From: an uncultured Lachnospiraceae bacterium
GTDB taxonomy: Bacteria > Bacillota > Clostridia > Lachnospirales > Lachnospiraceae
Assembly (NCBI GenBank): GCA_947588845.1
Contig: CANQAR010000007.1
Location: 1 to 64,000 of the forward strand
Length of the DNA stretch: 64,000 bases
Direction: 5' to 3'
The position numbers were made by a program, and so were the translations under genes. A model generated the notes under the pieces. The model searched no databases, had not been told where the DNA came from, and saw only the letters and a program-made list of their open reading frames with translations. Below are positions 1 through 64,000 of this stretch, one piece after another. Each line of letters starts with the position of its first letter. Position 1 is the first letter of the stretch.

Positions 1-153
1 CGGAAAGCGGATCTGCGGGCGTTTGTGCTGAGCGCGGGCGACGTCATGGTGTGGAAGAGCGGCCTGACGCGGTTTTCCAGAAATCCGGATTCGTTTATCG
101 TAAACTCGTCACAGGGAGGAGGCTTTAAGGATACATGGGTGCTATTACATTAG
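1..153 (+). CDS. C-terminal end of a circularly permuted ATP-grasp protein (partial)
   Basis: An open frame enters from the left edge and stops at TAG 151-153, giving the last 50 residues. The ending [14 protein letters not shown] resembles the C-terminus of circularly permuted type 2 ATP-grasp proteins (DUF404/DUF407), which are predicted to form peptide-type bonds using ATP. The stop lies 19 bases inside the next gene, an alpha-E protein, which is the usual neighbour of this family, so family and context agree. The catalytic part is outside the window, so activity cannot be judged. Confidence 0.8.
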
Positions 154-803
154 AAAAGGCGGATCATCTGTACTGGCTTGGACGTTATTCTGAGCGGGTT
201 TACACCACGCTCAAGCTCTACTGTGACGGCTATGACAGCATGATCGATGTGGATGAGGATCATCACGCAAAACTTTGTGATCTTCTTGATATACCGGATA
301 TTTATACATCCAGAGAGGATTTTATCAGCCGCTACGGGTATGACAGGACAGATCCGAACTCGATCATCAGCAATCTGATCCGTGCGTACGACAATGCGAT
401 CGTCATGCGTGATGAGATCGGAACGGAGACGCTGGCTTACATACAGATGGCAGTTTACGATCTGGAGCGGGCGGCCGTGAGCGAGGCGCCGATGATGAAG
501 ATTCAGAAGGTGGTTGATCATCTGCTGGCGTTCTGGGGATGTGTTGACGACCAGATTGACGGATACTGCATCCGCAGCGTCATGAAATTTGGCAAGCGGG
601 TGGAGCGGCTTGATCTGTATCTGCGTTTCCGCCGCAGTCCCGCGGAGATACACCGCAATTATATGCGCCTTCTGCCAAGAGCGAAAGACAGCGGCATGGC
701 CTGTAATGAGGCCGCGATTGCGGAACTGAAAAAACTGATCGATGCCCCGGAGATTGACTATGACGCTGCTTTGATGCAGCTGGGACAGATTCTGGATGTC
801 TGA
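135..803 (+). CDS. Alpha-E domain protein (DUF403)
   Basis: A 222-residue, mostly helical protein. The N-terminus [20 protein letters not shown] matches the alpha-E family, which is encoded next to circularly permuted ATP-grasp and transglutaminase-like proteins and is thought to belong to an uncharacterised peptide-synthesising or peptide-tagging system. No catalytic motif is visible and its biochemical role is unknown. The ATG at 135 is preceded by GGAGGAGG (115-122) and overlaps the upstream stop by 19 bases. Its own end overlaps the transglutaminase gene by 8 bases, so the three genes should be translationally coupled. There is no signal peptide; it is probably cytosolic. Confidence 0.85.
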
Positions 804-1827
804 AACCGCAGCGTGTTTCAATCCGCTTGAATTTGAATTCTTCTATGAGATGCAGTCAGAATTTGACCGTGAGATTGAGGGGCACAATTTCCGGCTTATG
901 TGTTTTCCAATAAACGACCAGAGACAAAAAGTACAGAGCATAAGTTATGAGATCCTGCCGCATACCTGGCTGTCAGAAGGCTGCGACAGTTTTGGAAATT
1001 TATATGTATACGGGCGGGCAGACGGCCGGCATGACTCATTTACGGTACGCGTTCATGGAATTGTGGAGACAGGACGTTCCTGTTTTGAGGCGTATGAGGA
1101 TGGTCTGTCCGATCTGTTCCGTCATTTTACCCCGGCGACAGCGCCGGGGGATTTTGCGGCTGCTTATTTCCGAAAGATCGTCCCGGCGGGATGTAATTTA
1201 CGGCCTTGCGCCCGGCAGAATCCGGGCTTTTCTCAGGTTTACGCTCCGAAAGGATGTGCAGGGATACAGGTTCAGGGATGGCGGCTGAAACAGGCACAAA
1301 CTTTGCGTCAGGGTTTGCAGGAAGATTCCGCACCTGAGAAAGTGCGGAAAATTCGGGAAAAAGACAGCTCCTGTACCGGAACGGAACAGGATGTACCGCA
1401 GACTGCAGGAAGACAGGACGATTACGAGACCGCCCTGTATTTTATGAGGCGAATCCACGAGGATTTTTCCTACCAAAAGGGCGTGAGCGATACAAATACG
1501 ACGTCGGAACAGACATTTGAAAGAAGAGCGGGGGTCTGTCAGGATTTTGCCCATGTTCTGATTACGCTGTGCAGGATGGCGGGGATTCCTGCACGGTACG
1601 CCGCCGGTATTCTGGAGGGAGAAGGAGAGACGCACGCCTGGGCGGAGATTCTTTCGGACGGGAAATGGTATGGGCTTGATCCCACGAATAACTGTGCGGT
1701 CGACGGAAGATATATTAAATTTTCACAGGGGCGCGACTGCCGCGACTGCCTGGTTAATCGGGGAATCTATTTTAATCCGGCTCATGAAACACAAAAAATC
1801 CGCGTATACGCAGGTATTAAAAAATAA
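796..1827 (+). CDS. Transglutaminase-like cysteine protease/acyltransferase
   Basis: 343 residues. The N-terminal part resembles the beta-rich bacterial transglutaminase N-domain. The C-terminal part has the papain-like triad: Cys248 in GVCQDFAH, His280 in THAWAE and Asp295 in LDPTNN. Such proteins cleave or transfer amide bonds and, in this operon type, are predicted to work with the ATP-grasp ligase on a peptide substrate. Residues about 125-208 (nucleotides about 1170-1420) form a poorly conserved, charged segment between the two domains, where relatives appear to have only a short linker. It looks like an in-frame insertion similar to others in this window. No signal peptide. The start overlaps the alpha-E gene. 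Confidence 0.85.
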   Translation: MSETAACFNPLEFEFFYEMQSEFDREIEGHNFRLMCFPINDQRQKVQSISYEILPHTWLSEGCDSFGNLYVYGRADGRHDSFTVRVHGIVETGRSCFEAYEDGLSDLFRHFTPATAPGDFAAAYFRKIVPAGCNLRPCARQNPGFSQVYAPKGCAGIQVQGWRLKQAQTLRQGLQEDSAPEKVRKIREKDSSCTGTEQDVPQTAGRQDDYETALYFMRRIHEDFSYQKGVSDTNTTSEQTFERRAGVCQDFAHVLITLCRMAGIPARYAAGILEGEGETHAWAEILSDGKWYGLDPTNNCAVDGRYIKFSQGRDCRDCLVNRGIYFNPAHETQKIRVYAGIKK

Positions 1828-1917
1828 AGTCAGGCAGGACCCTGGCTCAGCTGATGCAGAAAATAAAATTTGCTGTAAATGGACAACATAAACAACATGT
1901 GATAAAGGAGAATGTGA

Positions 1918-2841
1918 ATGATAGAGACAGTAACAAAAGTAGATCTGCCGGTTGACGAATCCCTGCGGATTCTGAAGAACCGGATTCAGCGCGGGGAAGG
2001 AAAGCGCATCAGCATTGTCACTGGTACGCACGGTGATGAGCTGGAAGGGCAGGCCGTGTGTTTTGAGGTTGCAAAGAAGGTCAATGAACATCTGGAGTGT
2101 CTCAATGGAACTGTGGATATTTATGCAGCCCTGAATCCGCTGGGCATCGACTCGATTACGCGCGGAATTCCGGGTTTTGACCTGGATATGAACCGGATCT
2201 TTCCGGGATCAGAGGACGGCGTGATGACAGAATATGTCGCTTCCAAGATCGTCAGAGATATAAAAGGAAGCGACGTCTGCATTGATATTCACGCGAGCAA
2301 TATATTTTTGAGGGAGATTCCTCAGGTCCGGATTAATACGGAGACCGCAAAGACACTGGTTCCTCTGGCCGGTTTTCTGAATGTGGATTTTATCTGGGTA
2401 CACGCGGCGGCGACCGTGCTGGAATCCACGCTGGCTTATTCTCTTAACTCGATTGAAACACCGACGCTGGTGGTGGAGATGGGCGTGGGCATGCGCCTCA
2501 CCAGAGAGTACAGCCAGCAGCTCACCGACGGAATTTTCTGCCTTATGCGTCATCTGGGTATCTGGTCCGGCGAGGTGACTGAGCCGAGGCGGCCCATCAT
2601 ATCCACCGACGGGCAGGTACAGTTTATCAATGCCGGCGCCTCCGGGATTTTCATTCCCCAGGTGGAGCACACGAAGCAGGTGAAGAAGGGAGATTATCTC
2701 GGGGACATTGTGAATCCGCTTGCGGGAATTGTGGAGCAGCGGATTCTGTCACCATGCGACGGCATGGTATTTACGCTCCGGGAGTATCCGGTAGTCGATG
2801 AGGGTTCGCTGATCGCGAGAATTCTGGAGGTGCAGGGATGA
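1918..2841 (+). CDS. M14-family zinc carboxypeptidase/deacylase (AstE/aspartoacylase-like)
   Basis: 307 residues of the succinylglutamate desuccinylase/aspartoacylase family. Zinc ligands are visible as His38 and Glu41 in THGDE and His125 in DIHAS. The substrate-binding NR sits in DMNRIFPG (about 90-97) and the catalytic Glu probably in VVEMGVG (about 187). A C-terminal beta-barrel (about 225-307, SDGMVF-like) resembles a biotinyl/lipoyl-like fold. It should hydrolyse an amide or N-acyl bond on a small molecule or peptide; the substrate is unknown. RBS AAAGGAG precedes the ATG. It lies 90 bases after the transglutaminase gene with no terminator, so it probably shares the operon, and it overlaps its paralogue by ATGA. 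Confidence 0.8.
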   Translation: MIETVTKVDLPVDESLRILKNRIQRGEGKRISIVTGTHGDELEGQAVCFEVAKKVNEHLECLNGTVDIYAALNPLGIDSITRGIPGFDLDMNRIFPGSEDGVMTEYVASKIVRDIKGSDVCIDIHASNIFLREIPQVRINTETAKTLVPLAGFLNVDFIWVHAAATVLESTLAYSLNSIETPTLVVEMGVGMRLTREYSQQLTDGIFCLMRHLGIWSGEVTEPRRPIISTDGQVQFINAGASGIFIPQVEHTKQVKKGDYLGDIVNPLAGIVEQRILSPCDGMVFTLREYPVVDEGSLIARILEVQG

Positions 2842-3770
2842 AAAGAGAGACGATATTTGAGCTGAAATCACTTTACCGTGACAGTTTCCGGATCACCGGT
2901 CTCACGTTTGGGCGGGGAGAAAAGTCGGCCTGTATTGTGGGAGCTCTGCGCGGAAACGAGGTGCAGCAGCTTTATACCTGCTCCCAGCTTGTCCGGGCGC
3001 TGAAAAGGCTGGAGGCGGAAGGCTGCATCAACAGTGGAAAATCCATACTGGTTGTTCCTTCCGTGAATACGTATTCAATGAATATCAGGAAAAGGTTCTG
3101 GCCCACGGATAATACCGATATCAACCGGATGTTTCCCGGCTATGAGCTGGGCGAGACGACGCAGCGCATTGCGGCGGGGCTGTTCGATGCGATCAAGGAT
3201 TACAAAAACGGCGTTCAGTTTGCGAGCTTTTATATTCCGGGTGTGTTCGTTCCCCATGTGAGGATTATGAAGACGGGATATGAAAATGTGGATATGGCGC
3301 GTGAATTCGGTCTTCCCTACGTTGTGATCCGCGATCCGCGGCCGTACGACACAACGACGCTCAACTACAACTGGCAGGTATGGGAAGCCAACGCGTTTTC
3401 CGTCTATGCCGGGACTACAGACACGATCAACCGCGGCGATGTCACGCTGGCTGTCAATGCGGTGCTGAATTTTCTTCATAAGGAAGGAATCCTGAAAAGT
3501 TCTGGATGCGCACATGAAGGCTATATCACAAAAATTATCGCGGAAAGTGACCTGGTGAATGTGCAGGCCAGAACGGCGGGCATTATCGACAGTTTTGTGC
3601 CGCCGGGAACGAACGTGATGAGGGGAGAGGTGCTTGCGCAGATTCTTGATCCGTTTGAAGGAAGCGTGAGATCCCAGATTATTTCTCCGACGGACGGAGT
3701 TGTCTTCTTCGCGCAGGAGGATCCGCTTGTTTACGCCAATGCATCCGTGTATAAAATTGTGCATATGTAA
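2838..3770 (+). CDS. Degenerate M14-family paralogue, predicted non-catalytic
   Basis: 310 residues, colinear with the preceding protein. NRMFPG is kept (about 96-101), as is a Glu in a position like the catalytic one (WEANAF). However, zinc ligand His38 is replaced by Arg38 (ALRGNE, Glu41 kept) and the second histidine (DIHAS in the paralogue) by Phe128 (VQFAS). Loss of two of three zinc ligands predicts no metallopeptidase activity. It may be a regulatory or binding partner of the active paralogue. The ATGA overlap means coupled translation and suggests fixed stoichiometry. The C-terminal barrel domain is retained. The fold assignment is firm; loss of activity is inference. Confidence 0.75.
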   Translation: MKRETIFELKSLYRDSFRITGLTFGRGEKSACIVGALRGNEVQQLYTCSQLVRALKRLEAEGCINSGKSILVVPSVNTYSMNIRKRFWPTDNTDINRMFPGYELGETTQRIAAGLFDAIKDYKNGVQFASFYIPGVFVPHVRIMKTGYENVDMAREFGLPYVVIRDPRPYDTTTLNYNWQVWEANAFSVYAGTTDTINRGDVTLAVNAVLNFLHKEGILKSSGCAHEGYITKIIAESDLVNVQARTAGIIDSFVPPGTNVMRGEVLAQILDPFEGSVRSQIISPTDGVVFFAQEDPLVYANASVYKIVHM

Positions 3771-4136
3771 TTCTTTGTTTTCTGTATTGCAGGTCTGATT
3801 ACTGTTTACTTCCTGCCAGATGTGAATGTAATACACTCCGTGAGGGCGCTGTGCGCCCAACCATAGCCATTGCAGCCGGTAGTGAACATAATACGCTCCG
3901 CGAGGGTGCTGCGCGTTTAGAACCGGTTCTGAGTGCCGGCGGCACTAGGTTAGAACCGACCGGAACGAAGTGAAGACCCGGAACAAAGTGAAGAACCGAA
4001 ATGGAGTGGAGAGCGCAGGGATTCGGGGGCGAAAATGTTTGCTGACGCAGACCCGAATCCCGTGCGCAAAACTCGCAAATGAGTTTTGAACAGACAGGGG
4101 ATGGCTTCCGCCTCTCCAGGTGGTGAGCAGCAGATG
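3771..4136 (+). repeat. Intergenic repeat element, family 1 (core 3831-4097)
   Basis: This gene-free gap holds the longest copy of a repeat family seen in at least eight gaps of the window. Parts in order: a CTCCGTGAGGGCGCTGTGCG block, a second CTCCGCGAGGGTGCTGCGCG block (about 3885), a GAACGAAGTGAAG-like block (about 3960-3975), an inverted repeat GGGATTCGGG / CCCGAATCCC (4018-4070), and a hairpin AAAACTCGC / GAGTTTT near 4077-4088. No open frame in it looks coding. Confidence 0.7.
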
Positions 4137-4667
4137 TCAGATCAGAGAGACATTCTTTTCCCTGTCATATTTGTGCGGCTCTTTCGATGTCGCTTTGCGT
4201 CCGATGGCGATGGCCACTTCGTACTCATATCCCTCCGGGAATTTCAGCGCGCCAGCAAAATAGTCTTTCTTTTCTCCCAGGAGCGCGTCCCGGATGCAGC
4301 CGATGATGAGACTGCCGAGCCCAAGTCCTTCCGCAGCGAGCGCGATATTCTCAACCGCAATTCCGGCATCCACCGGGCTCCAGCGGAAACTTGCGTCCCC
4401 GCTCAGGATCATCACGACCGGCGCTTCATAGTAGAAATTATGGGGCGGGGTTTTAAGTCCGGCCAGCTCATTTTTTGCAGCTTCAATCTCTGAGAGGATC
4501 GGATTTGTTCCATCAATAACAGAAATATGGATTTCCTGCTTGTTGGCGGCGGTGGGCGCCTGCAGACCCACGGTAATCAGGGTTTCCAGTTCTTCTTTTG
4601 TGAGCTTTTCCTCTGTATAGCCCCGTGTGGAGCTTCTCTTTTCGATTGCGTCCAATACAGCATTCAT
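4137..4667 (-). CDS. Nitroreductase-family flavoprotein
   Basis: 176 residues. The N-terminus has the family pattern KRSSTRGY (FMN-phosphate contact region) followed by LQAPTAANKQ. A glycine-rich LGLGSLIIGC segment (about 114-123) is typical of NADH oxidase/nitroreductase proteins. Expected reaction: FMN-dependent reduction of nitro or quinone compounds with NAD(P)H; the physiological substrate is unknown. RBS GGAGG lies upstream of the ATG at 4667. A strong own promoter lies at 4728-4756. It diverges from the inositol-phosphatase-family gene. Confidence 0.85.
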   Translation of the reverse strand: MNAVLDAIEKRSSTRGYTEEKLTKEELETLITVGLQAPTAANKQEIHISVIDGTNPILSEIEAAKNELAGLKTPPHNFYYEAPVVMILSGDASFRWSPVDAGIAVENIALAAEGLGLGSLIIGCIRDALLGEKKDYFAGALKFPEGYEYEVAIAIGRKATSKEPHKYDREKNVSLI

Positions 4668-4727
4668 CTTTTATACCTCCGTTTTTAGCATCATATAATT
4701 TTTTGGTTGCATGCAATCAATATAAGA

Positions 4728-4756
4728 ATTATACCCTGTCAGAATTTTGCTGTCAA
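4728..4756 (-). promoter_or_regulatory. Sigma-A promoter of the nitroreductase gene
   Basis: Read on the minus strand: TTGACA (4751-4756), a 17-base spacer, TATAAT (4728-4733). Both hexamers are consensus. It lies 61 bases upstream of the start codon. Confidence 0.8.
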
Positions 4757-4781
4757 TACGGAAGCACGGAATGACAGGAAC

Positions 4782-4810
4782 TTGTAATTTGGAAAGACTG
4801 CCGTTATAAT
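4782..4810 (+). promoter_or_regulatory. Promoter of the inositol-phosphatase-family gene
   Basis: TTGTAA (4782-4787), 17 bases, TATAAT (4805-4810), 82 bases before the chosen start. It is back-to-back with the nitroreductase promoter. Confidence 0.65.
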
Positions 4811-4892
4811 AAAAAATCTGAAGCATGGAGGAATTGCTCTGGAAACAATAAATTTTTGTGGAAGAGCGATGCAAAAACAGGAGTGTGAAATT

Positions 4893-5660
4893 ATGATAAA
4901 TGAAATAATGAAAACAGCGAAACAGGCCGGAGCCATCATCACCGGCGCACATGAGATGGAAATCCACGACAAGGAGGGACATGCAAATTATGTGACCAAC
5001 GTCGATGTGGAAGTGCAGAATTTTTTGAAAGGGAAGCTGCTGGAGCTGCTCCCCGGTTCTGTGTTTATCGGGGAGGAGCAGGAGAATCAGAAGCTGGATG
5101 ACAGACCTTCCTGGATCGTGGATCCGATTGACGGGACGATGAATTTCTGCCGCGGACGGGAACTTTCCGCCGTCTCGATTGCGCTGCTGAAGGAACGTAC
5201 GCCGGTGCTCGCCTGTATCTATCAGCCGTACAGCGGTGAGATGTTTACGGCGCAGAAGAACGAAGGAGCTTTCCTGAATGGTCGGCCGATTCATGTCTCG
5301 GAAGTGGAGTTCGAGCATGCGGTGGTCGGACTCGGCACGGCGCCATACCGTGCGGATCTTGCGGAGAAAGGGATGAAGCTCGCTCTGGAATTTCTGAAAC
5401 GGACGGACGATCTGCGCCGTTGCGGCTCTGCGGCGATGGATCTGGCCTGGACGGCGTGCGGACGGCAGGATATCTTCTTCGAGCTCAGCCTGTCGCCGTG
5501 GGACGTCGCGGCAGGCGCACTGATCGTCGAGGAGGCGGGAGGAGCTTTTATGATGCCTTGCTGTGACGCGGTTCAGTTCGAGAGGCCGGCGGCAGTTCTT
5601 GCGACGAACCGGAAATGTCAGGACAAGGCGCTGAAACTGTTCCGGGAGCAGATTTGCTGA
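4893..5660 (+). CDS. Inositol-monophosphatase-family phosphatase
   Basis: 255 residues. Mg-binding motifs of the family are visible: GEEQE (about 66-70), DPIDGT (about 86-91) and WDVAAGALIVEEAGG (about 206-220). Substrates in the family are inositol-1-phosphate, fructose-1,6-bisphosphate or 3'-phosphoadenosine phosphate; the sequence alone does not choose. The ATG at 4893 is preferred over an in-frame ATG at 4869 because AGGAG (4879-4883) lies 9 bases before it. Single-gene transcription unit with its own promoter. Cytosolic. Confidence 0.85.
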   Translation: MINEIMKTAKQAGAIITGAHEMEIHDKEGHANYVTNVDVEVQNFLKGKLLELLPGSVFIGEEQENQKLDDRPSWIVDPIDGTMNFCRGRELSAVSIALLKERTPVLACIYQPYSGEMFTAQKNEGAFLNGRPIHVSEVEFEHAVVGLGTAPYRADLAEKGMKLALEFLKRTDDLRRCGSAAMDLAWTACGRQDIFFELSLSPWDVAAGALIVEEAGGAFMMPCCDAVQFERPAAVLATNRKCQDKALKLFREQIC

Positions 5661-5959
5661 GCGGGATGGACTGAAGGCGGCGAAATGTTAGAAACCGTAA
5701 AGAATTATTGCGGCGGTATAAGATTATGAAAAATGTACATACTGAATTTTAACGGACGGCAGAGAGAAAATTTCGTTCCAGACGGGGATTTGCATGGAGG
5801 CGGCTGAACGCGCCCGCGGCAGTGAATAAAATCTGCACAGCAGGTTTTGGTTACTGAGAGATATCTGCTGACGCAGACCAGATCCCGCGTCAGGGCTTGC
5901 AGGTGAATTCTGGAAGGATCAGCCGATCTGCCGTCACGAATAAAAGGAGGTATGGAAAA
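5661..5959. repeat. Gap with a degenerate family 1 repeat (5861-5913)
   Basis: About 300 bases without a convincing gene. Bases 5861-5913 carry ATCTGCTGACGCAGACC, ATCCCGCG and TTGCAGGTGAATT, which match the right half of the 3831-4097 element with several changes. Otherwise I see nothing beyond the RBS of the next gene. Confidence 0.5.
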
Positions 5960-6277
5960 ATGCCAGCTTTAGTTTGTTCTGCACAGAACTGTGTGTATAA
6001 CAATGCAATGTACTGCTCACGGGGAAATATCGATGTGGCAGGGGAAGAAGCGAAAGCGTGCCAGGATACCTGCTGCGCCAGCTTCAAAGAGCGGGAGCTC
6101 GCGAATTTAAGGAGTGCGGTCGGCACGCCGACGACAAATACGGAGATCGACTGTAAAGCGAAAAACTGCAAATACAATGAGAAATGTAAGTGCCGCGCGA
6201 TCCATGTGGATATCTCAGGGGCCGCGGCCTGCAGATGCGAACAGACCGAATGTGTGACATTTACGGATGCAAAGTGA
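5960..6277 (+). CDS. Two-domain DUF1540 cysteine-rich protein
   Basis: 105 residues with two copies of the DUF1540 pattern. Copy 1 (about 4-45) begins VCSAQNCVYN and ends CCASF. Copy 2 (about 64-103) begins DCKAKNCKYN and ends ECVTF. The regularly spaced cysteines suggest metal binding or disulfide-rich folding; function is unknown. The family is common in Clostridia and often spore-associated. The start at 5960 is fixed by GGAGG (5946-5950) 9 bases upstream; a longer in-frame reading to 5897 lacks an RBS. No signal peptide. Confidence 0.85.
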   Translation: MPALVCSAQNCVYNNAMYCSRGNIDVAGEEAKACQDTCCASFKERELANLRSAVGTPTTNTEIDCKAKNCKYNEKCKCRAIHVDISGAAACRCEQTECVTFTDAK

Positions 6278-6418
6278 AGAAAACGGCAGAGAATTCCATG
6301 GTCTGCGCCTCAGACCTCGGGATTTCCGGGCAACCTGCCCGGAAATCACCTCGAGCTTAGTGAGAGTGTGGACTGTAACAATTTCCGCGCAGCAATCGGA
6401 TTATTTTAAAAATCAGGA

Positions 6419-6447
6419 TTGACAATTTATACCGCCTGTGGTAAAGT
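6419..6447 (+). promoter_or_regulatory. Promoter of the infC-rpmI-rplT operon
   Basis: TTGACA (6419-6424), a 17-base spacer, TAAAGT (6442-6447). It lies about 350 bases upstream of infC, leaving a long leader typical of this operon. Confidence 0.8.
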
Positions 6448-6635
6448 ATCTGAGGTTGTAAGAAACAGGAAGCAGAGTATCCACTCTCACCCTGGCACAT
6501 AAATGAAGTGACCAGTGGTTAATATCGGGCGGTCAGTACGGACAGCAGAAGAACAGCAGGCTTATCAGCGGTAAATTATTGTGTGATAATGCGAATGGGT
6601 GTGTGAAGCTGTGCGTTTAAATTGTCGTAAATATT

Positions 6636-6664
6636 AAGTGGATAACTATGTTATCCACTTTTTT
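6636..6664 (+). terminator. Attenuator terminator in the infC leader
   Basis: An 11-bp perfect stem AAGTGGATAAC / GTTATCCACTT with loop TAT, followed at once by TTTT. It lies inside the leader, 140 bases before infC, so it must act as a conditional terminator. Confidence 0.85.
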
Positions 6665-6710
6665 GCGCAGGCTCGCATATGGAGATTAGCTGCCAGGGCA
6701 GCCGCACTCC

Positions 6711-6782
6711 GTTAAATTATCGAGCGTGGATTGAAACAAAAAGAGTTTCTGAAATCTTAAATTACCGGGCATGGATTGAAAC
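6711..6782 (+). repeat. Two CRISPR-repeat-like 27-mers upstream of infC
   Basis: Copies at 6711-6737 and 6756-6782, 18 bases apart. Both read NTTAAATTAYCG, RGCRTGG and ATTGAAAC. A third copy precedes rpmI (7352-7378). The ATTGAAAC end resembles many CRISPR repeats, but spacing and number do not make an array. Confidence 0.6.
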
Positions 6783-6803
6783 AATGTGTGGAGGTGCAGT
6801 ACT

Positions 6804-7310
6804 ATTAGCGAATTAATGATTAACGAACAGATCAGGGATCGTGAGATCCGCGTAATTGGTGTGAACGGTGAGCAGCTTGGAATTATGTCAGCCAGAGATG
6901 CGATGAAGCTGGCGAGGGAGGCGGAGCTTGACCTCGTGAAGATTGCACCCACGGCGAAGCCGCCGGTGTGTAAGATCATCGATTATGGGAAATATCGTTA
7001 TGAGCTTGCCCGCAAGGAAAAGGAAGCAAGGAAGAAGCAAAAGACGATAGAGATTAAGGAAATTCGCCTGTCTCCAAACATTGATGTAAATGATCTCAAT
7101 ACTAAGATTAACAGCGCGAAGAAGTTTTTGTCAAAAGGGAATAAGGTTAAAGTCAGCCTTCGATTCCGGGGCAGAGAGATGGCACATATGCAGGCAAATC
7201 GTTACATCCTGGAAGATTTCGCCAAAGAGCTGGCGGATATTGCGGTCATCGACAAGCCGATTAAACAGGAAGGGCGCAGCCTTACGCTGTTTCTCGGAGA
7301 GAAACGGTAG
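6804..7310 (+). CDS. infC: Translation initiation factor IF-3
   Basis: 168 residues, full length. The N-domain begins INEQIRDREIRVIG, a basic linker KEKEARKKQK follows (about 73-82), and the C-domain contains RGREMAH and KQEGRSLTLFL. IF-3 binds the 30S subunit and checks the start codon. The start is ATT at 6804, 8 bases after GGAGGT (6790-6795). The only nearby ATG (6816) is 20 bases from that RBS and would trim the protein. An AUU start is a known autoregulatory device of infC, because IF-3 itself rejects non-canonical starts. First gene of the operon with rpmI and rplT. Confidence 0.9.
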   Translation: MSELMINEQIRDREIRVIGVNGEQLGIMSARDAMKLAREAELDLVKIAPTAKPPVCKIIDYGKYRYELARKEKEARKKQKTIEIKEIRLSPNIDVNDLNTKINSAKKFLSKGNKVKVSLRFRGREMAHMQANRYILEDFAKELADIAVIDKPIKQEGRSLTLFLGEKR

Positions 7311-7351
7311 TTGTTTACCGGGGTCTGCGTTTTAAAATACAGCCGTATTCT

Positions 7352-7378
7352 GTTAAATTACCGGACGGGGACTGAAAC
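7352..7378 (+). repeat. Third CRISPR-like 27-mer, upstream of rpmI
   Basis: GTTAAATTACCGGACGGGG followed by ACTGAAAC matches the two copies before infC with few changes. It ends 8 bases before the rpmI RBS. Confidence 0.6.
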
Positions 7379-7399
7379 AAACATAAGGAGGAAAAAAAG

Positions 7400-7597
7400 A
7401 TGCCAAAAATGAAAACAAGCAGGGCAGCTGCAAAACGTTTCAAAGCGACAGGATCAGGATTATTAAAGAGAAACAAAGCTTATAAGAGCCATATCTTAAC
7501 CAAGAAATCGACCAAGAGAAAGAGAAATCTGCGCAAGGCTACGATCACGGATTCGACGAACGCAAAGAACATGAAGAAGATTTTACCGTACTTATAA
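7400..7597 (+). CDS. rpmI: Ribosomal protein bL35
   Basis: 65 residues, the usual length, highly basic. It begins [19 protein letters not shown], characteristic of bL35 of the 50S subunit. RBS AAGGAGG lies 10 bases before the ATG. Between infC and rplT as in most Firmicutes. Confidence 0.97.
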
Positions 7598-7622
7598 GAA
7601 GAGGCGAAGGAGGAAATAAGAC

Positions 7623-7979
7623 ATGGCAAGAATTAAAGGCGGATTAAACGCTAAGAAAAAGCATAACAGAGTATTAAAACTGGCAAAAGGTTACAGAGGA
7701 GCCAGATCCAAACAGTACAGAATCGCAAAGCAGTCCGTTATGCGTGCTCTGACGAGCTCATATTCAGGACGTAAGGAGAGAAAGCGCCAGTTCAGAAGAC
7801 TCTGGATCGCGCGTATCAACGCGGGCGCACGTCTCAACGGTCTTTCCTACAGCAAGTTTATGTATGGTCTGAAGATGGCCGGCGTCGAGCTGAACAGAAA
7901 AGTCCTTGCGGATATGGCAGTGAACGATGCGGCAGGTTTCGCTTCGCTTGTTGAGCTGGCAAAGGGTAAGCTGGCATAA
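7623..7979 (+). CDS. rplT: Ribosomal protein bL20
   Basis: 118 residues, the usual length. It begins [20 protein letters not shown] and contains [19 protein letters not shown]. It binds 23S rRNA early in 50S assembly and, in Firmicutes, represses its own operon through the leader RNA upstream of infC. RBS AAGGAGG at 7608-7614. A terminator follows, closing the operon. Confidence 0.97.
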
Positions 7980-7999
7980 TATAGAATATAAAAATGATA

Positions 8000-8046
8000 G
8001 AATCCCGTATCTGCGGTCAATGACAGGCCCGGATGCGGGATTCTTT
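8000..8046 (+). terminator. Terminator after rplT
   Basis: Stem GAATCCCGTATC / GATGCGGGATTC (one G-U pair) around a short inner region, followed by TTTC. Confidence 0.7.
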
Positions 8047-8151
8047 CATGTCACAGGAAATTTCCCCTGTGACACAAAAGCCTCCGGCAGGATGCGCACG
8101 AGCGCGTGCATGGAAAATGCTGTTTTCGCAGCATGCGGGCCGCGCGGAATT

Positions 8152-8700
8152 TTAAGGGATTGAGTATCCTGCGGCATGAAGGCTTGTGCGGACTGCTCTG
8201 GCAGCAAAGTATGCGGCCGCAATCGAAGCGATATCTTTTGCGAGATAAGGCGCGGATGCGAGCAGAAACGCTTCTGTCATACTGCGGTTTGTCAGACAGG
8301 CGAATTGTACGACTCCGGGAATGTGGCAGCCTGCAAGACCAAGCAGCGAGAGAAGCGCCGCAAGAACCGGGTTTTTCTGTGTATACGCCAGTCCGCAGAA
8401 CAGCGCCATGATCAGGAATCCCCAGATATAGCCTCCGGTCAAACCGACGACAACTGCAGCGCCGCTGTTAAATCCGGCGAAGACCGGAACCCCGAGGATG
8501 CCAAGCAGAATGTAGATGCCGACAGAGGCGGCTCCCATTTTCCATCCAAGTACACAGGAGGTGAGGGCAACTGCGAAGGTCTGCAGTGTCACGGGTATGC
8601 CGGAAGGCAGGGGAAACTGAATCTGGGACAGAACGGCTGTTACAGCCGTCATCATTCCGGTCAGAATGAGAGTTTTTGCTGATACGTGGTTATTTTCCAT
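8152..8700 (-). CDS. bioY: BioY biotin transporter (ECF S-component)
   Basis: 182 residues, about six membrane segments. It begins SAKTLILTGMMTAVTAVLSQ, followed by IPVTLQTFAV and then VGLTGGYIWGF and AKDIASIAAA, all typical of BioY. BioY binds biotin in the membrane and works with the shared EcfT/EcfA energy module, which is not encoded here. RBS AAAGGAG precedes the ATG. A BirA-type operator overlaps the start of transcription, so expression should fall when biotin is plentiful. Single gene facing the rplT terminator. Confidence 0.93.
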   Translation of the reverse strand: MENNHVSAKTLILTGMMTAVTAVLSQIQFPLPSGIPVTLQTFAVALTSCVLGWKMGAASVGIYILLGILGVPVFAGFNSGAAVVVGLTGGYIWGFLIMALFCGLAYTQKNPVLAALLSLLGLAGCHIPGVVQFACLTNRSMTEAFLLASAPYLAKDIASIAAAYFAARAVRTSLHAAGYSIP

Positions 8701-8727
8701 AGTGGATGCTCCTTTGTATTCTCAATA

Positions 8728-8758
8728 TTGTCAACCATTTTATATATTTAGTTGACAA
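8728..8758 (-). promoter_or_regulatory. BirA-type operator of bioY
   Basis: TTGTCAAC (8728-8735), 15 bases, GTTGACAA (8751-8758): a perfect 8-bp dyad. Known BirA sites have the same architecture, two inverted TTGTNAAC halves about 15 bases apart. It lies just downstream of the -10 box, where a bound repressor blocks initiation. Confidence 0.8.
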
Positions 8759-8763
8759 ATTTC

Positions 8764-8792
8764 ATTGTACATATGAAAGACAAAAATGTCAA
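8764..8792 (-). promoter_or_regulatory. bioY promoter
   Basis: Minus strand: TTGACA (8787-8792), 17 bases, TACAAT (8764-8769), directly before the BirA site. Confidence 0.75.
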
Positions 8793-9009
8793 CTGATTTT
8801 GATGAAAAGATGACAAATGATGTAAAATTATAATTTCTAAATTTACAGTAAAAAACCATAAAATTCAGAATATATTGAAAAGTAAAATAAAATTCAGAAA
8901 TTTGACATATAGTAAATGTTAATGATATGATGATTTAACCGGAAGGTGGAGGACGGCGTACTGTCTGAAAACAGACGGCTGTTTGAATTTTCAGGAATAT
9001 TATGCTGTT
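8793..9009 (+). promoter_or_regulatory. AT-rich gap with a promoter pointing into the XRE gene's antisense strand
   Basis: The gap contains TTGACA (8902-8907), 18 bases, TATGAT (8926-8931) on the plus strand. Downstream there is only a short hairpin GTCTG-AAAA-CAGAC (about 8964-8977) and then the antisense of the XRE gene. No convincing plus-strand gene follows. Confidence 0.4.
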
Positions 9010-9228
9010 TCAGAGTTTCTGATCCTGATCGGAAGGGATGTACATGATAATGCCCCCGACAGGACAGTTCAGAATACGGCACAAATCATTGAGAGTGGTC
9101 GTGGTCATAGGCTTATTTTTTCGCAGCTTGTCAATGGTTGCGCTGGATATGTGATGCTGATTGATTAATGTATACGTGGATTCTGAAGAATTTTTCAGTG
9201 TTTCCCAGAACGGACTATAGTCGATCAT
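9010..9228 (-). CDS. Small XRE-family transcriptional regulator
   Basis: 72 residues, essentially one Cro/CI-type helix-turn-helix: ISSATIDKLRKNKPMTTTTL (about 40-59) followed by NDLCRILNCPVGGIIMYIP, as in small YozG-like regulators. The start at 9228 is set by GGGAGGT seven bases upstream; a longer in-frame reading (from 9270) lacks an RBS. It diverges from a plus-strand promoter holding a 22-bp palindrome (9389-9410), a plausible binding site. No partner toxin is recognisable, though the 76-aa gene on the other side could be its partner. Confidence 0.75.
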   Translation of the reverse strand: MIDYSPFWETLKNSSESTYTLINQHHISSATIDKLRKNKPMTTTTLNDLCRILNCPVGGIIMYIPSDQDQKL

Positions 9229-9383
9229 GTGTGTACCTCCCAGGATGCCCGGCAAAATTATCTGTGACACGGCCGTTCAAAGTGTAAAACAACAGGGTTA
9301 AAGCAAATAGATTATTTGCAATTGTTTAATTTGAAATCAATTTATATAACTGTATGTAATCAGCATAATGTATAGTTATGATA

Positions 9384-9412
9384 TTGACTATAGTCATTTA
9401 AATGACTATAAT
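9384..9412 (+). promoter_or_regulatory. Promoter with a perfect 22-bp palindrome between -35 and -10
   Basis: TTGACT (9384-9389), 17 bases, TATAAT (9407-9412). Bases 9389-9410 read TATAGTCATTT / AAATGACTATA, a perfect palindrome filling the spacer. A repressor bound here would exclude RNA polymerase. It should drive the folded region and small gene downstream. Confidence 0.75.
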
Positions 9413-9416
9413 GCAT

Positions 9417-9617
9417 GATAAGATGCTGGGGTCAAAAGGAATTTTGCCCCCATGATGCCACGAATTGCTCCGCATTTCATGCTTCCGCAATTCTAAAACA
9501 CCTCAAATCCGCACATTTTTCCTTGAAAAATGTCTACTTTTCGGTGTTTTTGGGGGCTCAGTGTCATGCTTTTCCATGTGAACATGGAACGCATGACTTT
9601 TCGCCCCTGGCATCATG
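9417..9617 (+). repeat. Folded 200-base element, family 2 (structured leader)
   Basis: No coding frame. The ends are imperfect inverted repeats (GATGCTGGGGTCAAAAG from 9422 against CTTTTCGCCCCTGGCATC ending near 9614). Inside are CATGATGCC (9451) / GGCATCATG (9609), GAATTGC / GCAATTC (about 9462-9493), ACATTTTTC / GAAAAATGT and a GTCATGC...GCATGAC hairpin near the end. Bases 9496-9522 recur almost exactly, inverted, at 21586-21612. It could be a regulatory RNA or a MITE-like repeat lying in the 5' leader of the next gene. Confidence 0.6.
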
Positions 9618-9671
9618 ATAACGAAAAACAACGGGATATATCTTGGGAATGTGTGTCAGGAGGGGATTGTC

Positions 9672-9902
9672 ATGAGTGGAAGTGGAAAGAAAGAAAAACT
9701 GATCAGGCTGATGGAGATGTCGGACCTCGATTTCTATGAGGAATTTCTGGCGGATGCTCCGCTTGAGGAACAGGCGGAATTCTGCAGGGAATTTCCGGAA
9801 TTTCTGGAGGAGGAAGCAGCCGGGGGAGATGATCTGGGAGAGTGTAATATAACAAGCGAGGATATTTTAAGAATGGCTGCAAATGCAACTGTTGGAAAGT
9901 GA
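9672..9902 (+). CDS. Small acidic protein of unknown function
   Basis: 76 residues, strongly acidic in the middle (EFLADAPLEEQ, EFPEFLEEE), with a basic N-terminus (GSGKKEKLIR) and no signal peptide or membrane segment. I do not recognise a family. The start at 9672 follows AGGAGGGG (9658-9665); an in-frame extension to 9615 has no RBS. It lies behind the palindromic promoter and the 200-base folded leader, divergent from the XRE gene, and just upstream of the thiamine promoter. It may be a controlled partner of the XRE protein. Confidence 0.55.
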   Translation: MSGSGKKEKLIRLMEMSDLDFYEEFLADAPLEEQAEFCREFPEFLEEEAAGGDDLGECNITSEDILRMAANATVGK

Positions 9903-9949
9903 GACTGCTATTAGTTGCATTTCTGTGCATAAAAATTTCTGGCAGCCGG

Positions 9950-9978
9950 TTGCAATATAAGAGAAATCGTGGTATGAT
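9950..9978 (+). promoter_or_regulatory. Promoter of the thiamine operon
   Basis: TTGCAA (9950-9955), 17 bases, TATGAT (9973-9978), just ahead of the TPP riboswitch. Confidence 0.75.
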
Positions 9979-9989
9979 GCAAAATGAAA

Positions 9990-10078
9990 AAAGGGGAGCT
10001 GACCGGAGTCGGCTGAGAGGAGACTGAATCGTCTCGACCCTGTTACCTGATTTGGATAATGCCAACGTAGGGATATAT
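9990..10078 (+). promoter_or_regulatory. TPP riboswitch (THI element)
   Basis: The conserved THI-box parts are present in order: GGGGAGC (9993), GGCTGAGAGG (about 10011), GACCCTGTTACCTGAT (about 10036) and GGATAATGCCAACGTAGGGA (about 10053-10073). Thiamine pyrophosphate binding is expected to favour the terminator that follows and so shut off the thi genes. Confidence 0.97.
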
Positions 10079-10092
10079 AGCGTGAAATTTTG

Positions 10093-10124
10093 CGGGTATG
10101 TCATATTTTGGCATACCCGTTTTT
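10093..10124 (+). terminator. Riboswitch-controlled terminator
   Basis: Perfect 8-bp stem CGGGTATG / CATACCCG (10093-10119) followed by TTTTT, placed right after the TPP riboswitch and before thiS. This indicates control by transcription attenuation. Confidence 0.85.
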
Positions 10125-10253
10125 CTGCGCAGGCCCGCATATGGAAATCCGCTGCAGGCGCGGCAGGCGGGCCGCGCGGCGGTCAGGAGGAAAACTGCCG
10201 TATACCCGCTTTCTGGGAATCTGTACGAAGGCAGCATAAAGGGGGAACATTTT

Positions 10254-10448
10254 TTGGTAAAAATTAATGGAACAGACATGGACATGGACGGAAAGACGGT
10301 CTCAGAATATCTTGCTTTGACGGGTTGTAATCCCAAACTCGTCGCAGTTGAGCGAAATGAGGAGATTATTCCGAAAGCACAGTACGATACAACTGTCTTT
10401 GAGGACGGAGACACGGTTGAGGTCGTTAGCTTTGTCGGAGGGGGCTGA
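10254..10448 (+). CDS. thiS: ThiS sulfur-carrier protein
   Basis: 64 residues with a ubiquitin-like fold and the required C-terminal Gly-Gly (SFVGGG). It carries the thiocarboxylate sulfur used by ThiG to build the thiazole ring and is adenylated by ThiF. The start is TTG at 10254, 8 bases after GGGGG (10241-10245); upstream in-frame ATGs have no RBS and would add about 50 unrelated residues. First gene of the TPP-controlled operon. Confidence 0.93.
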   Translation: MVKINGTDMDMDGKTVSEYLALTGCNPKLVAVERNEEIIPKAQYDTTVFEDGDTVEVVSFVGGG

Positions 10449-10584
10449 GCCCTGGAAGAGCTGAACTTTGCGCGGGATTTGTGAAGGGATTCTGAATAAC
10501 CAACTGGGAGGCCGGAATTTTCCGGAAAGAGAAATTTGTTCTGACAGGAAAAAGAGATCGAATTTTCCGGCAAAGGAGAAAAAA

Positions 10585-11292
10585 TTGAATTTTTTGGAGA
10601 AAGAGAATTCGGCTTCTGCAGAGAATGAGCCACGGCATTCTTCGGCGGAAGAAAGACACATTCCCTCAAGGGAAGAAATGCAGCGGGCGCTTGAGGAACG
10701 TCACGGGGTGGAGCTGCAGAAAAAATTTGCCGCCGCGTCTGTCGCCGTCTGCGGACTTGGAGGTCTGGGGTCAAATATAGCGGTTTCCCTGGCGCGCGCC
10801 GGGGTCGGGCGTCTGCATCTGATCGATTTTGACAGGGTGGATATCACAAATCTTCATCGCCAGCAGTATGCGGCGAATCAGCTGGGGATGGACAAGACGC
10901 GGGCCCTCCAGGATAATCTGCGGGCAATCGCGCCGTACATTGAGATTGTCACGGATACGGTGAAGGTCAAGGAAGATAATCTGCGGGAGCTTCTCGCCGG
11001 GGATGACGTGATCTGTGAGGCGTTTGACCATGCGGAAAACAAGGCGATGCTTGTGAATGGCGTGCTGGAGTATTTTCCGGAGAAATATATTGTCGCCGCT
11101 TCGGGGATGGCAGGGATTTCGCCGGCGAACGAGATCAGGACGCGGAAGATTACGCCGCATTTTTATCTGTGCGGGGATGGGACAAGCGATGCCGCGGAGT
11201 GCTCCGGACTGTTTTCGGCCCGCGTCATGCTCTGCGCGGCGCATCAGGCGCTGGCCGTTCTGCGTCTTCTGGCAGGAAAGACGGAAGTATAA
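10585..11292 (+). CDS. thiF: ThiF adenylyltransferase for ThiS
   Basis: 235 residues from TTG 10585, which lies 7 bases after AAAGGAG (10572-10578). Nucleotide-binding GLGGLGSN (about 58-65) and DFDRVDITNLHRQQ (about 81-94) identify the E1/MoeB/ThiF fold. It adenylates the ThiS C-terminus. The first about 35 residues (Lys/Glu/Ser-rich) are not conserved, so starts at TTG 10468 or ATG 10678 are also possible. The zinc-type cysteine pairs found in many E1-like proteins are not seen. Between thiS and thiG. Confidence 0.85.
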   Translation: MNFLEKENSASAENEPRHSSAEERHIPSREEMQRALEERHGVELQKKFAAASVAVCGLGGLGSNIAVSLARAGVGRLHLIDFDRVDITNLHRQQYAANQLGMDKTRALQDNLRAIAPYIEIVTDTVKVKEDNLRELLAGDDVICEAFDHAENKAMLVNGVLEYFPEKYIVAASGMAGISPANEIRTRKITPHFYLCGDGTSDAAECSGLFSARVMLCAAHQALAVLRLLAGKTEV

Positions 11293-11428
11293 AGGAAAGA
11301 TCCGGGGCTGGAACTCTGCAGTTCTGCAGCAGCCGGAAGAGAAAGAGAATACGAAGAAGGAGAAGCGCCGGACAAAAAGAAGTTAAGAGGATCAGGAATT
11401 TTTAAATCAGGGAAAGAAGGATAAGACA

Positions 11429-12199
11429 ATGGACAACGATAAACTTATCATTGGAGGACACGAATTTCATTCAAGGTTTATTCTCGGCTCGGGAAAATAT
11501 TCCATGAGGCTGATCGAGGCCGCCGTCCGGGACGCCGGAGCGGAGATCATCACTCTTGCGGTGCGCCGGGCCAACACAAAACAGCAGGAGAGCATTCTTG
11601 ATTATATTCCGGAAGGCGTCACACTGCTTCCAAACACTTCCGGTGCAAGGACGGCGGAAGAAGCGGTGCGCATCGCGCGTCTTGCACGCGAAATCGGCTG
11701 CGGCGACTTCGTTAAAATTGAGATTATGCGTGATTCCAAGTATCTGCTTCCGGATAATCAGGAAACCATCAGGGCGACGGAGATCCTTGCGAAAGAAGGC
11801 TTCGTGGTAATGCCGTATATGTATCCGGATCTGAATGTGGCGCGCGACCTTGCAAACGCGGGAGCCGCGACAATCATGCCCCTTGCCTCGCCGATCGGCT
11901 CCAACAAGGGACTTGCGTCGAAAGAGTTTATTCAGATTCTCATTGATGAGATTGATCTTCCGATTATCGTTGACGCCGGGATCGGCAGACCGTCGCAGGC
12001 ATGCGAGGCGATGGAGATGGGGGCAGCGGCGATCATGGCGAACACGGCGCTCGCGACCGCGGGAGATCTTCCGATGATGGCAGCCGCGTTCCGTCAGGCG
12101 ATCGAGGCAGGAAGAAAGGCATACCTTGCCGGGCTTGGCAGAGTACTGACCCGCGGCGCTTCCGCCTCGGACCCGCTGACCGGGTTCCTGCATGACTAG
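11429..12199 (+). CDS. thiG: ThiG thiazole synthase
   Basis: 256 residues, full length. It begins [19 protein letters not shown]. The Schiff-base lysine lies in [13 protein letters not shown] (about 97-109), and phosphate-binding loops are seen at [17 protein letters not shown] and VDAGIGRPS. It condenses deoxyxylulose phosphate, dehydroglycine and ThiS thiocarboxylate into thiazole phosphate. It ends 12 bases before thiH. Confidence 0.95.
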
Positions 12200-12211
12200 G
12201 GGGTGACGGGT

Positions 12212-13465
12212 ATGGAAAATCAGTTTTTTGTGGATTCCGAATATCTGTCGCCTGCGGCTCTCGCGAAGAAACACCGTCTTGAGACGGATCCATCCTCGCG
12301 GAAAAATCACATGGAATATATGCCGGGCATGGAACAGATTGAGTCGGATGTCTGTAAAAATGTCATGTCGCAGATGGAAAGCTATGATTATGACCGCTAC
12401 ACCGCCAGGGATGTAAAGGCGGCGCTTGAGCACGAAACCTGCACGGTGGAGGATTTCAAGGCGCTGCTCTCACCGGCCGCGGAGCCTTTTCTGGAGCAGA
12501 TGGCGCAGCGGGCGAGACTCGAGACGAGCAGGCATTTTGGCAACACAGTGTATTTGTTTACACCGCTTTATATCGCAAATTATTGTGAGAACTATTGTGT
12601 TTACTGCGGCTTCAACTGCTACAACCATATCAATCGCATGAAGCTGAATATAGAGCAGATCGAGCATGAGATGAAGGTCATCGCGGACAGCGGCATGGAA
12701 GAAATCCTGATTCTGACCGGAGAAAGCCGCTCAAAAAGTGATGTAACCTATATCGGGGAAGCCTGTAAGCTGGCGCGGAAATATTTCCGCATGGTCGGCC
12801 TCGAGATCTATCCGGTCAACACGGATGAATATCACTATCTGCATGAGTGCGGCGCCGATTATGTGACCGTATTCCAGGAGACGTACGACACAGATAAATA
12901 TGAGACGCTGCATCTGCTCGGACACAAGCGTGTCTGGCCGTACCGCTTCGACGCGCAGGAGAGAGCGTTGCGGGCCGGCATGCGCGGCGTCGCGTTTTCC
13001 GCTCTGCTCGGTCTCTCGGATTTCCGGAAGGACGCGCTTGCGAGCGCTCTGCATGTCTACTACCTGCAGAGAAAATATCCGCAGGCGGAAATGTCGCTCT
13101 CCTGCCCGAGACTCCGTCCGATTATCAACAATGATAAGATCAATCCGCTTGACGTCGGGGAAAGGCAGCTCTGTCAGGTGCTCTGCGCCTACCGGATTTT
13201 CCTGCCGTATGTCGGAATCACAGTGTCCTCCCGTGAGAGCGCGGAATTCAGAAACGGCATTGTGAAGATCGCCGCGACCAAGGTTTCCGCGGGGGTTTCC
13301 ACAGGGATCGGCGATCACGAAAGCAAGTATACCGGGAAGGAGACGGACGGCGACCAGGGCGACGAACAGTTCGAGATCAGCGATGGCCGCAGCTTTGCGG
13401 ATATGTACAGGGATATCGCGGATGAGGGACTGCAGCCGGTGCTGAACGATTATCTTTATGTGTGA
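12212..13465 (+). CDS. thiH: ThiH tyrosine lyase (radical SAM)
   Basis: 417 residues. The radical-SAM cluster motif CxxxCxxC is Cys125, Cys129 and Cys132 (CENYCVYCGF). ThiH splits tyrosine to dehydroglycine and p-cresol, the anaerobic alternative to ThiO, fitting a strict anaerobe. The start at 12212 lies behind GGGGGTG (12199-12205). Its last 8 bases overlap the tenI frame. Confidence 0.95.
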   Translation: MENQFFVDSEYLSPAALAKKHRLETDPSSRKNHMEYMPGMEQIESDVCKNVMSQMESYDYDRYTARDVKAALEHETCTVEDFKALLSPAAEPFLEQMAQRARLETSRHFGNTVYLFTPLYIANYCENYCVYCGFNCYNHINRMKLNIEQIEHEMKVIADSGMEEILILTGESRSKSDVTYIGEACKLARKYFRMVGLEIYPVNTDEYHYLHECGADYVTVFQETYDTDKYETLHLLGHKRVWPYRFDAQERALRAGMRGVAFSALLGLSDFRKDALASALHVYYLQRKYPQAEMSLSCPRLRPIINNDKINPLDVGERQLCQVLCAYRIFLPYVGITVSSRESAEFRNGIVKIAATKVSAGVSTGIGDHESKYTGKETDGDQGDEQFEISDGRSFADMYRDIADEGLQPVLNDYLYV

Positions 13466-14432
13466 TACAGATATGATCTGCAGGACGCAGGGGAGTGAAC
13501 GAGCCGGAAACGATTTGCAGGCTTCCAGGGCGCGGATCTGCTATCGTGCGGACGGGCCGGAGCATGCTGCGCGGGCCTCGCACGTTATTGCAGAAACAGT
13601 CAGCCGATCCATGCATCATCATGCGGACGAAAAGGGAATGGCCTGCGGCGGAGAGATTCTGTGCGTTACAAACCGGAAGCTCTGCCGGGAAGATTTTTTT
13701 GAACATATGGAATCGGTCGCGCAGGCCCTGCATGGAAGGTCTGGCGGAATTATCCTGCGGGAAAAGGACCTGTCGGAGGAAGAGTACCGGGAGCTTGCCG
13801 GAAAGATTATGAAAATCTGCGGGAAATATGGCGTGCGCTGTATTCTTCATAATTTTGCTGATACGGCCGCGGCGCTTGGAGCGCAGGCGATTCATCTGCC
13901 TCTTCCAGTTCTGCGCAGGATGCACGGTTCTGCTTCGGCGGAAAACAGGGAAAGATCTGTCCCGGCGTGCAATGCCATGGATGCAGCTTCAGCGGAAAAC
14001 GGGGAAGAACCTGTCCGTTCGTCTGGCATGACAGATGATGCTGCGAATGTGATTTCTGCAAAGAACGGATTCGACAGTCATCAGGGTACAGATCCGGAGG
14101 CGGATGCCCGCAGTATTCTCTCACGTTTTCGGATTATTGGCGCATCCTGCCACTCCGTCGAGGACGCGCTGGAGGCGCAGGCGCTCGGCTGTACTTATAT
14201 CACGGCAGGACATATTTTTGCTACCGACTGCAAGAAAGGTGTCCCGCCGCGCGGCCTTGCGTTTCTGCGGGAGGTCTGCAGGAGCGTATCCATCCCGGTC
14301 TACGCGATTGGGGGAATAAACGAGAAGAATTATCTGCAGGTTCTTCAGACAGGGGCCGCCGGGGCCTGCATTATGAGCGGTTTGATGTGCTGTGAGAGCG
14401 CAGAAGAATATCTGAGAGGCTTTATGGGGTGA
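13458..14432 (+). CDS. tenI: TenI-type thiazole tautomerase (ThiE/TenI family), expanded
   Basis: 324 residues; the family is usually about 200. [17 protein letters not shown] (about 253-269) carries the His typical of the thiazole tautomerase TenI, where ThiE proteins have Pro, and the ThiE pyrophosphate-site Asp after IHL is missing. I therefore call TenI, not ThiE. Residues about 155-218 are a repetitive insertion in which a SAENGEEP-like unit recurs about every 20 residues. The first 60 residues are also unconserved; ATG 13638 (264 residues) fits the family start better, but ATG 13458 overlaps thiH. Confidence 0.75.
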
Positions 14433-14442
14433 CGCGTATTAT

Positions 14443-14480
14443 AGGGAACGACAAAACGATTTTCGTTTTGCTCGTTCCCT
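14443..14480 (+). repeat. Long hairpin between tenI and thiC
   Basis: AGGGAACGACAAAACG pairs with CGTTTTGCTCGTTCCCT (one bulged base, loop ATTTT). No T-run follows, so it is not a normal terminator. A second inverted repeat, GCCGAATTTG / CAAATTCG, follows (about 14483-14528). It may be a processing or mRNA-stability structure ahead of thiC. Confidence 0.6.
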
Positions 14481-14628
14481 GCGCCGAATTTGCGCCGCTC
14501 AGGCGGCATTTTTCCGCTTCAAATTCGTGCGCATAAATACAATGTCAGCAGGGATCAGCAGCGGCAGACTGGGAGCACCACTTTCTGTCGCTATAAAAAA
14601 GTTATTGTTATGGAGGTTAAAAAAAAGT

Positions 14629-15984
14629 ATGGGAACAACAATGACGACCGCCGGAAACGGCGCAGGCGCTGCATCAGAAAATTATACGACACAGATGGAT
14701 GCAGCGAGAAAAGGAATTGCCACACCGCAGATGAAGACGGTGGCTGAAAAGGAACACATGCCGCTGGAACAGCTGATGAAGCTGGTCGCGGAAGGAAAAG
14801 TGGCGATTCCGGCCAACAAACATCACACATGCCTGAATCCGGAAGGGATCGGAAGCATGCTGCGCACGAAGATCAATGTGAATCTCGGCGTATCCCGCGA
14901 CTGCAAGGACTACAACATTGAGATGCAGAAGGTCATGAGCGCGGTGAACCTCGGGGCGGAGGCGATCATGGATCTCTCCAGCCACGGAAATACGCAGCCG
15001 TTTCGCCAGAAGCTGACAGGGGAATGTCCGGTCATGATCGGGACAGTCCCGGTGTACGACAGCGTAATTCACTATCAGCGGGATCTTGCGACGCTGACCG
15101 CGAAGGATTTTGTGGATGTTGTGCGGCTTCATGCGGAGGATGGCGTGGATTTTGTTACGCTGCACTGCGGGATTACCAGAAAGACGATTGAGCAGATCCG
15201 GAAGCACAAGAGAAAAATGAATATCGTAAGCCGCGGCGGAAGTCTTGTATTCGCGTGGATGAGCATGACCGGACAGGAGAATCCGTTCTATGAATATTAT
15301 GACGAGATTCTGGAGATCTGCGAGGAGCACGATGTAACGATCTCGCTTGGCGATGCCTGCCGTCCGGGCTGTCTTGCGGACGCTACCGATGTCTGCCAGA
15401 TTGAGGAACTGGTACGTCTTGGCGAACTGACGAAACGTGCCTGGGCTCACAATGTCCAGGTTATGGTGGAAGGGCCGGGTCATGTACCGCTGAATCAGGT
15501 AGCCGCGAATATGGAAGTTCAGAAGAGCATCTGCATGGGCGCGCCGTTTTATGTACTTGGGCCGCTTGTCACGGATATCGCGCCGGGTTACGATCACATC
15601 ACGGCGGCAATCGGCGGCGCTGTCGCGGCCATGAGCGGAGCGGCATTTCTCTGTTACGTGACGCCGGCGGAGCATCTGGCGCTTCCGAATGTGGATGATG
15701 TGAAGCAGGGAATCATCGCGTCGAAGATCGCGGCGCACGCGGCGGATATCGCAAAGGGAGTTCCCGGGGCGCGGGATATTGATGACAAGATGGCGGATGC
15801 GAGACGCGCTCTCGACTGGGACGCTCAGTTTGCCTGCGCGCTGGATCCGGAGACGGCGAAAGCGATCCGTGAGGATCGTCTTCCGGAGGACGATCACAGC
15901 GATACCTGCAGTATGTGCGGAAAATTCTGTGCGGTACGCAGCATGAACAAAGCGCTGGCGGGAGAGTACATCGATATTTTATGA
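14629..15984 (+). CDS. thiC: ThiC phosphomethylpyrimidine synthase
   Basis: 451 residues. It converts aminoimidazole ribotide to HMP phosphate. Visible: [42 protein letters not shown] and [15 protein letters not shown], and the C-terminal cluster Cys427, Cys430 and Cys434 in [13 protein letters not shown]. This is one residue tighter than the classical CX2CX4C, as I recall for other clostridial ThiC. The start at 14629 lies 12 bases after GGAGG (14612-14616); ATG 14641 is an alternative. Last gene of the TPP operon. Confidence 0.95.
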
Positions 15985-16120
15985 TACTCTCTTTGTTCAT
16001 TCCATGGTTGACCACGGCGTTCGCTGACAGACATACAAGTATGTCTTACAGCTCACTTCCCGCGCAAAATGCTGCGTCAGCAGCTGATTTCTCTACACGG
16101 ATCTGCGCATGAAAAGGGGC

Positions 16121-16155
16121 GCGGCCGGACTGTTGGCAGTCCGGCCGCAATATTT
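16121..16155 (+). terminator. Terminator of the thiamine operon
   Basis: Perfect 12-bp GC-rich stem GCGGCCGGACTG / CAGTCCGGCCGC with loop TTGG, followed by AATATTT. Confidence 0.75.
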
Positions 16156-16219
16156 AGGAAAGTATTGAAAGGAAGAAGTCTTTGTAGTATAAAGGGGCTT
16201 TGTTTGCCCGCTTCCTGGA

Positions 16220-17011
16220 TTATAAGGCAACTGCCTGGAATTCTTCTTCTTCCAGGAAAGACTGCTTTGCATCCAGTTTGTCCTCATCCGCAATCCGCCG
16301 TCCGCGGTCCGGATAATTGGTAATAATTGTATTGACGCCCCAGCGTTTAACGCGGCGCATGTCCTCCTCGTCGTTGACGGTCCAGACATTGACTCCGATT
16401 CCGTTGTCGGAGCAGTTTCTGACATGCCGTTCCTCAAGGTTGTCCAGCTTTGGATAATAATGCTCCACCTTGCAGGTCTTTGCGTAGGTGCCGCCGTTTT
16501 CGAGGTAGCGTTTTCTGAGAACACCGCATTTGATGGAATCCGAAAGCTGTTTGCAGATCGCAACTGACGCATCGCTTCCGGAAAAAATAATCACCTTGTC
16601 TTCCAGCTTGTATTTGTGGATCAGGTCGATCACAATCTGCTCGATGTTTCCATGGCAGGAAGCGTCGCACTTCAAATCAATATTCGTAATAATGTTTACA
16701 TTTTCTCTGGAAATCCACGCAAAGTATTCTTCCAAAGTAGGCATCTTAAGAGGACCGTATATTCCGTCGAATTTACTCGGATAACTGCAGTCCAGTTCTT
16801 TTAGTTCATCACAAATAAAATTGCGGATAAATCCTGTTCCGTCGCTGGTCCTGTCCACACAGTCATCATGTATGATGACGGGAACCATATCTTTTGTGAG
16901 ATGTACATCAATTTCGATCCCGTCACATCCGGCTTCCACTGCCTTCGCAAATGCGAGCATGGTGTTCTCCGGATATTTGCCGCTGAATCCACGATGTGCA
17001 AATACCTTCAT
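16220..17011 (-). CDS. Glycerophosphodiester phosphodiesterase
   Basis: 263 residues of the GDPD family. AHRGFSGKYPENT (His6, Arg7, Glu15), EIDVHLTKD (Glu33, Asp35) and VIIHDD (His48) give the metal and catalytic residues. It releases glycerol-3-phosphate from glycerophosphodiesters. No signal peptide, so probably cytosolic. RBS GGAGG upstream of the ATG at 17011. Single gene convergent with the thi operon. Confidence 0.93.
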   Translation of the reverse strand: MKVFAHRGFSGKYPENTMLAFAKAVEAGCDGIEIDVHLTKDMVPVIIHDDCVDRTSDGTGFIRNFICDELKELDCSYPSKFDGIYGPLKMPTLEEYFAWISRENVNIITNIDLKCDASCHGNIEQIVIDLIHKYKLEDKVIIFSGSDASVAICKQLSDSIKCGVLRKRYLENGGTYAKTCKVEHYYPKLDNLEERHVRNCSDNGIGVNVWTVNDEEDMRRVKRWGVNTIITNYPDRGRRIADEDKLDAKQSFLEEEEFQAVAL

Positions 17012-17486
17012 GTGCTCCGCCTCCTTCTTTTATATTTGACCGTCAGATCCAGACAATCTGCGGGTCTTTGTACCTGCGGAGCCTGCGGGGCAGGAAATAA
17101 GTGTTGCTGAGATCTGTGTGGTCAGTGCAGGGTAAAACATGTATGATATTTCTAATACTACAGAGGTAATATTTATAAGTATAGTATCATGATATCTTCT
17201 TATATGCAAGTGATTTTTAAATAAAATTTAAAAAAATTATCAGTAATATTGTTTACAGATATACATTTTCATGAAAATAAAAAGATAGAAATAAAAAGTG
17301 CTGAAATGTCAATAACTATATGATACAAAAATATAGAAAGTATTCATGATATTTGCACATATATCACAGTGCTTGCAATCTTCTTCTGCTCAATATATAA
17401 TGGTGAATACGCTGGCCGGCGGTTTTTTGGGCCGCGGGGCATGGAAGAGGAAAAGAGGAAAAGAGGAAAAGAGGGGATATTCCGTA
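17012..17486. repeat. AT-rich gap with an 8-bp repeat at the MATE RBS
   Basis: Bases 17140-17345 are very AT-rich and hold no convincing gene or clear promoter. Bases 17447-17474 are 3.5 copies of GAGGAAAA, each containing an SD-like GAGG. The last one (17471-17476, GAGGGG) lies 10 bases before the MATE start. Confidence 0.6.
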
Positions 17487-18875
17487 ATGAAAAAAAGAGC
17501 AGGCAATTATGAAATGATCCCGGTGATTCTGGCGCTGGCGTGGCCGACGATGCTGGAGCAGCTGATGCAGACGGCCGTCCAGTATATCGACACGGCTATG
17601 GTAGGGACTCTTGGGACACAGGCGACGGCGGCAGTGGGAGCTACCAGTACGGTAAACTGGCTGATCGGAAGCACGATATCCGCCATAGGAGTCGGATTTC
17701 TGGCATATATTTCACAGGCAATCGGAGCGGGGAAAACGGAAGAGGCGAAAAAAGAGTCCGGGCAGGCAGCGGCGGCAGTGCTGGCGGCTGGCTTGTTTTT
17801 TACGTTTCTGACGACGGGACTGAGTAAAAAAGTACCGGTCTGGATGCAGGTAGATGAAGGGATCCGGGAGATGGCGTCAAGGTATTTCCTGATTTTGTAT
17901 CTGCCGATGCTGTTCCGCGCGGCAAACATTATATTCGGTACGGTACTGCGCGCTGCCGGGGACACCAGAACGCCGATGTATACAGGACTTGCGGTCAACC
18001 TGATCAATATTGTCCTGAATTTTTTCCTGATCTATCCGGTACGTCCGGTATCCGTTCTGGGGATTCGCATGACTGTCTGGGGAGCAGGTCTGGGGATTGA
18101 GGGGGCGGCGGCCGCGAGCGCCGCGGCGTATACATTTGGAGGAATTGCCATTACCTGTGTACTCTGGCGGCATAAGGTTGTATCACCTCGCGGGCAGAGG
18201 CTCTTCCCGGACCCGAAGATCCTGCGTCCCTGTCTGAAAGTCGCGTTTCCGAATATGCTGCAGCGGTTTGCTACTTCCCTCGGCTATGTGGTTTTTGCGT
18301 CTATGATCAACTCGGTCGGGGAGATTGCGACAGCCGCGCACACGATCGCCAATACGGTGGAGTCTGCTTTCTATATTCCAGGCTGGGGGATGCAGACAGC
18401 GGCGGCGACTCTGGCCGGCAACGCCTGGGGAGCCGGAGACGAGGAGAGGCTTCACGGGCTTGCACGATCAATCCTTCCCCTGGAAGTCGGCCTGATGGTT
18501 GTCTCCGGAGGGATGCTTTTCCTTTTCGCGCCTGTGCTGATGCATCTGTTCTCAAGAGATCCGGAAGTGATTGCGCTTGGGGCGGCTGTGCTGCGGATGG
18601 TTGCCATATCAGAACCGTTTTACGGAGTTCCGATCGTGATTGAGGGCATCATGCAGGGGATTGGAAACACGGTTGCGCCGTTTATCTATAATGTGCTCGG
18701 CATGTGGGGCGTGCGGATCGTCGGAACTTTTATCTGCACGCAGATACTCGGGTATGGTCTCATTTCTGCGTGGGCCTGCATGATCGGCCACAACCTGCTT
18801 CTCTTTGTACTGTTTACACGGCAGTATCTTTCCGGCAGGTGGGAGACGAAGAGAAGGACGATGCAGATGACGTGA
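17487..18875 (+). CDS. MATE-family multidrug/cation antiporter
   Basis: 462 residues with about 12 membrane segments, the family length. The two halves start MIPVILALAWPTMLEQLMQT and LKVAFPNMLQRFATSLGY. MATE proteins expel cationic drugs or metabolites using Na+ or H+. An open frame reaches back to 17346, but the added residues are low-complexity and the RBS favours 17487. The substrate cannot be predicted. Confidence 0.9.
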   Translation: MKKRAGNYEMIPVILALAWPTMLEQLMQTAVQYIDTAMVGTLGTQATAAVGATSTVNWLIGSTISAIGVGFLAYISQAIGAGKTEEAKKESGQAAAAVLAAGLFFTFLTTGLSKKVPVWMQVDEGIREMASRYFLILYLPMLFRAANIIFGTVLRAAGDTRTPMYTGLAVNLINIVLNFFLIYPVRPVSVLGIRMTVWGAGLGIEGAAAASAAAYTFGGIAITCVLWRHKVVSPRGQRLFPDPKILRPCLKVAFPNMLQRFATSLGYVVFASMINSVGEIATAAHTIANTVESAFYIPGWGMQTAAATLAGNAWGAGDEERLHGLARSILPLEVGLMVVSGGMLFLFAPVLMHLFSRDPEVIALGAAVLRMVAISEPFYGVPIVIEGIMQGIGNTVAPFIYNVLGMWGVRIVGTFICTQILGYGLISAWACMIGHNLLLFVLFTRQYLSGRWETKRRTMQMT

Positions 18876-18896
18876 AGGGACAGCCCCTTCTGTTTT
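18874..18896 (+). terminator. Weak terminator after the MATE gene
   Basis: Stem GAAGGG / CCCTTC (18874-18890) with a 5-base loop, followed by TGTTTT. Confidence 0.5.
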
Positions 18897-19000
18897 ACAC
18901 AGGGTATTTTATATGCACAGGCTCAGGCAGGGAAACCGGCTGCTGGCGGCAGCAACCTGGGCCGCGCAGGCGAGCAGGGGGAAAACCGCTTCCTGCTCGA

Positions 19001-19558
19001 TCAGAGGCAAAAAGCTGTTTCGCACACGCCACAGAGCACCATGACAAGGATCGGGTTCCATTTTCTCCTGCGCAGCAGGAAAACTGCGCCTGCAAACCAG
19101 ATAATCATCCGGAACGAGATATTTTCCGGCAGCAGGGAAAAGGTGCCGTTTATGAAGAAGGCGGAGATCAGGATGACAATTCCGGCTTTTGCGATCATGG
19201 CGACAACGGCGGGGCGCAGAGAAACGAGGGTCTGCTGAAGCAGAGACAGATTCCGGTAACGGGTGTAAATAAAAGTCAGCAGAGTTACGAAGAGACAGGA
19301 CGGCAGAATGCATCCGAATGTGGCGGAGACTGCGCCGGGAAAGCCGGCGACCTGAGTTCCGACAAAAGTGGCGGCGTTGACCGCGATGGGACCGGGAGTC
19401 ATTTCGGAGATCGTCACCAGGTCGGCAAAGGTGTTCATGGGAAGCCACTGGTGCCGGGTGACGACCTGTTCCTGAATCAGAGGCATTGCGGCATACCCGC
19501 CTCCAAAACTGAAAAGACCGATCTGCAGGAAGCTTAAAAACAACTGAATATAGATCAT
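19001..19558 (-). CDS. Short CHR-family chromate transporter subunit
   Basis: 185 residues, a single CHR domain. It contains GLFSFGGGYAAMPLI and MTPGPIAVNAATFVG, the conserved membrane motifs. Short CHR proteins occur as adjacent pairs and work together to transport chromate or related anions (B. subtilis YwrA/YwrB). It lies 29 bases after its partner and has RBS AAAGGAG. Confidence 0.88.
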   Translation of the reverse strand: MIYIQLFLSFLQIGLFSFGGGYAAMPLIQEQVVTRHQWLPMNTFADLVTISEMTPGPIAVNAATFVGTQVAGFPGAVSATFGCILPSCLFVTLLTFIYTRYRNLSLLQQTLVSLRPAVVAMIAKAGIVILISAFFINGTFSLLPENISFRMIIWFAGAVFLLRRRKWNPILVMVLCGVCETAFCL

Positions 19559-19587
19559 GATGCGCTGTCTCCTTTCTTTGCGGTATC

Positions 19588-20223
19588 TTAATTTTCTTTG
19601 TGAAGATTTCGGAACATGTCGGAAAAACCGCGGAATCTGCTTTGGGAGAGCGGATTTTTCTGACGCAGCTCATGACAGAGGGCACGTAGCATTCCGAATG
19701 CGGCCGTACAGAAGATGATATATACGGCGTTGACGCCTCCGAAACAGCTGAGACAGAAGCTCAGGAGCATGATAAGGACGCCCACGCGGTCTTTTGTCTG
19801 CAGTACGCTGCTGCCCATATCCCAGACTGCTGAGACGATGACGGCTCCTACGCCGGCTTTCATGCCGTTCAGCATGGCGGCGATCAGAGGGTTGGTGCAG
19901 AAAGCCGTGTAGCACAAAGATACCAGAGACAGAATGACCATCGGGGGAATTATGGCGCCGAATACAGAGGCAATGACACCCGGGAACCCGGCGAGTTTGA
20001 ATCCGATGACGATGGCCCCGTTTACCGCGACCGCGCCGGGGGAAGACTGAGCGATCGCTGTCAGATCCAGCATTTCTTCTTCATCAATCCAGTGATATTT
20101 ATCCACGAAGGTGTCTTTGAGCAGAGTTACGATGACGTATCCTCCGCCAAAGGTAAAAGTACTCAGGTACAGGGTCGACAGAAACAGTCTGAGCAGGACG
20201 TGACCTTTTTCTGAAGCTTTCAT
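19588..20223 (-). CDS. Short CHR-family chromate transporter subunit (partner)
   Basis: 211 residues. The paired CHR domain shows STFTFGGGYVIVTLL and SSPGAVAVNGAIVIGFKLAG. AAAGGAG lies before the ATG at 20223; the frame is open further upstream, but those residues do not look conserved. First gene of a two-gene minus-strand operon, divergent from a LysR regulator that probably controls it. Confidence 0.88.
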   Translation of the reverse strand: MKASEKGHVLLRLFLSTLYLSTFTFGGGYVIVTLLKDTFVDKYHWIDEEEMLDLTAIAQSSPGAVAVNGAIVIGFKLAGFPGVIASVFGAIIPPMVILSLVSLCYTAFCTNPLIAAMLNGMKAGVGAVIVSAVWDMGSSVLQTKDRVGVLIMLLSFCLSCFGGVNAVYIIFCTAAFGMLRALCHELRQKNPLSQSRFRGFSDMFRNLHKEN

Positions 20224-20494
20224 GGCGTTCTCCTTTCGATAAAAACGGAATGATGTTCCGGGCGCCGCGGCAGCCAGAATCCGATCGGATATATGATCTA
20301 TCTGCGGCAGGTTTTGAAATCCATAGTCAGTATAAAAGAGATTGCTGTATATATCAAATAGTATTATAATATGATTATATATAATAAAATCAATATGAAA
20401 ATTGAACGGATGAGGAGCCGTTTCCCATCTGTTCAAAATTTTGGCGCTGGTCCCAAAACAAAATGGAAAAAGGGAGAGAAAGGAAAAACAAGAT

Positions 20495-21541
20495 ATGACA
20501 ATCCGCCATCTGAAAATCTTTATTGCCGTGTACAGAGAGATGAGTATTACAAAAGCCGCTGAAAAGCTGCATATGGCGCAGCCAGGCGTCAGCCTTGCCA
20601 TTAAGGAGCTGGAGGATGCGTATCACGTCCGGCTGTTTGACCGGATCAACCGGAGATTGTTCGTCACGGATGCAGGACGGATGTTTTTTGACTATGCGAG
20701 TCATATTGTCAATTCTTTTGACCAGATGGAGAGCGCCATGATGTCGCCGCAGGGAGCCGGGAGTATCCATCTTGGGTCGAGTATCACGATTGGAAATTTT
20801 CTGATTCCGGATGCGGTAGGCCGGTTTCATGAGCAGTATCCGGACTGCCGGGTGTCAGTCAGCGTGGACAATTCGCATCGGATCATCCGGAAAGTGCTGA
20901 GAAATGAGCTGGATTTCGGTGTTGTGGAAGACCGGGTTTCGTACGAGCAGCTCACGGAAATTCCGTTCATGGAGGACCGGCTGTATTTTGTGTGTCAGGC
21001 AGAGCATCCGCTGGCCGGGAAGGAATCGGTCACGCTTGAAGAATTGTGCCGGTATCCGTTTTTTATGCGGGAGCCGGGAAGCGCCGCGCGGGAGATCACA
21101 GACAGCCTGATGAAAAGCTGTCAGCAGAAATATGAAATTCTTGTGGAGAGTGTCAGCAATCAGGCGCTGATCCATGCAGTACAGAAATACCCGGGGATTA
21201 CGGTGCTCTCTGCCCGTCTCATTGAACAGGAACTGCGGGAAGGGAAACTGAAACTTCTTCCGTTGTATCCGGAATCGTTCCGGAGGCAGTTTCTGATCGT
21301 ATATCACAGGCAGAAGTACATCAGCCGGCTGATGCAGGAACTGATCTCTCAGATAAAAGACAATGCTGGTATCTGTCTGCAGGTTCAGGCACCTGCTTTT
21401 TGTGACGCTGCATTGTTATCAGTCGGAAATACCGCTGCCCCGCTTCCTTGTCCTGACGAAAACATCAGACACATTTATTTGCCGGAATTTACGCAGGGCA
21501 GTACCAGGAACGAAAAGGTCAGCGGGGCCTTGCTCCCATGA
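20495..21541 (+). CDS. LysR-family regulator, probably of the chr pair
   Basis: 348 residues. The N-terminal winged HTH reads MTIRHLKIFIAVYREMSITK and AAEKLHMAQPGVSLAIKELE. The effector domain runs to about residue 290. The last about 55 residues are unlike the family, and the stop codon (21539-21541) lies inside a hairpin, so the natural C-terminus may have been lost. The start follows AAAGGA. The divergent chr genes are the likely target. Confidence 0.85.
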   Translation: MTIRHLKIFIAVYREMSITKAAEKLHMAQPGVSLAIKELEDAYHVRLFDRINRRLFVTDAGRMFFDYASHIVNSFDQMESAMMSPQGAGSIHLGSSITIGNFLIPDAVGRFHEQYPDCRVSVSVDNSHRIIRKVLRNELDFGVVEDRVSYEQLTEIPFMEDRLYFVCQAEHPLAGKESVTLEELCRYPFFMREPGSAAREITDSLMKSCQQKYEILVESVSNQALIHAVQKYPGITVLSARLIEQELREGKLKLLPLYPESFRRQFLIVYHRQKYISRLMQELISQIKDNAGICLQVQAPAFCDAALLSVGNTAAPLPCPDENIRHIYLPEFTQGSTRNEKVSGALLP

Positions 21542-21588
21542 AAAACATGGCGTTGAGGCCAGAAATAAAGAAAGCAGTTTTTCATGGG
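21535..21588. terminator. Hairpin between convergent LysR and aldo/keto reductase genes
   Basis: Perfect 12-bp stem CCCATGAAAAAC (21535-21546) / GTTTTTCATGGG (21577-21588) with a 30-base loop. It overlaps the family 2 repeat core (21586-21612). It may stop transcription from either side, though no clean T-run follows. Confidence 0.55.
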
Positions 21589-21611
21589 AAAATGTGTGGA
21601 TTTGAGGTGTT

Positions 21612-22814
21612 TCAGGTTGTCTTCTGTGCTTTCCGTGCCTCCCGTTCTCTGCGTGCTTCTTCCTCACGCTGCCTGCACATGTCGGCCCAGTGCGGGATCG
21701 TCTCCAGCATCTCGGAAAAATCTTTCATGGCGGCGGGAACGTCGATTTTCTGCGGGCATGTCTTTGCGCACTTGCCGCAGGCGACGCAGGCGGACGGACG
21801 GCTTTCTTCTGCGAGGCCGTCGACGGTCATGCCAACATTGAAGTTCGGAGAAAACCGCAGGTCATTGTACAGGGCGAGCAGTTTCGGGATGTCCAGATGC
21901 TTCGGACAGCCGTCGCAGCAGTAGCGGCAGGCGGTGCAGGGCACGGAATTTTTCAGAGATTCCGCGATCGCGAGCAGAGCGTCCGTTTCATCCGCCGATA
22001 ATGGACAGGCGGACTCGAAGGTATGTACGTTGTCGATCATCTGCTCCATGTTTGACATGCCGCTCAGAATCATCCTGACATTGGGAAGCCCCTGCAGGAA
22101 ACGAAATGCCCATGCGGCCGTGGACTCCTGCGGACGCATCGCATGGAGCTTCTCCTGCGCGTCCTCGTTCAGGCTGGCCAGTTTGCCGCCGCGGACAGGC
22201 TCCATGACCCATACCGGGATGCCGCGTTCGGTGAGCATCTCGTACTTGGTTTTGGCGTCCTGAAGCGTCCAGTCCATATAATTCAGCTGAATCTGGCAGA
22301 ATTCCATGACATCTCCGTACTTGTCGAGAAAATCCCGGAGCGTATCTACCTGCGCGTGGCACGAAAAGCCGAGATGATGAATGCGTCCGTTCTTTTTTTG
22401 CTCAATGAAGTAGTCGATAATGCCCCACTTCGGGTCGGTGTAGGTGGCTACGGAGTTTTCGTAGACGTTGTGCAGCAGGTAGAAATCAAAATAATCGACG
22501 CCGCATTTTTCCAGCTGTTCCTCAAAAATCTCCGCCGGATTATAAGACTTGCTGATCTGGTGTCCCGGATACTTGGTGGCGAGATAAAAATTCTCGCGGG
22601 GGAGCTGCTTTAAAGCTTTTCCGAGCACAACCTCCGACCGGCCCTGATGGTACGGGTAGGCGGTATCATAGTAATTTACCCCATGTGCCGCGGCATAGCG
22701 CACCATCTCAAAAACCTGCTCTTCGTCGATGGAGCCGTCGGAGAGAAGCGGGAGACGCATGGCGCCGAAGCCCAGGCGTGAAAGTTTCAGATTCTGAAAA
22801 TCATTGTAGATCAT
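21612..22814 (-). CDS. Aldo/keto reductase with C-terminal 4Fe-4S domain
   Basis: 400 residues. An NADPH-type barrel (about 1-290) shows DTAYPY (Asp50, Tyr55), Lys81 in ATKYPG and LLHN. The C-terminus has two cysteine clusters, CTACRYCCDGCP (about 297-308) and CVACGKCAKTCP, as in Clostridia Fe-S aldo/keto reductases. It probably couples ferredoxin-like electrons to carbonyl reduction; substrate unknown. Cytosolic. Stop abuts the family 2 repeat. Confidence 0.9.
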   Translation of the reverse strand: MIYNDFQNLKLSRLGFGAMRLPLLSDGSIDEEQVFEMVRYAAAHGVNYYDTAYPYHQGRSEVVLGKALKQLPRENFYLATKYPGHQISKSYNPAEIFEEQLEKCGVDYFDFYLLHNVYENSVATYTDPKWGIIDYFIEQKKNGRIHHLGFSCHAQVDTLRDFLDKYGDVMEFCQIQLNYMDWTLQDAKTKYEMLTERGIPVWVMEPVRGGKLASLNEDAQEKLHAMRPQESTAAWAFRFLQGLPNVRMILSGMSNMEQMIDNVHTFESACPLSADETDALLAIAESLKNSVPCTACRYCCDGCPKHLDIPKLLALYNDLRFSPNFNVGMTVDGLAEESRPSACVACGKCAKTCPQKIDVPAAMKDFSEMLETIPHWADMCRQREEEARREREARKAQKTT

Positions 22815-22840
22815 ATCATTACCTCCTGGTAAATCAGAAC

Positions 22841-24577
22841 TTATTTACAAGTCCTGGTGCAAGATTCAGGTCTGCTTTGGCAGACATTTTCAGGTTCCAG
22901 TTTCCGGTATACGATGCGGCATCTTTTCCTGCAGCAGGCGATCCCGTAAGCGTGAACAGTGTCTATTCCTTCGTCAAAGAGTTTCTGCCCATAATTTTTA
23001 TCGAGGATCTGGGAGATGGCAGTATGACTGTCTGCCTCCATCCGGGAAAAATCTTCGGAATATTTGACTTCGATCACAAAGCCGGTGTTTTTTTCCTCAA
23101 CCTCCGCCAGAATATCGCTGTATCCGTCGCCGGATTCCGCGTTGGAAAAAAGAACCCAGTCCTCCTCACTGCTCAGAAGGCCGAGCAGTATTCCATGATA
23201 AAAATTTTCTTTTCGTGTCTTTTGGACAAAAGTATCGCGGATACTGATCGTATTTTTCAGGTAATTATTGAACAGTTTTTCCGCGGCGGCGGGATCTCCG
23301 TCACAGAAAGCGGTGCAGAACGCGTGAAGTCCGGGCCTGTCGCGCCGGGCATTGTCCTGAAACCACTCCATGATCTGCGTTACGAAAATCTTCCGGATCT
23401 CAAGATTGGGAATGACAAGGAAACAACGGGAATCATCCGAAACCGTGCGCCGAGTCAGGTAGCCGGTGGTAAAAAGGACGCTCCAGAGATTGTCGATGGA
23501 GCTGTCAAGATCTTCGTAAGTCAATTCCTGTGAGATGATTTTTGGAACAGCCTCCCCGGCAATGAGCTGCTCGAGTTCCCTCTGCGTCTGCTTTCTGGCC
23601 TTGCGGATGAAGCGTTTCACAATGGAATTGCTGCTGCTGTTGATCCAGAAAGGCTCCGGGACGGCGTTCGGATCTGCCCGCAGCTTGTCGCAGTAGTTGA
23701 GTACATCCCAGGGACAGTATACATGTTCCTGCCCGAAAAGATATCCGTCATACCATTCCCTGATTTCCTCATAGTGCATTTCAAGGCCATAACAAAGAAG
23801 CAGATCCCGAACCTCAGAATCCGTAAATCCGAAAGCTGCGTCGAAAGGCACGTCCAGAATGGAACGCACTTTAAAATTGTTCATACCTGTGAATATACTT
23901 TCTTTTGAAATACGCAGGCATCCGGTGAGCACCGCAAAATAAAGATGTTCATTTGTCTTGAGCGCTTTGCCGAACATACTGCGAATCAGGGAGGTCATCT
24001 GTCTGAAATAACCGCTGTCAAACGCTTTGTCGAGCGGAACATCGTACTCGTCAATCAGAATAATTACTTTCTTCTGATAATACCGATGAAGCACTTCCGA
24101 GAGGAAGTACAGAGAGTCGGTCAGTTCCGCTTCGCTTTGTGTGCCCGCTGCAAGCCTGTCCAGCATGTCTTTCTGATATCCGGTCAGAAAATCCGTATTC
24201 ATCGGTTCGCAGAGACGGCGTGTCTCCCTGCTGATACAAAGGCAAAGGAGTTCCCGGGCCATCTGAAAGGTCTGCGCACCGACGTCCTTCAGAGAAAGAA
24301 AAATAACGGGGAATTTTCCCATGTATTTTTCACACAAGGCATGTTCCCTGGAAATTTCCAGTCCGTCAAAAACTGACTTATCCCCTCCGATTTCAAAAAA
24401 GGACTGAAGCATACTCATGGCCAGTGTCTTTCCAAAACGTCTGGGACGTGTGAACAGATTCACTTCTCCCCAGTTATTCAGAAGATCGCGGATCAGCCCG
24501 GTTTTGTCTGTATAATAAAAGTCTTCTTTGCGAAGTTTTTTAAAATCTTCGATGCCTATGGGAAGTTTCTTCTGCAT
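22841..24577 (-). CDS. AAA-ATPase-like / PD-(D/E)XK nuclease-like protein
   Basis: 578 residues. It begins MQKKLPIGIEDFKKLRKEDF. A Walker A-like loop TRPRRFGKT (about 42-50) and IILIDEYDVPL (about 170) give the ATPase half. The C-terminal half ends in GDGYSDILAEVEEKNTGFVIEVKYSED, a PD-(D/E)XK-type nuclease motif. This family is multicopy in gut anaerobes and of unknown function. Two broken relatives are at 33941 and 37013. The start at 24577 follows AAAGGA. Confidence 0.85.
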   Translation of the reverse strand: MQKKLPIGIEDFKKLRKEDFYYTDKTGLIRDLLNNWGEVNLFTRPRRFGKTLAMSMLQSFFEIGGDKSVFDGLEISREHALCEKYMGKFPVIFLSLKDVGAQTFQMARELLCLCISRETRRLCEPMNTDFLTGYQKDMLDRLAAGTQSEAELTDSLYFLSEVLHRYYQKKVIILIDEYDVPLDKAFDSGYFRQMTSLIRSMFGKALKTNEHLYFAVLTGCLRISKESIFTGMNNFKVRSILDVPFDAAFGFTDSEVRDLLLCYGLEMHYEEIREWYDGYLFGQEHVYCPWDVLNYCDKLRADPNAVPEPFWINSSSNSIVKRFIRKARKQTQRELEQLIAGEAVPKIISQELTYEDLDSSIDNLWSVLFTTGYLTRRTVSDDSRCFLVIPNLEIRKIFVTQIMEWFQDNARRDRPGLHAFCTAFCDGDPAAAEKLFNNYLKNTISIRDTFVQKTRKENFYHGILLGLLSSEEDWVLFSNAESGDGYSDILAEVEEKNTGFVIEVKYSEDFSRMEADSHTAISQILDKNYGQKLFDEGIDTVHAYGIACCRKRCRIVYRKLEPENVCQSRPESCTRTCK

Positions 24578-24876
24578 AACTGTAAGTTTCCTTTCTGACA
24601 AGGTTGGACTGCGGAATCTGCCGTATACCGGTACTGGTGCATTTATTGTAAACTAGTATCCGGCTGAGTGTCAAATATGATTTTACAGCATAATAACCAT
24701 ATAACTCTGCAGCCCTGGCGTTCTTATACCGGAAGAAATAATTCATTGCGGAAAGCAAATAGTTATGATATGATAAAAAAAGAAATATAATAAAAAATGA
24801 TAATAGATACTGATAATATATTTTTAACACATCATAAATAAAAAACAAAATCTTCAGAAAGGAGATGGACATCTGC

Positions 24877-26298
24877 ATGAAGAAAAAATTAACCAAAGCG
24901 GAGACTTTGTCTGTCGCGAGCATGCTGTTCGGCCTGTTTTTTGGAGCCGGAAATCTGATTTTCCCCGCCTATATGGGACAGGCGTCCGGACACAGTCTGC
25001 TCCCGGCACTGGCCGGTTTTCTGATTACCGGCGTCGGGCTGCCGCTGCTTGCGGTGGTCTCAATCGGAATCACACATTCCAGCGGCGTACTGCAGCTTTC
25101 CGACCGTGCGGGCAGGCGGTACGGATACTTTTTTACCTGTGCGCTCTATCTGACAATCGGTCCGTTTTTTGCGATTCCCCGCTGTTTTACCGTTCCATTT
25201 GAATCGGGTATTGTGCCGATGCTTCCGGAAGGAACTTCCCCGCGGGCTGCGCTTCTGATCTTTTCCGCGGTGTTTTTTGCCGTGATGCTGTGGTTTTCTC
25301 TGCGTCCTGGCAAGATTCTGGTCTGGGTCGGAAAGTTCCTCAATCCTGTATTTCTGGTGATCTTTTTCTGGATCATGGGAGCGGTGCTGCTGCACCCGGC
25401 GGGAGATATCGCAGGGATCGAACCTGCCGCGGGTTATGCGGCTTCACCGCTCGCGCAGGGTATTCTGGAAGGATACAATACGATGGATGCGCTGGCCGGT
25501 CTTGCGTTCGGCATTGTTGTGATCGATGTGATCAAATCCCTCGGCGTTAAGAATCCGGGTGACATCGCGGCCTGTACAGTCAGATCCGGCGTTCTCGCCT
25601 GTCTGCTGATGGCAGTCATTTACGCTGTAACGACCGTGGCGGGCGCACAGAGCCGCGCATTTTTACCGCTTGCGGACAACGGCGGCGCGGCTCTTTCCGG
25701 GATTGTCCGTCATTATTTTCCGGGAATCGGTTCCTGTCTCTTTGCGCTCATGATTCTGTTCGCCTGCATAAAGACCGCAATTGGCTTGATCACAAGCTGC
25801 AGCGAAGCCTTTGTGCAGATGTTTCCGAGCGTGCTTGACTATCGGAAATGGGCGGTTTTGTTCAGCGTCGTCTCGTTTGCCATAGCGAACGTCGGTCTGA
25901 CGGGAATCATTCAGCTTTCCCTGCCGGTTCTGATGCTGCTATATCCGCTTGCCATGACGCTGGTTCTGGTTGCTCTGACAGAGAGATGGCTGCATCTGGA
26001 TTCCCTGTCCTGCCGGATCATTACGGGAGTCACGCTGGTATGTGCGTTTGGAGATTTTATTGCCGCGCTTCCGGAGGGGCTCCGCGCATTTTGCCATCTC
26101 GACGCAGTGCAGGCGCTGTATACGAAGATCTTGCCGCTTTATTCGGTCGGGCTGGGATGGATGCTTCCGGCGGCTGTGGCGTTTGCGGCAGCCAGAATTC
26201 TGCAGGGGATCAGAAAAGGCCGGGCTGTCCCAGGGGCAGGACAGGAAGCAGGAGCGCTCCGGGATTCGGAACAGGAAGTGCATATTTTTTCTGAATGA
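24877..26298 (+). CDS. brnQ: Branched-chain amino acid transporter (LIVCS)
   Basis: 473 residues with about 12 membrane segments. The N-terminus LFGLFFGAGNLIFPAYMGQ and the later GPFFAIPRCFTVPFE are conserved in BrnQ Na+ or H+ symporters for Leu, Ile and Val. The ATG at 24877 lies 12 bases after GGAG (24861-24864); an in-frame ATG at 24865 is too close. Single gene. Confidence 0.93.
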   Translation: MKKKLTKAETLSVASMLFGLFFGAGNLIFPAYMGQASGHSLLPALAGFLITGVGLPLLAVVSIGITHSSGVLQLSDRAGRRYGYFFTCALYLTIGPFFAIPRCFTVPFESGIVPMLPEGTSPRAALLIFSAVFFAVMLWFSLRPGKILVWVGKFLNPVFLVIFFWIMGAVLLHPAGDIAGIEPAAGYAASPLAQGILEGYNTMDALAGLAFGIVVIDVIKSLGVKNPGDIAACTVRSGVLACLLMAVIYAVTTVAGAQSRAFLPLADNGGAALSGIVRHYFPGIGSCLFALMILFACIKTAIGLITSCSEAFVQMFPSVLDYRKWAVLFSVVSFAIANVGLTGIIQLSLPVLMLLYPLAMTLVLVALTERWLHLDSLSCRIITGVTLVCAFGDFIAALPEGLRAFCHLDAVQALYTKILPLYSVGLGWMLPAAVAFAAARILQGIRKGRAVPGAGQEAGALRDSEQEVHIFSE

Positions 26299-26380
26299 CC
26301 ATCCGCTCTGTCTTCTTTTTCAGACGGTTCTGTGCTATACTCTGAATGATAAAATCTGTATCCGAGAGGGGGAATTTTCC

Positions 26381-28219
26381 ATGAAAGTGGACAAGATGAA
26401 TGAAAATTTCAATGGAATGGGGACAATGGAGCAGGAGGACAGCGGCCTTCATCTGCTGAAAAAGGGACAAAAAGGGCTGCGGTACGCATTGTTCAGCCGG
26501 GTCGGGATCATGCTGCTTCTGCTGATTCTGCAGGTGATGGTTCTGTTGGGTATATTTAAATGGTTCAATAATTTTCTGCCGCATATGTTGGGAGGCGCCG
26601 TGCTTTTTAACATCTGCATGGTGCTGTACCTGATCAACAGTGCGATCGATCCTACCGCGAAAATCACCTGGCTGATCGTGATCATGATGTTCCCGGTATT
26701 TGGGGCGCTTCTGTTCTGGTATACCCAGAGCGAGGTCGGACACCGGGCAGTGAAGAAGCGTCTGGAGGATATTCTGGCCGTCACGAACGGGAAACTGAAG
26801 CAGGATAAAAAAACGTTTTCTGATCTGGAAAAGGAGAATCCGGAAGAGGCGGCTCTGGCTCACTACTTCCAGCGAAGCGGCGGTTTTCCAGTGTATGCGG
26901 ACACGCAGGTGACGTATTTTCCGCTGGGCGAGGACAAGTTTGCGGAGATGCTGGCGCAGCTTCGGCAGGCGGAACATTATATTTTCATGGAATATTTTAT
27001 TGTGGATGAGGGACTGATGTGGGGCAGGATTCTGGAGATTCTTGCGCAGAAAGTCAAGGAGGGCGTGGATGTCAAAGTTATGTACGACGGCACCTGCGAA
27101 TTTTCCACGCTGCCTTACAATTATCCGGAAAAGCTTCAGAAACTGGGGATTCAGTGCAAGATGTTTTCTCCGATGTCGCCGTTTTTGTCCACGCACTATA
27201 ATTACCGGGATCATCGCAAGATCCTGGTGATCGATGGACATACCGCGTTTACCGGCGGCGTGAATCTGGCGGACGAGTATATCAACCGGATCGAGAGGTT
27301 CGGACACTGGAAGGATACGGCCATTATGCTGAAAGGCGAGGCGGCGAAGAGTTTTGCGCTGATGTTCCTGCAGATGTGGGGTGTCACGGAACGTCTGCCG
27401 GAGTTTGAGCGGTATCTGGGTGTGGCAGTTTCAGGCGAACAGGGAGACCTGGCAGCAGAGAATGAACAGGGCATGAGCGCTGTTTCGGACAGTGGTTCGG
27501 AAGTGGAGAATGAGAGTGCCTCTTCGAACGGTGATCTGGCAGCAGAGAATGAACAGGGCATGAGCGCTGTTTCGGACAGTGGTTCGGAAGTGGAGAATGA
27601 GAGTGCCTCTTCGAACGGTGATCTGGCAGCAGAGAATGAACAGAATAAGTGTGCCGTTTCAAAGGGGCAGAATGGATACGTGATCCCGTTTGGTGACTGT
27701 CCGCTGGACGAAAATAAAGTGGGAGAGCGCGTCTACATGGATATTCTGAACCGTGCGGTCCGCTATGTACATATCATGTCGCCTTATCTGATCCTGGACG
27801 GAGAGATGGAGACCGCCCTGAAATTTGCCGCTGAAAGGGGAGTGGATGTCCGGCTGATTCTGCCGGGGATCCCGGACAAAGCTGCACCGTACGCGCTTGC
27901 GAAGACGCATTACAAATCTCTGCGGGCATCCGGCGTGAAGATCTACGAGTATACGCCGGGCTTTGTGCATGCGAAGGTGTTTGTCAGCGACGACTGCCGC
28001 GCCGTGGTGGGTACGATCAATCTGGATTACCGCAGTCTGTACCATCATTTTGAGTGCGCTGCGTACATGTACCGGACGGACTGCATCGCGGATATCGAGG
28101 CGGATTTCCAGCAGACGATGGAGAAGTGCCAGCTCGTCACGGACGAGACGATCCGGAAGGAGAAGAAGTCCCGGAAGATAGTCGGCGCGGTGATGAAAGT
28201 GTTTTCGCCGCTGTTGTGA
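26381..28219 (+). CDS. cls: Cardiolipin synthase with a repeat insertion
   Basis: 612 residues. Two N-terminal membrane segments (about 40-100) precede two PLD domains: His278, Lys280, Asp285 in HRKILVID and His530, Lys532, Asp537 in HAKVFVSD. It makes cardiolipin from two phosphatidylglycerols at the membrane. The family is about 500 residues; the excess is residues about 355-428, which hold an 87-bp tandem repeat (27443-27655) between the two PLD halves. The start at 26381 follows GAGAGGGGG. Its 3' end is duplicated downstream. Confidence 0.92.
   Translation: MKVDKMNENFNGMGTMEQEDSGLHLLKKGQKGLRYALFSRVGIMLLLLILQVMVLLGIFKWFNNFLPHMLGGAVLFNICMVLYLINSAIDPTAKITWLIVIMMFPVFGALLFWYTQSEVGHRAVKKRLEDILAVTNGKLKQDKKTFSDLEKENPEEAALAHYFQRSGGFPVYADTQVTYFPLGEDKFAEMLAQLRQAEHYIFMEYFIVDEGLMWGRILEILAQKVKEGVDVKVMYDGTCEFSTLPYNYPEKLQKLGIQCKMFSPMSPFLSTHYNYRDHRKILVIDGHTAFTGGVNLADEYINRIERFGHWKDTAIMLKGEAAKSFALMFLQMWGVTERLPEFERYLGVAVSGEQGDLAAENEQGMSAVSDSGSEVENESASSNGDLAAENEQGMSAVSDSGSEVENESASSNGDLAAENEQNKCAVSKGQNGYVIPFGDCPLDENKVGERVYMDILNRAVRYVHIMSPYLILDGEMETALKFAAERGVDVRLILPGIPDKAAPYALAKTHYKSLRASGVKIYEYTPGFVHAKVFVSDDCRAVVGTINLDYRSLYHHFECAAYMYRTDCIADIEADFQQTMEKCQLVTDETIRKEKKSRKIVGAVMKVFSPLL
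27443..27655 (+). repeat. 87-bp in-frame tandem repeat inside cls
   Basis: Unit 1 is 27443-27529 and unit 2 is 27530-27616, nearly identical, followed by a partial third unit to about 27655. The encoded unit starts GDLAAENEQGMSAVSDSGS and is acidic and Ser-rich, so probably unstructured. Confidence 0.95.
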
Positions 28220-28309
28220 GATGACAGGTGCCCGGAATGGAAAGCTGGAGTTCCGGAAGATAGTGAGAGTGGTGATAAAAGTGTTCTCGCCGCTGCTGTG
28301 AGATGACAG
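28171..28309 (+). repeat. Duplicated 3' end of cls
   Basis: Bases 28171-28227, covering the last codons and stop of cls, recur at 28253-28309 with 7 differences in 57 (period 82). Both copies contain GAAAGTGTT or AAAAGTGTT, CGCCGCTG and GTGAGATGACAG. The second copy is outside any gene. Confidence 0.9.
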
Positions 28310-28439
28310 TCTGGCCGAAAGGAGCAGCAGGAGAGAGAATGGTCTGTCGCTGTGAGAGAGCGGACAGGCTGTCTGGTGAGAGCAGGGGAAAGAGAGATGA
28401 GGGCAGCCTGACAGGGCTCCCGCAGGATTTCGAAAAAAG

Positions 28440-28467
28440 TTGCCGGTTGTTACCCGGCAATTTTTTT
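28440..28467. terminator. Bidirectional terminator between cls and the helicase
   Basis: Stem TTGCCGG (28440-28446) / CCGGCAA (28454-28460) followed by seven T, with AAAAAA on the opposite side. The helicase stop codon (28450-28452) is in the loop. Confidence 0.8.
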
Positions 28468-30204
28468 CATACAGATCCAGTAATTTTTTTCCCGGATATT
28501 TTCTGCTTCCCGAATCTTTCTTTCAATCTGCTCGTGATCGGACTGCCAGTCTGAGCGGACGATCCCAAGGTGCAGACAGCGCTGTATTTCAGCCATCGTC
28601 TTGTCGTCCGCTCCTTTGCGCTTCATAGTTTCCAGAAGTGAAGATGCTGCGGCGTCATAGCGAGGGTTTTCAAAGCCGCGGGCTTCAGAGGAATAATTCA
28701 TTTCCAGATAGCGGAAGCTGCCTGCATCAGGCAGAAAGTACCGGTCCTCCACAGACTGTTCGATGTGAAGATAGTAGAGCGATGCCCGCTCTTTTCCGTC
28801 TTTTTTGCGGATAATGCGGCCAAGGCGCTGGATGCGCTGGCGCTGCATGGAAGTTCCGGAGAGGATAATTCCGATGGAGGCATCCGGGATATCCACGCCT
28901 TCATCCAGGGATCTGCAGGAGATCAGGATGCGAAATTCTCCGGTCCGGAAGCGGTTCAGCGCATTTCGGTTCGCGGTCTGTCCCATGCGGGAATGACAGC
29001 GTCCCACTTTTCCGGGATAACGGCGGTGCAGGTGAGCGTACAGTTCTTCCGCCTGACGGATGCGCTCTCCGAAGATCAGAATTTTTTCTGTCTCGGGGAG
29101 CCGCAGGATCAGGTCGTATGCGCAAAAGATCCGGGAAGAGGCCAGACATACCAGGCTTTTCCTCCTGTAGGTGAGGTTCATATATGAGGAGGCCTCCTGC
29201 GCAGTTTTCGGATTTTTATCCCCGGCAAGGATGCGCAGCAGTTCAAACTGTTCTTTCAGACTGCCGTGTTTCAGACCGGGATGAACGGAGGTCAGACGGC
29301 TGTACAGTATGCTCATTTTGTCGGTGATCTCCAGGTATTCGGCCTGTTCTTCCGGCTGAAAGGACAGACCGACGTGAAAGATGTCGCAGGGACATACATT
29401 CTGCAGTGCGGATGCCTGTGAGATTCCATAACTGTAGATTTTCCGGCCCAGCACAGAGGTAAGATAGTCCTGCGAGTGTCCGGACGGCAAGGTCGCGGTC
29501 AGACCGAGAGAGAAAAAATGGTCTCTGTATTCGTTCATGTGCGGAAGAAATTCGAAAATCAGACGGTTCTGCTCGCTTTCGTAGCGGTGGCATTCGTCCG
29601 CAATCAGAAGGACGGGGGCGCCGCTTCTGAGGTCGGATAAAATCTGCCTTGCCAGTTCATACCGGGCAGAATTGATCACATAAATCATATACTTATAGTT
29701 CTTTTCCGTACGAAAACCGCCGCCGCACATGCCTGCCCGGAACTTTGTGGCATGCCCGCTGTCATGCAGAACTGTCCGGGAGTTTATGCCGGGAGCTGTT
29801 TTTTCATATCCGCGGCCGTGCAGAACTGTCCGGGAGTTTATGCCGGGAGCTGTTTTTTCATATTCGCTGTCATGCATACCTGCCTGGAAGTTTGCTCCGG
29901 AGAATGCTTCATCCCGTCTGGCGGCGTATGGTTCTGCCTGAAATTCTGCTTCAGGTGTTGAGTCCTGAGCGGCGGCAAAAAATTCCTGCAGATTCCGGTT
30001 CCACTGACGCATCAGTGCGCTGGTAGGCACAACAATTTTCACGAGAAGCTTTTGTCCGAACGCATTGTCCAGACGGCTGGCGGCAGTCAGCGCAAGCAGA
30101 GTTTTTCCGGTTCCGGTGGCGGCCTGGACGATGCCGCGGCAATGATTTGCGAACCAGAGATCCAGACATCTTTTTTGCCACGGATAGAGTTCTTTCTTTT
30201 CCAT
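28450..30204 (-). CDS. DEAD/DEAH-type SF2 helicase with a repeat insertion
   Basis: 584 residues. Walker A AATGTGKT (28-35), DECH box (203-206), TATLP (motif III-like) and the C-terminal RIQRLGRIIRKKDGKE (motif VI) mark an SF2 helicase of the type III restriction/UvrB-like kind. It should move on or unwind DNA or RNA using ATP. Residues about 81-168 are an in-frame low-complexity insertion with a 54-bp tandem repeat. It diverges from a three-gene operon of a coiled-coil protein and two ATPases, a layout like other helicase-ATPase systems. A BREX-like or DNA-processing role is inference. Confidence 0.88.
   Translation of the reverse strand: MEKKELYPWQKRCLDLWFANHCRGIVQAATGTGKTLLALTAASRLDNAFGQKLLVKIVVPTSALMRQWNRNLQEFFAAAQDSTPEAEFQAEPYAARRDEAFSGANFQAGMHDSEYEKTAPGINSRTVLHGRGYEKTAPGINSRTVLHDSGHATKFRAGMCGGGFRTEKNYKYMIYVINSARYELARQILSDLRSGAPVLLIADECHRYESEQNRLIFEFLPHMNEYRDHFFSLGLTATLPSGHSQDYLTSVLGRKIYSYGISQASALQNVCPCDIFHVGLSFQPEEQAEYLEITDKMSILYSRLTSVHPGLKHGSLKEQFELLRILAGDKNPKTAQEASSYMNLTYRRKSLVCLASSRIFCAYDLILRLPETEKILIFGERIRQAEELYAHLHRRYPGKVGRCHSRMGQTANRNALNRFRTGEFRILISCRSLDEGVDIPDASIGIILSGTSMQRQRIQRLGRIIRKKDGKERASLYYLHIEQSVEDRYFLPDAGSFRYLEMNYSSEARGFENPRYDAAASSLLETMKRKGADDKTMAEIQRCLHLGIVRSDWQSDHEQIERKIREAENIREKNYWICMKKIAG
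29767..29874 (-). repeat. 54-bp tandem repeat inside the helicase gene
   Basis: Two 54-bp units, 29767-29820 and 29821-29874, with at least 43 identical bases. They encode the repeated residues YEKTAPGINSRTVLH (115-129 and 133-147). Confidence 0.95.
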
Positions 30205-30638
30205 ACGATACCTCTTTGGTTGAACAATAAACTTTCATGCCCACGCTGCGGGCAACACCATGAATGAAAGCCCACGAATCGCTCCGTGCCTCTGGCACTT
30301 CCGCGCTTCTGCCCCGCATTCGCAAAGTCTACGCTCCGTTTCGGGTCTCCACTCCGTTTCGGTCGGTTCTAAACGAGCGCCACTGGCGCTCAGAACCGGC
30401 GCCAAACGTGTGCCACTGGCACACGGCGCCACATCGCTCATGTTCATTCGCGCTGCTGTTTTGCTCATACGGGTTAGCGTCTCTCATACATGATCAGTCT
30501 GGCAAGCAAGCTTGCCGCCTGTTCCTGTATGGAGACTGGGCTTTCAAAGTAAACAAAGGATTGAAAACAGGAGATAATTCATTTATACTGTAAAAGCAAA
30601 TATCCTATATGATACAATATCTTGCGGAGGATGAAAAG
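30205..30638. repeat. Divergent gap with a bounded family 1 element (30266-30545)
   Basis: A 280-base element bounded by a perfect inverted repeat GAAAGCCCA (30266-30274) / TGGGCTTTC (30537-30545). Inside, in reverse orientation to the 3831 copy, are CTCCGTTTCGG and GGTCGGTTCTAAACGAGCGC blocks plus CGCCACTGGCGCT and TGTGCCACTGGCACA palindromes. It lies between the helicase and ATPase genes, so it could shape their promoters. No coding frame is convincing. Confidence 0.65.
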
Positions 30639-31406
30639 ATGAATTACGAAGATTTTTATGTGGAAATGCAGGCGAAGGAAAAAGCGATGAAGGATAATCT
30701 GGCGGGGATTCAGAAGTTGTTTAAGATGATCAGCCGCGAGACGGAGAATGGTGAGATCAGGGGGCTTGGCAGGGATCTGGATTCTATGGCTGAGGCCGTG
30801 GATACCCTTGCATCGACCCTGAGAGAGATGAAGAATACGGTTTCTGGTTTTGACGCGAAGGATTATTTTGAGAGCGGGGATTTTGCGGAGCAGATGCTGC
30901 AGGAATGCAGGGAAAAGAACGTAAATGTCCGCGGGGAGTTTCCGGTTTATGAGATGTTTCCATACAGAGTCAGGCTGGACGTGGAAAATCAGGATGTCTA
31001 CATTGACCGCAAAAAGATTTCGTGCGTGCGTCCGCGGAAGGTGGTCGAGACAATCAAAAACGGGCAGGAAAGGCTCAACAGGGCTTCTTTTAACGCGCTC
31101 ACTTTTGCCAGCGAGCTGGCGGACGCGTATGATCTGGCGGTTCTCAAACTGAATAAAAGACCGGATGCGGATATTTATCTGACGAGTCTGTATAAATTCC
31201 TCGCGCCGATGAGCCGTTTCCGGAAAGATTACGACCAGCAGAGCTTTGCGTTTGACCTGGCAAGGCTGTATATTTCCGGAATAGAGGAAACGAAAAGCGG
31301 GAGAAAAATCCAGTTCGGGCCGAGCAGGATCATGAACAAATCAATCCGAATCCTTGACAGGGAAGGAAAGGAACAGTATCTGGCGACAATTCGTTTTTAC
31401 AAATGA
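30639..31406 (+). CDS. Unknown coiled-coil-like protein of a helicase-ATPase module
   Basis: 255 residues. Residues about 1-75 are rich in Glu, Lys and Leu (AKEKAMKDNLAGIQKLFKMI) and look helical, perhaps coiled-coil. The rest (about 95-255) is a mixed domain with no motif I recognise. The start at 30639 has GGAGG 8 bases upstream. It is 12 bases ahead of the first ATPase gene, so the two are surely co-transcribed. It could be the DNA-binding or sensor subunit. Confidence 0.7.
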   Translation: MNYEDFYVEMQAKEKAMKDNLAGIQKLFKMISRETENGEIRGLGRDLDSMAEAVDTLASTLREMKNTVSGFDAKDYFESGDFAEQMLQECREKNVNVRGEFPVYEMFPYRVRLDVENQDVYIDRKKISCVRPRKVVETIKNGQERLNRASFNALTFASELADAYDLAVLKLNKRPDADIYLTSLYKFLAPMSRFRKDYDQQSFAFDLARLYISGIEETKSGRKIQFGPSRIMNKSIRILDREGKEQYLATIRFYK

Positions 31407-31418
31407 GGGTAAACGACA

Positions 31419-32594
31419 ATGAGATCGGAACAGTACAAAAGCGCTGAAGCGTACGGGATTCATTTTCTTTCTGATTTCTGGGAAGAAAAATATCTGGAAG
31501 AGTACATTAAAGACGGTGGAAGCAAAATAAAATTTGTCTCCGGGCGGAGCGGAAGCGGGAAGACGCATTTTCTGCGTCTGATGACTGGTATTGCGAAGGA
31601 GAAAAACTACAGGACGGTTCAGTTTTCCGCGAAAGATATCTGGATGCATGATTTCCGGGAAATTTATATTGAGATTTTTCATCAGTGCGATATCATGGAC
31701 TGTCTTGCCGCTGTCGGCAGGCATCTGATCCGCGAGATGGGATTTGATGATCAGGAGATACCGGAGGGAATGCAGTTTATCGATTACCTCTCGCAGAATA
31801 ATATGGGAGATGCGCTGACAAAGCGGGAGATCCGGGCGCAGCTGAAGGAGATTTTTCTGGATAATCCCATGCTGGACAATAATTTTGCACTGGCATGCAG
31901 CATGCTGACGGGAAGTATTCTGGGATATCCTGTTCTGGAAGAACAGAATAAGCTGCTGCTTCTGGCCTGGCTGGAGGGGGATCGGACAGTCAAGCTTTCG
32001 CAGCTGCGCACGCTTGGATTTTATCCGTGCAGGATTACAAAATATAATGCGCGGCATATGCTCCGTTCCCTCGCGGAGGTCATTCATATGGGAGGATCTT
32101 CGGGGCTGTTTGTTACGATTGATGATCTGGAGATCCTGATCAGCCGTTCAAGCCTTGAGACGGTTCATTATACGAAAATGAAACGGGAGGATACCTACGA
32201 GAGTATCCGTCAGCTGATTGATGATATTGACAGTATGAAACATATTATGTTTGTTCTGGCTTTTGACCGGGCGCTGACCGACGACGAGAATGCCGGTCTG
32301 AAATCCTATCAGGCGCTCTGGATGAGAATACAGAATGAAATCGTGGGAGAGCGGTTCAACTGCTTTGCCGACATGGTGGATATGGACAGGCTGGCGGAAC
32401 AGGAGTATACGCCGGAAGTAGTGGTCGCGATCTCGGAAAGTCTGGCGGAGCGGCAGAAAACTGTGCAGGCGGTCAGGCCGCTTGGACTGGAGGAAGCGCA
32501 GGAGATTGTGCGGCAGGCGCGCACCGGTGCTGTGGGGATTCCGCAGCTGATCCAGGCTGCCATGCAGGAGGAGGATTCCAGAAATGACGTATGA
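31419..32594 (+). CDS. P-loop ATPase 1, BrxC/BrxD-like (DUF2791-type)
   Basis: 391 residues. Walker A is SGRSGSGKTH (about 44-53) and a Walker B-like LFVTIDDLEIL is near 235. The flanking layout resembles BREX ATP-binding proteins BrxC/BrxD. It overlaps the next ATPase gene by 11 bases and is 12 bases after the unknown gene. Having two different ATPases in tandem suggests a hetero-oligomer. Family assignment is from recall of motif layout; role is inferred. Confidence 0.7.
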   Translation: MRSEQYKSAEAYGIHFLSDFWEEKYLEEYIKDGGSKIKFVSGRSGSGKTHFLRLMTGIAKEKNYRTVQFSAKDIWMHDFREIYIEIFHQCDIMDCLAAVGRHLIREMGFDDQEIPEGMQFIDYLSQNNMGDALTKREIRAQLKEIFLDNPMLDNNFALACSMLTGSILGYPVLEEQNKLLLLAWLEGDRTVKLSQLRTLGFYPCRITKYNARHMLRSLAEVIHMGGSSGLFVTIDDLEILISRSSLETVHYTKMKREDTYESIRQLIDDIDSMKHIMFVLAFDRALTDDENAGLKSYQALWMRIQNEIVGERFNCFADMVDMDRLAEQEYTPEVVVAISESLAERQKTVQAVRPLGLEEAQEIVRQARTGAVGIPQLIQAAMQEEDSRNDV

Positions 32595-33783
32595 TATAGA
32601 GGCAAGACACATTGTGGAAGCTCTGCGCTCGGGAATTCCGTCCCGTGCGGTGGGGCAGTATTTTTCCGAGGCAAGGCCCAGGATTATGAAGGAGATCTCT
32701 GAGCGTCTGGACGCGGTGTGCGGCCAGGGCCGTTCGTCCGGAATGATCATCAGCGGAAAGTATGGGGAAGGGAAGACGCATCTTCTGAATACGGTATTTC
32801 ATCTGGCGGATTCCCGCAACATGGTGGTTTCTTTGATCTCGCTGAGCAAGGAAACTCCTATGGACAAGCTCTATCTGATCTATCAGAAAATAATGCAGAA
32901 TACGTATCTTCCCGGGCGGCAGCAGCCGGGATTCATGCATGAGATACAGAAAATATCGGCCAACAGTCCTGTGGCGAACGAGATGCTGTTTTACGCGCTG
33001 AAACAGCTGGAGACGGATAAGCTGTATTATCTGTTCCGCTCCTATCTGAATACGGAGGATTCGGATGAAAAGTTTCTTCTGCAGGCGGATATGGAGGGGG
33101 ATTTTATCGCGAATGCGCCGCTGAAAAAGATATACCGCCGTATTTTCGGGCAGCCGGTGAAATATAATGTAAATTTTACGAAGACAAAGCACTGCAGGGA
33201 TTATTTTTCCTTCATGAGCCACCTGTTCCTGCAGCTGGGCTATGGCGGCTGGGTAATTCTCATCGATGAGACGGAGCTGATGGGGCGGCTGGGGAAAAAG
33301 GCGCGGCTGAACGCTTACCGGAATATGGCGAAGTTTCTCCTTCCGGAGACATGTCCTGAATATACATTCAGTCTTTTTGCGCTCAGCGCTTCCTACGCGG
33401 AGGATGTAATCGAGGGGAAGCATGAATACGAGAACCTTGAGGAAATCTATCCGGAAGAACAGGAACCTGCAAAAACCGTTCTCAACCTGCTCTTAAAAGC
33501 GCCTCAGCTTCTTCCGCTGACAAAAGAGGAGATTAATGAGGTGCTTCAGAAGATACAGGATTTCCATGGGCGGGCGTACGGATGGACACCGGATTTGTCT
33601 GTTTCCTCTCTGACGGAGGCAACCCAGTCCGGAGGATATCTGCTCCGCACAAAGATAAGGGCCGCCATAGAGTTTCTGGATCAGCTGTATCAGTATGGCC
33701 AGGCGGGGAGGACGACGGTCAATGAGCTGGGTAAAGAAGTTTTTACGGAGGATGTGCCCTCTCTGGAAGAGATCGTCATGTGA
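32584..33783 (+). CDS. P-loop ATPase 2, BrxD-like (DUF2791)
   Basis: 399 residues. It begins EARHIVEALRSGIPSRAVGQ, typical of BrxD-like proteins. Walker A is SGKYGEGKTHLL (about 57-68) and Walker B GGWVILIDETELMG (about 220-233). The N-terminus fits the DUF2791/BREX ATPase family. In BREX type 2, BrxD lies with an Lhr-like helicase; here an SF2 helicase is divergent, but the methylase and PglZ phosphatase are missing, so it is not a classical BREX. Start overlaps ATPase 1. Confidence 0.75.
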   Translation: MTYDIEARHIVEALRSGIPSRAVGQYFSEARPRIMKEISERLDAVCGQGRSSGMIISGKYGEGKTHLLNTVFHLADSRNMVVSLISLSKETPMDKLYLIYQKIMQNTYLPGRQQPGFMHEIQKISANSPVANEMLFYALKQLETDKLYYLFRSYLNTEDSDEKFLLQADMEGDFIANAPLKKIYRRIFGQPVKYNVNFTKTKHCRDYFSFMSHLFLQLGYGGWVILIDETELMGRLGKKARLNAYRNMAKFLLPETCPEYTFSLFALSASYAEDVIEGKHEYENLEEIYPEEQEPAKTVLNLLLKAPQLLPLTKEEINEVLQKIQDFHGRAYGWTPDLSVSSLTEATQSGGYLLRTKIRAAIEFLDQLYQYGQAGRTTVNELGKEVFTEDVPSLEEIVM

Positions 33784-33940
33784 CACATTATTTCAGATAC
33801 AGGATAAGATGCTGGCCCGTATGAACAGCAGCGATTGTGAACGAGTGAAAGCAGTGCGGTTTGCGAATACGGGTCCGGCAGTAATCCCTCATACCGGATG
33901 CAGCGGCAGCGCCATGGATGAAGGCAGGAAGGGGGAAGAT

Positions 33941-34141
33941 ATGGGAAGGTATTTAAACAGCAGGATTCCTTTTGAAACATGGAAACAAATTTCCAGAACA
34001 CGTTTTTTTGTAGATAAAACCCTGCTTCTGGAAGATATTTTAGATGCGGCTGAGACAGATGGACAAAGATTTCTGTGTATTACAAGACCGCGGCGTTTCG
34101 GAAAAAGTGTGATGGCAAATATGGTTGGAGTGATGATATGA
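33941..34141 (+). pseudogene. Truncated AAA-ATPase-like gene (N-terminus only)
   Basis: 66 residues, GRYLNSRIPFETWKQISRTR, ending just after the Walker A-like RPRRFGKSVMANM. Full relatives have over 500 residues (compare the protein at 22841-24577). An RBS is intact (GGAAGGGGGAAG), but the frame runs out at the start of the DUF3877-like gene, whose ATG overlaps its last bases. Probably a remnant left by a deletion or insertion. It is a different subfamily from the other two copies. Confidence 0.8.
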
Positions 34142-34671
34142 ACTTTTTAAAATTGGAGCAGAATATCTGCGACGTTATAAAAGAGGAGCAGATCAAGCTG
34201 GGATATCAGAGCGAGACGATCCGCCTGTATTATCCGCTCGGATCGCTCAATAATTTTCTGGGAACCGCATTTGATACAGAAGAAATGAAGCAGGCGCTGG
34301 TCGGGTTTACTGACTGGGCAGCGCCGAGGTTTGGGCAGATCCACATTACAAACAAGGCGGAGCGGTTCTGCTTCCGATTTCCGCCTGAGACGGCGGACTA
34401 TGTGCATGAACATACGGAGCAGGGCGGTTTTCTCTATGACCTTATCCATACGGTGTCCGGGCACGGCGTCACGATAGAGGATGTGCTTGCACAGTTTCGG
34501 AAATATTCCAGCCGTGTGCACGTGGAGAAAGTCACGAACGGAGAGTTTGACTGGCTGGTGTATTTCGAGGACGGAAATCCCGACGAGTATCGGTACTGCC
34601 TTACCAATGAGGGACATCACGTCATCTATCATCGATATACAGAGGAAGATTACCGGGAGTTTTATTTTTGA
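34138..34671 (+). CDS. DUF3877-like protein
   Basis: 177 residues. It begins MNFLKLEQNICDVIKEEQIK and LGYQSETIRLYYPLGSLNNF, which I recall from the DUF3877 family of Lachnospiraceae; function unknown. RBS GGAG (34126-34129) 8 bases upstream fixes the start at 34138. It overlaps the truncated AAA gene. No membrane segment or signal. GC content is still like the host here, dropping sharply just downstream. Confidence 0.65.
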   Translation: MNFLKLEQNICDVIKEEQIKLGYQSETIRLYYPLGSLNNFLGTAFDTEEMKQALVGFTDWAAPRFGQIHITNKAERFCFRFPPETADYVHEHTEQGGFLYDLIHTVSGHGVTIEDVLAQFRKYSSRVHVEKVTNGEFDWLVYFEDGNPDEYRYCLTNEGHHVIYHRYTEEDYREFYF

Positions 34672-34725
34672 AGGCAATAAGCAAAACAGGAATGTGGCAC
34701 GTCTTTGAATTTTTACAAAATATGA

Positions 34726-34754
34726 TTTATATTTACATTGTTTGATGTTATAAT
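34726..34754 (+). promoter_or_regulatory. Possible promoter of the AT-rich cassette
   Basis: TTTATA (34726-34731), 17 bases, TATAAT (34749-34754), 169 bases before the first gene. The -10 box is consensus; the -35 box is weak. Confidence 0.45.
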
Positions 34755-34923
34755 GCAAACATATATTTTTAATAGATAAAAAATATTATTCAAAACGAGA
34801 AAAGAAACTTTTTGAAATGGCGATAGATGTAGAGGAAGTTGTAGTATGCTAGAATAACGATGGAGTGTCGATTTGAATTAAAAAGTTAATATGATTGTAT
34901 TTCAAAGAGAGAAGGTCGAAGAG

Positions 34924-35775
34924 ATGTCAGATGATAGGACTTTGAAAAAGGAAGATATAAAGCCATCTGATATTAAAGCTAATATATATGATTCGGTAGA
35001 AATAGTTGTTGATATTTATGGTGTTACCGAACACAATATTGAAGATACTCTGGAAAAGTTAATTGAAATATTACCTGCTCAAAAATATAGAAGAACAGAT
35101 GATTCTTTAACAGTTGAAGAGATTAATGCTTATGGGGATCGAAAGGATATTCCTTTAACTCATTCTTTAAGGAGAAGATACTTGGAAAAGGAAGGTGTAG
35201 TCAGGTATTATTCAAAAAAGGATTCGGAAAAAATAACAATATGTGGATTGTTTATAAGCATATCTTTATCGTATGAAATAGCTCATATCTTGAAAGACAA
35301 TATAGAATTAATGCATAAAATTATTGAAATATTCAAAAAACTGGAATACTTTGAAGTTGAAAGAATTTCTCTGATAAAAAAAGATAGTATATATTGTTCG
35401 TCTTTAGATGATTTGTATCAATGCTTTAATGAAAAAATGTTTTCTGATGCAGGATATGCTTTAGGGTATAAAGCAGGGGAAACAGATTGTGGAGTGACAA
35501 AAGTTTATAATAATTTTTCTTATAAAGAAACAGATATTATTTTGAATAAACAAATAATGGCAGGACAATTAGCTGATTCAGATGAAATTGTTTATGAGGG
35601 TAAGATGGAGACAATAGTTTCCAGGGGATTATTTGAAGACCTGATAAATGTAAAAGAAATATTGAGTGAATTGAATGATATTTCCTTTGAGATATTTATG
35701 AATCATATAACAGATGATTTTGCAGCGGATCTGGTTGCGGGAAAATCATCGAAAGTAAAGGCGGGGGTGAAATGA
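34924..35775 (+). CDS. Unknown AT-rich-cassette protein, first gene
   Basis: 283 residues. I do not recognise it firmly. The layout (an N-terminal VEIVVDIYGV strand, a long helical middle, then RISLIKKDSIYC) is reminiscent of the TIGR04255 family of sporadic, defence-linked proteins, at low confidence. There is no signal or membrane segment. The start at 34924 is favoured by GAAGG 9 bases upstream; ATG 34891 lacks an RBS. Its TGA overlaps the next ATG. Codons are strongly AT-rich, unlike the neighbours, which suggests transfer. Confidence 0.65.
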   Translation: MSDDRTLKKEDIKPSDIKANIYDSVEIVVDIYGVTEHNIEDTLEKLIEILPAQKYRRTDDSLTVEEINAYGDRKDIPLTHSLRRRYLEKEGVVRYYSKKDSEKITICGLFISISLSYEIAHILKDNIELMHKIIEIFKKLEYFEVERISLIKKDSIYCSSLDDLYQCFNEKMFSDAGYALGYKAGETDCGVTKVYNNFSYKETDIILNKQIMAGQLADSDEIVYEGKMETIVSRGLFEDLINVKEILSELNDISFEIFMNHITDDFAADLVAGKSSKVKAGVK

Positions 35776-35963
35776 TTGCTATGAGTGATATTAAAAAAAA
35801 TTCAGGTATTCTAAAAGTTGGAGGTATGCCGGAGATGGTTAAAAGCAATCCAAAAGTAAATTTTAAACCAACAGAATCAAGCGTCAGAAGAATGGCAAAA
35901 GCCAACCAGGAAGAGCATATCAGAGCATCAGATAATATTATGAAATTTAAAATAACCAGGTAA
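35772..35963 (+). CDS. Small basic protein between the cassette genes
   Basis: 63 residues, Lys-rich (KSNPKVNFKPTESSVRRMAK), without a known domain. It overlaps the previous gene by ATGA, and the next gene starts 3 bases after its stop, so all three are translated together. GGGGG lies upstream; ATG 35781 is an alternative start. It may be an adaptor or antitoxin-like partner; this is a guess. Confidence 0.6.
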   Translation: MIAMSDIKKNSGILKVGGMPEMVKSNPKVNFKPTESSVRRMAKANQEEHIRASDNIMKFKITR

Positions 35964-35966
35964 TTT

Positions 35967-36956
35967 ATGAAAAAGACAATTACATTAGGGAAAGATGATA
36001 AACTTTTTATTAAAGTGTATCATATAGGATACTCAAAACAGGGAGAAAGCTGCATTTTTTTATTATATACGAGTGATAAAAAGATCTTATATTCACTGGC
36101 AATTGATTGTTATGAAGAGGAACAGTGTAATATAACTGATGAGATACTTAAGAAATGGAAACTTGAAAACAGGCTGGATATGTTTATATGGACGCATGCT
36201 CATGATGATCATTCAATTGGCATTAATAAGATAATTGAGAAGTATTGTACAAAAGATAGTATAATATGTATGGAAAACGTTTTTCAGATAAAAGAACAAT
36301 GTTCAGAATTATGTAAAGAAAATATTGAACATATATACAATCTGAATTATAAAAAAAGAGCAAAAAACAAGTGGAAAATAAATCCTCTGACCTGTTTTCC
36401 AGCTCTTTTGGATGGTAGGCAATTTAACGGTGAGAGTGATATTAAAAACCTGAATGTTCAATGTATTTCTCCATTTCCTGAAATAGGCGGGATGCAGACA
36501 GGCAGGATTAATCATAATAAAAGCTGTATCGCATGCATCATAAAAATAGAAATGAAAAATAATGATATTAATTTTTTATTTGCAGGCGATATGGAATATT
36601 ATACAATAGAAAAATTGATTATGGAGTATGAAGAATATAGAGATATTATACCATGTGTTTATAACTATATAAAAATTCCTCATCATGGAAGTGCTAACGC
36701 CAGGAATATGATAGATTTTTTGGCGTTGGAAGGGAAAAAATCAGGATTTGCATCAACATCAGTTTTTGTTAATAAAAAATTACCGGATCCTCAAATATTA
36801 CAAAAATATAAAAGCGTAGTCGAAGAAATAGCGTGTACTTCTGCCATTGATGTTCCACAATATGGGACAGGCGTTGTTTGTTTGACTTTTGATTTGTCCT
36901 TAAAAACAGTAACACCTGTTTTCTATGGTATGGCAGAGTATGTACATTTTTCATGA
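35967..36956 (+). CDS. ComEC-like metallo-beta-lactamase-fold hydrolase
   Basis: 329 residues. HxHxDH is His77, His79, Asp81, His82 (THAHDDHS); FAGDMEY (about 205) and IPHHGS (about 233-238) give the remaining metal ligands, as in ComEC/Rec2-type lactamases. There is no membrane or signal segment, so this is a soluble protein unlike ComEC itself. The family cleaves phosphodiesters or nucleotides, so a nuclease or nucleotide-cleaving effector is plausible. AT-rich codons match the two upstream genes. Confidence 0.8.
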   Translation: MKKTITLGKDDKLFIKVYHIGYSKQGESCIFLLYTSDKKILYSLAIDCYEEEQCNITDEILKKWKLENRLDMFIWTHAHDDHSIGINKIIEKYCTKDSIICMENVFQIKEQCSELCKENIEHIYNLNYKKRAKNKWKINPLTCFPALLDGRQFNGESDIKNLNVQCISPFPEIGGMQTGRINHNKSCIACIIKIEMKNNDINFLFAGDMEYYTIEKLIMEYEEYRDIIPCVYNYIKIPHHGSANARNMIDFLALEGKKSGFASTSVFVNKKLPDPQILQKYKSVVEEIACTSAIDVPQYGTGVVCLTFDLSLKTVTPVFYGMAEYVHFS

Positions 36957-37012
36957 TATGACAAAAAGCAGGAAGACCAACGGAAGGCAAAACGGCAGAA
37001 GGGGGGAGTTCT

Positions 37013-37647
37013 TTGTCTGCTTCAAAAAAGAAATTTCCGATTGGAATTGAGGATTTTAAGAAAATTCGAGCCAGTGACTTTTATTATGTGGACAAAACAG
37101 GACTGATCCGCGATCTGCTTAGATTCCCAATATGGAGATCCGCAGTATCTTCACTTCGCAGATTATGGAATTCTTCAAAGAAAATGTGAAAAAGGACGGT
37201 AAATCTCTGCAGGTTTTCTGCGCGGCGCTGCAGGAAGGAAATGCGGCAGAGGTGGAGCGCTGCTTCAATGAATACTTGAGAAAAACTGTCAGCATCCGGG
37301 ATACCTTTGTGAAAAAGCGGCTGAAGGAAAATTTCTATCATGGCATCCTGCTGGGGATTCTTGGATTCAAGGATTCCTGGGATGTCTACTCAAACCGTGA
37401 GGGCGGAGACGGTTACAGTGATATCGTGGCTGAGATTGCGGATGAACAGCTGGGAATCATTATCGAAGTGAAGTACTCCGAAGACGGCAGTCTGGAGAAA
37501 GACTGCCAGGAAGCTCTTGCACAGATTGAGGGAAAGCGGTATGCGGAATCGTTTTACGACGATGAAATCTGTACAGTTCTGAAATACGGACTGGCCTGCT
37601 ATAAAAAGCGGTGCAGGGCAGCGGTTATGAAAGAACAAATTAAATGA
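37013..37647 (+). pseudogene. AAA-ATPase/PD-(D/E)XK gene with internal deletion
   Basis: The N-terminal part (TTG 37013 behind GGGGGGAG) reads KKFPIGIEDFKKIRASDFYY, matching the start of the intact relative at 22841-24577. After DLLR the reading jumps frame to EIRSIFTSQIMEFF and continues to the nuclease end (GDGYSDIVAEIADEQLGIII, 37647). About 350 codons, including the Walker region, are gone and the junction (about 37123-37132) is frameshifted. The 171-residue C-terminal part could still start at ATG 37132 but has no RBS. Confidence 0.85.
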
Positions 37648-37713
37648 AACGTTTTTCCGGAGGACCGCCACTGTGTCAGCAGCCGCCCGGAATGTCGACG
37701 TGTTAATGCGGGT

Positions 37714-38490
37714 TCACGGCGTTTCGCTGTCCCCCTCTTTCCGGTTGACGTTCCAGTTGTTCATATAATTGTGATCCCGGTAGGCCTTCGGCGTCATCCC
37801 TGTCTGGGCGCGGAAATGCTGAATAAAATGACTCTGGGAGGCATAGGACAGCATATTCGCGATTTCCACCAGACTGTAGTCGCTGAAACGGAGGAGATTT
37901 TTCGCCATGTCAAGCTTGCGCTGGCGGATATACTCGCTGACAGAAACGCCTGTTTCCTGCTTGAAGATGCGGGATAGATAGGCGGGAGAAATACAGATAG
38001 CTTCGGCCAGATCATTGACAGTGATCCGGTCCATAATATGAACGTAAATATAATCGATCGCTTCCGCCACCTGTTTGGAGGAAGCGGCATTTTTTTTCAG
38101 CTGGCGCATTCTTCCGGCAAAGTCCAGCGCCATCTGATCGTGGAGAAGCACGATTTCGGGCAGATTTTTACAGCGGTCCATTTTCTGAATGTAGGAGTCA
38201 CTGAGGCCGAACGCCTCCTCCAGCGCCATTCCGCCCTCCATGCAGAAACGGGTGATCAGAGCTGCGGTGACGACAAAATGATAGCGCAGATTGGTTACCG
38301 GATCGTCGGAGAGACGTCCAACACCTTCCAGATTTTCAAAAGCTCCCTGGATACAGTTTTCCTGTACGGCGTCGATACGGCCCTCTGCCACAGCGCGGTA
38401 GAACAGGAATTCCTCGCCGGGTCCCCGATGACGGATCGGCTCTCGTTCCGCTTCCACTTCCATGGGCTTCCAGTCTTTTTCGGCTTTCAT
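37714..38490 (-). CDS. AraC-family transcriptional regulator
   Basis: 258 residues. The C-terminal HTH domain (about 160-250) includes ITVNDLAEAICISPAYLSRI and GMTPKAYRD. The N-terminal part is a helical sensor domain with no cupin motif I can see. The start at 38490 is 9 bases after GGGGAG. It faces away from the binding-protein operon at 39156, which it probably activates; the inducer may be a beta-glucan oligosaccharide. Confidence 0.88.
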   Translation of the reverse strand: MKAEKDWKPMEVEAEREPIRHRGPGEEFLFYRAVAEGRIDAVQENCIQGAFENLEGVGRLSDDPVTNLRYHFVVTAALITRFCMEGGMALEEAFGLSDSYIQKMDRCKNLPEIVLLHDQMALDFAGRMRQLKKNAASSKQVAEAIDYIYVHIMDRITVNDLAEAICISPAYLSRIFKQETGVSVSEYIRQRKLDMAKNLLRFSDYSLVEIANMLSYASQSHFIQHFRAQTGMTPKAYRDHNYMNNWNVNRKEGDSETP

Positions 38491-39155
38491 TCCAATCATC
38501 TCCCCATAATATGATCAAATAAAGCGTCTTTTGACTTCAACATCATAGCATGAATCTGACCGGGATACAAGGGGACTTGCCCGTATTTCACGCTTTTATT
38601 CCCGCGAGCAATGAGGAAAATAGCCATGCTTGCATGGATATTTGACGAATGCCGCGAGGGGTGCTGTGCGCCAGTGGCGCACGGTCAGCACCGACCGAAG
38701 CGGAGCGGAGACCAAATACCCCGCCCCTTGGGGCGCTGCAAGATTGATACCCCGTTGCTTGCAGCGGGGTCTTTGATTCATGGCAGTGTGACATGAAAGC
38801 TTAGTCACTGCTGACCTGATGATACTGCTTCTCAAGCACTCTGATCGGCAGGCCCGACATGATCAGTCATGCGCCCCCGTGATCAGCAGCAGCATTTCGC
38901 GCTGCGGATTCCGGGGATTCCGGCAAACTGCCTGAAAATCACGGTGAATGACGTGTTGCGTGGACAGTAACGCCGAAAGTACCATGTGAAACAGCGAAAG
39001 GAAGCAGGAGGATATGTCATATTTACCGAAATTTCACAAGAATCTGATATTTATTCATCAGATTTTATATACGAAAGCGGCCGGAATTTCTATAATATAA
39101 GCAACGTATGAGATGCGTATCATACAAAAAACAAAAAAGGAAAGGAGATATTATT
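38491..39155 (+). repeat. Divergent gap with family 1 repeat (38651-38785) and promoter region
   Basis: Bases 38651-38785 carry CCGCGAGGGGTGCTGTGCG, the palindrome GCGCCAGTGGCGCA, CACCGACCGAAGCGGAGCG and a third module, GCTGCAAGATTGAT followed by GTTGCTTGCAGCGG (also at 52360-52462). A TATAAT at 39091-39096 has no good -35 box, which fits activator-dependent expression of the operon at 39156. No coding frame. Confidence 0.6.
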
Positions 39156-40520
39156 ATGAAAAAAAGACAAATTTGTTTCGCACTGGCGGCATCGATAGTT
39201 CTTAGCCTGCCCTGCGGAAGCTTCCTGACATCAGCGGAGGAAGAGGAAGGCAAGATTATCAATATCTATGTGTGGAACGACGAGTGGCAGAACAAATTCA
39301 ACGCCAACTATCCGGAGGTAGATAAAACCTCCAAGGACAAATCCGTCACCTTCTTAAAGGACGGCACAGAGGTTCACTGGATCATCAATCCGAATCAGGA
39401 CGGCGTTTATCAGCAGAAGCTGGATGAGGCGCTTGGCAAGCAGGCGAGCGCGAGCGCGGACGAGAAGATCGACCTGTTCCTGGTGGAGGCTGACTATGCG
39501 CTGAAATACATTGATCCCGATGTAGATGTAGCAATGCCGATCTCTGAGCTGGGCATTACTGCGGACGACATTGCAAACCAGTATAAATACACGCAGGAAG
39601 CTGTGACTACCGCTGACGGTGAGATCCGCGGACTCAGCTATCAGGCGACTCCGGGTATGCTGGTTTACAGACGTTCCATCGCGCAGGATGTTCTTGGAAG
39701 CGATGATCCTGAGACTGTGGGCGCAGCGGTTGCCGACTGGGATAAATTCTATGAGACGGCAGACAAGATGAAGGAAGCCGGATATTACATGTATTCCGGA
39801 CGTGCCGATACGTACCGCGTGTACTCCAACAACGTTTCCGCTCCGTGGGTGGACGGATTCGATGTCGTGGTTGACGAGAACATGATGAACTGGGTCAACC
39901 GCTCCAAGGAAGATACCGACAACGGCGTGAACCATAAAGTAGGCGGCCAGTGGACAGACGAGTGGAATAAAGATATGGGACCGGATTCCAAGGTCTTCTG
40001 CTTCTTCCTTCCGGCCTGGGGCCTGGATACCTGCATCAAGCCGAACGTGACAGATACCGACGCAGCTGAAGACTGGGCTGTCTGCCCGGCTCCGCAGAGC
40101 TTCTACTGGGGCGGCACTTGGCTGATCGCCTGCCGCGGCACGGACAATCCTGCACACCTGAAAGACATCATGCTGAAGATGACGGCAGACACAGATATTC
40201 TTCGCAACCTTGCAGTGAAGAACGGTGAGATGAGCAACGACCAGCCTCTGATGGAGGAGCTGGCAGAATCTCCGGACTTCGGTATCGACCTGCTGAGCGG
40301 TCAGAACTACATCGGCGTTTTGTCCTCGGCGGCAGCGAATATCAGCCTTGCGAATGTTTCTCCTTATGATCAGGGCTGCACGGAAGAATTCCAGAACGCG
40401 TTTGGTGATTACTTCAACGGAGTCATTGATCTGGATACGGCAAAGAGCAACTTTGAGACAGCGATCCATGAGCGCTATCCGGAGCTGGCTGCCGGCACAG
40501 TGAAGTGGCCTGAAGAGTAA
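39156..40520 (+). CDS. Sugar ABC transporter substrate-binding protein (beta-glucan locus)
   Basis: 454 residues of extracellular solute-binding family 1. A Sec-type signal (about 1-29, QICFALAASIVLSLPCGSF) with a Cys that is not a clean lipobox; the mature part begins after SAEEE. Body motifs include YVWNDEWQNKFN and LDLLSGQNYIGV. The start at 39156 follows AAAGGAG. It lies upstream of two permeases and a secreted GH16 glucanase, so its ligand is probably a beta-1,3-glucan oligosaccharide. It should be the most abundant product of the operon. Confidence 0.9.
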   Translation: MKKRQICFALAASIVLSLPCGSFLTSAEEEEGKIINIYVWNDEWQNKFNANYPEVDKTSKDKSVTFLKDGTEVHWIINPNQDGVYQQKLDEALGKQASASADEKIDLFLVEADYALKYIDPDVDVAMPISELGITADDIANQYKYTQEAVTTADGEIRGLSYQATPGMLVYRRSIAQDVLGSDDPETVGAAVADWDKFYETADKMKEAGYYMYSGRADTYRVYSNNVSAPWVDGFDVVVDENMMNWVNRSKEDTDNGVNHKVGGQWTDEWNKDMGPDSKVFCFFLPAWGLDTCIKPNVTDTDAAEDWAVCPAPQSFYWGGTWLIACRGTDNPAHLKDIMLKMTADTDILRNLAVKNGEMSNDQPLMEELAESPDFGIDLLSGQNYIGVLSSAAANISLANVSPYDQGCTEEFQNAFGDYFNGVIDLDTAKSNFETAIHERYPELAAGTVKWPEE

Positions 40521-40581
40521 AGCTTCATGGGGCTGTGAAGAAATGAAACTGTTCACGGTCCCGGCACCAGGAATGAAAGCT

Positions 40582-40607
40582 CAGGGGGCGGCCAGGCCCG
40601 CCTCCTG
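40582..40607 (+). terminator. Attenuating hairpin between binding protein and permease
   Basis: CAGGGGGCGG pairs imperfectly with CCGCCTCCTG, followed by TATTTC. A weak hairpin at this place usually lowers permease mRNA relative to binding-protein mRNA. Confidence 0.5.
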
Positions 40608-40654
40608 TATTTCTGCAAAGGATGTTTTATAAAATCGTGAAGGGAGGACTTCTC

Positions 40655-41602
40655 GTGAAAAAACGTAAAGGCGTCAGCTACGCAAAATGGGGATATATTT
40701 TCATTCTGCCGTTCTTCCTGACGTATGCCATATTCTCTCTGATTCCGCTGGTGGACACCATCCGGAACAGCTTTTATACGTATTTCTACTCCGGACTGAA
40801 AGTCGTCGGTCCCACCTGGGCCGGTCTTAACAACTATAAGGAACTTCTTTCCGCTGATCTGCCCAAGTATGCGTGGAACACCTTTGTGATGTGGATCCTG
40901 GGCTTTATTCCTCAGATCTGCGTGGCCCTGCTTCTGGCCGCATGGTTTACGGACGCGCGGTTTAAGATCAGAGGAAAGCAGTTCTTCAAGGTAGTCATCT
41001 ACCTGCCGAACCTGATCATGGCATCTGCTTTTGCAATGTTGTTCTTTGCATTGTTCTCCAACACAGGACCGGTCAACAACATCCTCATCAGTATGGGTGT
41101 TGTGGGAGAGGCTATCCGATTCATGGAATCTACGCTGGGAGCCCGCTCTCTGGTGGCTTTGATGAATTTCCTCATGTGGTTCGGAAACAGCACGATCATG
41201 CTGATGGCTGCCATTATGGGCATCAACCCGTCCATTTTTGAGGCAGCGGAACTGGACGGCTGTACGCAGTCGCAGAAATTTTTCAAGATCACTCTGCCGC
41301 AGATCCGTCCTCTGCTGACTTACACCCTGATCACATCTCTCATCGGCGGTCTGCAGATGTTCGATGTGCCGCAGATCCTGACAAATGGCCAGGGCGCTCC
41401 GGACCGTACCACCATGACGCTGATCATGTTCCTCAACAAGCATCTTCAGGCCAAGAACTACGGCATGGCCGGCGCTCTGTCCGTGTATCTCTTTGTAATC
41501 AGCGCCGTTCTCTGCTTCTTCGTGTTTAAGATGAATACGGACAGCGATCCTGACGGTTCCAAGGCCGCGGCGAAGCGGGCAAAGAAAGGAGGCAAAGCCT
41601 GA
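40655..41602 (+). CDS. ABC sugar permease (MalF-like)
   Basis: 315 residues, about 6 membrane segments. The EAA loop reads EAAELDGCTQSQKFFKITLP (about 199-218). The start is GTG 40655 behind GGGAGG. It pairs with the next permease; no ATP-binding subunit is encoded in the locus, so a shared MsmK-type ATPase is likely. The stop overlaps the next ATG. Confidence 0.9.
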   Translation: MKKRKGVSYAKWGYIFILPFFLTYAIFSLIPLVDTIRNSFYTYFYSGLKVVGPTWAGLNNYKELLSADLPKYAWNTFVMWILGFIPQICVALLLAAWFTDARFKIRGKQFFKVVIYLPNLIMASAFAMLFFALFSNTGPVNNILISMGVVGEAIRFMESTLGARSLVALMNFLMWFGNSTIMLMAAIMGINPSIFEAAELDGCTQSQKFFKITLPQIRPLLTYTLITSLIGGLQMFDVPQILTNGQGAPDRTTMTLIMFLNKHLQAKNYGMAGALSVYLFVISAVLCFFVFKMNTDSDPDGSKAAAKRAKKGGKA

Positions 41603-42456
41603 TGAGTGAGAAAAAGAGTGGAAAAAAGGTGAGCGTGCGCTCCATTATCGCGCATGTCGTACTGATCTTCCTGTCATTTTTGTGTCTGTTCTTCTTTTAC
41701 ATACTGATCATCAACGCGACGCGCTCCCACGCACAGCTGCAGCTTGGCTTTTCGGCTCTGCCGGGATCCAGCCTGATGACAAACCTGAACAACGTTCTGA
41801 ACGATCCGGCGATTCCGATCGTCAAAGGTATCTTAAACAGCCTGATCGTTTCCGGCTGCTGCGCGGCGATCGTGACTTATTTCTCCGCCCTGACGGCATA
41901 TGGCATTTACGCCTATGATTTCAGGCTGAAGAAGCTGGCGTTTACTTTTATCATGGCCATTCTGGTCATGCCGACTCAGGTAACGGCGCTTGGTTTCCTG
42001 CGCCTGATCACGAACATGCATATGGACGACTCTCTGCTTCCGCTGATTCTGCCGTCCATCGCTTCACCCGCAACCTTTTACTTTATGCACAGCTACATGC
42101 AGTCCTCGCTGCCTAAAGATCTGGTGGAAGCAGCCCGGATCGACGGTTCCGGCGAGTACGGAACCTTCAACCACATCGTGATCCCCATCATGAAGCCGGC
42201 GATTGCTGTTCAGGCCATCTTCACCTTCGTGGGTTCCTGGAACAATTACTTCATTCCGGCATTGGTGATCACGTCCAAGAACAAGCAGACGCTTCCGATC
42301 ATGATCGCTACCCTTCGAGGCGCGGACTACATGAACTTTGATATGGGCAAGATCTATATGATGATCACAATCGCCATTGTACCGATTATTATCATTTATC
42401 TGTGCCTGTCCAAGTTCATCGTCGAGGGCGTTGCTCTTGGAGGCGTGAAAGAGTAA
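41602..42456 (+). CDS. ABC sugar permease (MalG-like)
   Basis: 284 residues, about 6 membrane segments. The EAA loop reads EAARIDGSGEYGTFNHIVIP (about 174-193). It begins with the A of the upstream TGATG, so the two permeases are made in equal amounts. It ends before a strong hairpin (42523-42570). Confidence 0.9.
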   Translation: MSEKKSGKKVSVRSIIAHVVLIFLSFLCLFFFYILIINATRSHAQLQLGFSALPGSSLMTNLNNVLNDPAIPIVKGILNSLIVSGCCAAIVTYFSALTAYGIYAYDFRLKKLAFTFIMAILVMPTQVTALGFLRLITNMHMDDSLLPLILPSIASPATFYFMHSYMQSSLPKDLVEAARIDGSGEYGTFNHIVIPIMKPAIAVQAIFTFVGSWNNYFIPALVITSKNKQTLPIMIATLRGADYMNFDMGKIYMMITIAIVPIIIIYLCLSKFIVEGVALGGVKE

Positions 42457-42522
42457 AGAATTTTCGGACGAAAATCATCGTAAAACGGACAGGGCGCGGA
42501 CAGAGCGTTCTGTTGGAACCAG

Positions 42523-42570
42523 ATATCCCGCAGCAGGCTGGCAGAGCCGCGGCATGGCTGCGGGATATTT
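42523..42570 (+). terminator. Terminator-like hairpin after the permeases
   Basis: Perfect 11-bp stem ATATCCCGCAG / CTGCGGGATAT around a 24-base loop, followed by TTG. The T-tract is short, so termination may be partial. Confidence 0.55.
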
Positions 42571-42774
42571 GTATATCAGATGGGGATGACTCCCGTCTCT
42601 TCAGGCGGTGAGTGACAAATCCGTATCAGTGGCGGGATTCAATCCTCCATCTGATATACGCTCCGCGGGGGTGCTGCGCGCCAGTGACGCGCGTTTAGCA
42701 CCGACCGAAACGAAGTGAAGAGCGCAGAACTCGCAGGTGAGTCTTGAACAGATAGAGGGAGGCGGACTTTAATA
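42571..42774 (+). repeat. Family 1 repeat upstream of the glucanase (42655-42755)
   Basis: TACGCTCCGCGGGGGTGCTG, GCGCCAGTGACGCGC, AGCACCGACCGAAACGAAGT, then AACTCGCAGGTGAGTCTTGA. The gap also has TATATCAGATGG (42572-42583) inverted to CCATCTGATATA, and the latter also occurs at the end of the copy at 59158. The glucanase RBS lies at its right edge. Confidence 0.65.
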
Positions 42775-45156
42775 ATGAAAGAAAAAAGAATTGTTTCACT
42801 GCTGCTGGCGGCAATACTGACGGCAGCGATGATCCCGGCGACGGGACTTTGCGCGGAGGCGGCAGAGGGAGAGGCGGACAGCATGATAAACGATGTAATC
42901 TCAGAAGGCGGTTATACGCTCAAATGGCAGGATGAGTTTGACGGGGAAGAGCTGAACCGGGACGACTGGAATGTGGAGCTGCATGAGCCGGGGTGGGTAA
43001 ACGCGGAGCTGCAGGAATATGTAGATTCCGAAGAGAATATTTTCATCCGGGACGGAAAACTGGTGCTTCATCCAATACAGACAAAGAATGAGGACGGCAC
43101 GTATTCCTACACTTCGGGCCGCGTGAATACGCAGAACAAACATGACTTTACCTACGGCCTTTTTGTGGCGAGGGCAAAGGTTCCGACCGGGATGGGATAT
43201 CTTCCGGCGTTCTGGATGATGCCGCAGGATGAGAACCTGTACGGACAGTGGCCGAGATGCGGCGAGATTGACATCATGGAAGTGCACGGGAGCGATACCT
43301 CCACGACGTACGGAACAGTTCACTACGGAAATCCGCACAACCAGAACCAGGGAACGTATGCGGCCGACGGGGTGGATTTTGCCTCGGATTTTCACGAATT
43401 TGCGGTGGAATGGCTGCCGGGAGAGCTGATCTGGTATGTGGACGGCGTGGAATTTTACCGCACCAGCGAATGGTATTCCGCGACGGAAGGACAGGGAACG
43501 ATCACGTATCCCGCGCCGTTTGACCAGCCGTTCCATGTGATCCTGAATCTGGCAGTCGGCGGAAGCTGGGTGGGCTATCCGGATGATGCGACGTTCCAGA
43601 GCTCGGATTATGAGATTGACTATGTGAGGATCTATCAGAAAGAAGAAGGCTATGACGACAGCAATGTGCAGCCGCCGGTAAAGGAGCCTGTCTTTGACGG
43701 CGAGCTGGAAAATAAGGATTACATCGTGAACGGTGATTTCTCGCAGACAGACGGAGATACGCCGGTGGCAGTAAACGAGACATCCGGCGCTGACACGGGC
43801 TGGACTTTCCTGACCGCGCAGAACGGAGAAGCGCAGGCAGAAATTAAGGATCAGGAAATTTATATTCAAACGGATAATGCAGGGGATGTCGATTACAGTG
43901 TACAGCTGGTTCAGCCGAATCTTCCGATGCAGAAAGGGGCAAAATACAAAGTTTCCTTCGATGCTTTTGCGGATGAGGAAAGGACGATGCAGACAAAAAT
44001 CTCGGCCCCGGACTATAACTATGCGGTCTACTGGGGACCGGAGACGGTGAACCTGACTGCCGAAAAGCAGACATTTGCGTATGAGTTTCAGATGACCGGG
44101 GACGACGACGCCAACGGACGGCTGGAGTTTAATATGGGAGCCGCAGGCTCTACGGCAGACATTCATATCAGCAATGTGAAAGTGGAAAAGACGGGCTTTG
44201 AAGAAATTTCGGAAGATACCTCCAGAACCGTGCTTGCTGATGGAAATTATGTTTATAACGGCAGTTTCCAGGAAGGCGATGCGCATATGGGAAACTGGGA
44301 GTTGGAGAGCCTGGACGGCACGGAGATTTCCGTGACAGATCTCGCGGACGGAAGACGTCTGAAAATTGTGGCTCCGGAGAGCGTTTCGGAAGAGAACCCG
44401 GTTACGATTTCGCAGAGAGAACTTGCACTGACAGCGGGGGACTACGCACTTACTTTCGATGCGCAGGGGGAAAGCGGAAAACAGCTTCTGGTATCTGCCG
44501 CGGGAAGTGAATATACAGAAGCATTTGATGGAAATGCGCAGAAATTTACACATACGTTTACGTTTGCCGGAGATGAGGCGGCTGCGGGAAGCAGGGATAT
44601 TGTGTTTAAGATTTCTGCCCCGGGAACTTACTATCTGGATAATATCCGTCTGGAGGAGGACAGCCTGATCAAAAACGGAAGCTTTAACGCGGGATTTGCG
44701 GGCTATGAGCCCTATGTGGATGGAAGCGCCGCGGCGAGCTATGTGGTGGACAGCCTGAAGGAAGAGAACGCGGCAGATTTTGGGATTGAAGATACCGGGG
44801 ATCAGGACTGGAAGATCCAGCTGAAGCAGAACAATGTGGAGATGGAGAAGGATCAGTGGTATCGGCTGAGTCTTGACGCGAAATCCACGGCGGACAGAAA
44901 GATGATGTACGCGATCCAGAGGGACGGAAGCAAACACAATGATGACTGGACTCCTTACTGTCAGGAAACGGTGGATTTGACGGGAGACTGGCAGACGTTT
45001 TCAAAAGAGTTCCAGATGACAGAGCCGGATGACATGGAAGCTGTGCTGAGCATTTCCATGGGGGCAGTCGAGGGTGTTCAGATCACCGATAAACACGATA
45101 TTTATATTGATAATATTGTGCTGGAAAAAATTGACGTGCCGGAGGCTTCTGAGTAG
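42775..45156 (+). CDS. Secreted GH16 beta-glucanase with CBM-like domains
   Basis: 793 residues. Signal peptide about 1-31 (VSLLLAAILTAAMIPATG). The GH16 domain (about 45-295) has ExDxxE: Glu164, Asp166, Glu169 in GEIDIMEVHG, as in laminarinases and lichenases. Three carbohydrate-binding-like repeats follow (about 316-470, 488-625, 628-786), each starting VNGDF, YNGSF or KNGSF, in CBM4/9 style. No sortase, SLH or lipobox anchor, so it is probably released. It should cut beta-1,3- or mixed-linked glucan outside the cell for the ABC importer. Confidence 0.92.
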   Translation: MKEKRIVSLLLAAILTAAMIPATGLCAEAAEGEADSMINDVISEGGYTLKWQDEFDGEELNRDDWNVELHEPGWVNAELQEYVDSEENIFIRDGKLVLHPIQTKNEDGTYSYTSGRVNTQNKHDFTYGLFVARAKVPTGMGYLPAFWMMPQDENLYGQWPRCGEIDIMEVHGSDTSTTYGTVHYGNPHNQNQGTYAADGVDFASDFHEFAVEWLPGELIWYVDGVEFYRTSEWYSATEGQGTITYPAPFDQPFHVILNLAVGGSWVGYPDDATFQSSDYEIDYVRIYQKEEGYDDSNVQPPVKEPVFDGELENKDYIVNGDFSQTDGDTPVAVNETSGADTGWTFLTAQNGEAQAEIKDQEIYIQTDNAGDVDYSVQLVQPNLPMQKGAKYKVSFDAFADEERTMQTKISAPDYNYAVYWGPETVNLTAEKQTFAYEFQMTGDDDANGRLEFNMGAAGSTADIHISNVKVEKTGFEEISEDTSRTVLADGNYVYNGSFQEGDAHMGNWELESLDGTEISVTDLADGRRLKIVAPESVSEENPVTISQRELALTAGDYALTFDAQGESGKQLLVSAAGSEYTEAFDGNAQKFTHTFTFAGDEAAAGSRDIVFKISAPGTYYLDNIRLEEDSLIKNGSFNAGFAGYEPYVDGSAAASYVVDSLKEENAADFGIEDTGDQDWKIQLKQNNVEMEKDQWYRLSLDAKSTADRKMMYAIQRDGSKHNDDWTPYCQETVDLTGDWQTFSKEFQMTEPDDMEAVLSISMGAVEGVQITDKHDIYIDNIVLEKIDVPEASE

Positions 45157-45233
45157 CTGGTTATTACTGAAGTGCCGCAGGCATTCATAAAAATACATAA
45201 CAATCAGATTTCGTGAAGAAAAGAGGTGAAATG

Positions 45234-45851
45234 ATGCGGAATTTGCTGAGTCCGGACAGCGGGGTGATCAGGTTTCTGACCAGAGTGTGCGATCTGATGC
45301 TTCTAAATCTGATGCTGGTATTCTCCTGTCTTACGATTGTTTTGTCCGGGGCATCTGTCACGGCGCTCTATTCGGTGACTCTGAAAATGGTCCGCGCGGA
45401 AGACGATGGAATTGTAAAGAGTTTTTTTAATGCGGTAAAGAAGAATTTTACCGCGGCGACTCCTGCGACCATACTGCTTTTTGCGGACGTGATGCTGATT
45501 GCGGTTCTGCGCTACGCGCTTTATGCGGAAACTCTGGTGTTTTCGCCGGTCCTCTTTCTTATGCTGGCTGTGATTGCACTTATTCTGACAGCGCTGCTGT
45601 CTTATCTGTTTCCGCTGATCGCGCGTTTTCAGAACACATTTCCGCGTCATCTGGAAAATGCCGCGCGTCTGGCCCTGGCTAATCTGCCGGTCACATTCCT
45701 TTTGACGCTGGTGAATCTTCTGCCGCTTCTTCTGATTATGCTGTTCCCGGCCCTGTACGGAGGGCTGGCGGCTTTCTGGCTGTTTATCGGTCTGGCGGCA
45801 GGAGCGTGGGTGAATTCTTTTTATCTTCGGAGAATATTTGACGGAAGATGA
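45234..45851 (+). CDS. DUF624/YesL-family membrane protein
   Basis: 205 residues with about 6 membrane segments. LLSPDSGVIRFLTRVCDLML and then SGASVTALYSVTLKM are typical of DUF624, which sits in carbohydrate operons next to solute-binding proteins and glycosidases, with unknown role. The start at 45234 is 7 bases after GAGG (45223-45226); ATG 45231 is equally in frame. It overlaps the reading frame that runs into GH94, but the GH94 RBS is at 45980. Confidence 0.85.
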   Translation: MRNLLSPDSGVIRFLTRVCDLMLLNLMLVFSCLTIVLSGASVTALYSVTLKMVRAEDDGIVKSFFNAVKKNFTAATPATILLFADVMLIAVLRYALYAETLVFSPVLFLMLAVIALILTALLSYLFPLIARFQNTFPRHLENAARLALANLPVTFLLTLVNLLPLLLIMLFPALYGGLAAFWLFIGLAAGAWVNSFYLRRIFDGR

Positions 45852-45993
45852 TTTTTTCCTTAAACAGGCGGCGCTCGTCCAGAACCAATGGGAACAAAGT
45901 GGATTTCACTCGTTTGAGAATGTCTGTCGGGACAGACACGAATTTTACGTCAGGATCCGCCTGCGGGTCTTGAATTGGCAGGGAGGTAAACGT

Positions 45994-48900
45994 ATGGAAA
46001 AAATAAGCTTTCTGGATGATCAGGGGACATTTGTTCTGAAAAATCCGGAGGAGGTGAGCTGCCTCTATTTTCCGCTGGCAGGCGAGGGCGGGCTGAAGAG
46101 CGCCATTACACCTGGACTGGGCGGCGACTGCAAGCTGGATCAGGAGTCGTTTCTTCTGGAGCCGGTCAGCGCGGAGAATCTGCACACGAGCCGCAGCACC
46201 CGGAATTTCTGGTGTGTGACGGAAAACGGCTGCTGGTCGGCGACGGGGGTATCTGCCGAGCAGGAGGCGGCACGCTTTTCGCCGGGACAGGATGAGAGCA
46301 CGCTGAAAGCGGGGCTGATGTGGCAGACGACAGGCCGGGTTTCGAAAAAGTATGGACTTCGGGCGGATATCACCTCGTTTGTCCCGGTACAGGAGAATGT
46401 GGAGATTATGCATGTCCAGATCACCAACACGGGGAAGGAACCGAAAACGGTGACCGGTGTGGCTGCAGTCCCCATCTACGGACGGAGTGCGGACAACATC
46501 CGTGATCATCGGAACGTGACGTCCATGCTGCACCGTATCCGGACAACGGAACACGGCGTGCTGGTGAAGCCGACGATGTCCTTTGATGAGAAAGGGCACA
46601 GAGAAAATCACAGAATTTACTATGTGCTGGGAGCGTGGGAGCTGCAGTCCGGGGCAAAGTCGGGTACCTGTCGTGAGATGGCCGGAGCGCATGGTTCAAG
46701 GGAGAATTCGGGGATTGCTGAGAAAAAATGCATGTCTGAACTGTACGCTGCCGAAAAAGATGATTCAAAAAACGATACGGAATTTGCGGAGAAAGTCTGC
46801 ATGTCCGGACTGCACACAGCCGGTTACGGTGAAGGGGATGGAAATCCGGAAGCCGCAGGCTGCCCGGAAGCGTTTTATCCGACGGTAGAAAGATTCATCG
46901 GGGAAGGCGGCACATTTCTGCATCCCCGCGCTGTTTATGAAATGACATCGGGTGCTGCAGAGAAAGAATCAGAGAGTGTTCCGTCTGGAACGGAGATTGA
47001 CGGGAAGGAAGCCATGGGCGGACTCCGGTTCCCGCAGGTGCAGCTTGCTCCAGGACAGAGCGCAGAATATATCATCCTTTTGGGAATTTCGGAAGATGCG
47101 GATGAAGTGAAGCGCATATATTCTGCTTACAATACAGTTCCGAAGGTACAAAAAGCACTGGAAGAGACAAAAGAATACTGGCAGAAAAAGGTAAATGTCC
47201 GCTATCACACGGGAAACGCAGATTTTGACCGCCTGATGCGCTGGGGCAGCTTTCAGCCTTATCTACGGAGGATCTACGGCTGTTCTTTTCTTCCACACCA
47301 CGACTATGGCCGCGGCGGCCGCGGCTGGCGCGACCTCTGGCAGGACTGTCTCTCCCTTTTGCTGATGGAGCCGGGCAATGTGAGAACCATGATTCTGGAT
47401 AATTTTGCCGGGACGCGCATCGACGGGACGAATGCAACGATTATCGGCAGCGGACAGGGGGAATTTATCGCTGACCGCAACGGAATCAGCCGTGTCTGGA
47501 TGGATCATGGCGTGTGGCCGTTTATGACGACCAGGTTTTACATCGATCAGACCGGGGACATTGGGATACTGCTTGAGAAAATGTCTTATTTTAAGGATGC
47601 ACAGGCAGCAAGAGGCACACAGACCGACGAGAAATGGGACGAGCATTATGGAATGAGGCAGCGGACGGCTGACGGTCAGATTTACGAAGGAACTGTTCTG
47701 GAACATCTGCTGCTGCAGAACCTCTGTGCGTTTTACGAGGTCGGAGCGCACAATATTATCCGGCTGCGTGGGGCGGACTGGAACGATGCGCTTGACATGG
47801 CGGCAGAAAACGGGGAGAGCGTGGCGTTCACTTGCGCCTATGCGGGAAACCTGAGACAGCTGGCGGAGTGTCTGAGAATTCTGGAGAAATCCGGGATCTG
47901 CGGTCATGGGGATTCCAGGAAGATGGAACCGTGTGACCAAGGAGAACAGCCGGAAGAAATGGGAAATTGTGGTCCGGGGAAAACTTCCGGGGAGGTGGAA
48001 GCGTGCGTCCAGGTGAAAGCGTCGGGAGAAGCGGAGAATGGTACTCAGAGGAAGACTTCCGGGAAGGCGGGAGTGTGTGTCCAGGAAGAAATGGGAAAAG
48101 GTGCGCAGAGGAAGCTTTTCGAGAAGGCGGAGAGTCTCCAGGTGGAACAGACGGGAGAAACGGGAAACTGCGCTCAAAAGAAACTTTCCGTGGAGGCGGG
48201 ATCGCACAGCCAGATGGGAGTGCCGGGAGAATTTTCCGGGAAAACGGATTCTTGCCTCCAGGTGGAACTTCTCGAAGAAATCGGGATCCTGCTGGCGGAA
48301 GAGGAGAATCTGTACGCAGATCCGCAGAGAAAGCGCGAACTGCTGGAGCGGTATCTGAAAACAGGTATTCACACAGTCAGCGGCCGGAAGAGGAAAGTGG
48401 ATATTGGAGAGCTGGCCGATAATCTGGACGCGAAGGCGGACTGGATGATGCGTTTTCTGCGCGCACAGGAGTGGATCGATGTAAAACCGGAGCAGATTCC
48501 GGCGGCGGAAGCAAAACAGCAGGGAAACACCGAAGCGAATGGAATTTCGAGACTGAGCGGGCAGAACGGGAAGAATACAGAACAGCCGGAGACAGTATCA
48601 AAATTGTGCGGACAGCCAGGAGAAAATGCAGAGCAGCTGGGACGGATCGAAGCACAGAAGGAATGTTCAGAAACCGCAGAGACGGAAGGATGGTTCAACA
48701 GCTACTATGACAATCATGGACGCGCCGTGGAAGGAATCACGGATCAGGGCGTCCGCATGATGCTGACCGGGCAGGTGTTTGCGGTCATGAGCGGGACGGC
48801 GTCAGAGGAACAGATCAGAAGAATCTGCAGAAGCGCCGATCACTATCTGTATGATGCCCCGGCGGGCGGCTACCGTCTGAATACTGATTTTAAAGAACTG

Positions 48901-49701
48901 AAATTTGATATGGGCCGGATGTTCGGATTTGCCTATGGTGAGAAGGAAAACGGCGCGGTGTTCTCCCACATGACAGTGATGTACGCGAATGCGCTCTATC
49001 AGAGAGGATTTGTGCGGGAAGGATACCGGGCGCTGCAGACGCTCGCCGACGCGGCGCTTGATTTTGAGACCAGCAAAATTTATCCGGGAATCCCGGAATA
49101 TTTCAACAATGACGGCCGCGGTATGTACCACTATCTGACAGGCGCGGGAAGCTGGTACATGATGACGATGATCACACAGGTGTTCGGCGTCCGAGGCGAA
49201 GCGGGAGATCTGGTTCTGGAACCGAAACTGGTGAAGGAACAGTTTGATGAGAGCGGGACAGCGAAAATCAGCCTGACCTTCGCGGGAAAGAAATTTGAAG
49301 TGATCTATCATAATCCGGATATGCTGGACTATGGAGAGTACGTGATCGAGTCCATGAACAGCAGGAATGTGCTGATACAGCCCGAGATTATTTGCGGAAG
49401 AAAAGAAAACAAACCGGACGTGAAGATTTTCTGTGATGCTGCGGAAAACAGAGCAGATACAGAGAATACTGGGAGCACTGTGATGAGAAGTGGTCTGGAA
49501 ATGGAAATAATGTGTGCAGACTCAGAGGATGGAATTCATACGGATTCTGGTGATAATGCAGCCGCGGCAGAAAGCAGGCGGACAGTTTCGGATGAGGAAA
49601 ATTTTGTGGCAGGCAGCAGGGCAGTACTGTACAGAGGACAGATACATCAGCTTTCCGAAGGAAGACACGAGATTTTGGTGGAACTGGCCGCGCGGAAATG
49701 A
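45994..49701 (+). CDS. GH94 glycoside phosphorylase with four in-frame insertions
   Basis: 1235 residues; relatives have about 900. GRGGRGWRDLWQD (about 440) and GADWNDALDMA (Asp595/Asp598 region) mark GH94, where the Asp in ADWND is the general acid. It should phosphorolyse a beta-glucoside disaccharide or oligosaccharide to glucose-1-phosphate; context suggests beta-1,3 (laminaribiose type). Insertions at nucleotides about 46642-46870, 47905-48266, 48493-48685 and 49400-49605 carry internal repeats of about 22, 11-24, 17 and 27 residues. The start follows GGGAGG. No signal peptide. Confidence 0.88.
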   Translation: MEKISFLDDQGTFVLKNPEEVSCLYFPLAGEGGLKSAITPGLGGDCKLDQESFLLEPVSAENLHTSRSTRNFWCVTENGCWSATGVSAEQEAARFSPGQDESTLKAGLMWQTTGRVSKKYGLRADITSFVPVQENVEIMHVQITNTGKEPKTVTGVAAVPIYGRSADNIRDHRNVTSMLHRIRTTEHGVLVKPTMSFDEKGHRENHRIYYVLGAWELQSGAKSGTCREMAGAHGSRENSGIAEKKCMSELYAAEKDDSKNDTEFAEKVCMSGLHTAGYGEGDGNPEAAGCPEAFYPTVERFIGEGGTFLHPRAVYEMTSGAAEKESESVPSGTEIDGKEAMGGLRFPQVQLAPGQSAEYIILLGISEDADEVKRIYSAYNTVPKVQKALEETKEYWQKKVNVRYHTGNADFDRLMRWGSFQPYLRRIYGCSFLPHHDYGRGGRGWRDLWQDCLSLLLMEPGNVRTMILDNFAGTRIDGTNATIIGSGQGEFIADRNGISRVWMDHGVWPFMTTRFYIDQTGDIGILLEKMSYFKDAQAARGTQTDEKWDEHYGMRQRTADGQIYEGTVLEHLLLQNLCAFYEVGAHNIIRLRGADWNDALDMAAENGESVAFTCAYAGNLRQLAECLRILEKSGICGHGDSRKMEPCDQGEQPEEMGNCGPGKTSGEVEACVQVKASGEAENGTQRKTSGKAGVCVQEEMGKGAQRKLFEKAESLQVEQTGETGNCAQKKLSVEAGSHSQMGVPGEFSGKTDSCLQVELLEEIGILLAEEENLYADPQRKRELLERYLKTGIHTVSGRKRKVDIGELADNLDAKADWMMRFLRAQEWIDVKPEQIPAAEAKQQGNTEANGISRLSGQNGKNTEQPETVSKLCGQPGENAEQLGRIEAQKECSETAETEGWFNSYYDNHGRAVEGITDQGVRMMLTGQVFAVMSGTASEEQIRRICRSADHYLYDAPAGGYRLNTDFKELKFDMGRMFGFAYGEKENGAVFSHMTVMYANALYQRGFVREGYRALQTLADAALDFETSKIYPGIPEYFNNDGRGMYHYLTGAGSWYMMTMITQVFGVRGEAGDLVLEPKLVKEQFDESGTAKISLTFAGKKFEVIYHNPDMLDYGEYVIESMNSRNVLIQPEIICGRKENKPDVKIFCDAAENRADTENTGSTVMRSGLEMEIMCADSEDGIHTDSGDNAAAAESRRTVSDEENFVAGSRAVLYRGQIHQLSEGRHEILVELAARK
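47905..48266 (+). repeat. Longest repetitive insertion in the GH94 gene
   Basis: A degenerate run encoding units such as SGEAENGTQRKTSGKAGVC and QTGETGNCAQKKLSVEAG. The bases GGGAGAA and CCAGGTGGAA recur. It separates conserved GH94 motifs and looks intrinsically disordered. Confidence 0.8.
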
Positions 49702-49879
49702 AGGGCAGTATTTCCAGAGATCTGATCTGTATGCTGCAAGGAGATGATTAAGTTTCGGATCGGAAGATATCTGGCAGAACAGACCTGAATCTCACGCAGC
49801 TGGAAGGTCTTAAAGAACAGCAGCCGACAAATAACAATGCTGCCTGCCGGATCAGAGACAGAATTATGAGGGAATGACA

Positions 49880-52294
49880 ATGAAATTTGGATATTTTGAC
49901 AACGAAAAACGGGAATATGTGATCACCAGACCGGATACGCCGGCCCCCTGGGCAAATTATCTGGGCTCCCCGGAATACGGGGCGCTGATCTCCAACAATG
50001 CAGGCGGCTACAGCTTCGCGAAATCGGGAGCGAACGGAAGGATCCTGCGCTACGTATTCAATCAGTTTGATCAGCCAGGGCGCTATATCTATATCCGGGA
50101 TAATGCGGACGGAGATTTCTGGTCGGCGTCCTGGCAGCCGGTGGGCAAGGACCTGAATGAATATAAGAGCCGGTGCCGTCATGGGCTGGGCTACACCAGA
50201 ATGGAAGCCGATTACCATGGTATTCATTCGGAGGCGCTGTATTATGTGCCGCTGGACGCGGAGTATGAAATCTGGCAGCTGACTTTGACGAATCAGTCGG
50301 AAGAAGAGCGGAGTCTGACGGTCACCGGATACGCGGAATTTACGAACAACAGCAACTATGAGCAGGATCAGGTGAATCTGCAGTATTCGCAGTTTATCAC
50401 ATCCACACAGTTTCGCGGGAACCGCATCCGCCAGCTGATCCACGGCAATCTGGATGAACTGGAAGAGGGAGAGGAAGTGGATGAGAAGCGGGTGACGGAA
50501 CGTTTCTTCGGCCTTGCGGGGGCGGAGGTTTCCTCCTGGTGCGGAGATAAGGAACGGTTTCTGGGACGTTACCACGAGTATGGAGATCCGGAAAGTGTCA
50601 GAACCGGCGTGCTGGACAGTGCGGGGAACTATAACGAAAATGGGTGCGGCGCTCTTGCGGCGGTTCTTACGCTGCAGCCGGGAGAGAGCCGGGAGATGGT
50701 CTTCGTCCTTGGGATGAAAGAGGACAAACAGGCGCAGAAGATTATGGAGAAATATGAAAATCCGGAAACAGTCTGCGCCAGAGAGATGGAAGCGCTTACC
50801 GCTTGGTGGGACGCGAAACTTTCCCGCTTTCAGGTGAAGACGCCGAGTCCGGAATTTGACACGATGATCAATATCTGGAATGCCTACAACTGTTTCATGA
50901 CATTTATCTGGTCAAGGGCGGCGTCCTTTACCTATTGCGGCCTGCGCAACGGCTACGGCTACCGGGATACCGTGCAGGATATTCAGGGCGTGATCCATCT
51001 GGCGCCGGAGATGGCGTGTGAGAAGATCCGTTTTATGCTGTCGGCGCAGGTGGACAACGGCGGCGGGCTTCCGCTTGTAAAGTTCACGCATCATGCCGGA
51101 CATGAGGATACGCCGGACGATGAATCCTATGTGAGAGAGACTGGGCATCCTGCTTACCGCGCGGATGACGCGCTCTGGCTGTTTCCAACCGTGTACAAAT
51201 ATATCGCGGAGACCGGCGATCTGCCGTTCCTCGACGAGGTGATTCCGTTCGCGAACCAGGACGAAGGGACGGTCTATGAGCACCTGAAACGTGCGATTCG
51301 CTTTTCAGTGGAACATCTGGGCCCTCATGGAATGCCTGCCGGCCTGCATGCAGACTGGAATGACTGTCTGCGGCTCGGAGCCAATGGAGAATCCACGTTT
51401 GTGGCTCTGCAGTTTTATCAGGCGATGTCCATTCTGCGCGGGTTTGCCGTCTATAAAAAGGATGATACATACGTTTCCTGGCTGGATAACCAGCAGAAGA
51501 AGCTCGGGGAACTGCTGAACCGCACGTGCTGGAATGAGGACCGTTTTATCCGCGGCTTCACGGAGCGCGGAGAACGGATTGGGGACCGGCAGAATCCGGA
51601 GGCGAATCTGTGGCTGAATCCGCAGAGCTGGTCCGTGATCAGCGGCCTGGCGACAGAGGAACAGGCAAAGGCAGCCATGGATCAGGTCTATGAGAGGCTG
51701 AATACGCCGTACGGAGCGATTCTGATGGACCCGCCGTATCATGCGCACGCGTTTGACGGAGCGCTGGCGGTCATCTACAACGCGGGCGTCAAGGAAAATG
51801 CGGGAATTTTCTCTCAGTCGCAGGGCTGGCTGATTCTCGCGGAGGCCCTGCGCGGACAGGGAGACCGGGCGTTTACATATTTCATGGAAAACGCGCCGTC
51901 CGCCCAGAATGAGAAAGCCGAGATCCGGAAGCTGGAGCCTTACTGTTTCGGCCAGTTCACGGAGGGCAAGGCCAGCCCGCATTTCGGACGTTCGCATGTG
52001 CACTGGCTGACCGGAACCGCTTCAACGGTCATGGTAGGCTGCGTTGAGGGAATTCTCGGCATGCGGCCGGATTTCGGGGGGCTTCATATCGCGCCGGCCA
52101 TCCCGAAGGAGTGGGAGCAGTTTGAGATTGAAAAAGATTTCCGCGGGAAACATCTGCATATTGCTGTGAAGAATCCCGGCCATGTCCAGAGCGGCTGTGT
52201 CCGCCTTCTTGTCAATGGAAAGGAGCTGGAGGGGAATTACGTCCCAGAGCAGAGGATGACGGAGCATACGGAAATTGAACTGAGGATGTCTTAA
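49880..52294 (+). CDS. GH94 phosphorylase, cellobiose-phosphorylase-like
   Basis: 804 residues, normal family length. It begins MKFGYFDNEKREYVITRPDT, as in cellobiose phosphorylases, and has Asp492 in HADWNDC, NGYGYRDTVQDIQGV, and the C-terminal GTASTVMVGCVEGILG. It phosphorolyses a disaccharide to glucose-1-phosphate plus glucose. Unlike the upstream paralogue it lacks insertions. RBS GAGGG 7 bases before ATG 49880; ATG 49874 is too close. No signal peptide. It probably acts on a product of the GH16/ABC system. Confidence 0.9.
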   Translation: MKFGYFDNEKREYVITRPDTPAPWANYLGSPEYGALISNNAGGYSFAKSGANGRILRYVFNQFDQPGRYIYIRDNADGDFWSASWQPVGKDLNEYKSRCRHGLGYTRMEADYHGIHSEALYYVPLDAEYEIWQLTLTNQSEEERSLTVTGYAEFTNNSNYEQDQVNLQYSQFITSTQFRGNRIRQLIHGNLDELEEGEEVDEKRVTERFFGLAGAEVSSWCGDKERFLGRYHEYGDPESVRTGVLDSAGNYNENGCGALAAVLTLQPGESREMVFVLGMKEDKQAQKIMEKYENPETVCAREMEALTAWWDAKLSRFQVKTPSPEFDTMINIWNAYNCFMTFIWSRAASFTYCGLRNGYGYRDTVQDIQGVIHLAPEMACEKIRFMLSAQVDNGGGLPLVKFTHHAGHEDTPDDESYVRETGHPAYRADDALWLFPTVYKYIAETGDLPFLDEVIPFANQDEGTVYEHLKRAIRFSVEHLGPHGMPAGLHADWNDCLRLGANGESTFVALQFYQAMSILRGFAVYKKDDTYVSWLDNQQKKLGELLNRTCWNEDRFIRGFTERGERIGDRQNPEANLWLNPQSWSVISGLATEEQAKAAMDQVYERLNTPYGAILMDPPYHAHAFDGALAVIYNAGVKENAGIFSQSQGWLILAEALRGQGDRAFTYFMENAPSAQNEKAEIRKLEPYCFGQFTEGKASPHFGRSHVHWLTGTASTVMVGCVEGILGMRPDFGGLHIAPAIPKEWEQFEIEKDFRGKHLHIAVKNPGHVQSGCVRLLVNGKELEGNYVPEQRMTEHTEIELRMS

Positions 52295-52606
52295 TACTGT
52301 TCTGCGCGTTGACGTTGAATTCTGCGTCAGCTGTTTCCGCCGATGCTGCGTCGTTGGTCTGTACTCCGCTTCGGTCCGTACTGAGCGGAGGCCAAGTCTC
52401 TGCTCTTTGGGGTGCTGCAAGATTGATCCCCTGTTGCTTGCAGTGGAGTCTTTGATTGTCTGTGGAAGTGGAATCTGATACTGAGTGAAACCGATGGTTC
52501 CTGGCTGAAAACAGTCAGTGCCGTCGGTTTTTGTCTGTTTTCTATAAAAATGAATCTATGAAATTAGATATAATATACAAAATTTCCGCTGGAAGTAAAA
52601 AAAGTC
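52295..52606. repeat. Gap with family 1 repeat (52360-52462)
   Basis: It contains CTCCGCTTCGG and the third module TGCTGCAAGATTGATCCCCT plus GTTGCTTGCAGTGGAGTC, shared with 38651-38785. Bases 52463-52606 become AT-rich toward the malQ promoter. No coding frame. Confidence 0.6.
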
Positions 52607-52635
52607 TTGCCAAATGCAGAAAAAAATATTATGAT
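52607..52635 (+). promoter_or_regulatory. Promoter of malQ
   Basis: TTGCCA (52607-52612), 17 bases, TATGAT (52630-52635), 64 bases before the malQ start. Confidence 0.7.
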
Positions 52636-52648
52636 AAAAACATGAATT

Positions 52649-52684
52649 GGAAACGTTACCGATAACGATACCGAAAACGTTTCC
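52649..52684 (+). promoter_or_regulatory. LacI-type operator cluster before malQ
   Basis: GGAAACGTT (52649-52657) and AACGTTTCC (52676-52684) form a dyad, with GATAACGATACC between. It starts about 14 bases after the -10 box, so a bound LacI protein would block transcription. The LacI gene follows malQ. Confidence 0.7.
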
Positions 52685-52698
52685 GGAAGGAGAATGTG

Positions 52699-54192
52699 AT
52701 GAGAGCCAGCGGTATTTTGCTTCCAGTCAGCAGTCTTCCCTCGAAATACGGGATCGGCTGTTTTTCAAAGAGCGCATATGAGTTTGTCGACCAGCTGAAA
52801 GAAGCCGGACAGAGATACTGGCAGATCCTTCCGCTTGGTCCCACGAGCTACGGAGACTCCCCGTACCAGTCTTTTTCCACCTTCGCGGGGAATCCGTACT
52901 TTATCAGCCTGGAGGATCTCATGGAAGAGGGCGTGCTGACCAGGGAGGAGTGCGACGGGGCGGATTTTGGCAGCGATCCCCGGAGTGTGGATTATGGAAA
53001 AATGTATAAGGCCAGGTTCCCGCTTCTGCGAAAGGCGTATGAGCGCAGCGACATCAGCCGGGATCCGGGTTTTCGGAAATTTATGGAGGAGAATGCGTAC
53101 TGGGTGCGCGATTACGCCATCTTTATGGCGGTGAAGGACCGGTTCGGCGGAAAGAGCTGGGACAACTGGCCGGAAGATATCCGCAAGCGCTGGCCGTACT
53201 CCATGGATTATTATCAGCGGGAATTATATTTTGATATTGAGTTTTACGAATACATACAGTATGTGTTCCTGAAACAGTGGCGCAGGCTCAAGGAGTACGC
53301 CAATGGCAATGGGATACAGATCGTCGGGGATATCCCGATCTACGTCGCTTTCGACAGTGCGGATACCTGGGCGAACCCGCAGCTTTTCCAGCTTGACGCG
53401 GAGAATCTGCCGGTGGCGGTGGCCGGATGTCCGCCTGACGGGTTTGCGGCGGACGGACAGCTCTGGGGCAATCCGCTGTACGACTGGGAGTACCACAGGG
53501 ACACGGGGTATGCATGGTGGATGAGCCGTCTGGCTTACTGTTTTACCTTGTATGATGTTGTGCGGATCGATCACTTCCGTGGATTTGACGAATATTTCTC
53601 AATTCCTTACGGGGATACTACAGCTCACAACGGCCACTGGGAAAAAGGGCCGGGAATTGAAATTTTCTGGAGGATGAAGGAGTGCCTTGGAGAGCGCGAA
53701 GTAATCGCGGAGGATCTCGGCTATGTGACGGATTCCGTCCGGCAGCTTGTGCGCGATACCGGTTTTCCAGGCATGAAGGTGCTGGAGTTCGCGTTTGATT
53801 CCCGGGATACGGGCAGCGCCAATGACTACCTGCCGCACAACTATCCCGTGAACAGCGTGGTTTATACCGGAACGCATGACAACGAGACGCTGAACGGCTG
53901 GTTCGCGGATATCAGGCCCGAAGAGCGGCGGCTGGTCCGCAGCTATCTGAACAATTTCCGGGACAACAGCGATGAGATCTGCTGGGACATGATCTGCACG
54001 GCCATGGGCAGTGTCTCGAAGCTCTGCGTGATCCCGATGCAGGATTATTTCGGATACGACAATACGTGCCGGATGAATCAGCCCTCCACGCTCGGAAAAA
54101 ACTGGAAGTGGAGGATGACGGAAGGAGAGCTGACCAGGGATATGATTCTGAAGATCCGGGATATCACCGCCAGGTACGGGCGCCTGTACTAA
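52699..54192 (+). CDS. malQ: 4-alpha-glucanotransferase (amylomaltase, GH77)
   Basis: 497 residues, usual length. It begins RASGILLPVSSLPSKYGIG. The nucleophile is in VRIDHFRG (about 287-294), the acid in VIAEDLG (about 335-341) and a third carboxylate in GTHDNET. It moves maltosyl units between malto-oligosaccharides in the cytosol. The start at 52699 follows GGAAGGAG. Controlled by the LacI-type sites upstream. Confidence 0.93.
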   Translation: MRASGILLPVSSLPSKYGIGCFSKSAYEFVDQLKEAGQRYWQILPLGPTSYGDSPYQSFSTFAGNPYFISLEDLMEEGVLTREECDGADFGSDPRSVDYGKMYKARFPLLRKAYERSDISRDPGFRKFMEENAYWVRDYAIFMAVKDRFGGKSWDNWPEDIRKRWPYSMDYYQRELYFDIEFYEYIQYVFLKQWRRLKEYANGNGIQIVGDIPIYVAFDSADTWANPQLFQLDAENLPVAVAGCPPDGFAADGQLWGNPLYDWEYHRDTGYAWWMSRLAYCFTLYDVVRIDHFRGFDEYFSIPYGDTTAHNGHWEKGPGIEIFWRMKECLGEREVIAEDLGYVTDSVRQLVRDTGFPGMKVLEFAFDSRDTGSANDYLPHNYPVNSVVYTGTHDNETLNGWFADIRPEERRLVRSYLNNFRDNSDEICWDMICTAMGSVSKLCVIPMQDYFGYDNTCRMNQPSTLGKNWKWRMTEGELTRDMILKIRDITARYGRLY

Positions 54193-54372
54193 CGCCGGAA
54201 TCCGGTCATCCGTCAGAAGAGTACAGATATGGAACTGTCTTGCGGCAGGCAGCAGGATATTAGATTGCGGTGCTGTTTTGCGGCGCAAAGGTCAGGATTC
54301 GGAAATTTTAGACAGGTCACGGATTCCACGCGGGGCCGGCCGGAGAGTCCTGAAATCAGAAAGGGTAAGATC

Positions 54373-55455
54373 ATGATTCGGCTGCAGGATATTGCGGATA
54401 TGGCCGGCGTCAGCAGGACGACCGTATCCAATGTGCTTCATGGAAACACAAAGCGGGTTTCCCAGAAGACCGTCGATAAAATTAAAAAGATTCTCGAGGA
54501 GAATGAGTATCAGCCGAATATCGGCTCCATGATGCTCACCGGGAAGGGGTCGAGAATCATCGGCTTTGTGATCGGCTACAGCTACACGCACGGTCATCCG
54601 TCGATGATGGATCCGTTTATCAGCGCCCTGCTTGCGTCGATTCAGGATCAGGCGGAGAAGGCGGGCTATTATATCATGATCATCGGCGGCAGCGAGGAGA
54701 AACACATTCTGGAGATTGCGTCCAGGTGGAACGTTGACGGACTGATTTTTATCGGCTACTCGGAAGCCCGCTACCGTCAGCTGCGCCGCAGACTCAACAA
54801 GAAAGCCGTACTGGTGGATACCTACACGCTGAAGAAAGAGTATGATTACCAGAATGTGGGGATCGACGACTGGGACGGCGGATATCAGATGGGAGAGTAC
54901 CTGCTGGAGATGGGATATCCTGAGGCACTGTTTATCGGGGAAGAGACCCGGATTCGGGTGAATGAATCTGTTCCCAAGCTCAGGTCCGATAAAATATTCT
55001 CGGGACTGTGCAACGAAAAGCGCTGGCAGGGGTTTAAGGCTGCAATGGAAAAGAAAGGCGGTTTTTGCAGTATCCGGCGTTTTATCACAGTTTCGGAAGA
55101 TGCCCAGACAAGAAAGAGACAGTATGAGAGGATGCTTCCGCAGATTCTGAATGCCGGAGCGCTGGGTTTCGGCGCTGATTACAACGCGATCGAGATGATG
55201 AATTTTCTCCACGACCGGGGGATCCGGGTGCCGGACCAGGTTTCCATCGTTGGCTTTGACGACTGTGTCTATGCGGAGTATGTGCGTCCGAGGCTGACGA
55301 CAATTCATCAGGACGTGGCGGAAAAAGGGGCTGTGGCGTTTGATCGTCTGAAGAGAATGATCGAGGGAGAGACACTTTCTGAGACATATGTCTTTGCGCC
55401 CGTGAAACTGATCGTGCGGGATTCGGTCAGAAGACACATCGTTCCGGAAAAATGA
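54373..55455 (+). CDS. LacI-family repressor of the alpha-glucan locus
   Basis: 360 residues. The HTH reads MIRLQDIADMAGVSRTTVSN, with hinge helix EENEYQPN, then a periplasmic-binding-like effector domain ending VSIVGFDDCVYAEYVRPRLT. The start at 54373 follows AAAGGG; longer readings are not conserved. It probably binds the GGAAACGTT...AACGTTTCC site before malQ and may also act near 55581-55629. Inducer probably maltose or a malto-oligosaccharide. Confidence 0.88.
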   Translation: MIRLQDIADMAGVSRTTVSNVLHGNTKRVSQKTVDKIKKILEENEYQPNIGSMMLTGKGSRIIGFVIGYSYTHGHPSMMDPFISALLASIQDQAEKAGYYIMIIGGSEEKHILEIASRWNVDGLIFIGYSEARYRQLRRRLNKKAVLVDTYTLKKEYDYQNVGIDDWDGGYQMGEYLLEMGYPEALFIGEETRIRVNESVPKLRSDKIFSGLCNEKRWQGFKAAMEKKGGFCSIRRFITVSEDAQTRKRQYERMLPQILNAGALGFGADYNAIEMMNFLHDRGIRVPDQVSIVGFDDCVYAEYVRPRLTTIHQDVAEKGAVAFDRLKRMIEGETLSETYVFAPVKLIVRDSVRRHIVPEK

Positions 55456-55858
55456 CCGGAGAAAATCCGGCTGGCTGGGAAGAATGGCGGAAAACCTGGA
55501 CGGCTGAGAAGATAAACAGAATCCGCAGGAACTGGAACGTAAAAATACACAAAAATAGACATGAAGATTTGTTTATTTTTAAGGTTTCGTAAGAAACCTG
55601 TTGCATAATTAAGCCAGATTTGCTATAGTTAGCATATGCAAATTGACGAAAATAAGCTGCAGTGTGGATGCAAAAATGAGCAGGATTCAGCGGGTTCTCA
55701 TTCAGGAAGCTATCCTGAACTGCAGGATAGGAACTGCAGCTTATTTCATGACTGGCGGAAGTGCTCTGCGATGTATCAGGAACAGCCAGGGTGTGAACTG
55801 CAGTCACGGATTTTTGATACAAGTAAATTCAGATTAGGAAAAACGGGGGAAGATCATC
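55456..55858 (+). promoter_or_regulatory. Promoter region of the alpha-glucosidase gene
   Basis: TTGCAT (55601-55606), 17 bases, TATAGT (55624-55629). A dyad AGGTTTC-GTAA-GAAACCT lies just upstream of the -35 box (55582-55599) and is a possible operator. The 230-base leader that follows has three CTGCAG-containing segments but no convincing gene. Confidence 0.65.
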
Positions 55859-57532
55859 ATGCAGAAGGTATGGTGGAAAGAAAGTGTTGTTTATCAGATT
55901 TATCCCAGATCGTTTTGTGACAGCAATGGAGACGGCATCGGAGATCTGAAGGGAATCACCGGGAAGCTGGACTATGTTCAGAAGCTTGGAGTTAATGTGA
56001 TCTGGCTGAGTCCGGTCTATAAGTCGCCGAACGATGACAACGGCTATGATATCGCGGACTATCAGGCGATCATGGATGAGTTCGGGACGATGGAGGATTT
56101 CGACGAGCTTCTGATGGAAGCGCACCAGAGAGGAATCCGCATTGTGATGGATCTCGTTGTGAACCACACATCCGATGAACATGCGTGGTTTGTGGAGAGC
56201 CGTTCTTCAAGGGATAACGATAAAAGAGATTACTACATATGGAGAGAGGCCAGGGACGGAAAAGAGCCGAACAACTGGGGAAGCTGTTTTTCCGGTTCGG
56301 CCTGGCAGTGGGATGAGAAGACGCAGATGTATTATCTGCACTGCTTTTCCCAAAAGCAGCCGGATTTGAACTGGGATAATCCGGTGGTGCGGGACAAAGT
56401 TTTTGAGATGATGACCTGGTGGTGCGAAAAGGGGATCGATGGGTTCCGGATGGATGTTATCTCCATGATCTCCAAGCCGGAGGGACTTCCGGACGCGCCG
56501 ATGGCGGAGGGCGCACTGTATGGCGGCTGTGATCTCACCTGCAACGGTCCTCACGTACATGAGTATCTGCAGGAGATGAACCGCAGAGTCCTCTCGAAGT
56601 ACGATATCATGACGGTGGGAGAGACTGCCGGCGTGACGATCGAGGAAGCCCGGAAATATGCCAATTCCGAGGGCACGGAGCTGAACATGGTGTTCCAGTT
56701 TGAGCATGTGGGTCTGGACGGCGGCGACGCCGACAAGTGGGCCAAAAAGAAAATGTCTCTGCCGGCGCTCAAGGAGAATCTCACCAAATGGCAGAAGGAG
56801 CTTGCCGGGGTCGCCTGGAATTCCATTTTCTTCTGTAATCACGACCAGCCCAGAGTTGTGTCGAGGCTTGGCGACAATTCTCCGGAATCAGCCAAATGTA
56901 TCGGAACGATGCTCCACATGATGCAGGGTACGCCGTACGTGTACCAGGGCGAGGAGCTCGGCATGACGAACTGCCTGTTTGGTCCGATTGAGAATTACCG
57001 GGACATCGAGAGCATCAACGCCTACCATGAGCTGACGGAGGCAGGGCTTCGGGAGCCGCAGGAACTGCTTTCCTGCATCGCCTACAAGAGCCGAGACAAC
57101 GCCCGCACTCCGATGCAGTGGAATGGCTCCGCGAATGCGGGCTTTACGACGGGGACGCCGTGGATTATGGTAAACCCGAACTATAAAGAGATCAACGCAG
57201 AGAAGGAACTCGCGGATGAAAATTCTGTCTTCTATTACTATCAGAAGCTGATTCGCCTGCGCCGCCAGAGCGAATGGTCCGATGTGATTGTCTATGGAGA
57301 TTATGAACTCCTGCTCCCGCAGGATGAGGCGGTGTTCGCCTATACGCGCAGCTTGGAGGGAAGGAAACTGCTGGTGCTGTGCAATCTTTCGGACGCGGAT
57401 GCGGAATTTGAACTTCCGGCGGAAGCGGCAGGGCCGGTGAAGGCGGTTCTGATCACGAATGAGGGGGAGGCCCCGGTGCTGAAAGAGCGGATGAAGCTGA
57501 AAAAATGGCAGTGCGTGGTGTATGAAATATAA
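55859..57532 (+). CDS. GH13_31-type oligo-1,6-glucosidase (predicted alpha-1,6)
   Basis: 557 residues. It begins QKVWWKESVVYQIYPRSFCD. Nucleophile Asp199 in FRMDVISM, acid Glu255 in VGETAG, third Asp329 in NHDQPR. Val200 after the nucleophile is the residue associated with alpha-1,6 (isomaltase) specificity in this subfamily. No signal peptide, so it works on imported oligosaccharides. It has its own promoter (55601-55629) and RBS GGGGG. Confidence 0.9.
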   Translation: MQKVWWKESVVYQIYPRSFCDSNGDGIGDLKGITGKLDYVQKLGVNVIWLSPVYKSPNDDNGYDIADYQAIMDEFGTMEDFDELLMEAHQRGIRIVMDLVVNHTSDEHAWFVESRSSRDNDKRDYYIWREARDGKEPNNWGSCFSGSAWQWDEKTQMYYLHCFSQKQPDLNWDNPVVRDKVFEMMTWWCEKGIDGFRMDVISMISKPEGLPDAPMAEGALYGGCDLTCNGPHVHEYLQEMNRRVLSKYDIMTVGETAGVTIEEARKYANSEGTELNMVFQFEHVGLDGGDADKWAKKKMSLPALKENLTKWQKELAGVAWNSIFFCNHDQPRVVSRLGDNSPESAKCIGTMLHMMQGTPYVYQGEELGMTNCLFGPIENYRDIESINAYHELTEAGLREPQELLSCIAYKSRDNARTPMQWNGSANAGFTTGTPWIMVNPNYKEINAEKELADENSVFYYYQKLIRLRRQSEWSDVIVYGDYELLLPQDEAVFAYTRSLEGRKLLVLCNLSDADAEFELPAEAAGPVKAVLITNEGEAPVLKERMKLKKWQCVVYEI

Positions 57533-57579
57533 ATATAAATATAAATATGTCTCCGCATGGAGATTGGGCGATTAAAACA

Positions 57580-57617
57580 AAAGCCCGCGGATCGCTTACG
57601 CATGAAGATTGGGCTTT
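57580..57617 (+). repeat. Minimal inverted-repeat element before the binding-protein gene
   Basis: AAAGCCC (57580-57586) and GGGCTTT (57611-57617) enclose CGGATCGCTTACG and CATGAAGATT. The end sequences match those of the 280-base element at 30266-30545. It may end transcription of the GH13 gene. Confidence 0.6.
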
Positions 57618-57690
57618 AAATGGTATGTTATTATTTTTAACATAAATTTTATGGGCGAGACCCAAATAATCAGGAAGGAAGGAAAGAATT

Positions 57691-58965
57691 ATGAAAAACA
57701 GAACAGCAAGAATGCTGGTCGCAGCTGCGGCGATCGCAGTCGTGACAGCAGGGTTCGGCACCGTTGCATCTGCAGAGGGAAGCATCCGTCTTGTAAACGG
57801 CAAGATTGAGATTGACTCCCAGCTGAAGAAACTGGCCGAGATGTACAAGGAAGAGACCGGCACGGAAGTGACGATCGAGTCCATGGGCGGCGGCATCGAC
57901 ATCCAGGGTACCCTGAAGGGCTACTATCAGAGCGACAACATGCCGGATATCTTCGTAAACGGCGGCGCTACGGACTTCGCAAACTGGGAAGGCCTTGTAG
58001 TGGACATGAGCGACCAGGAATGGGCTTCCGACACGGATGCGGCTTACATCAATGACGAAGGAACCATCGGATTCCCGTACACCACGGAGGCGGTCGGCCT
58101 TGCGTACAACGCGGACATTCTTGAGAAGGCAGGCATTGACCCGGCGACTCTTACAGGTCCGGAAGAGATCAAGGCGGCGTTCGAGACAATCGACGGCATG
58201 AAGGAAGACCTCGGCATCGACGCGGTAGTCGGCTACTGCGCAGAGGTTGTGAACCTGTACTGGTCTACAGGAAACCATCTGTTCGCAAACTATCTTGACG
58301 GCGGACTTGACCGCGACGACACGACCTACATCGACATGCTCAACGACGGCGGCCAGCTTGATATGGACCGTTTCGGAAAATTCGCTGAGTTTGTAGGCCT
58401 TCTGAACCAGTATTCAGACCCGGCTCTTCTGGTATCCGGAACATATGACCAGCAGATCCTCAACTTCGCGTCCGGCAAGTACGCGTTTGTTACCCAGGGT
58501 TCCTGGATCGGCGCGACGATGACCTCTACAGACGCTGAGGCGTATGAGGCAGCCGGAAACTTCAAGTGCGGCATGATTCCGTACGCATTCGACGAAAGCG
58601 TAGACACGATCCTTACGAACTCTCCGTCCTGGTGGGCAGTATACAAGGACGGCAACGTAGACGAAGCTCTCGCATTCCTTCAGTGGCTGACCACGGACGA
58701 GGCACAGGAAGTACTGGTTATGGAAGCAGGCTTTGTAAGCCCGTTCAAGTCCTGCACCTATGTAGCGAACGATCCGTTTGCCCAGCCGATCATGGATTAT
58801 CAGGCAGCAGGCAAGACTTCCGCATGGCACTGGCTGAGCATGAAAGAGGGTATCGCGCAGAACGCGACCGGCCAGGTGTTCGGTATGTTCGCACAGGGAC
58901 AGCTGGATGCGGCAGGATTTGCTGACGCGATGCAGTCTGTAATCTCTGACTACTACGCAAATTAA
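57691..58965 (+). CDS. Sugar ABC transporter substrate-binding protein (alpha-glucan locus)
   Basis: 424 residues. Signal about 1-29 (MLVAAAAIAVVTAGFGTVAS), no clear lipobox. Family 1 solute-binding body (KLAEMYKEETGTEVTIESMG). Codon use is strongly biased toward C- and G-ending preferred codons, suggesting very high expression. RBS GGAAGGAAGG. It is followed by a partial terminator and two permeases. Ligand probably malto- or isomalto-oligosaccharide, from the neighbouring malQ and GH13 genes. Confidence 0.9.
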   Translation: MKNRTARMLVAAAAIAVVTAGFGTVASAEGSIRLVNGKIEIDSQLKKLAEMYKEETGTEVTIESMGGGIDIQGTLKGYYQSDNMPDIFVNGGATDFANWEGLVVDMSDQEWASDTDAAYINDEGTIGFPYTTEAVGLAYNADILEKAGIDPATLTGPEEIKAAFETIDGMKEDLGIDAVVGYCAEVVNLYWSTGNHLFANYLDGGLDRDDTTYIDMLNDGGQLDMDRFGKFAEFVGLLNQYSDPALLVSGTYDQQILNFASGKYAFVTQGSWIGATMTSTDAEAYEAAGNFKCGMIPYAFDESVDTILTNSPSWWAVYKDGNVDEALAFLQWLTTDEAQEVLVMEAGFVSPFKSCTYVANDPFAQPIMDYQAAGKTSAWHWLSMKEGIAQNATGQVFGMFAQGQLDAAGFADAMQSVISDYYAN

Positions 58966-59015
58966 ACGTACGAAAGCAATGAGCCGTGCAGAATAACAAC
59001 TGATATAAGAAAGAG

Positions 59016-59051
59016 AAAATGGACGGCGATTCCAGGTCGTCGTCCATTTTT
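59016..59051 (+). terminator. Terminator between binding protein and permeases
   Basis: 12-bp stem AATGGACGGCGA / TCGTCGTCCATT (one G-U pair) followed by TTT. Partial read-through would give more binding protein than permease. Confidence 0.75.
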
Positions 59052-59067
59052 GAACCCAAAATCATTT

Positions 59068-59158
59068 CAAAACTCGCCTGCGAGTTTTGCGCGCGGGATT
59101 CGGGACTGCGCCAGCAGACATCTTCAATTCCGAATCCCTGTGCATCTCCATCTGATAT
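59068..59158 (-). repeat. Family 1 repeat, inverted copy
   Basis: Read on the minus strand it follows the order of 4012-4090: CAGGGATTCGG, ATGTCTGCTGGCGCAG, CCCGAATCCCGCGCGC, then the hairpin AAAACTCGCAGGCGAGTTTT. It lies between terminator and permease gene. Confidence 0.75.
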
Positions 59159-59189
59159 AATCACATTATAAAAGGAGGGACAGCCGCAA

Positions 59190-60242
59190 ATGAATACCAA
59201 TAGTGGAAGCAAAAAGCTGTTATCGATTATCTTTCTTATTGCCGGCATCGCCCTGACCATAGCGGCACTGGTTCAGGATATCACCGGCAGCGGCGCCGGC
59301 TGGAGAGGACCGGGGCTCATCATTGGTGTAGTCGGGATCTTACTCGGCATGTATTTATTCCCGACATTAAAGTATCACAGGAGCATCATCAACTTTATCT
59401 TCGTGTTCCCGCTTCTGTTCACGTTCGGCGTGACCGTCATCATTCCGCTCTGCCTCGGCGTATTTTACTCCTTCAGCGACTGGAACGGAATCCGGATGAC
59501 CCAGATGGTGGGCTTTTCGAACTATTTGTCCATGTTTAAGGATCCGGCGTTCCTGTGGTCCGTACTTATCACGATCCTGTTCGTGGTGCTGAACATGATT
59601 CTGGTAAATGTCGTCGCGTTCTGTCTGGCGCTTCTCTGCACCCAGAAGATCAAAGGCGTATCCTTCTTCCGCGCGGCATATTTCCTGCCGAACCTGATCG
59701 GCGGCATCGTTCTTGGTTATGTATGGCAGTTCGTGTTCAACAACGTGCTGATCCGGTTTACGAACAACATCTCCCTGCTGGCGGCAACCGGCCCGGCATT
59801 CGCCTGCATCATCATCGTGTACATATGGCAGTACGCGGGCTACATCATGCTGATCTACGTGACCGGCCTGACACAGATCCCGGGCGAGATCCTTGAAGCG
59901 TCCCAGATCGACGGTGCGAACGCGCTGACGACGCTGTTCAAAATCAAGATCCCGATGATCGCGGCGACGATCACGATCTGTACGTTCCTGACCCTGACCT
60001 CCGCGTTCAAGCAGTTCGATGTGAACATGGCATTGACAAACGGAGCCGGAGCGGTGGCAGGCTTTATGGGCAAGTTCCTTACAAACGGTACACAGATGCT
60101 CGCACTGAACATCTACAATACGGCCATTTCCAAGAACAGCTACGCGCTCGGCCAGGCGAAGGCAATCCTGTTCTTCATCCTGCTTGCCTGCGTATCGATC
60201 ATCCAGGTGCGTATTTCGAACAAGAAGGAGGTTGAGATGTAA
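59190..60242 (+). CDS. ABC sugar permease (MalF-like)
   Basis: 350 residues with about 8 membrane segments, including an N-terminal pair (about 8-60) not present in the short paralogue at 40655. EAA loop: EASQIDGANALTTLFKIKIP (about 234-253). No ATPase subunit is encoded with it. RBS AAAGGAGGG. It ends 2 bases before the next gene. Confidence 0.9.
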   Translation: MNTNSGSKKLLSIIFLIAGIALTIAALVQDITGSGAGWRGPGLIIGVVGILLGMYLFPTLKYHRSIINFIFVFPLLFTFGVTVIIPLCLGVFYSFSDWNGIRMTQMVGFSNYLSMFKDPAFLWSVLITILFVVLNMILVNVVAFCLALLCTQKIKGVSFFRAAYFLPNLIGGIVLGYVWQFVFNNVLIRFTNNISLLAATGPAFACIIIVYIWQYAGYIMLIYVTGLTQIPGEILEASQIDGANALTTLFKIKIPMIAATITICTFLTLTSAFKQFDVNMALTNGAGAVAGFMGKFLTNGTQMLALNIYNTAISKNSYALGQAKAILFFILLACVSIIQVRISNKKEVEM

Positions 60243-60244
60243 TT

Positions 60245-61105
60245 ATGATGAAGAAATCCACAAAAATTACGCTGACTGTTGTCGCAGTCATCATCGCAAT
60301 TTATATCCTGTCCCCGTTCTATCTGGTGCTGACGAATACGTTCAAGAACGCGAACAGCATCGTGGCGAACCCGGTGAGCTTTGCGGGGATGAGTTTCTCA
60401 CAGTTTGCCGCGAACCTTTCCGCGGTTGTGAATAACTCAAACTTTAACTTCTGGTTCGCATTTGCGACCTCAGCGGTGATCACGGTCGTTTCCCTCGCGC
60501 TTCTGGCGCTGTTCGGGGGCATGGCGGCATGGGTCATCTGCCGCAACCGGGCGAAGTGGTCCACGATCGTGTACATGACCTTTATCGCGTCTATGACGAT
60601 CCCGTTCCAGGTGGTCATGCTGCCGCTGATCTCCACGTTCCGTGATGTCGGAAAGTTTCTGGGGATCCAGATGCTGCAGTCAATCCCGGGCATTGTGTTC
60701 GCGTACTGCGGATTCGGCGGGGCCATGACGGTGTTCATCCTGACGGGCTTTATCAAAGGTATCCCGTATGACCTGGAAGAGGCGGCGGCCGTGGACGGCT
60801 GCTCCCCGGAAGGGACATTCTTCCGCATTATCTTCCCGCTCCTTAAGCCGGTTATCATGACCGTTACGATCCTGAACGGCATGTGGATCTGGAACGATTA
60901 CCTCCTTCCGTCATTGATGCTTGGCCAGAGCGGCAAGGTAAAGACGCTGCCGGTGGCGGTGCAGTCGTTTGTCGGTTCCTATGTAAAGCAGTGGGATCTG
61001 ATCCTTACGGCGGCGCTGCTGGCGATGATCCCGATGATTATTATCTTCCTGATCGGGCAGAAACAGATCATGAACGGCATGGTAGAGGGTGCAGTCAAGG
61101 GCTGA
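60245..61105 (+). CDS. ABC sugar permease (MalG-like)
   Basis: 286 residues, about 6 membrane segments. EAA loop: EEAAAVDGCSPEGTFFRIIF (about 178-197). ATG 60248 is an alternative start. It forms the transporter channel with the preceding permease. A strong terminator follows. Confidence 0.9.
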   Translation: MMKKSTKITLTVVAVIIAIYILSPFYLVLTNTFKNANSIVANPVSFAGMSFSQFAANLSAVVNNSNFNFWFAFATSAVITVVSLALLALFGGMAAWVICRNRAKWSTIVYMTFIASMTIPFQVVMLPLISTFRDVGKFLGIQMLQSIPGIVFAYCGFGGAMTVFILTGFIKGIPYDLEEAAAVDGCSPEGTFFRIIFPLLKPVIMTVTILNGMWIWNDYLLPSLMLGQSGKVKTLPVAVQSFVGSYVKQWDLILTAALLAMIPMIIIFLIGQKQIMNGMVEGAVKG

Positions 61106-61142
61106 TCTGTTAATCCGGCAGAGAGAGTCTGTGAAAAACAGA

Positions 61143-61187
61143 AAAAGGGCATTTGCCTCCGGCAGAACGGCAGGCAGATGCCCTTTT
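61143..61187. terminator. Terminator after the alpha-glucan ABC operon
   Basis: 16-bp stem AAAAGGGCATTTGCCT / AGGCAGATGCCCTTTT (one G-U pair). A/T runs on both sides allow use by both converging units. Confidence 0.8.
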
Positions 61188-61199
61188 GAGGTTGAGGGT

Positions 61200-61240
61200 A
61201 CGCAGGGATTCGGAACTGAAAATGTCTTCTGGAGCAGATC
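61200..61240 (+). repeat. Degenerate family 1 repeat fragment
   Basis: ACGCAGGGATTCGGAACTGA and then AATGTCTTCTGG match the first half of the minus-strand copy at 59068-59158. The second half is not recognisable. Confidence 0.55.
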
Positions 61241-61344
61241 AAAATCCTGCGCGCAGGACCCGCGGGCGGATCCTGAATTCGTTCCCTTGTAGTTTATGAA
61301 TAACAGCAGATACACAGAAATCGCCCGGCATGTGAGTGTAACAA

Positions 61345-63015
61345 TTAAAGTTCAAGTATAACCGCCTGATATCCGCCGAGCGTGATTTCTGTACCATTGC
61401 CGCGGATTTCTTTGCAGTTGTTCAGGACAACCTTTTTATAAGGCGCATCCAGAGTGATGGTCTGCGGCTCATTCTGGAAGTTGGCGGCGACAAGGAGCGT
61501 CTGCTCATTCGTGCTGCGTGTGAACGCCATCAGGTTGTCGCGGTCGGTCCAGAGCGGAGTCGTGACGCCGTAGACAATGGTCTCTTTGTACTGCGGATCC
61601 TTGCGCAGAGCGATTAATTTCCGGTAATACTGGAAGACGGAATCCGGATCATTTCTCTGGCTCTCCAGGTTGATGTCGGTGTAGTTCGGGTTGACGCGAA
61701 GCCATGGCGTTCCCGTCGTAAAGCCGGCATTTTTTTCTGCGCTCCACTGGAACGGCGTTCTCGCGTTGTCGCGGCTGTAGCGGGAGACAATCTTCAGCGC
61801 TTCTTCTGGGCTGTACCCTGCGTCCAGCGTCACCTGATACTGATCGATCGTGGAGATATCATCCACCTCGCCGATGGATTTGAACTTCATATTTTCCATT
61901 CCGATTTCCTGTCCCTGATAGATGAAGGGAAGGCCCTTGAGCAGGAACATGACGGTCGCCAGCGCTTTCTTGCTGGTGTTGGTGGTGTCCCCTTCCGGTA
62001 TGTAACGGCTGACACCGCGGGGCTCGTCGTGGTTTTCGATGATGTTAGAGTAGAAGCCGATCCCCTCGGACTTTTTCTGGGCGGCAAAGCAGCAGTCGCG
62101 GTATGCGTTCGGGGTGATGTTCTTGCAGTCGTACCAGCCCTTGTCGCTCTTTCCCCAGATATTCGAGCCAAAATCGTACATGGAAGAGAAGTATCCGTTG
62201 TCTCCAATAAAGTTCGCAAACTCGTTCGGGTCTTCGTCAAACACTTCACCGACGGAGAACGCGTCGTACACCTTGAAGCAGCGGTCACGCATCTCCCCGA
62301 GAAATTCTCCGATGCCGACAGCATCAGGCAGCATGTTCTGGGCCTTGCTCATGCCGTCCGCGCGGTCCGCCGGGTAGTCTTTAAATGGAAGAGCTTTTTT
62401 AATATTAATGATTGCGTCGATACGGAATCCGGTCAATCCTTTTGCAAGCCACCAGTTGATCATCTTGTAGATTTCCTCGCGCATCTTCGGGTTTTCCCAA
62501 TTCAGATCCGGCTGCTTCTTGTGGAAAAGGTGGAGGTAGCACTTGTCCGGATGGCCCGGCAGCGGCTCCCAGACGCTTCCTCCAAAGTAAGAGCGCCAGT
62601 TGCAGGGAACTTTCCCGTCCTTCATGTCCTCAATATAGAAGAATTTCCCGTATTCTCCGTCCGGATCTTCGCAGGCTTTTTTGAACCATTCGTGCTCGTC
62701 GGAGCAGTGGTTGACCACGAGATCCATCACGATGCCGATATCCAGTTTTTTCGCCTCAGCGATCAGCTCGTCCATGTCCTCCATGGTGCCGAAGCGGGGA
62801 TCAATGTTGTAGTAGTCGGAAATATCATAGCCTTCGTCGGCAAGGGGAGAGCAGTAGCACGGTGAAATCCAGACGATGTCAACTCCCAGCTCCCTCAGAT
62901 AGGGGAGCTTTTCGATGATACCGCGCAGATCGCCGATTCCGTCTCCATTCGTGTCATAAAAACTTTTAGGGTAAATCTGATAGGCAACCTTTTCGTGCCA
63001 CCATTTTTTCTGCAT
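61345..63015 (-). CDS. GH13_31-type alpha-glucosidase (predicted alpha-1,4)
   Basis: 556 residues. It begins MQKKWWHEKVAYQIYPKSFY. Nucleophile Asp200 in FRIDAIIN, acid Glu257 in VGEVFDED, third Asp330 in ENHDEPR. Ala201 next to the nucleophile, instead of Val, is associated with alpha-1,4 (maltase) preference. AGGAGG fixes the start at 63015; the frame is open further upstream without an RBS. It follows the AraC gene by 68 bases on the same strand. Cytosolic. Confidence 0.9.
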   Translation of the reverse strand: MQKKWWHEKVAYQIYPKSFYDTNGDGIGDLRGIIEKLPYLRELGVDIVWISPCYCSPLADEGYDISDYYNIDPRFGTMEDMDELIAEAKKLDIGIVMDLVVNHCSDEHEWFKKACEDPDGEYGKFFYIEDMKDGKVPCNWRSYFGGSVWEPLPGHPDKCYLHLFHKKQPDLNWENPKMREEIYKMINWWLAKGLTGFRIDAIINIKKALPFKDYPADRADGMSKAQNMLPDAVGIGEFLGEMRDRCFKVYDAFSVGEVFDEDPNEFANFIGDNGYFSSMYDFGSNIWGKSDKGWYDCKNITPNAYRDCCFAAQKKSEGIGFYSNIIENHDEPRGVSRYIPEGDTTNTSKKALATVMFLLKGLPFIYQGQEIGMENMKFKSIGEVDDISTIDQYQVTLDAGYSPEEALKIVSRYSRDNARTPFQWSAEKNAGFTTGTPWLRVNPNYTDINLESQRNDPDSVFQYYRKLIALRKDPQYKETIVYGVTTPLWTDRDNLMAFTRSTNEQTLLVAANFQNEPQTITLDAPYKKVVLNNCKEIRGNGTEITLGGYQAVILEL

Positions 63016-63083
63016 AGGTGTTATCCTCCTGATTTTTTTACAGTATAATATCTTTCTATGGCAGAAATCTTCCATAAATCTGA

Positions 63084-64000
63084 CTAAAAACTATGGTATT
63101 TTGACTTTCTGTACTGACCGGGCGTGCAGCCGCAGTATTTGCGGAAAGCGTTCATGAAATTTCCGAGATTATTGAAGCCGCACTCCAGACAAACCTCCAT
63201 CACGGGAAGATCTGTGCTCTGCAGAAGTTCGCAGGCGTTCTTGATGCGCAGCTCCGTCAGATATTCAATTGGAGGTTTTCCGATCATTTTTTTGAAAAAG
63301 CGGCAGAAATACTGTCCGTTCATGTTCACCTGGGCGGCGATATCCTGCACATAGATTTTTTCTCCGGCATGCTCTTTCATATAGGAGAGAGCTTTTTTGA
63401 TCGTGGAAATGCGGCGGTCAGGACCAGAGCCGGAAGCAGTGTCGGACAGCAGGCCGTTTTCAAGCAGCGCTGAGAAAATACGGTACAAACTGATCTTAAC
63501 ACGGAGATATTGTGCGGTGGTTGACAGAGTGTACTGGTCCTGATGAAATGTGTGCGGAATGGTTCCGGGGAAAGCGGCGCAAAGGCCAGAGAAAGCCTGG
63601 CAGATCTCATCAAAACAGGCATCCCTGCGGGTAATGACAGCAGGAAGGGAAAGGTCTCCGTCCAGCAGGGGGCGGAAGATCTGTGTCTGCACGGGGTCGG
63701 TCTCGGCGAAACTCAGGCCGGAGAGAGAGAAGACGAACGCCTGTTCCTCGAAGTCTTCTTTTGCATGGATGTAGTGAAGTTCTCCGCTGCCGACGAAACA
63801 GAAACATTCCCCGTCAACCTCATATTTCTGCATGTTGATTTCCAGATGGAACTGCCCTTTTTGAAAATGGATGATCTCAAGTTCCTCATGCCAGTGATGC
63901 TTTGTCTGGAAAGGTGTGGAAAAAGGCCAGAGGGAACTTTTGGCCTGATAGAAAGCACAGGGGTATTCCTGTGAACCGTGCCGCTTGTTTTCACGGAAAG
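63084..64000 (-). CDS. AraC-family regulator with cupin sensor (partial at window edge)
   Basis: At least 305 residues; the start is beyond position 64000. The right edge reads FRENKRHGSQEYPCAFYQ and then KHHWHEELEIIHF, an AraC-type cupin. The C-terminal HTH includes IYVQDIAAQVNMNGQYFCRF and GCTPGQYRKS. An internal ATG at 63833 is not the true start. It probably senses a sugar and activates the GH13 gene that follows on the same strand. Confidence 0.9.
   Translation of the reverse strand, partial: FRENKRHGSQEYPCAFYQAKSSLWPFSTPFQTKHHWHEELEIIHFQKGQFHLEINMQKYEVDGECFCFVGSGELHYIHAKEDFEEQAFVFSLSGLSFAETDPVQTQIFRPLLDGDLSLPAVITRRDACFDEICQAFSGLCAAFPGTIPHTFHQDQYTLSTTAQYLRVKISLYRIFSALLENGLLSDTASGSGPDRRISTIKKALSYMKEHAGEKIYVQDIAAQVNMNGQYFCRFFKKMIGKPPIEYLTELRIKNACELLQSTDLPVMEVCLECGFNNLGNFMNAFRKYCGCTPGQYRKSKYHSF

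Follow-up and report, generated by a model that had tools for sequence, protein, structure and literature searches.

Is the helicase gene that stands opposite three coupled genes in an uncultured Lachnospiraceae bacterium a remnant of a known phage-defence system, or does it belong to a machine of another kind? The locus lies in a window of 64,000 nucleotides (GenBank assembly GCA_947588845.1, contig CANQAR010000007.1, positions 1-64,000 of the forward strand). A first-pass annotation of this window had described a helicase divergent from a coiled-coil gene and two BrxC/BrxD-like ATPase genes, and had left the choice between a reduced BREX system and a separate DNA-processing or defence system.

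Organisation of the locus

An ORF check of the window found the four genes at the positions that had been claimed, with the DECH helicase (HEL) on the minus strand and the coupled operon CC-A1-A2 on the plus strand (Table 1). The gap of 12 nt between CC and A1 and the overlap of 11 nt between A1 and A2 had also been read correctly. This start/stop overlap of the two ATPase genes is frequent among relatives, a single spacing being found in 40 of 68. The start of CC corresponds to the ATG at 30639, preceded at a distance of 8 nt by the ribosome site GGAGG, and the longest possible ORF, of 265 aa, begins at 30609.

Table 1. Features of the HEL/CC-A1-A2 locus, in window coordinates.
Feature	Position	Strand	Remarks
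HEL, SF2 helicase/translocase, ResIII/XPB-like	28450..30204	-	GTGKT, DECH and QRxxRxxR kept
In-frame 54-bp tandem repeat, 3 copies	29751..29912		In the variable part of HEL that links helicase motifs I and II
Dispersed repeat, 334 bp	30218..30551		Between the divergent genes HEL and CC; close relative G036 lacks it
Sigma-70-like promoter of CC-A1-A2, TTGAAA-17-TATACT	30561..30589	+	Identical in relative L034
CC, 255 aa, outside known families	30639..31406	+	Modelled as hairpin, alpha/beta domain and winged-helix-like C-terminus
A1, BrxD-like AAA+ (PF10923), predicted arginine-finger side	31419..32594	+	Walker B Glu replaced by Asp
A1 Walker A, GRSGSGKT	31542..31565	+	Complete in this locus, missing from several lineages
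A1 degenerate Walker B, Asp-Asp	32121..32126	+	Catalytic Glu missing
A1 SYQALWMR	32304..32327	+	Final Arg is the predicted arginine finger
A2, BrxD-like AAA+ (PF10923), predicted catalytic ATP-site side	32584..33783	+	Finger motif lost
A2 Walker A, GKYGEGKT	32755..32778	+	
A2 Walker B, Asp-Glu	33265..33270	+	

The 334-bp repeat has 55 matches within its own genome, and only a few bases occupy the corresponding part of the HEL/CC intergenic region of G036. This repeat spares the CC promoter, and it could cut HEL off from a promoter of its own.

HEL, a protein of 584 aa, matches the Pfam families ResIII and Helicase_C, and its GTGKT and DECH motifs are kept in 14 homologues. Among defence models, PbeA and TIGR04095 are the closest to its helicase core, with a profile score of 198 bits for PbeA versus 20 bits for BrxHI, and SngC is absent from the best 25 of 41 models. 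Its best relatives of solved structure are archaeal XPB/Rad25 proteins, and no PLD nuclease domain was found in it with Pfam. In addition to the tandem repeat in the HEL linker, an in-frame acidic tandem repeat (approximately 27418-27661) is present in the cardiolipin synthase gene next door in the same strain, in a stretch that is unaligned in relatives.

On the other side of the operon, a low-GC island (36-40%) at 34891-36956 encodes a 294-aa protein without assignment, a 63-aa protein, and a protein that looks like a member of the metallo-beta-lactamase fold. Beside it lies an apparent remnant of an AAA-ATPase gene (approximately 33937-34141). This island is possibly another acquired module.

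A putative ATP site divided between A1 and A2

Both ATPases are members of PF10923 (BrxC_BrxD), scoring 106 bits (A1) and 87.6 bits (A2) against a cut-off of 22.2, which agrees with their initial description, and no further PF10923 protein was found in the genome of 5.06 Mb. The first-pass annotation had also assigned a Walker A/B pair to each. The two Walker A strings are indeed present, but the pairs are not equivalent, since the Walker B of A1 is non-canonical and reads IDD, without the catalytic Glu.

The alignment of A1, A2 and SngB, the single ATPase of the Shango system, shows how this difference extends to the relatives. All 113 A2 sequences have the Lys of Walker A and the Glu of Walker B, and the last Arg of the third motif, the finger motif, is kept in 5 of them. 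In A1, the finger Arg is kept in 108 of 109 sequences and the Walker B Glu in one, its place being taken by Asp in 73 and by Asn in 27; several lineages also have an eroded Walker A. SngB keeps all three elements, namely Walker A, the Asp-Glu of Walker B, and SYEALxSR. A motif search in a wider set of 55 trios found the finger motif in 54 of the A1 proteins and in none of the A2 proteins, and the Walker B Asp-Glu in all 55 of the latter, although such counts are not independent events because the sequences are related. The split pattern holds on both sides of a deep division of the trios and in every class of partner described below, and A1, A2 and SngB form three separate, well-supported clades in a phylogenetic tree.

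In ORC/Cdc6 ATPases, the Arg located before strand 5 acts in trans as an arginine finger. Family knowledge and the alignment predict this same role for the Arg of SYxALxxR. An arginine finger at the base of strand 5 is retained in BrxD (PMC12839542). A1 and A2 appear each to have lost the complementary half of one ATP site, and to share one between them. Such complementary losses predict that both proteins form an obligate heteromer with composite ATP sites.

The coiled-coil protein

None of the Pfam, NCBIfam or PADLOC models matches CC significantly. The protein is weakly matched by one PHROG of unknown function (E=0.0046), and among the sequences of the PDB only a designed coiled coil falls below E=0.01. 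In its AlphaFold2 model (mean pLDDT 90), two long helices form a hairpin (residues 3-70), which is followed by a small alpha/beta domain and by a C-terminal unit made up of helices and then three strands. Fold searches with the full-length protein returned coiled-coil hairpins only, and for the C-terminal 184 residues, modelled separately (pLDDT 89), Foldseek retrieved nothing at E<=0.001 from the PDB or from viral models. Using VIA-align, this C-terminal part weakly matches the winged helix of ORC1 (Z 7.0, rmsd 3.2, 77 aligned), and the first half of the 184-residue model weakly matches frataxin (Z 6.8, rmsd 2.9, 75 aligned), both Z values being of a size that has been reported for models that lack true relatives. 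Other weak winged-helix matches were to Cdt1, forkhead proteins and condensin. Because of this overlap, the resemblance of the C-terminus to a winged helix is a suggestion only. As to the role in target recognition that the first-pass annotation had suggested for CC, the resemblance would nevertheless make a contact with DNA plausible.

Linkage, co-divergence and distribution of the four genes

The first-pass annotation had asked whether the four genes occur together across Lachnospiraceae. They do so in this family and beyond it, all four being present in 67 of 80 related loci, and a lack of linkage between the helicase and the ATPases, which had been named as the contrary outcome, did not emerge. 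Among the 58 loci with more than 4.8 kb of upstream sequence, 56 are complete; in one of the two exceptions the contig stops at A2, and the other is a locus without HEL. HEL is divergent in 59 loci, collinear and upstream in 6, and downstream in 2, so that its linkage outlasts rearrangement. With 67 complete loci, 59 of them in the divergent layout, the arrangement is not due to chance. Furthermore, the distance matrices of the four proteins are strongly correlated (Mantel r 0.86-0.95 over 62 loci; maximum r of 0.31 in 500 permutations), which shows the co-inheritance of a linked block.

The 80 loci come from Lachnospiraceae, Oscillospiraceae, Desulfosporosinus, Spirochaetales, Coriobacteriales and Bacilli, and the presence of the set in the phyla Bacillota, Spirochaetota and Actinomycetota is patchy. 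An A2 with at least 75% identity exists in 10 of the 47 genomes of the genus, and close A2 relatives in 8 of the 298 genera of the family. When CC was used on its own as a profile, 17 of 398 genomes of the phylum were detected, every one of them among the 18 found with A2. In three species the four-gene block directly follows the cardiolipin synthase gene, and in six relatives it is absent from this place, where other genes are found. The distribution is that of an accessory set, which probably moves horizontally.

Around the loci with the XPB-type helicase, most of the flanking genes are metabolic. Matches to defence families were obtained for only a few of 131 neighbours, so that the enrichment of defence islands at these loci is weak, and none of the four genes has a product recognisable as a nuclease, methylase or toxin. 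An origin from a virus or a plasmid was considered and found to be unsupported, with no relative of A2 in IMG/VR or in phage records, and a single BREX-like match of 22% identity in the plasmid search.

Exchange of motors and presence in CRISPR-Cas operons

CC, A1 and A2 also occur with partners other than HEL. In 12 deep-branching genomes that contain this trio no HEL orthologue was found, the best scores being at most 59 bits versus at least 770 in HEL-bearing genomes. Partners were surveyed in the neighbourhoods of these 12 genomes and of 23 more of a second class. In 15 loci the trio adjoins an SF1 helicase of 865 aa, with AAA_11/AAA_12 domains and a topoisomerase-type zinc ribbon; in 4 loci SNF2 helicases lie beside it; and in 2 loci BrxL comes after A2. 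Five deep loci (L077-L080 and L082) have no motor nearby, and in one of them (L079) the trio lies near a BREX-like operon. In another (L077:1-10509), A2 is apparently split into two frames at approximately 3580, and the trio is followed downstream by a 437-aa gene, a DnaK-like gene, a 545-aa gene and a beta-CASP metallo-beta-lactamase gene, the 437- and 545-aa products being unassigned.

Six trios are located at CRISPR-Cas loci. In the type I-B locus L072 the order is Cas8b-Cas7b-Cas5b-Cas3b-trio-...-Cas1, and L221, also of type I-B, repeats this order with the addition of Cas4 and an array. The type I-D locus L074 is arranged as Cas10d-Cas11d-Cas7d-Cas5d-Cas3d-trio-DUF4282-Cas1 and has an array of approximately 71 repeats, and L219, apparently of type I-D, contains Csc2, a Cas3-like helicase, Cas1 and Cas4. 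The trio lies beside Csa1 in L073, and beside Cas6 in L071. In four CRISPR loci it stands between the effector genes and cas1, and its distance to cas1 is 2-9 nt in L219 and L221 (2 nt in L219). Given that cas1 is closer to the trio than cas3 in these operons, the trio may not be partnered by the motor at such loci, and its position next to cas1 means that a role in spacer acquisition would fit too. In L072, L074, L219 and L221, CC-A1-A2 represents a possible undescribed CRISPR accessory module.

A tree built from the concatenated sequences of CC, A1 and A2 places each of the XPB, SF1 and BrxL classes in a single clade, and the CRISPR loci cluster together, with the exception of one short contig and with one SNF2 locus among them. 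The partner labels require 7 changes on this tree versus 29 when they are shuffled. CC-A1-A2 is the real core, and the helicase is an interchangeable part.

Proposed function and alternative readings

Taking all the data into account, the best reading is that the trio is a split loader, similar to ORC/Cdc6, which serves DNA motors of defence systems, the motor being in this case an XPB-like translocase. We estimate at roughly 0.6 the probability that the four genes constitute one accessory, horizontally moving machine for DNA surveillance, most likely antiviral. In this reading, A1 and A2 would assemble into an obligate hetero-oligomer of ORC/Cdc6-type AAA+ subunits, in which ATP would be bound and hydrolysed in A2, with A1 providing the arginine finger in trans; A1 should usually still bind nucleotide, and should not hydrolyse it. 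The coiled-coil hairpin of CC would join this assembly, and its alpha/beta and winged-helix-like domains may contact DNA or the motor. The assembled trio would then load a DNA motor powered by ATP onto invading or aberrant DNA, or license it there, this motor being HEL in the bacterium of the window. The separate DNA-processing or defence system envisaged at the outset is supported as an idea, with the function presumed as above.

A broader proposal can be made tentatively, with the odds leaning slightly against it: CC-A1-A2 could be a portable motor-loading cassette of prokaryotic immunity, consisting of a split ORC-like switch and a coiled-coil/winged-helix adaptor, and used by at least four kinds of motor (XPB-like, SF1, SNF2 and BrxL) and by type I-B/I-D CRISPR-Cas. 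Finding the trio next to several motors, and also within CRISPR operons, suggests a loading or licensing step shared by immune systems that are now treated separately. The natural split of the ATP site would lend itself to clean genetic and biochemical dissection, since Arg303 of A1 and Glu229 of A2, although located in separate proteins, should be jointly required.

It could also be thought that the XPB-like helicase and its ORC-like loader form a module for DNA repair or replication restart, working on the damaged DNA of the cell itself and not on invaders. The kinship of HEL to archaeal XPB/Rad25, the lack of a nuclease in the four genes and the often metabolic flanks speak in favour of this role, which is nevertheless unlikely in view of the patchy presence over three phyla, the swapping of motors between loci and the insertion of the trio in CRISPR-Cas operons. 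It is rather improbable that the trio is primarily a module for DNA-end processing or prespacer handling during adaptation, its pairing with helicases being secondary: the proximity to cas1 in the four CRISPR loci and to Csa1 in L073 would be explained, but most trios, including that of the window, have no Cas genes beside them, and those of the XPB, SF1, SNF2 and BrxL clades have motors as partners. Returning to the loader of defence motors, the set can be catalogued as a candidate defence system.

Comparison with described systems

In both BREX and Shango, an ATPase of the BrxD type is accompanied by a helicase. BrxD has been classed as an ORC/Cdc6 AAA+ protein and proposed to be the loader of BrxHI (PMC12839542). 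The locus resembles this BrxD-BrxHI dyad of BREX type 2 in the tight linkage of a PF10923 ATPase of the ORC/Cdc6 type to a helicase; however, it has a helicase of another class, an additional ATPase and CC, and the scores of A1 and A2 with the BrxD equivalog (71 and 46 bits) are far below its cut-off of 350. The absence of PglZ from the locus, already pointed out in the first-pass annotation, was corroborated, as the two PglZ genes of the genome are on contigs C3 and C168 and the window is on C7. A PF10923 search of this genome found no BrxC beside those genes, and no PglX-type methylase was seen with Pfam among the four genes. Membership of BREX was rejected, with PglZ unlinked, a low BrxD score and a HEL that is not BrxHI-like, and for the same reasons the suggestion of a reduced BREX was abandoned. 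The PglZ frames on C3 and C168 (874 and 899 aa) suggest separate BREX loci.

Shango, formed by a TerB protein, an ATPase and a helicase, restricts phages (PMC10250203) and is present in the same genus. It likewise combines a BrxD-like AAA+ protein with an SF2 helicase and a third protein, but its single ATPase has a complete site, where here there are two with complementary losses, and its helicase is BrxHI/Lhr-like instead of XPB-like. Moreover, SngA is not homologous to CC, which does not match this TerB-like protein (hhalign probability of 0.4%), and A1 and A2 score 57 and 48 bits with the SngB model versus 633 for a true SngB of the same genus. Shango membership was consequently rejected. 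A degenerate BREX or Shango that kept its mechanism after the loss of methylase/PglZ or of the TerB protein is very improbable, since the PF10923 membership, the weak BrxD and SngB matches and the deep trios that adjoin BrxL or lie near a BREX-like operon are outweighed by the scores just given, by the three separate clades of A1, A2 and SngB, and by a stability across phyla that is unlike that of a decaying remnant.

Phosphorothioation-linked PbeABCD/TIGR04095 includes the defence helicases closest to the HEL core; in contrast to them, HEL has no PLD nuclease domain, no PbeC-type ATPase is found among the four genes, and the best DndC match in the genome reaches 30 bits versus a cut-off of 290.4. 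PbeABCD membership was rejected on the basis of HEL and DndC. With type I-B/I-D CRISPR-Cas the likeness resides in the homologous trios inside such operons in other Bacillota, whereas the trio of the window has an XPB-like helicase and no Cas genes were seen among its four genes and nearest neighbours. NF053860 (DS41_1) matches A2 only weakly, with E=0.0025; the content of DS-41 is not stated in the main text of its paper.

No description of the four-gene set, and no mention of DUF2791 or of PF10923 with a helicase, was found in the literature searched, which consisted mostly of non-subscription articles in their main texts, so that an earlier description may exist. The PADLOC 2023 and NCBIfam 2026 models do not name the system.

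Shango-type loci were observed in several species of the genus (L087-L095), SngA, SngB and SngC being confirmed by PADLOC in L087 and L089, and four genomes (G020, G019, G018 and G009) have matches both to the four-gene system and to a Shango-like ATPase.
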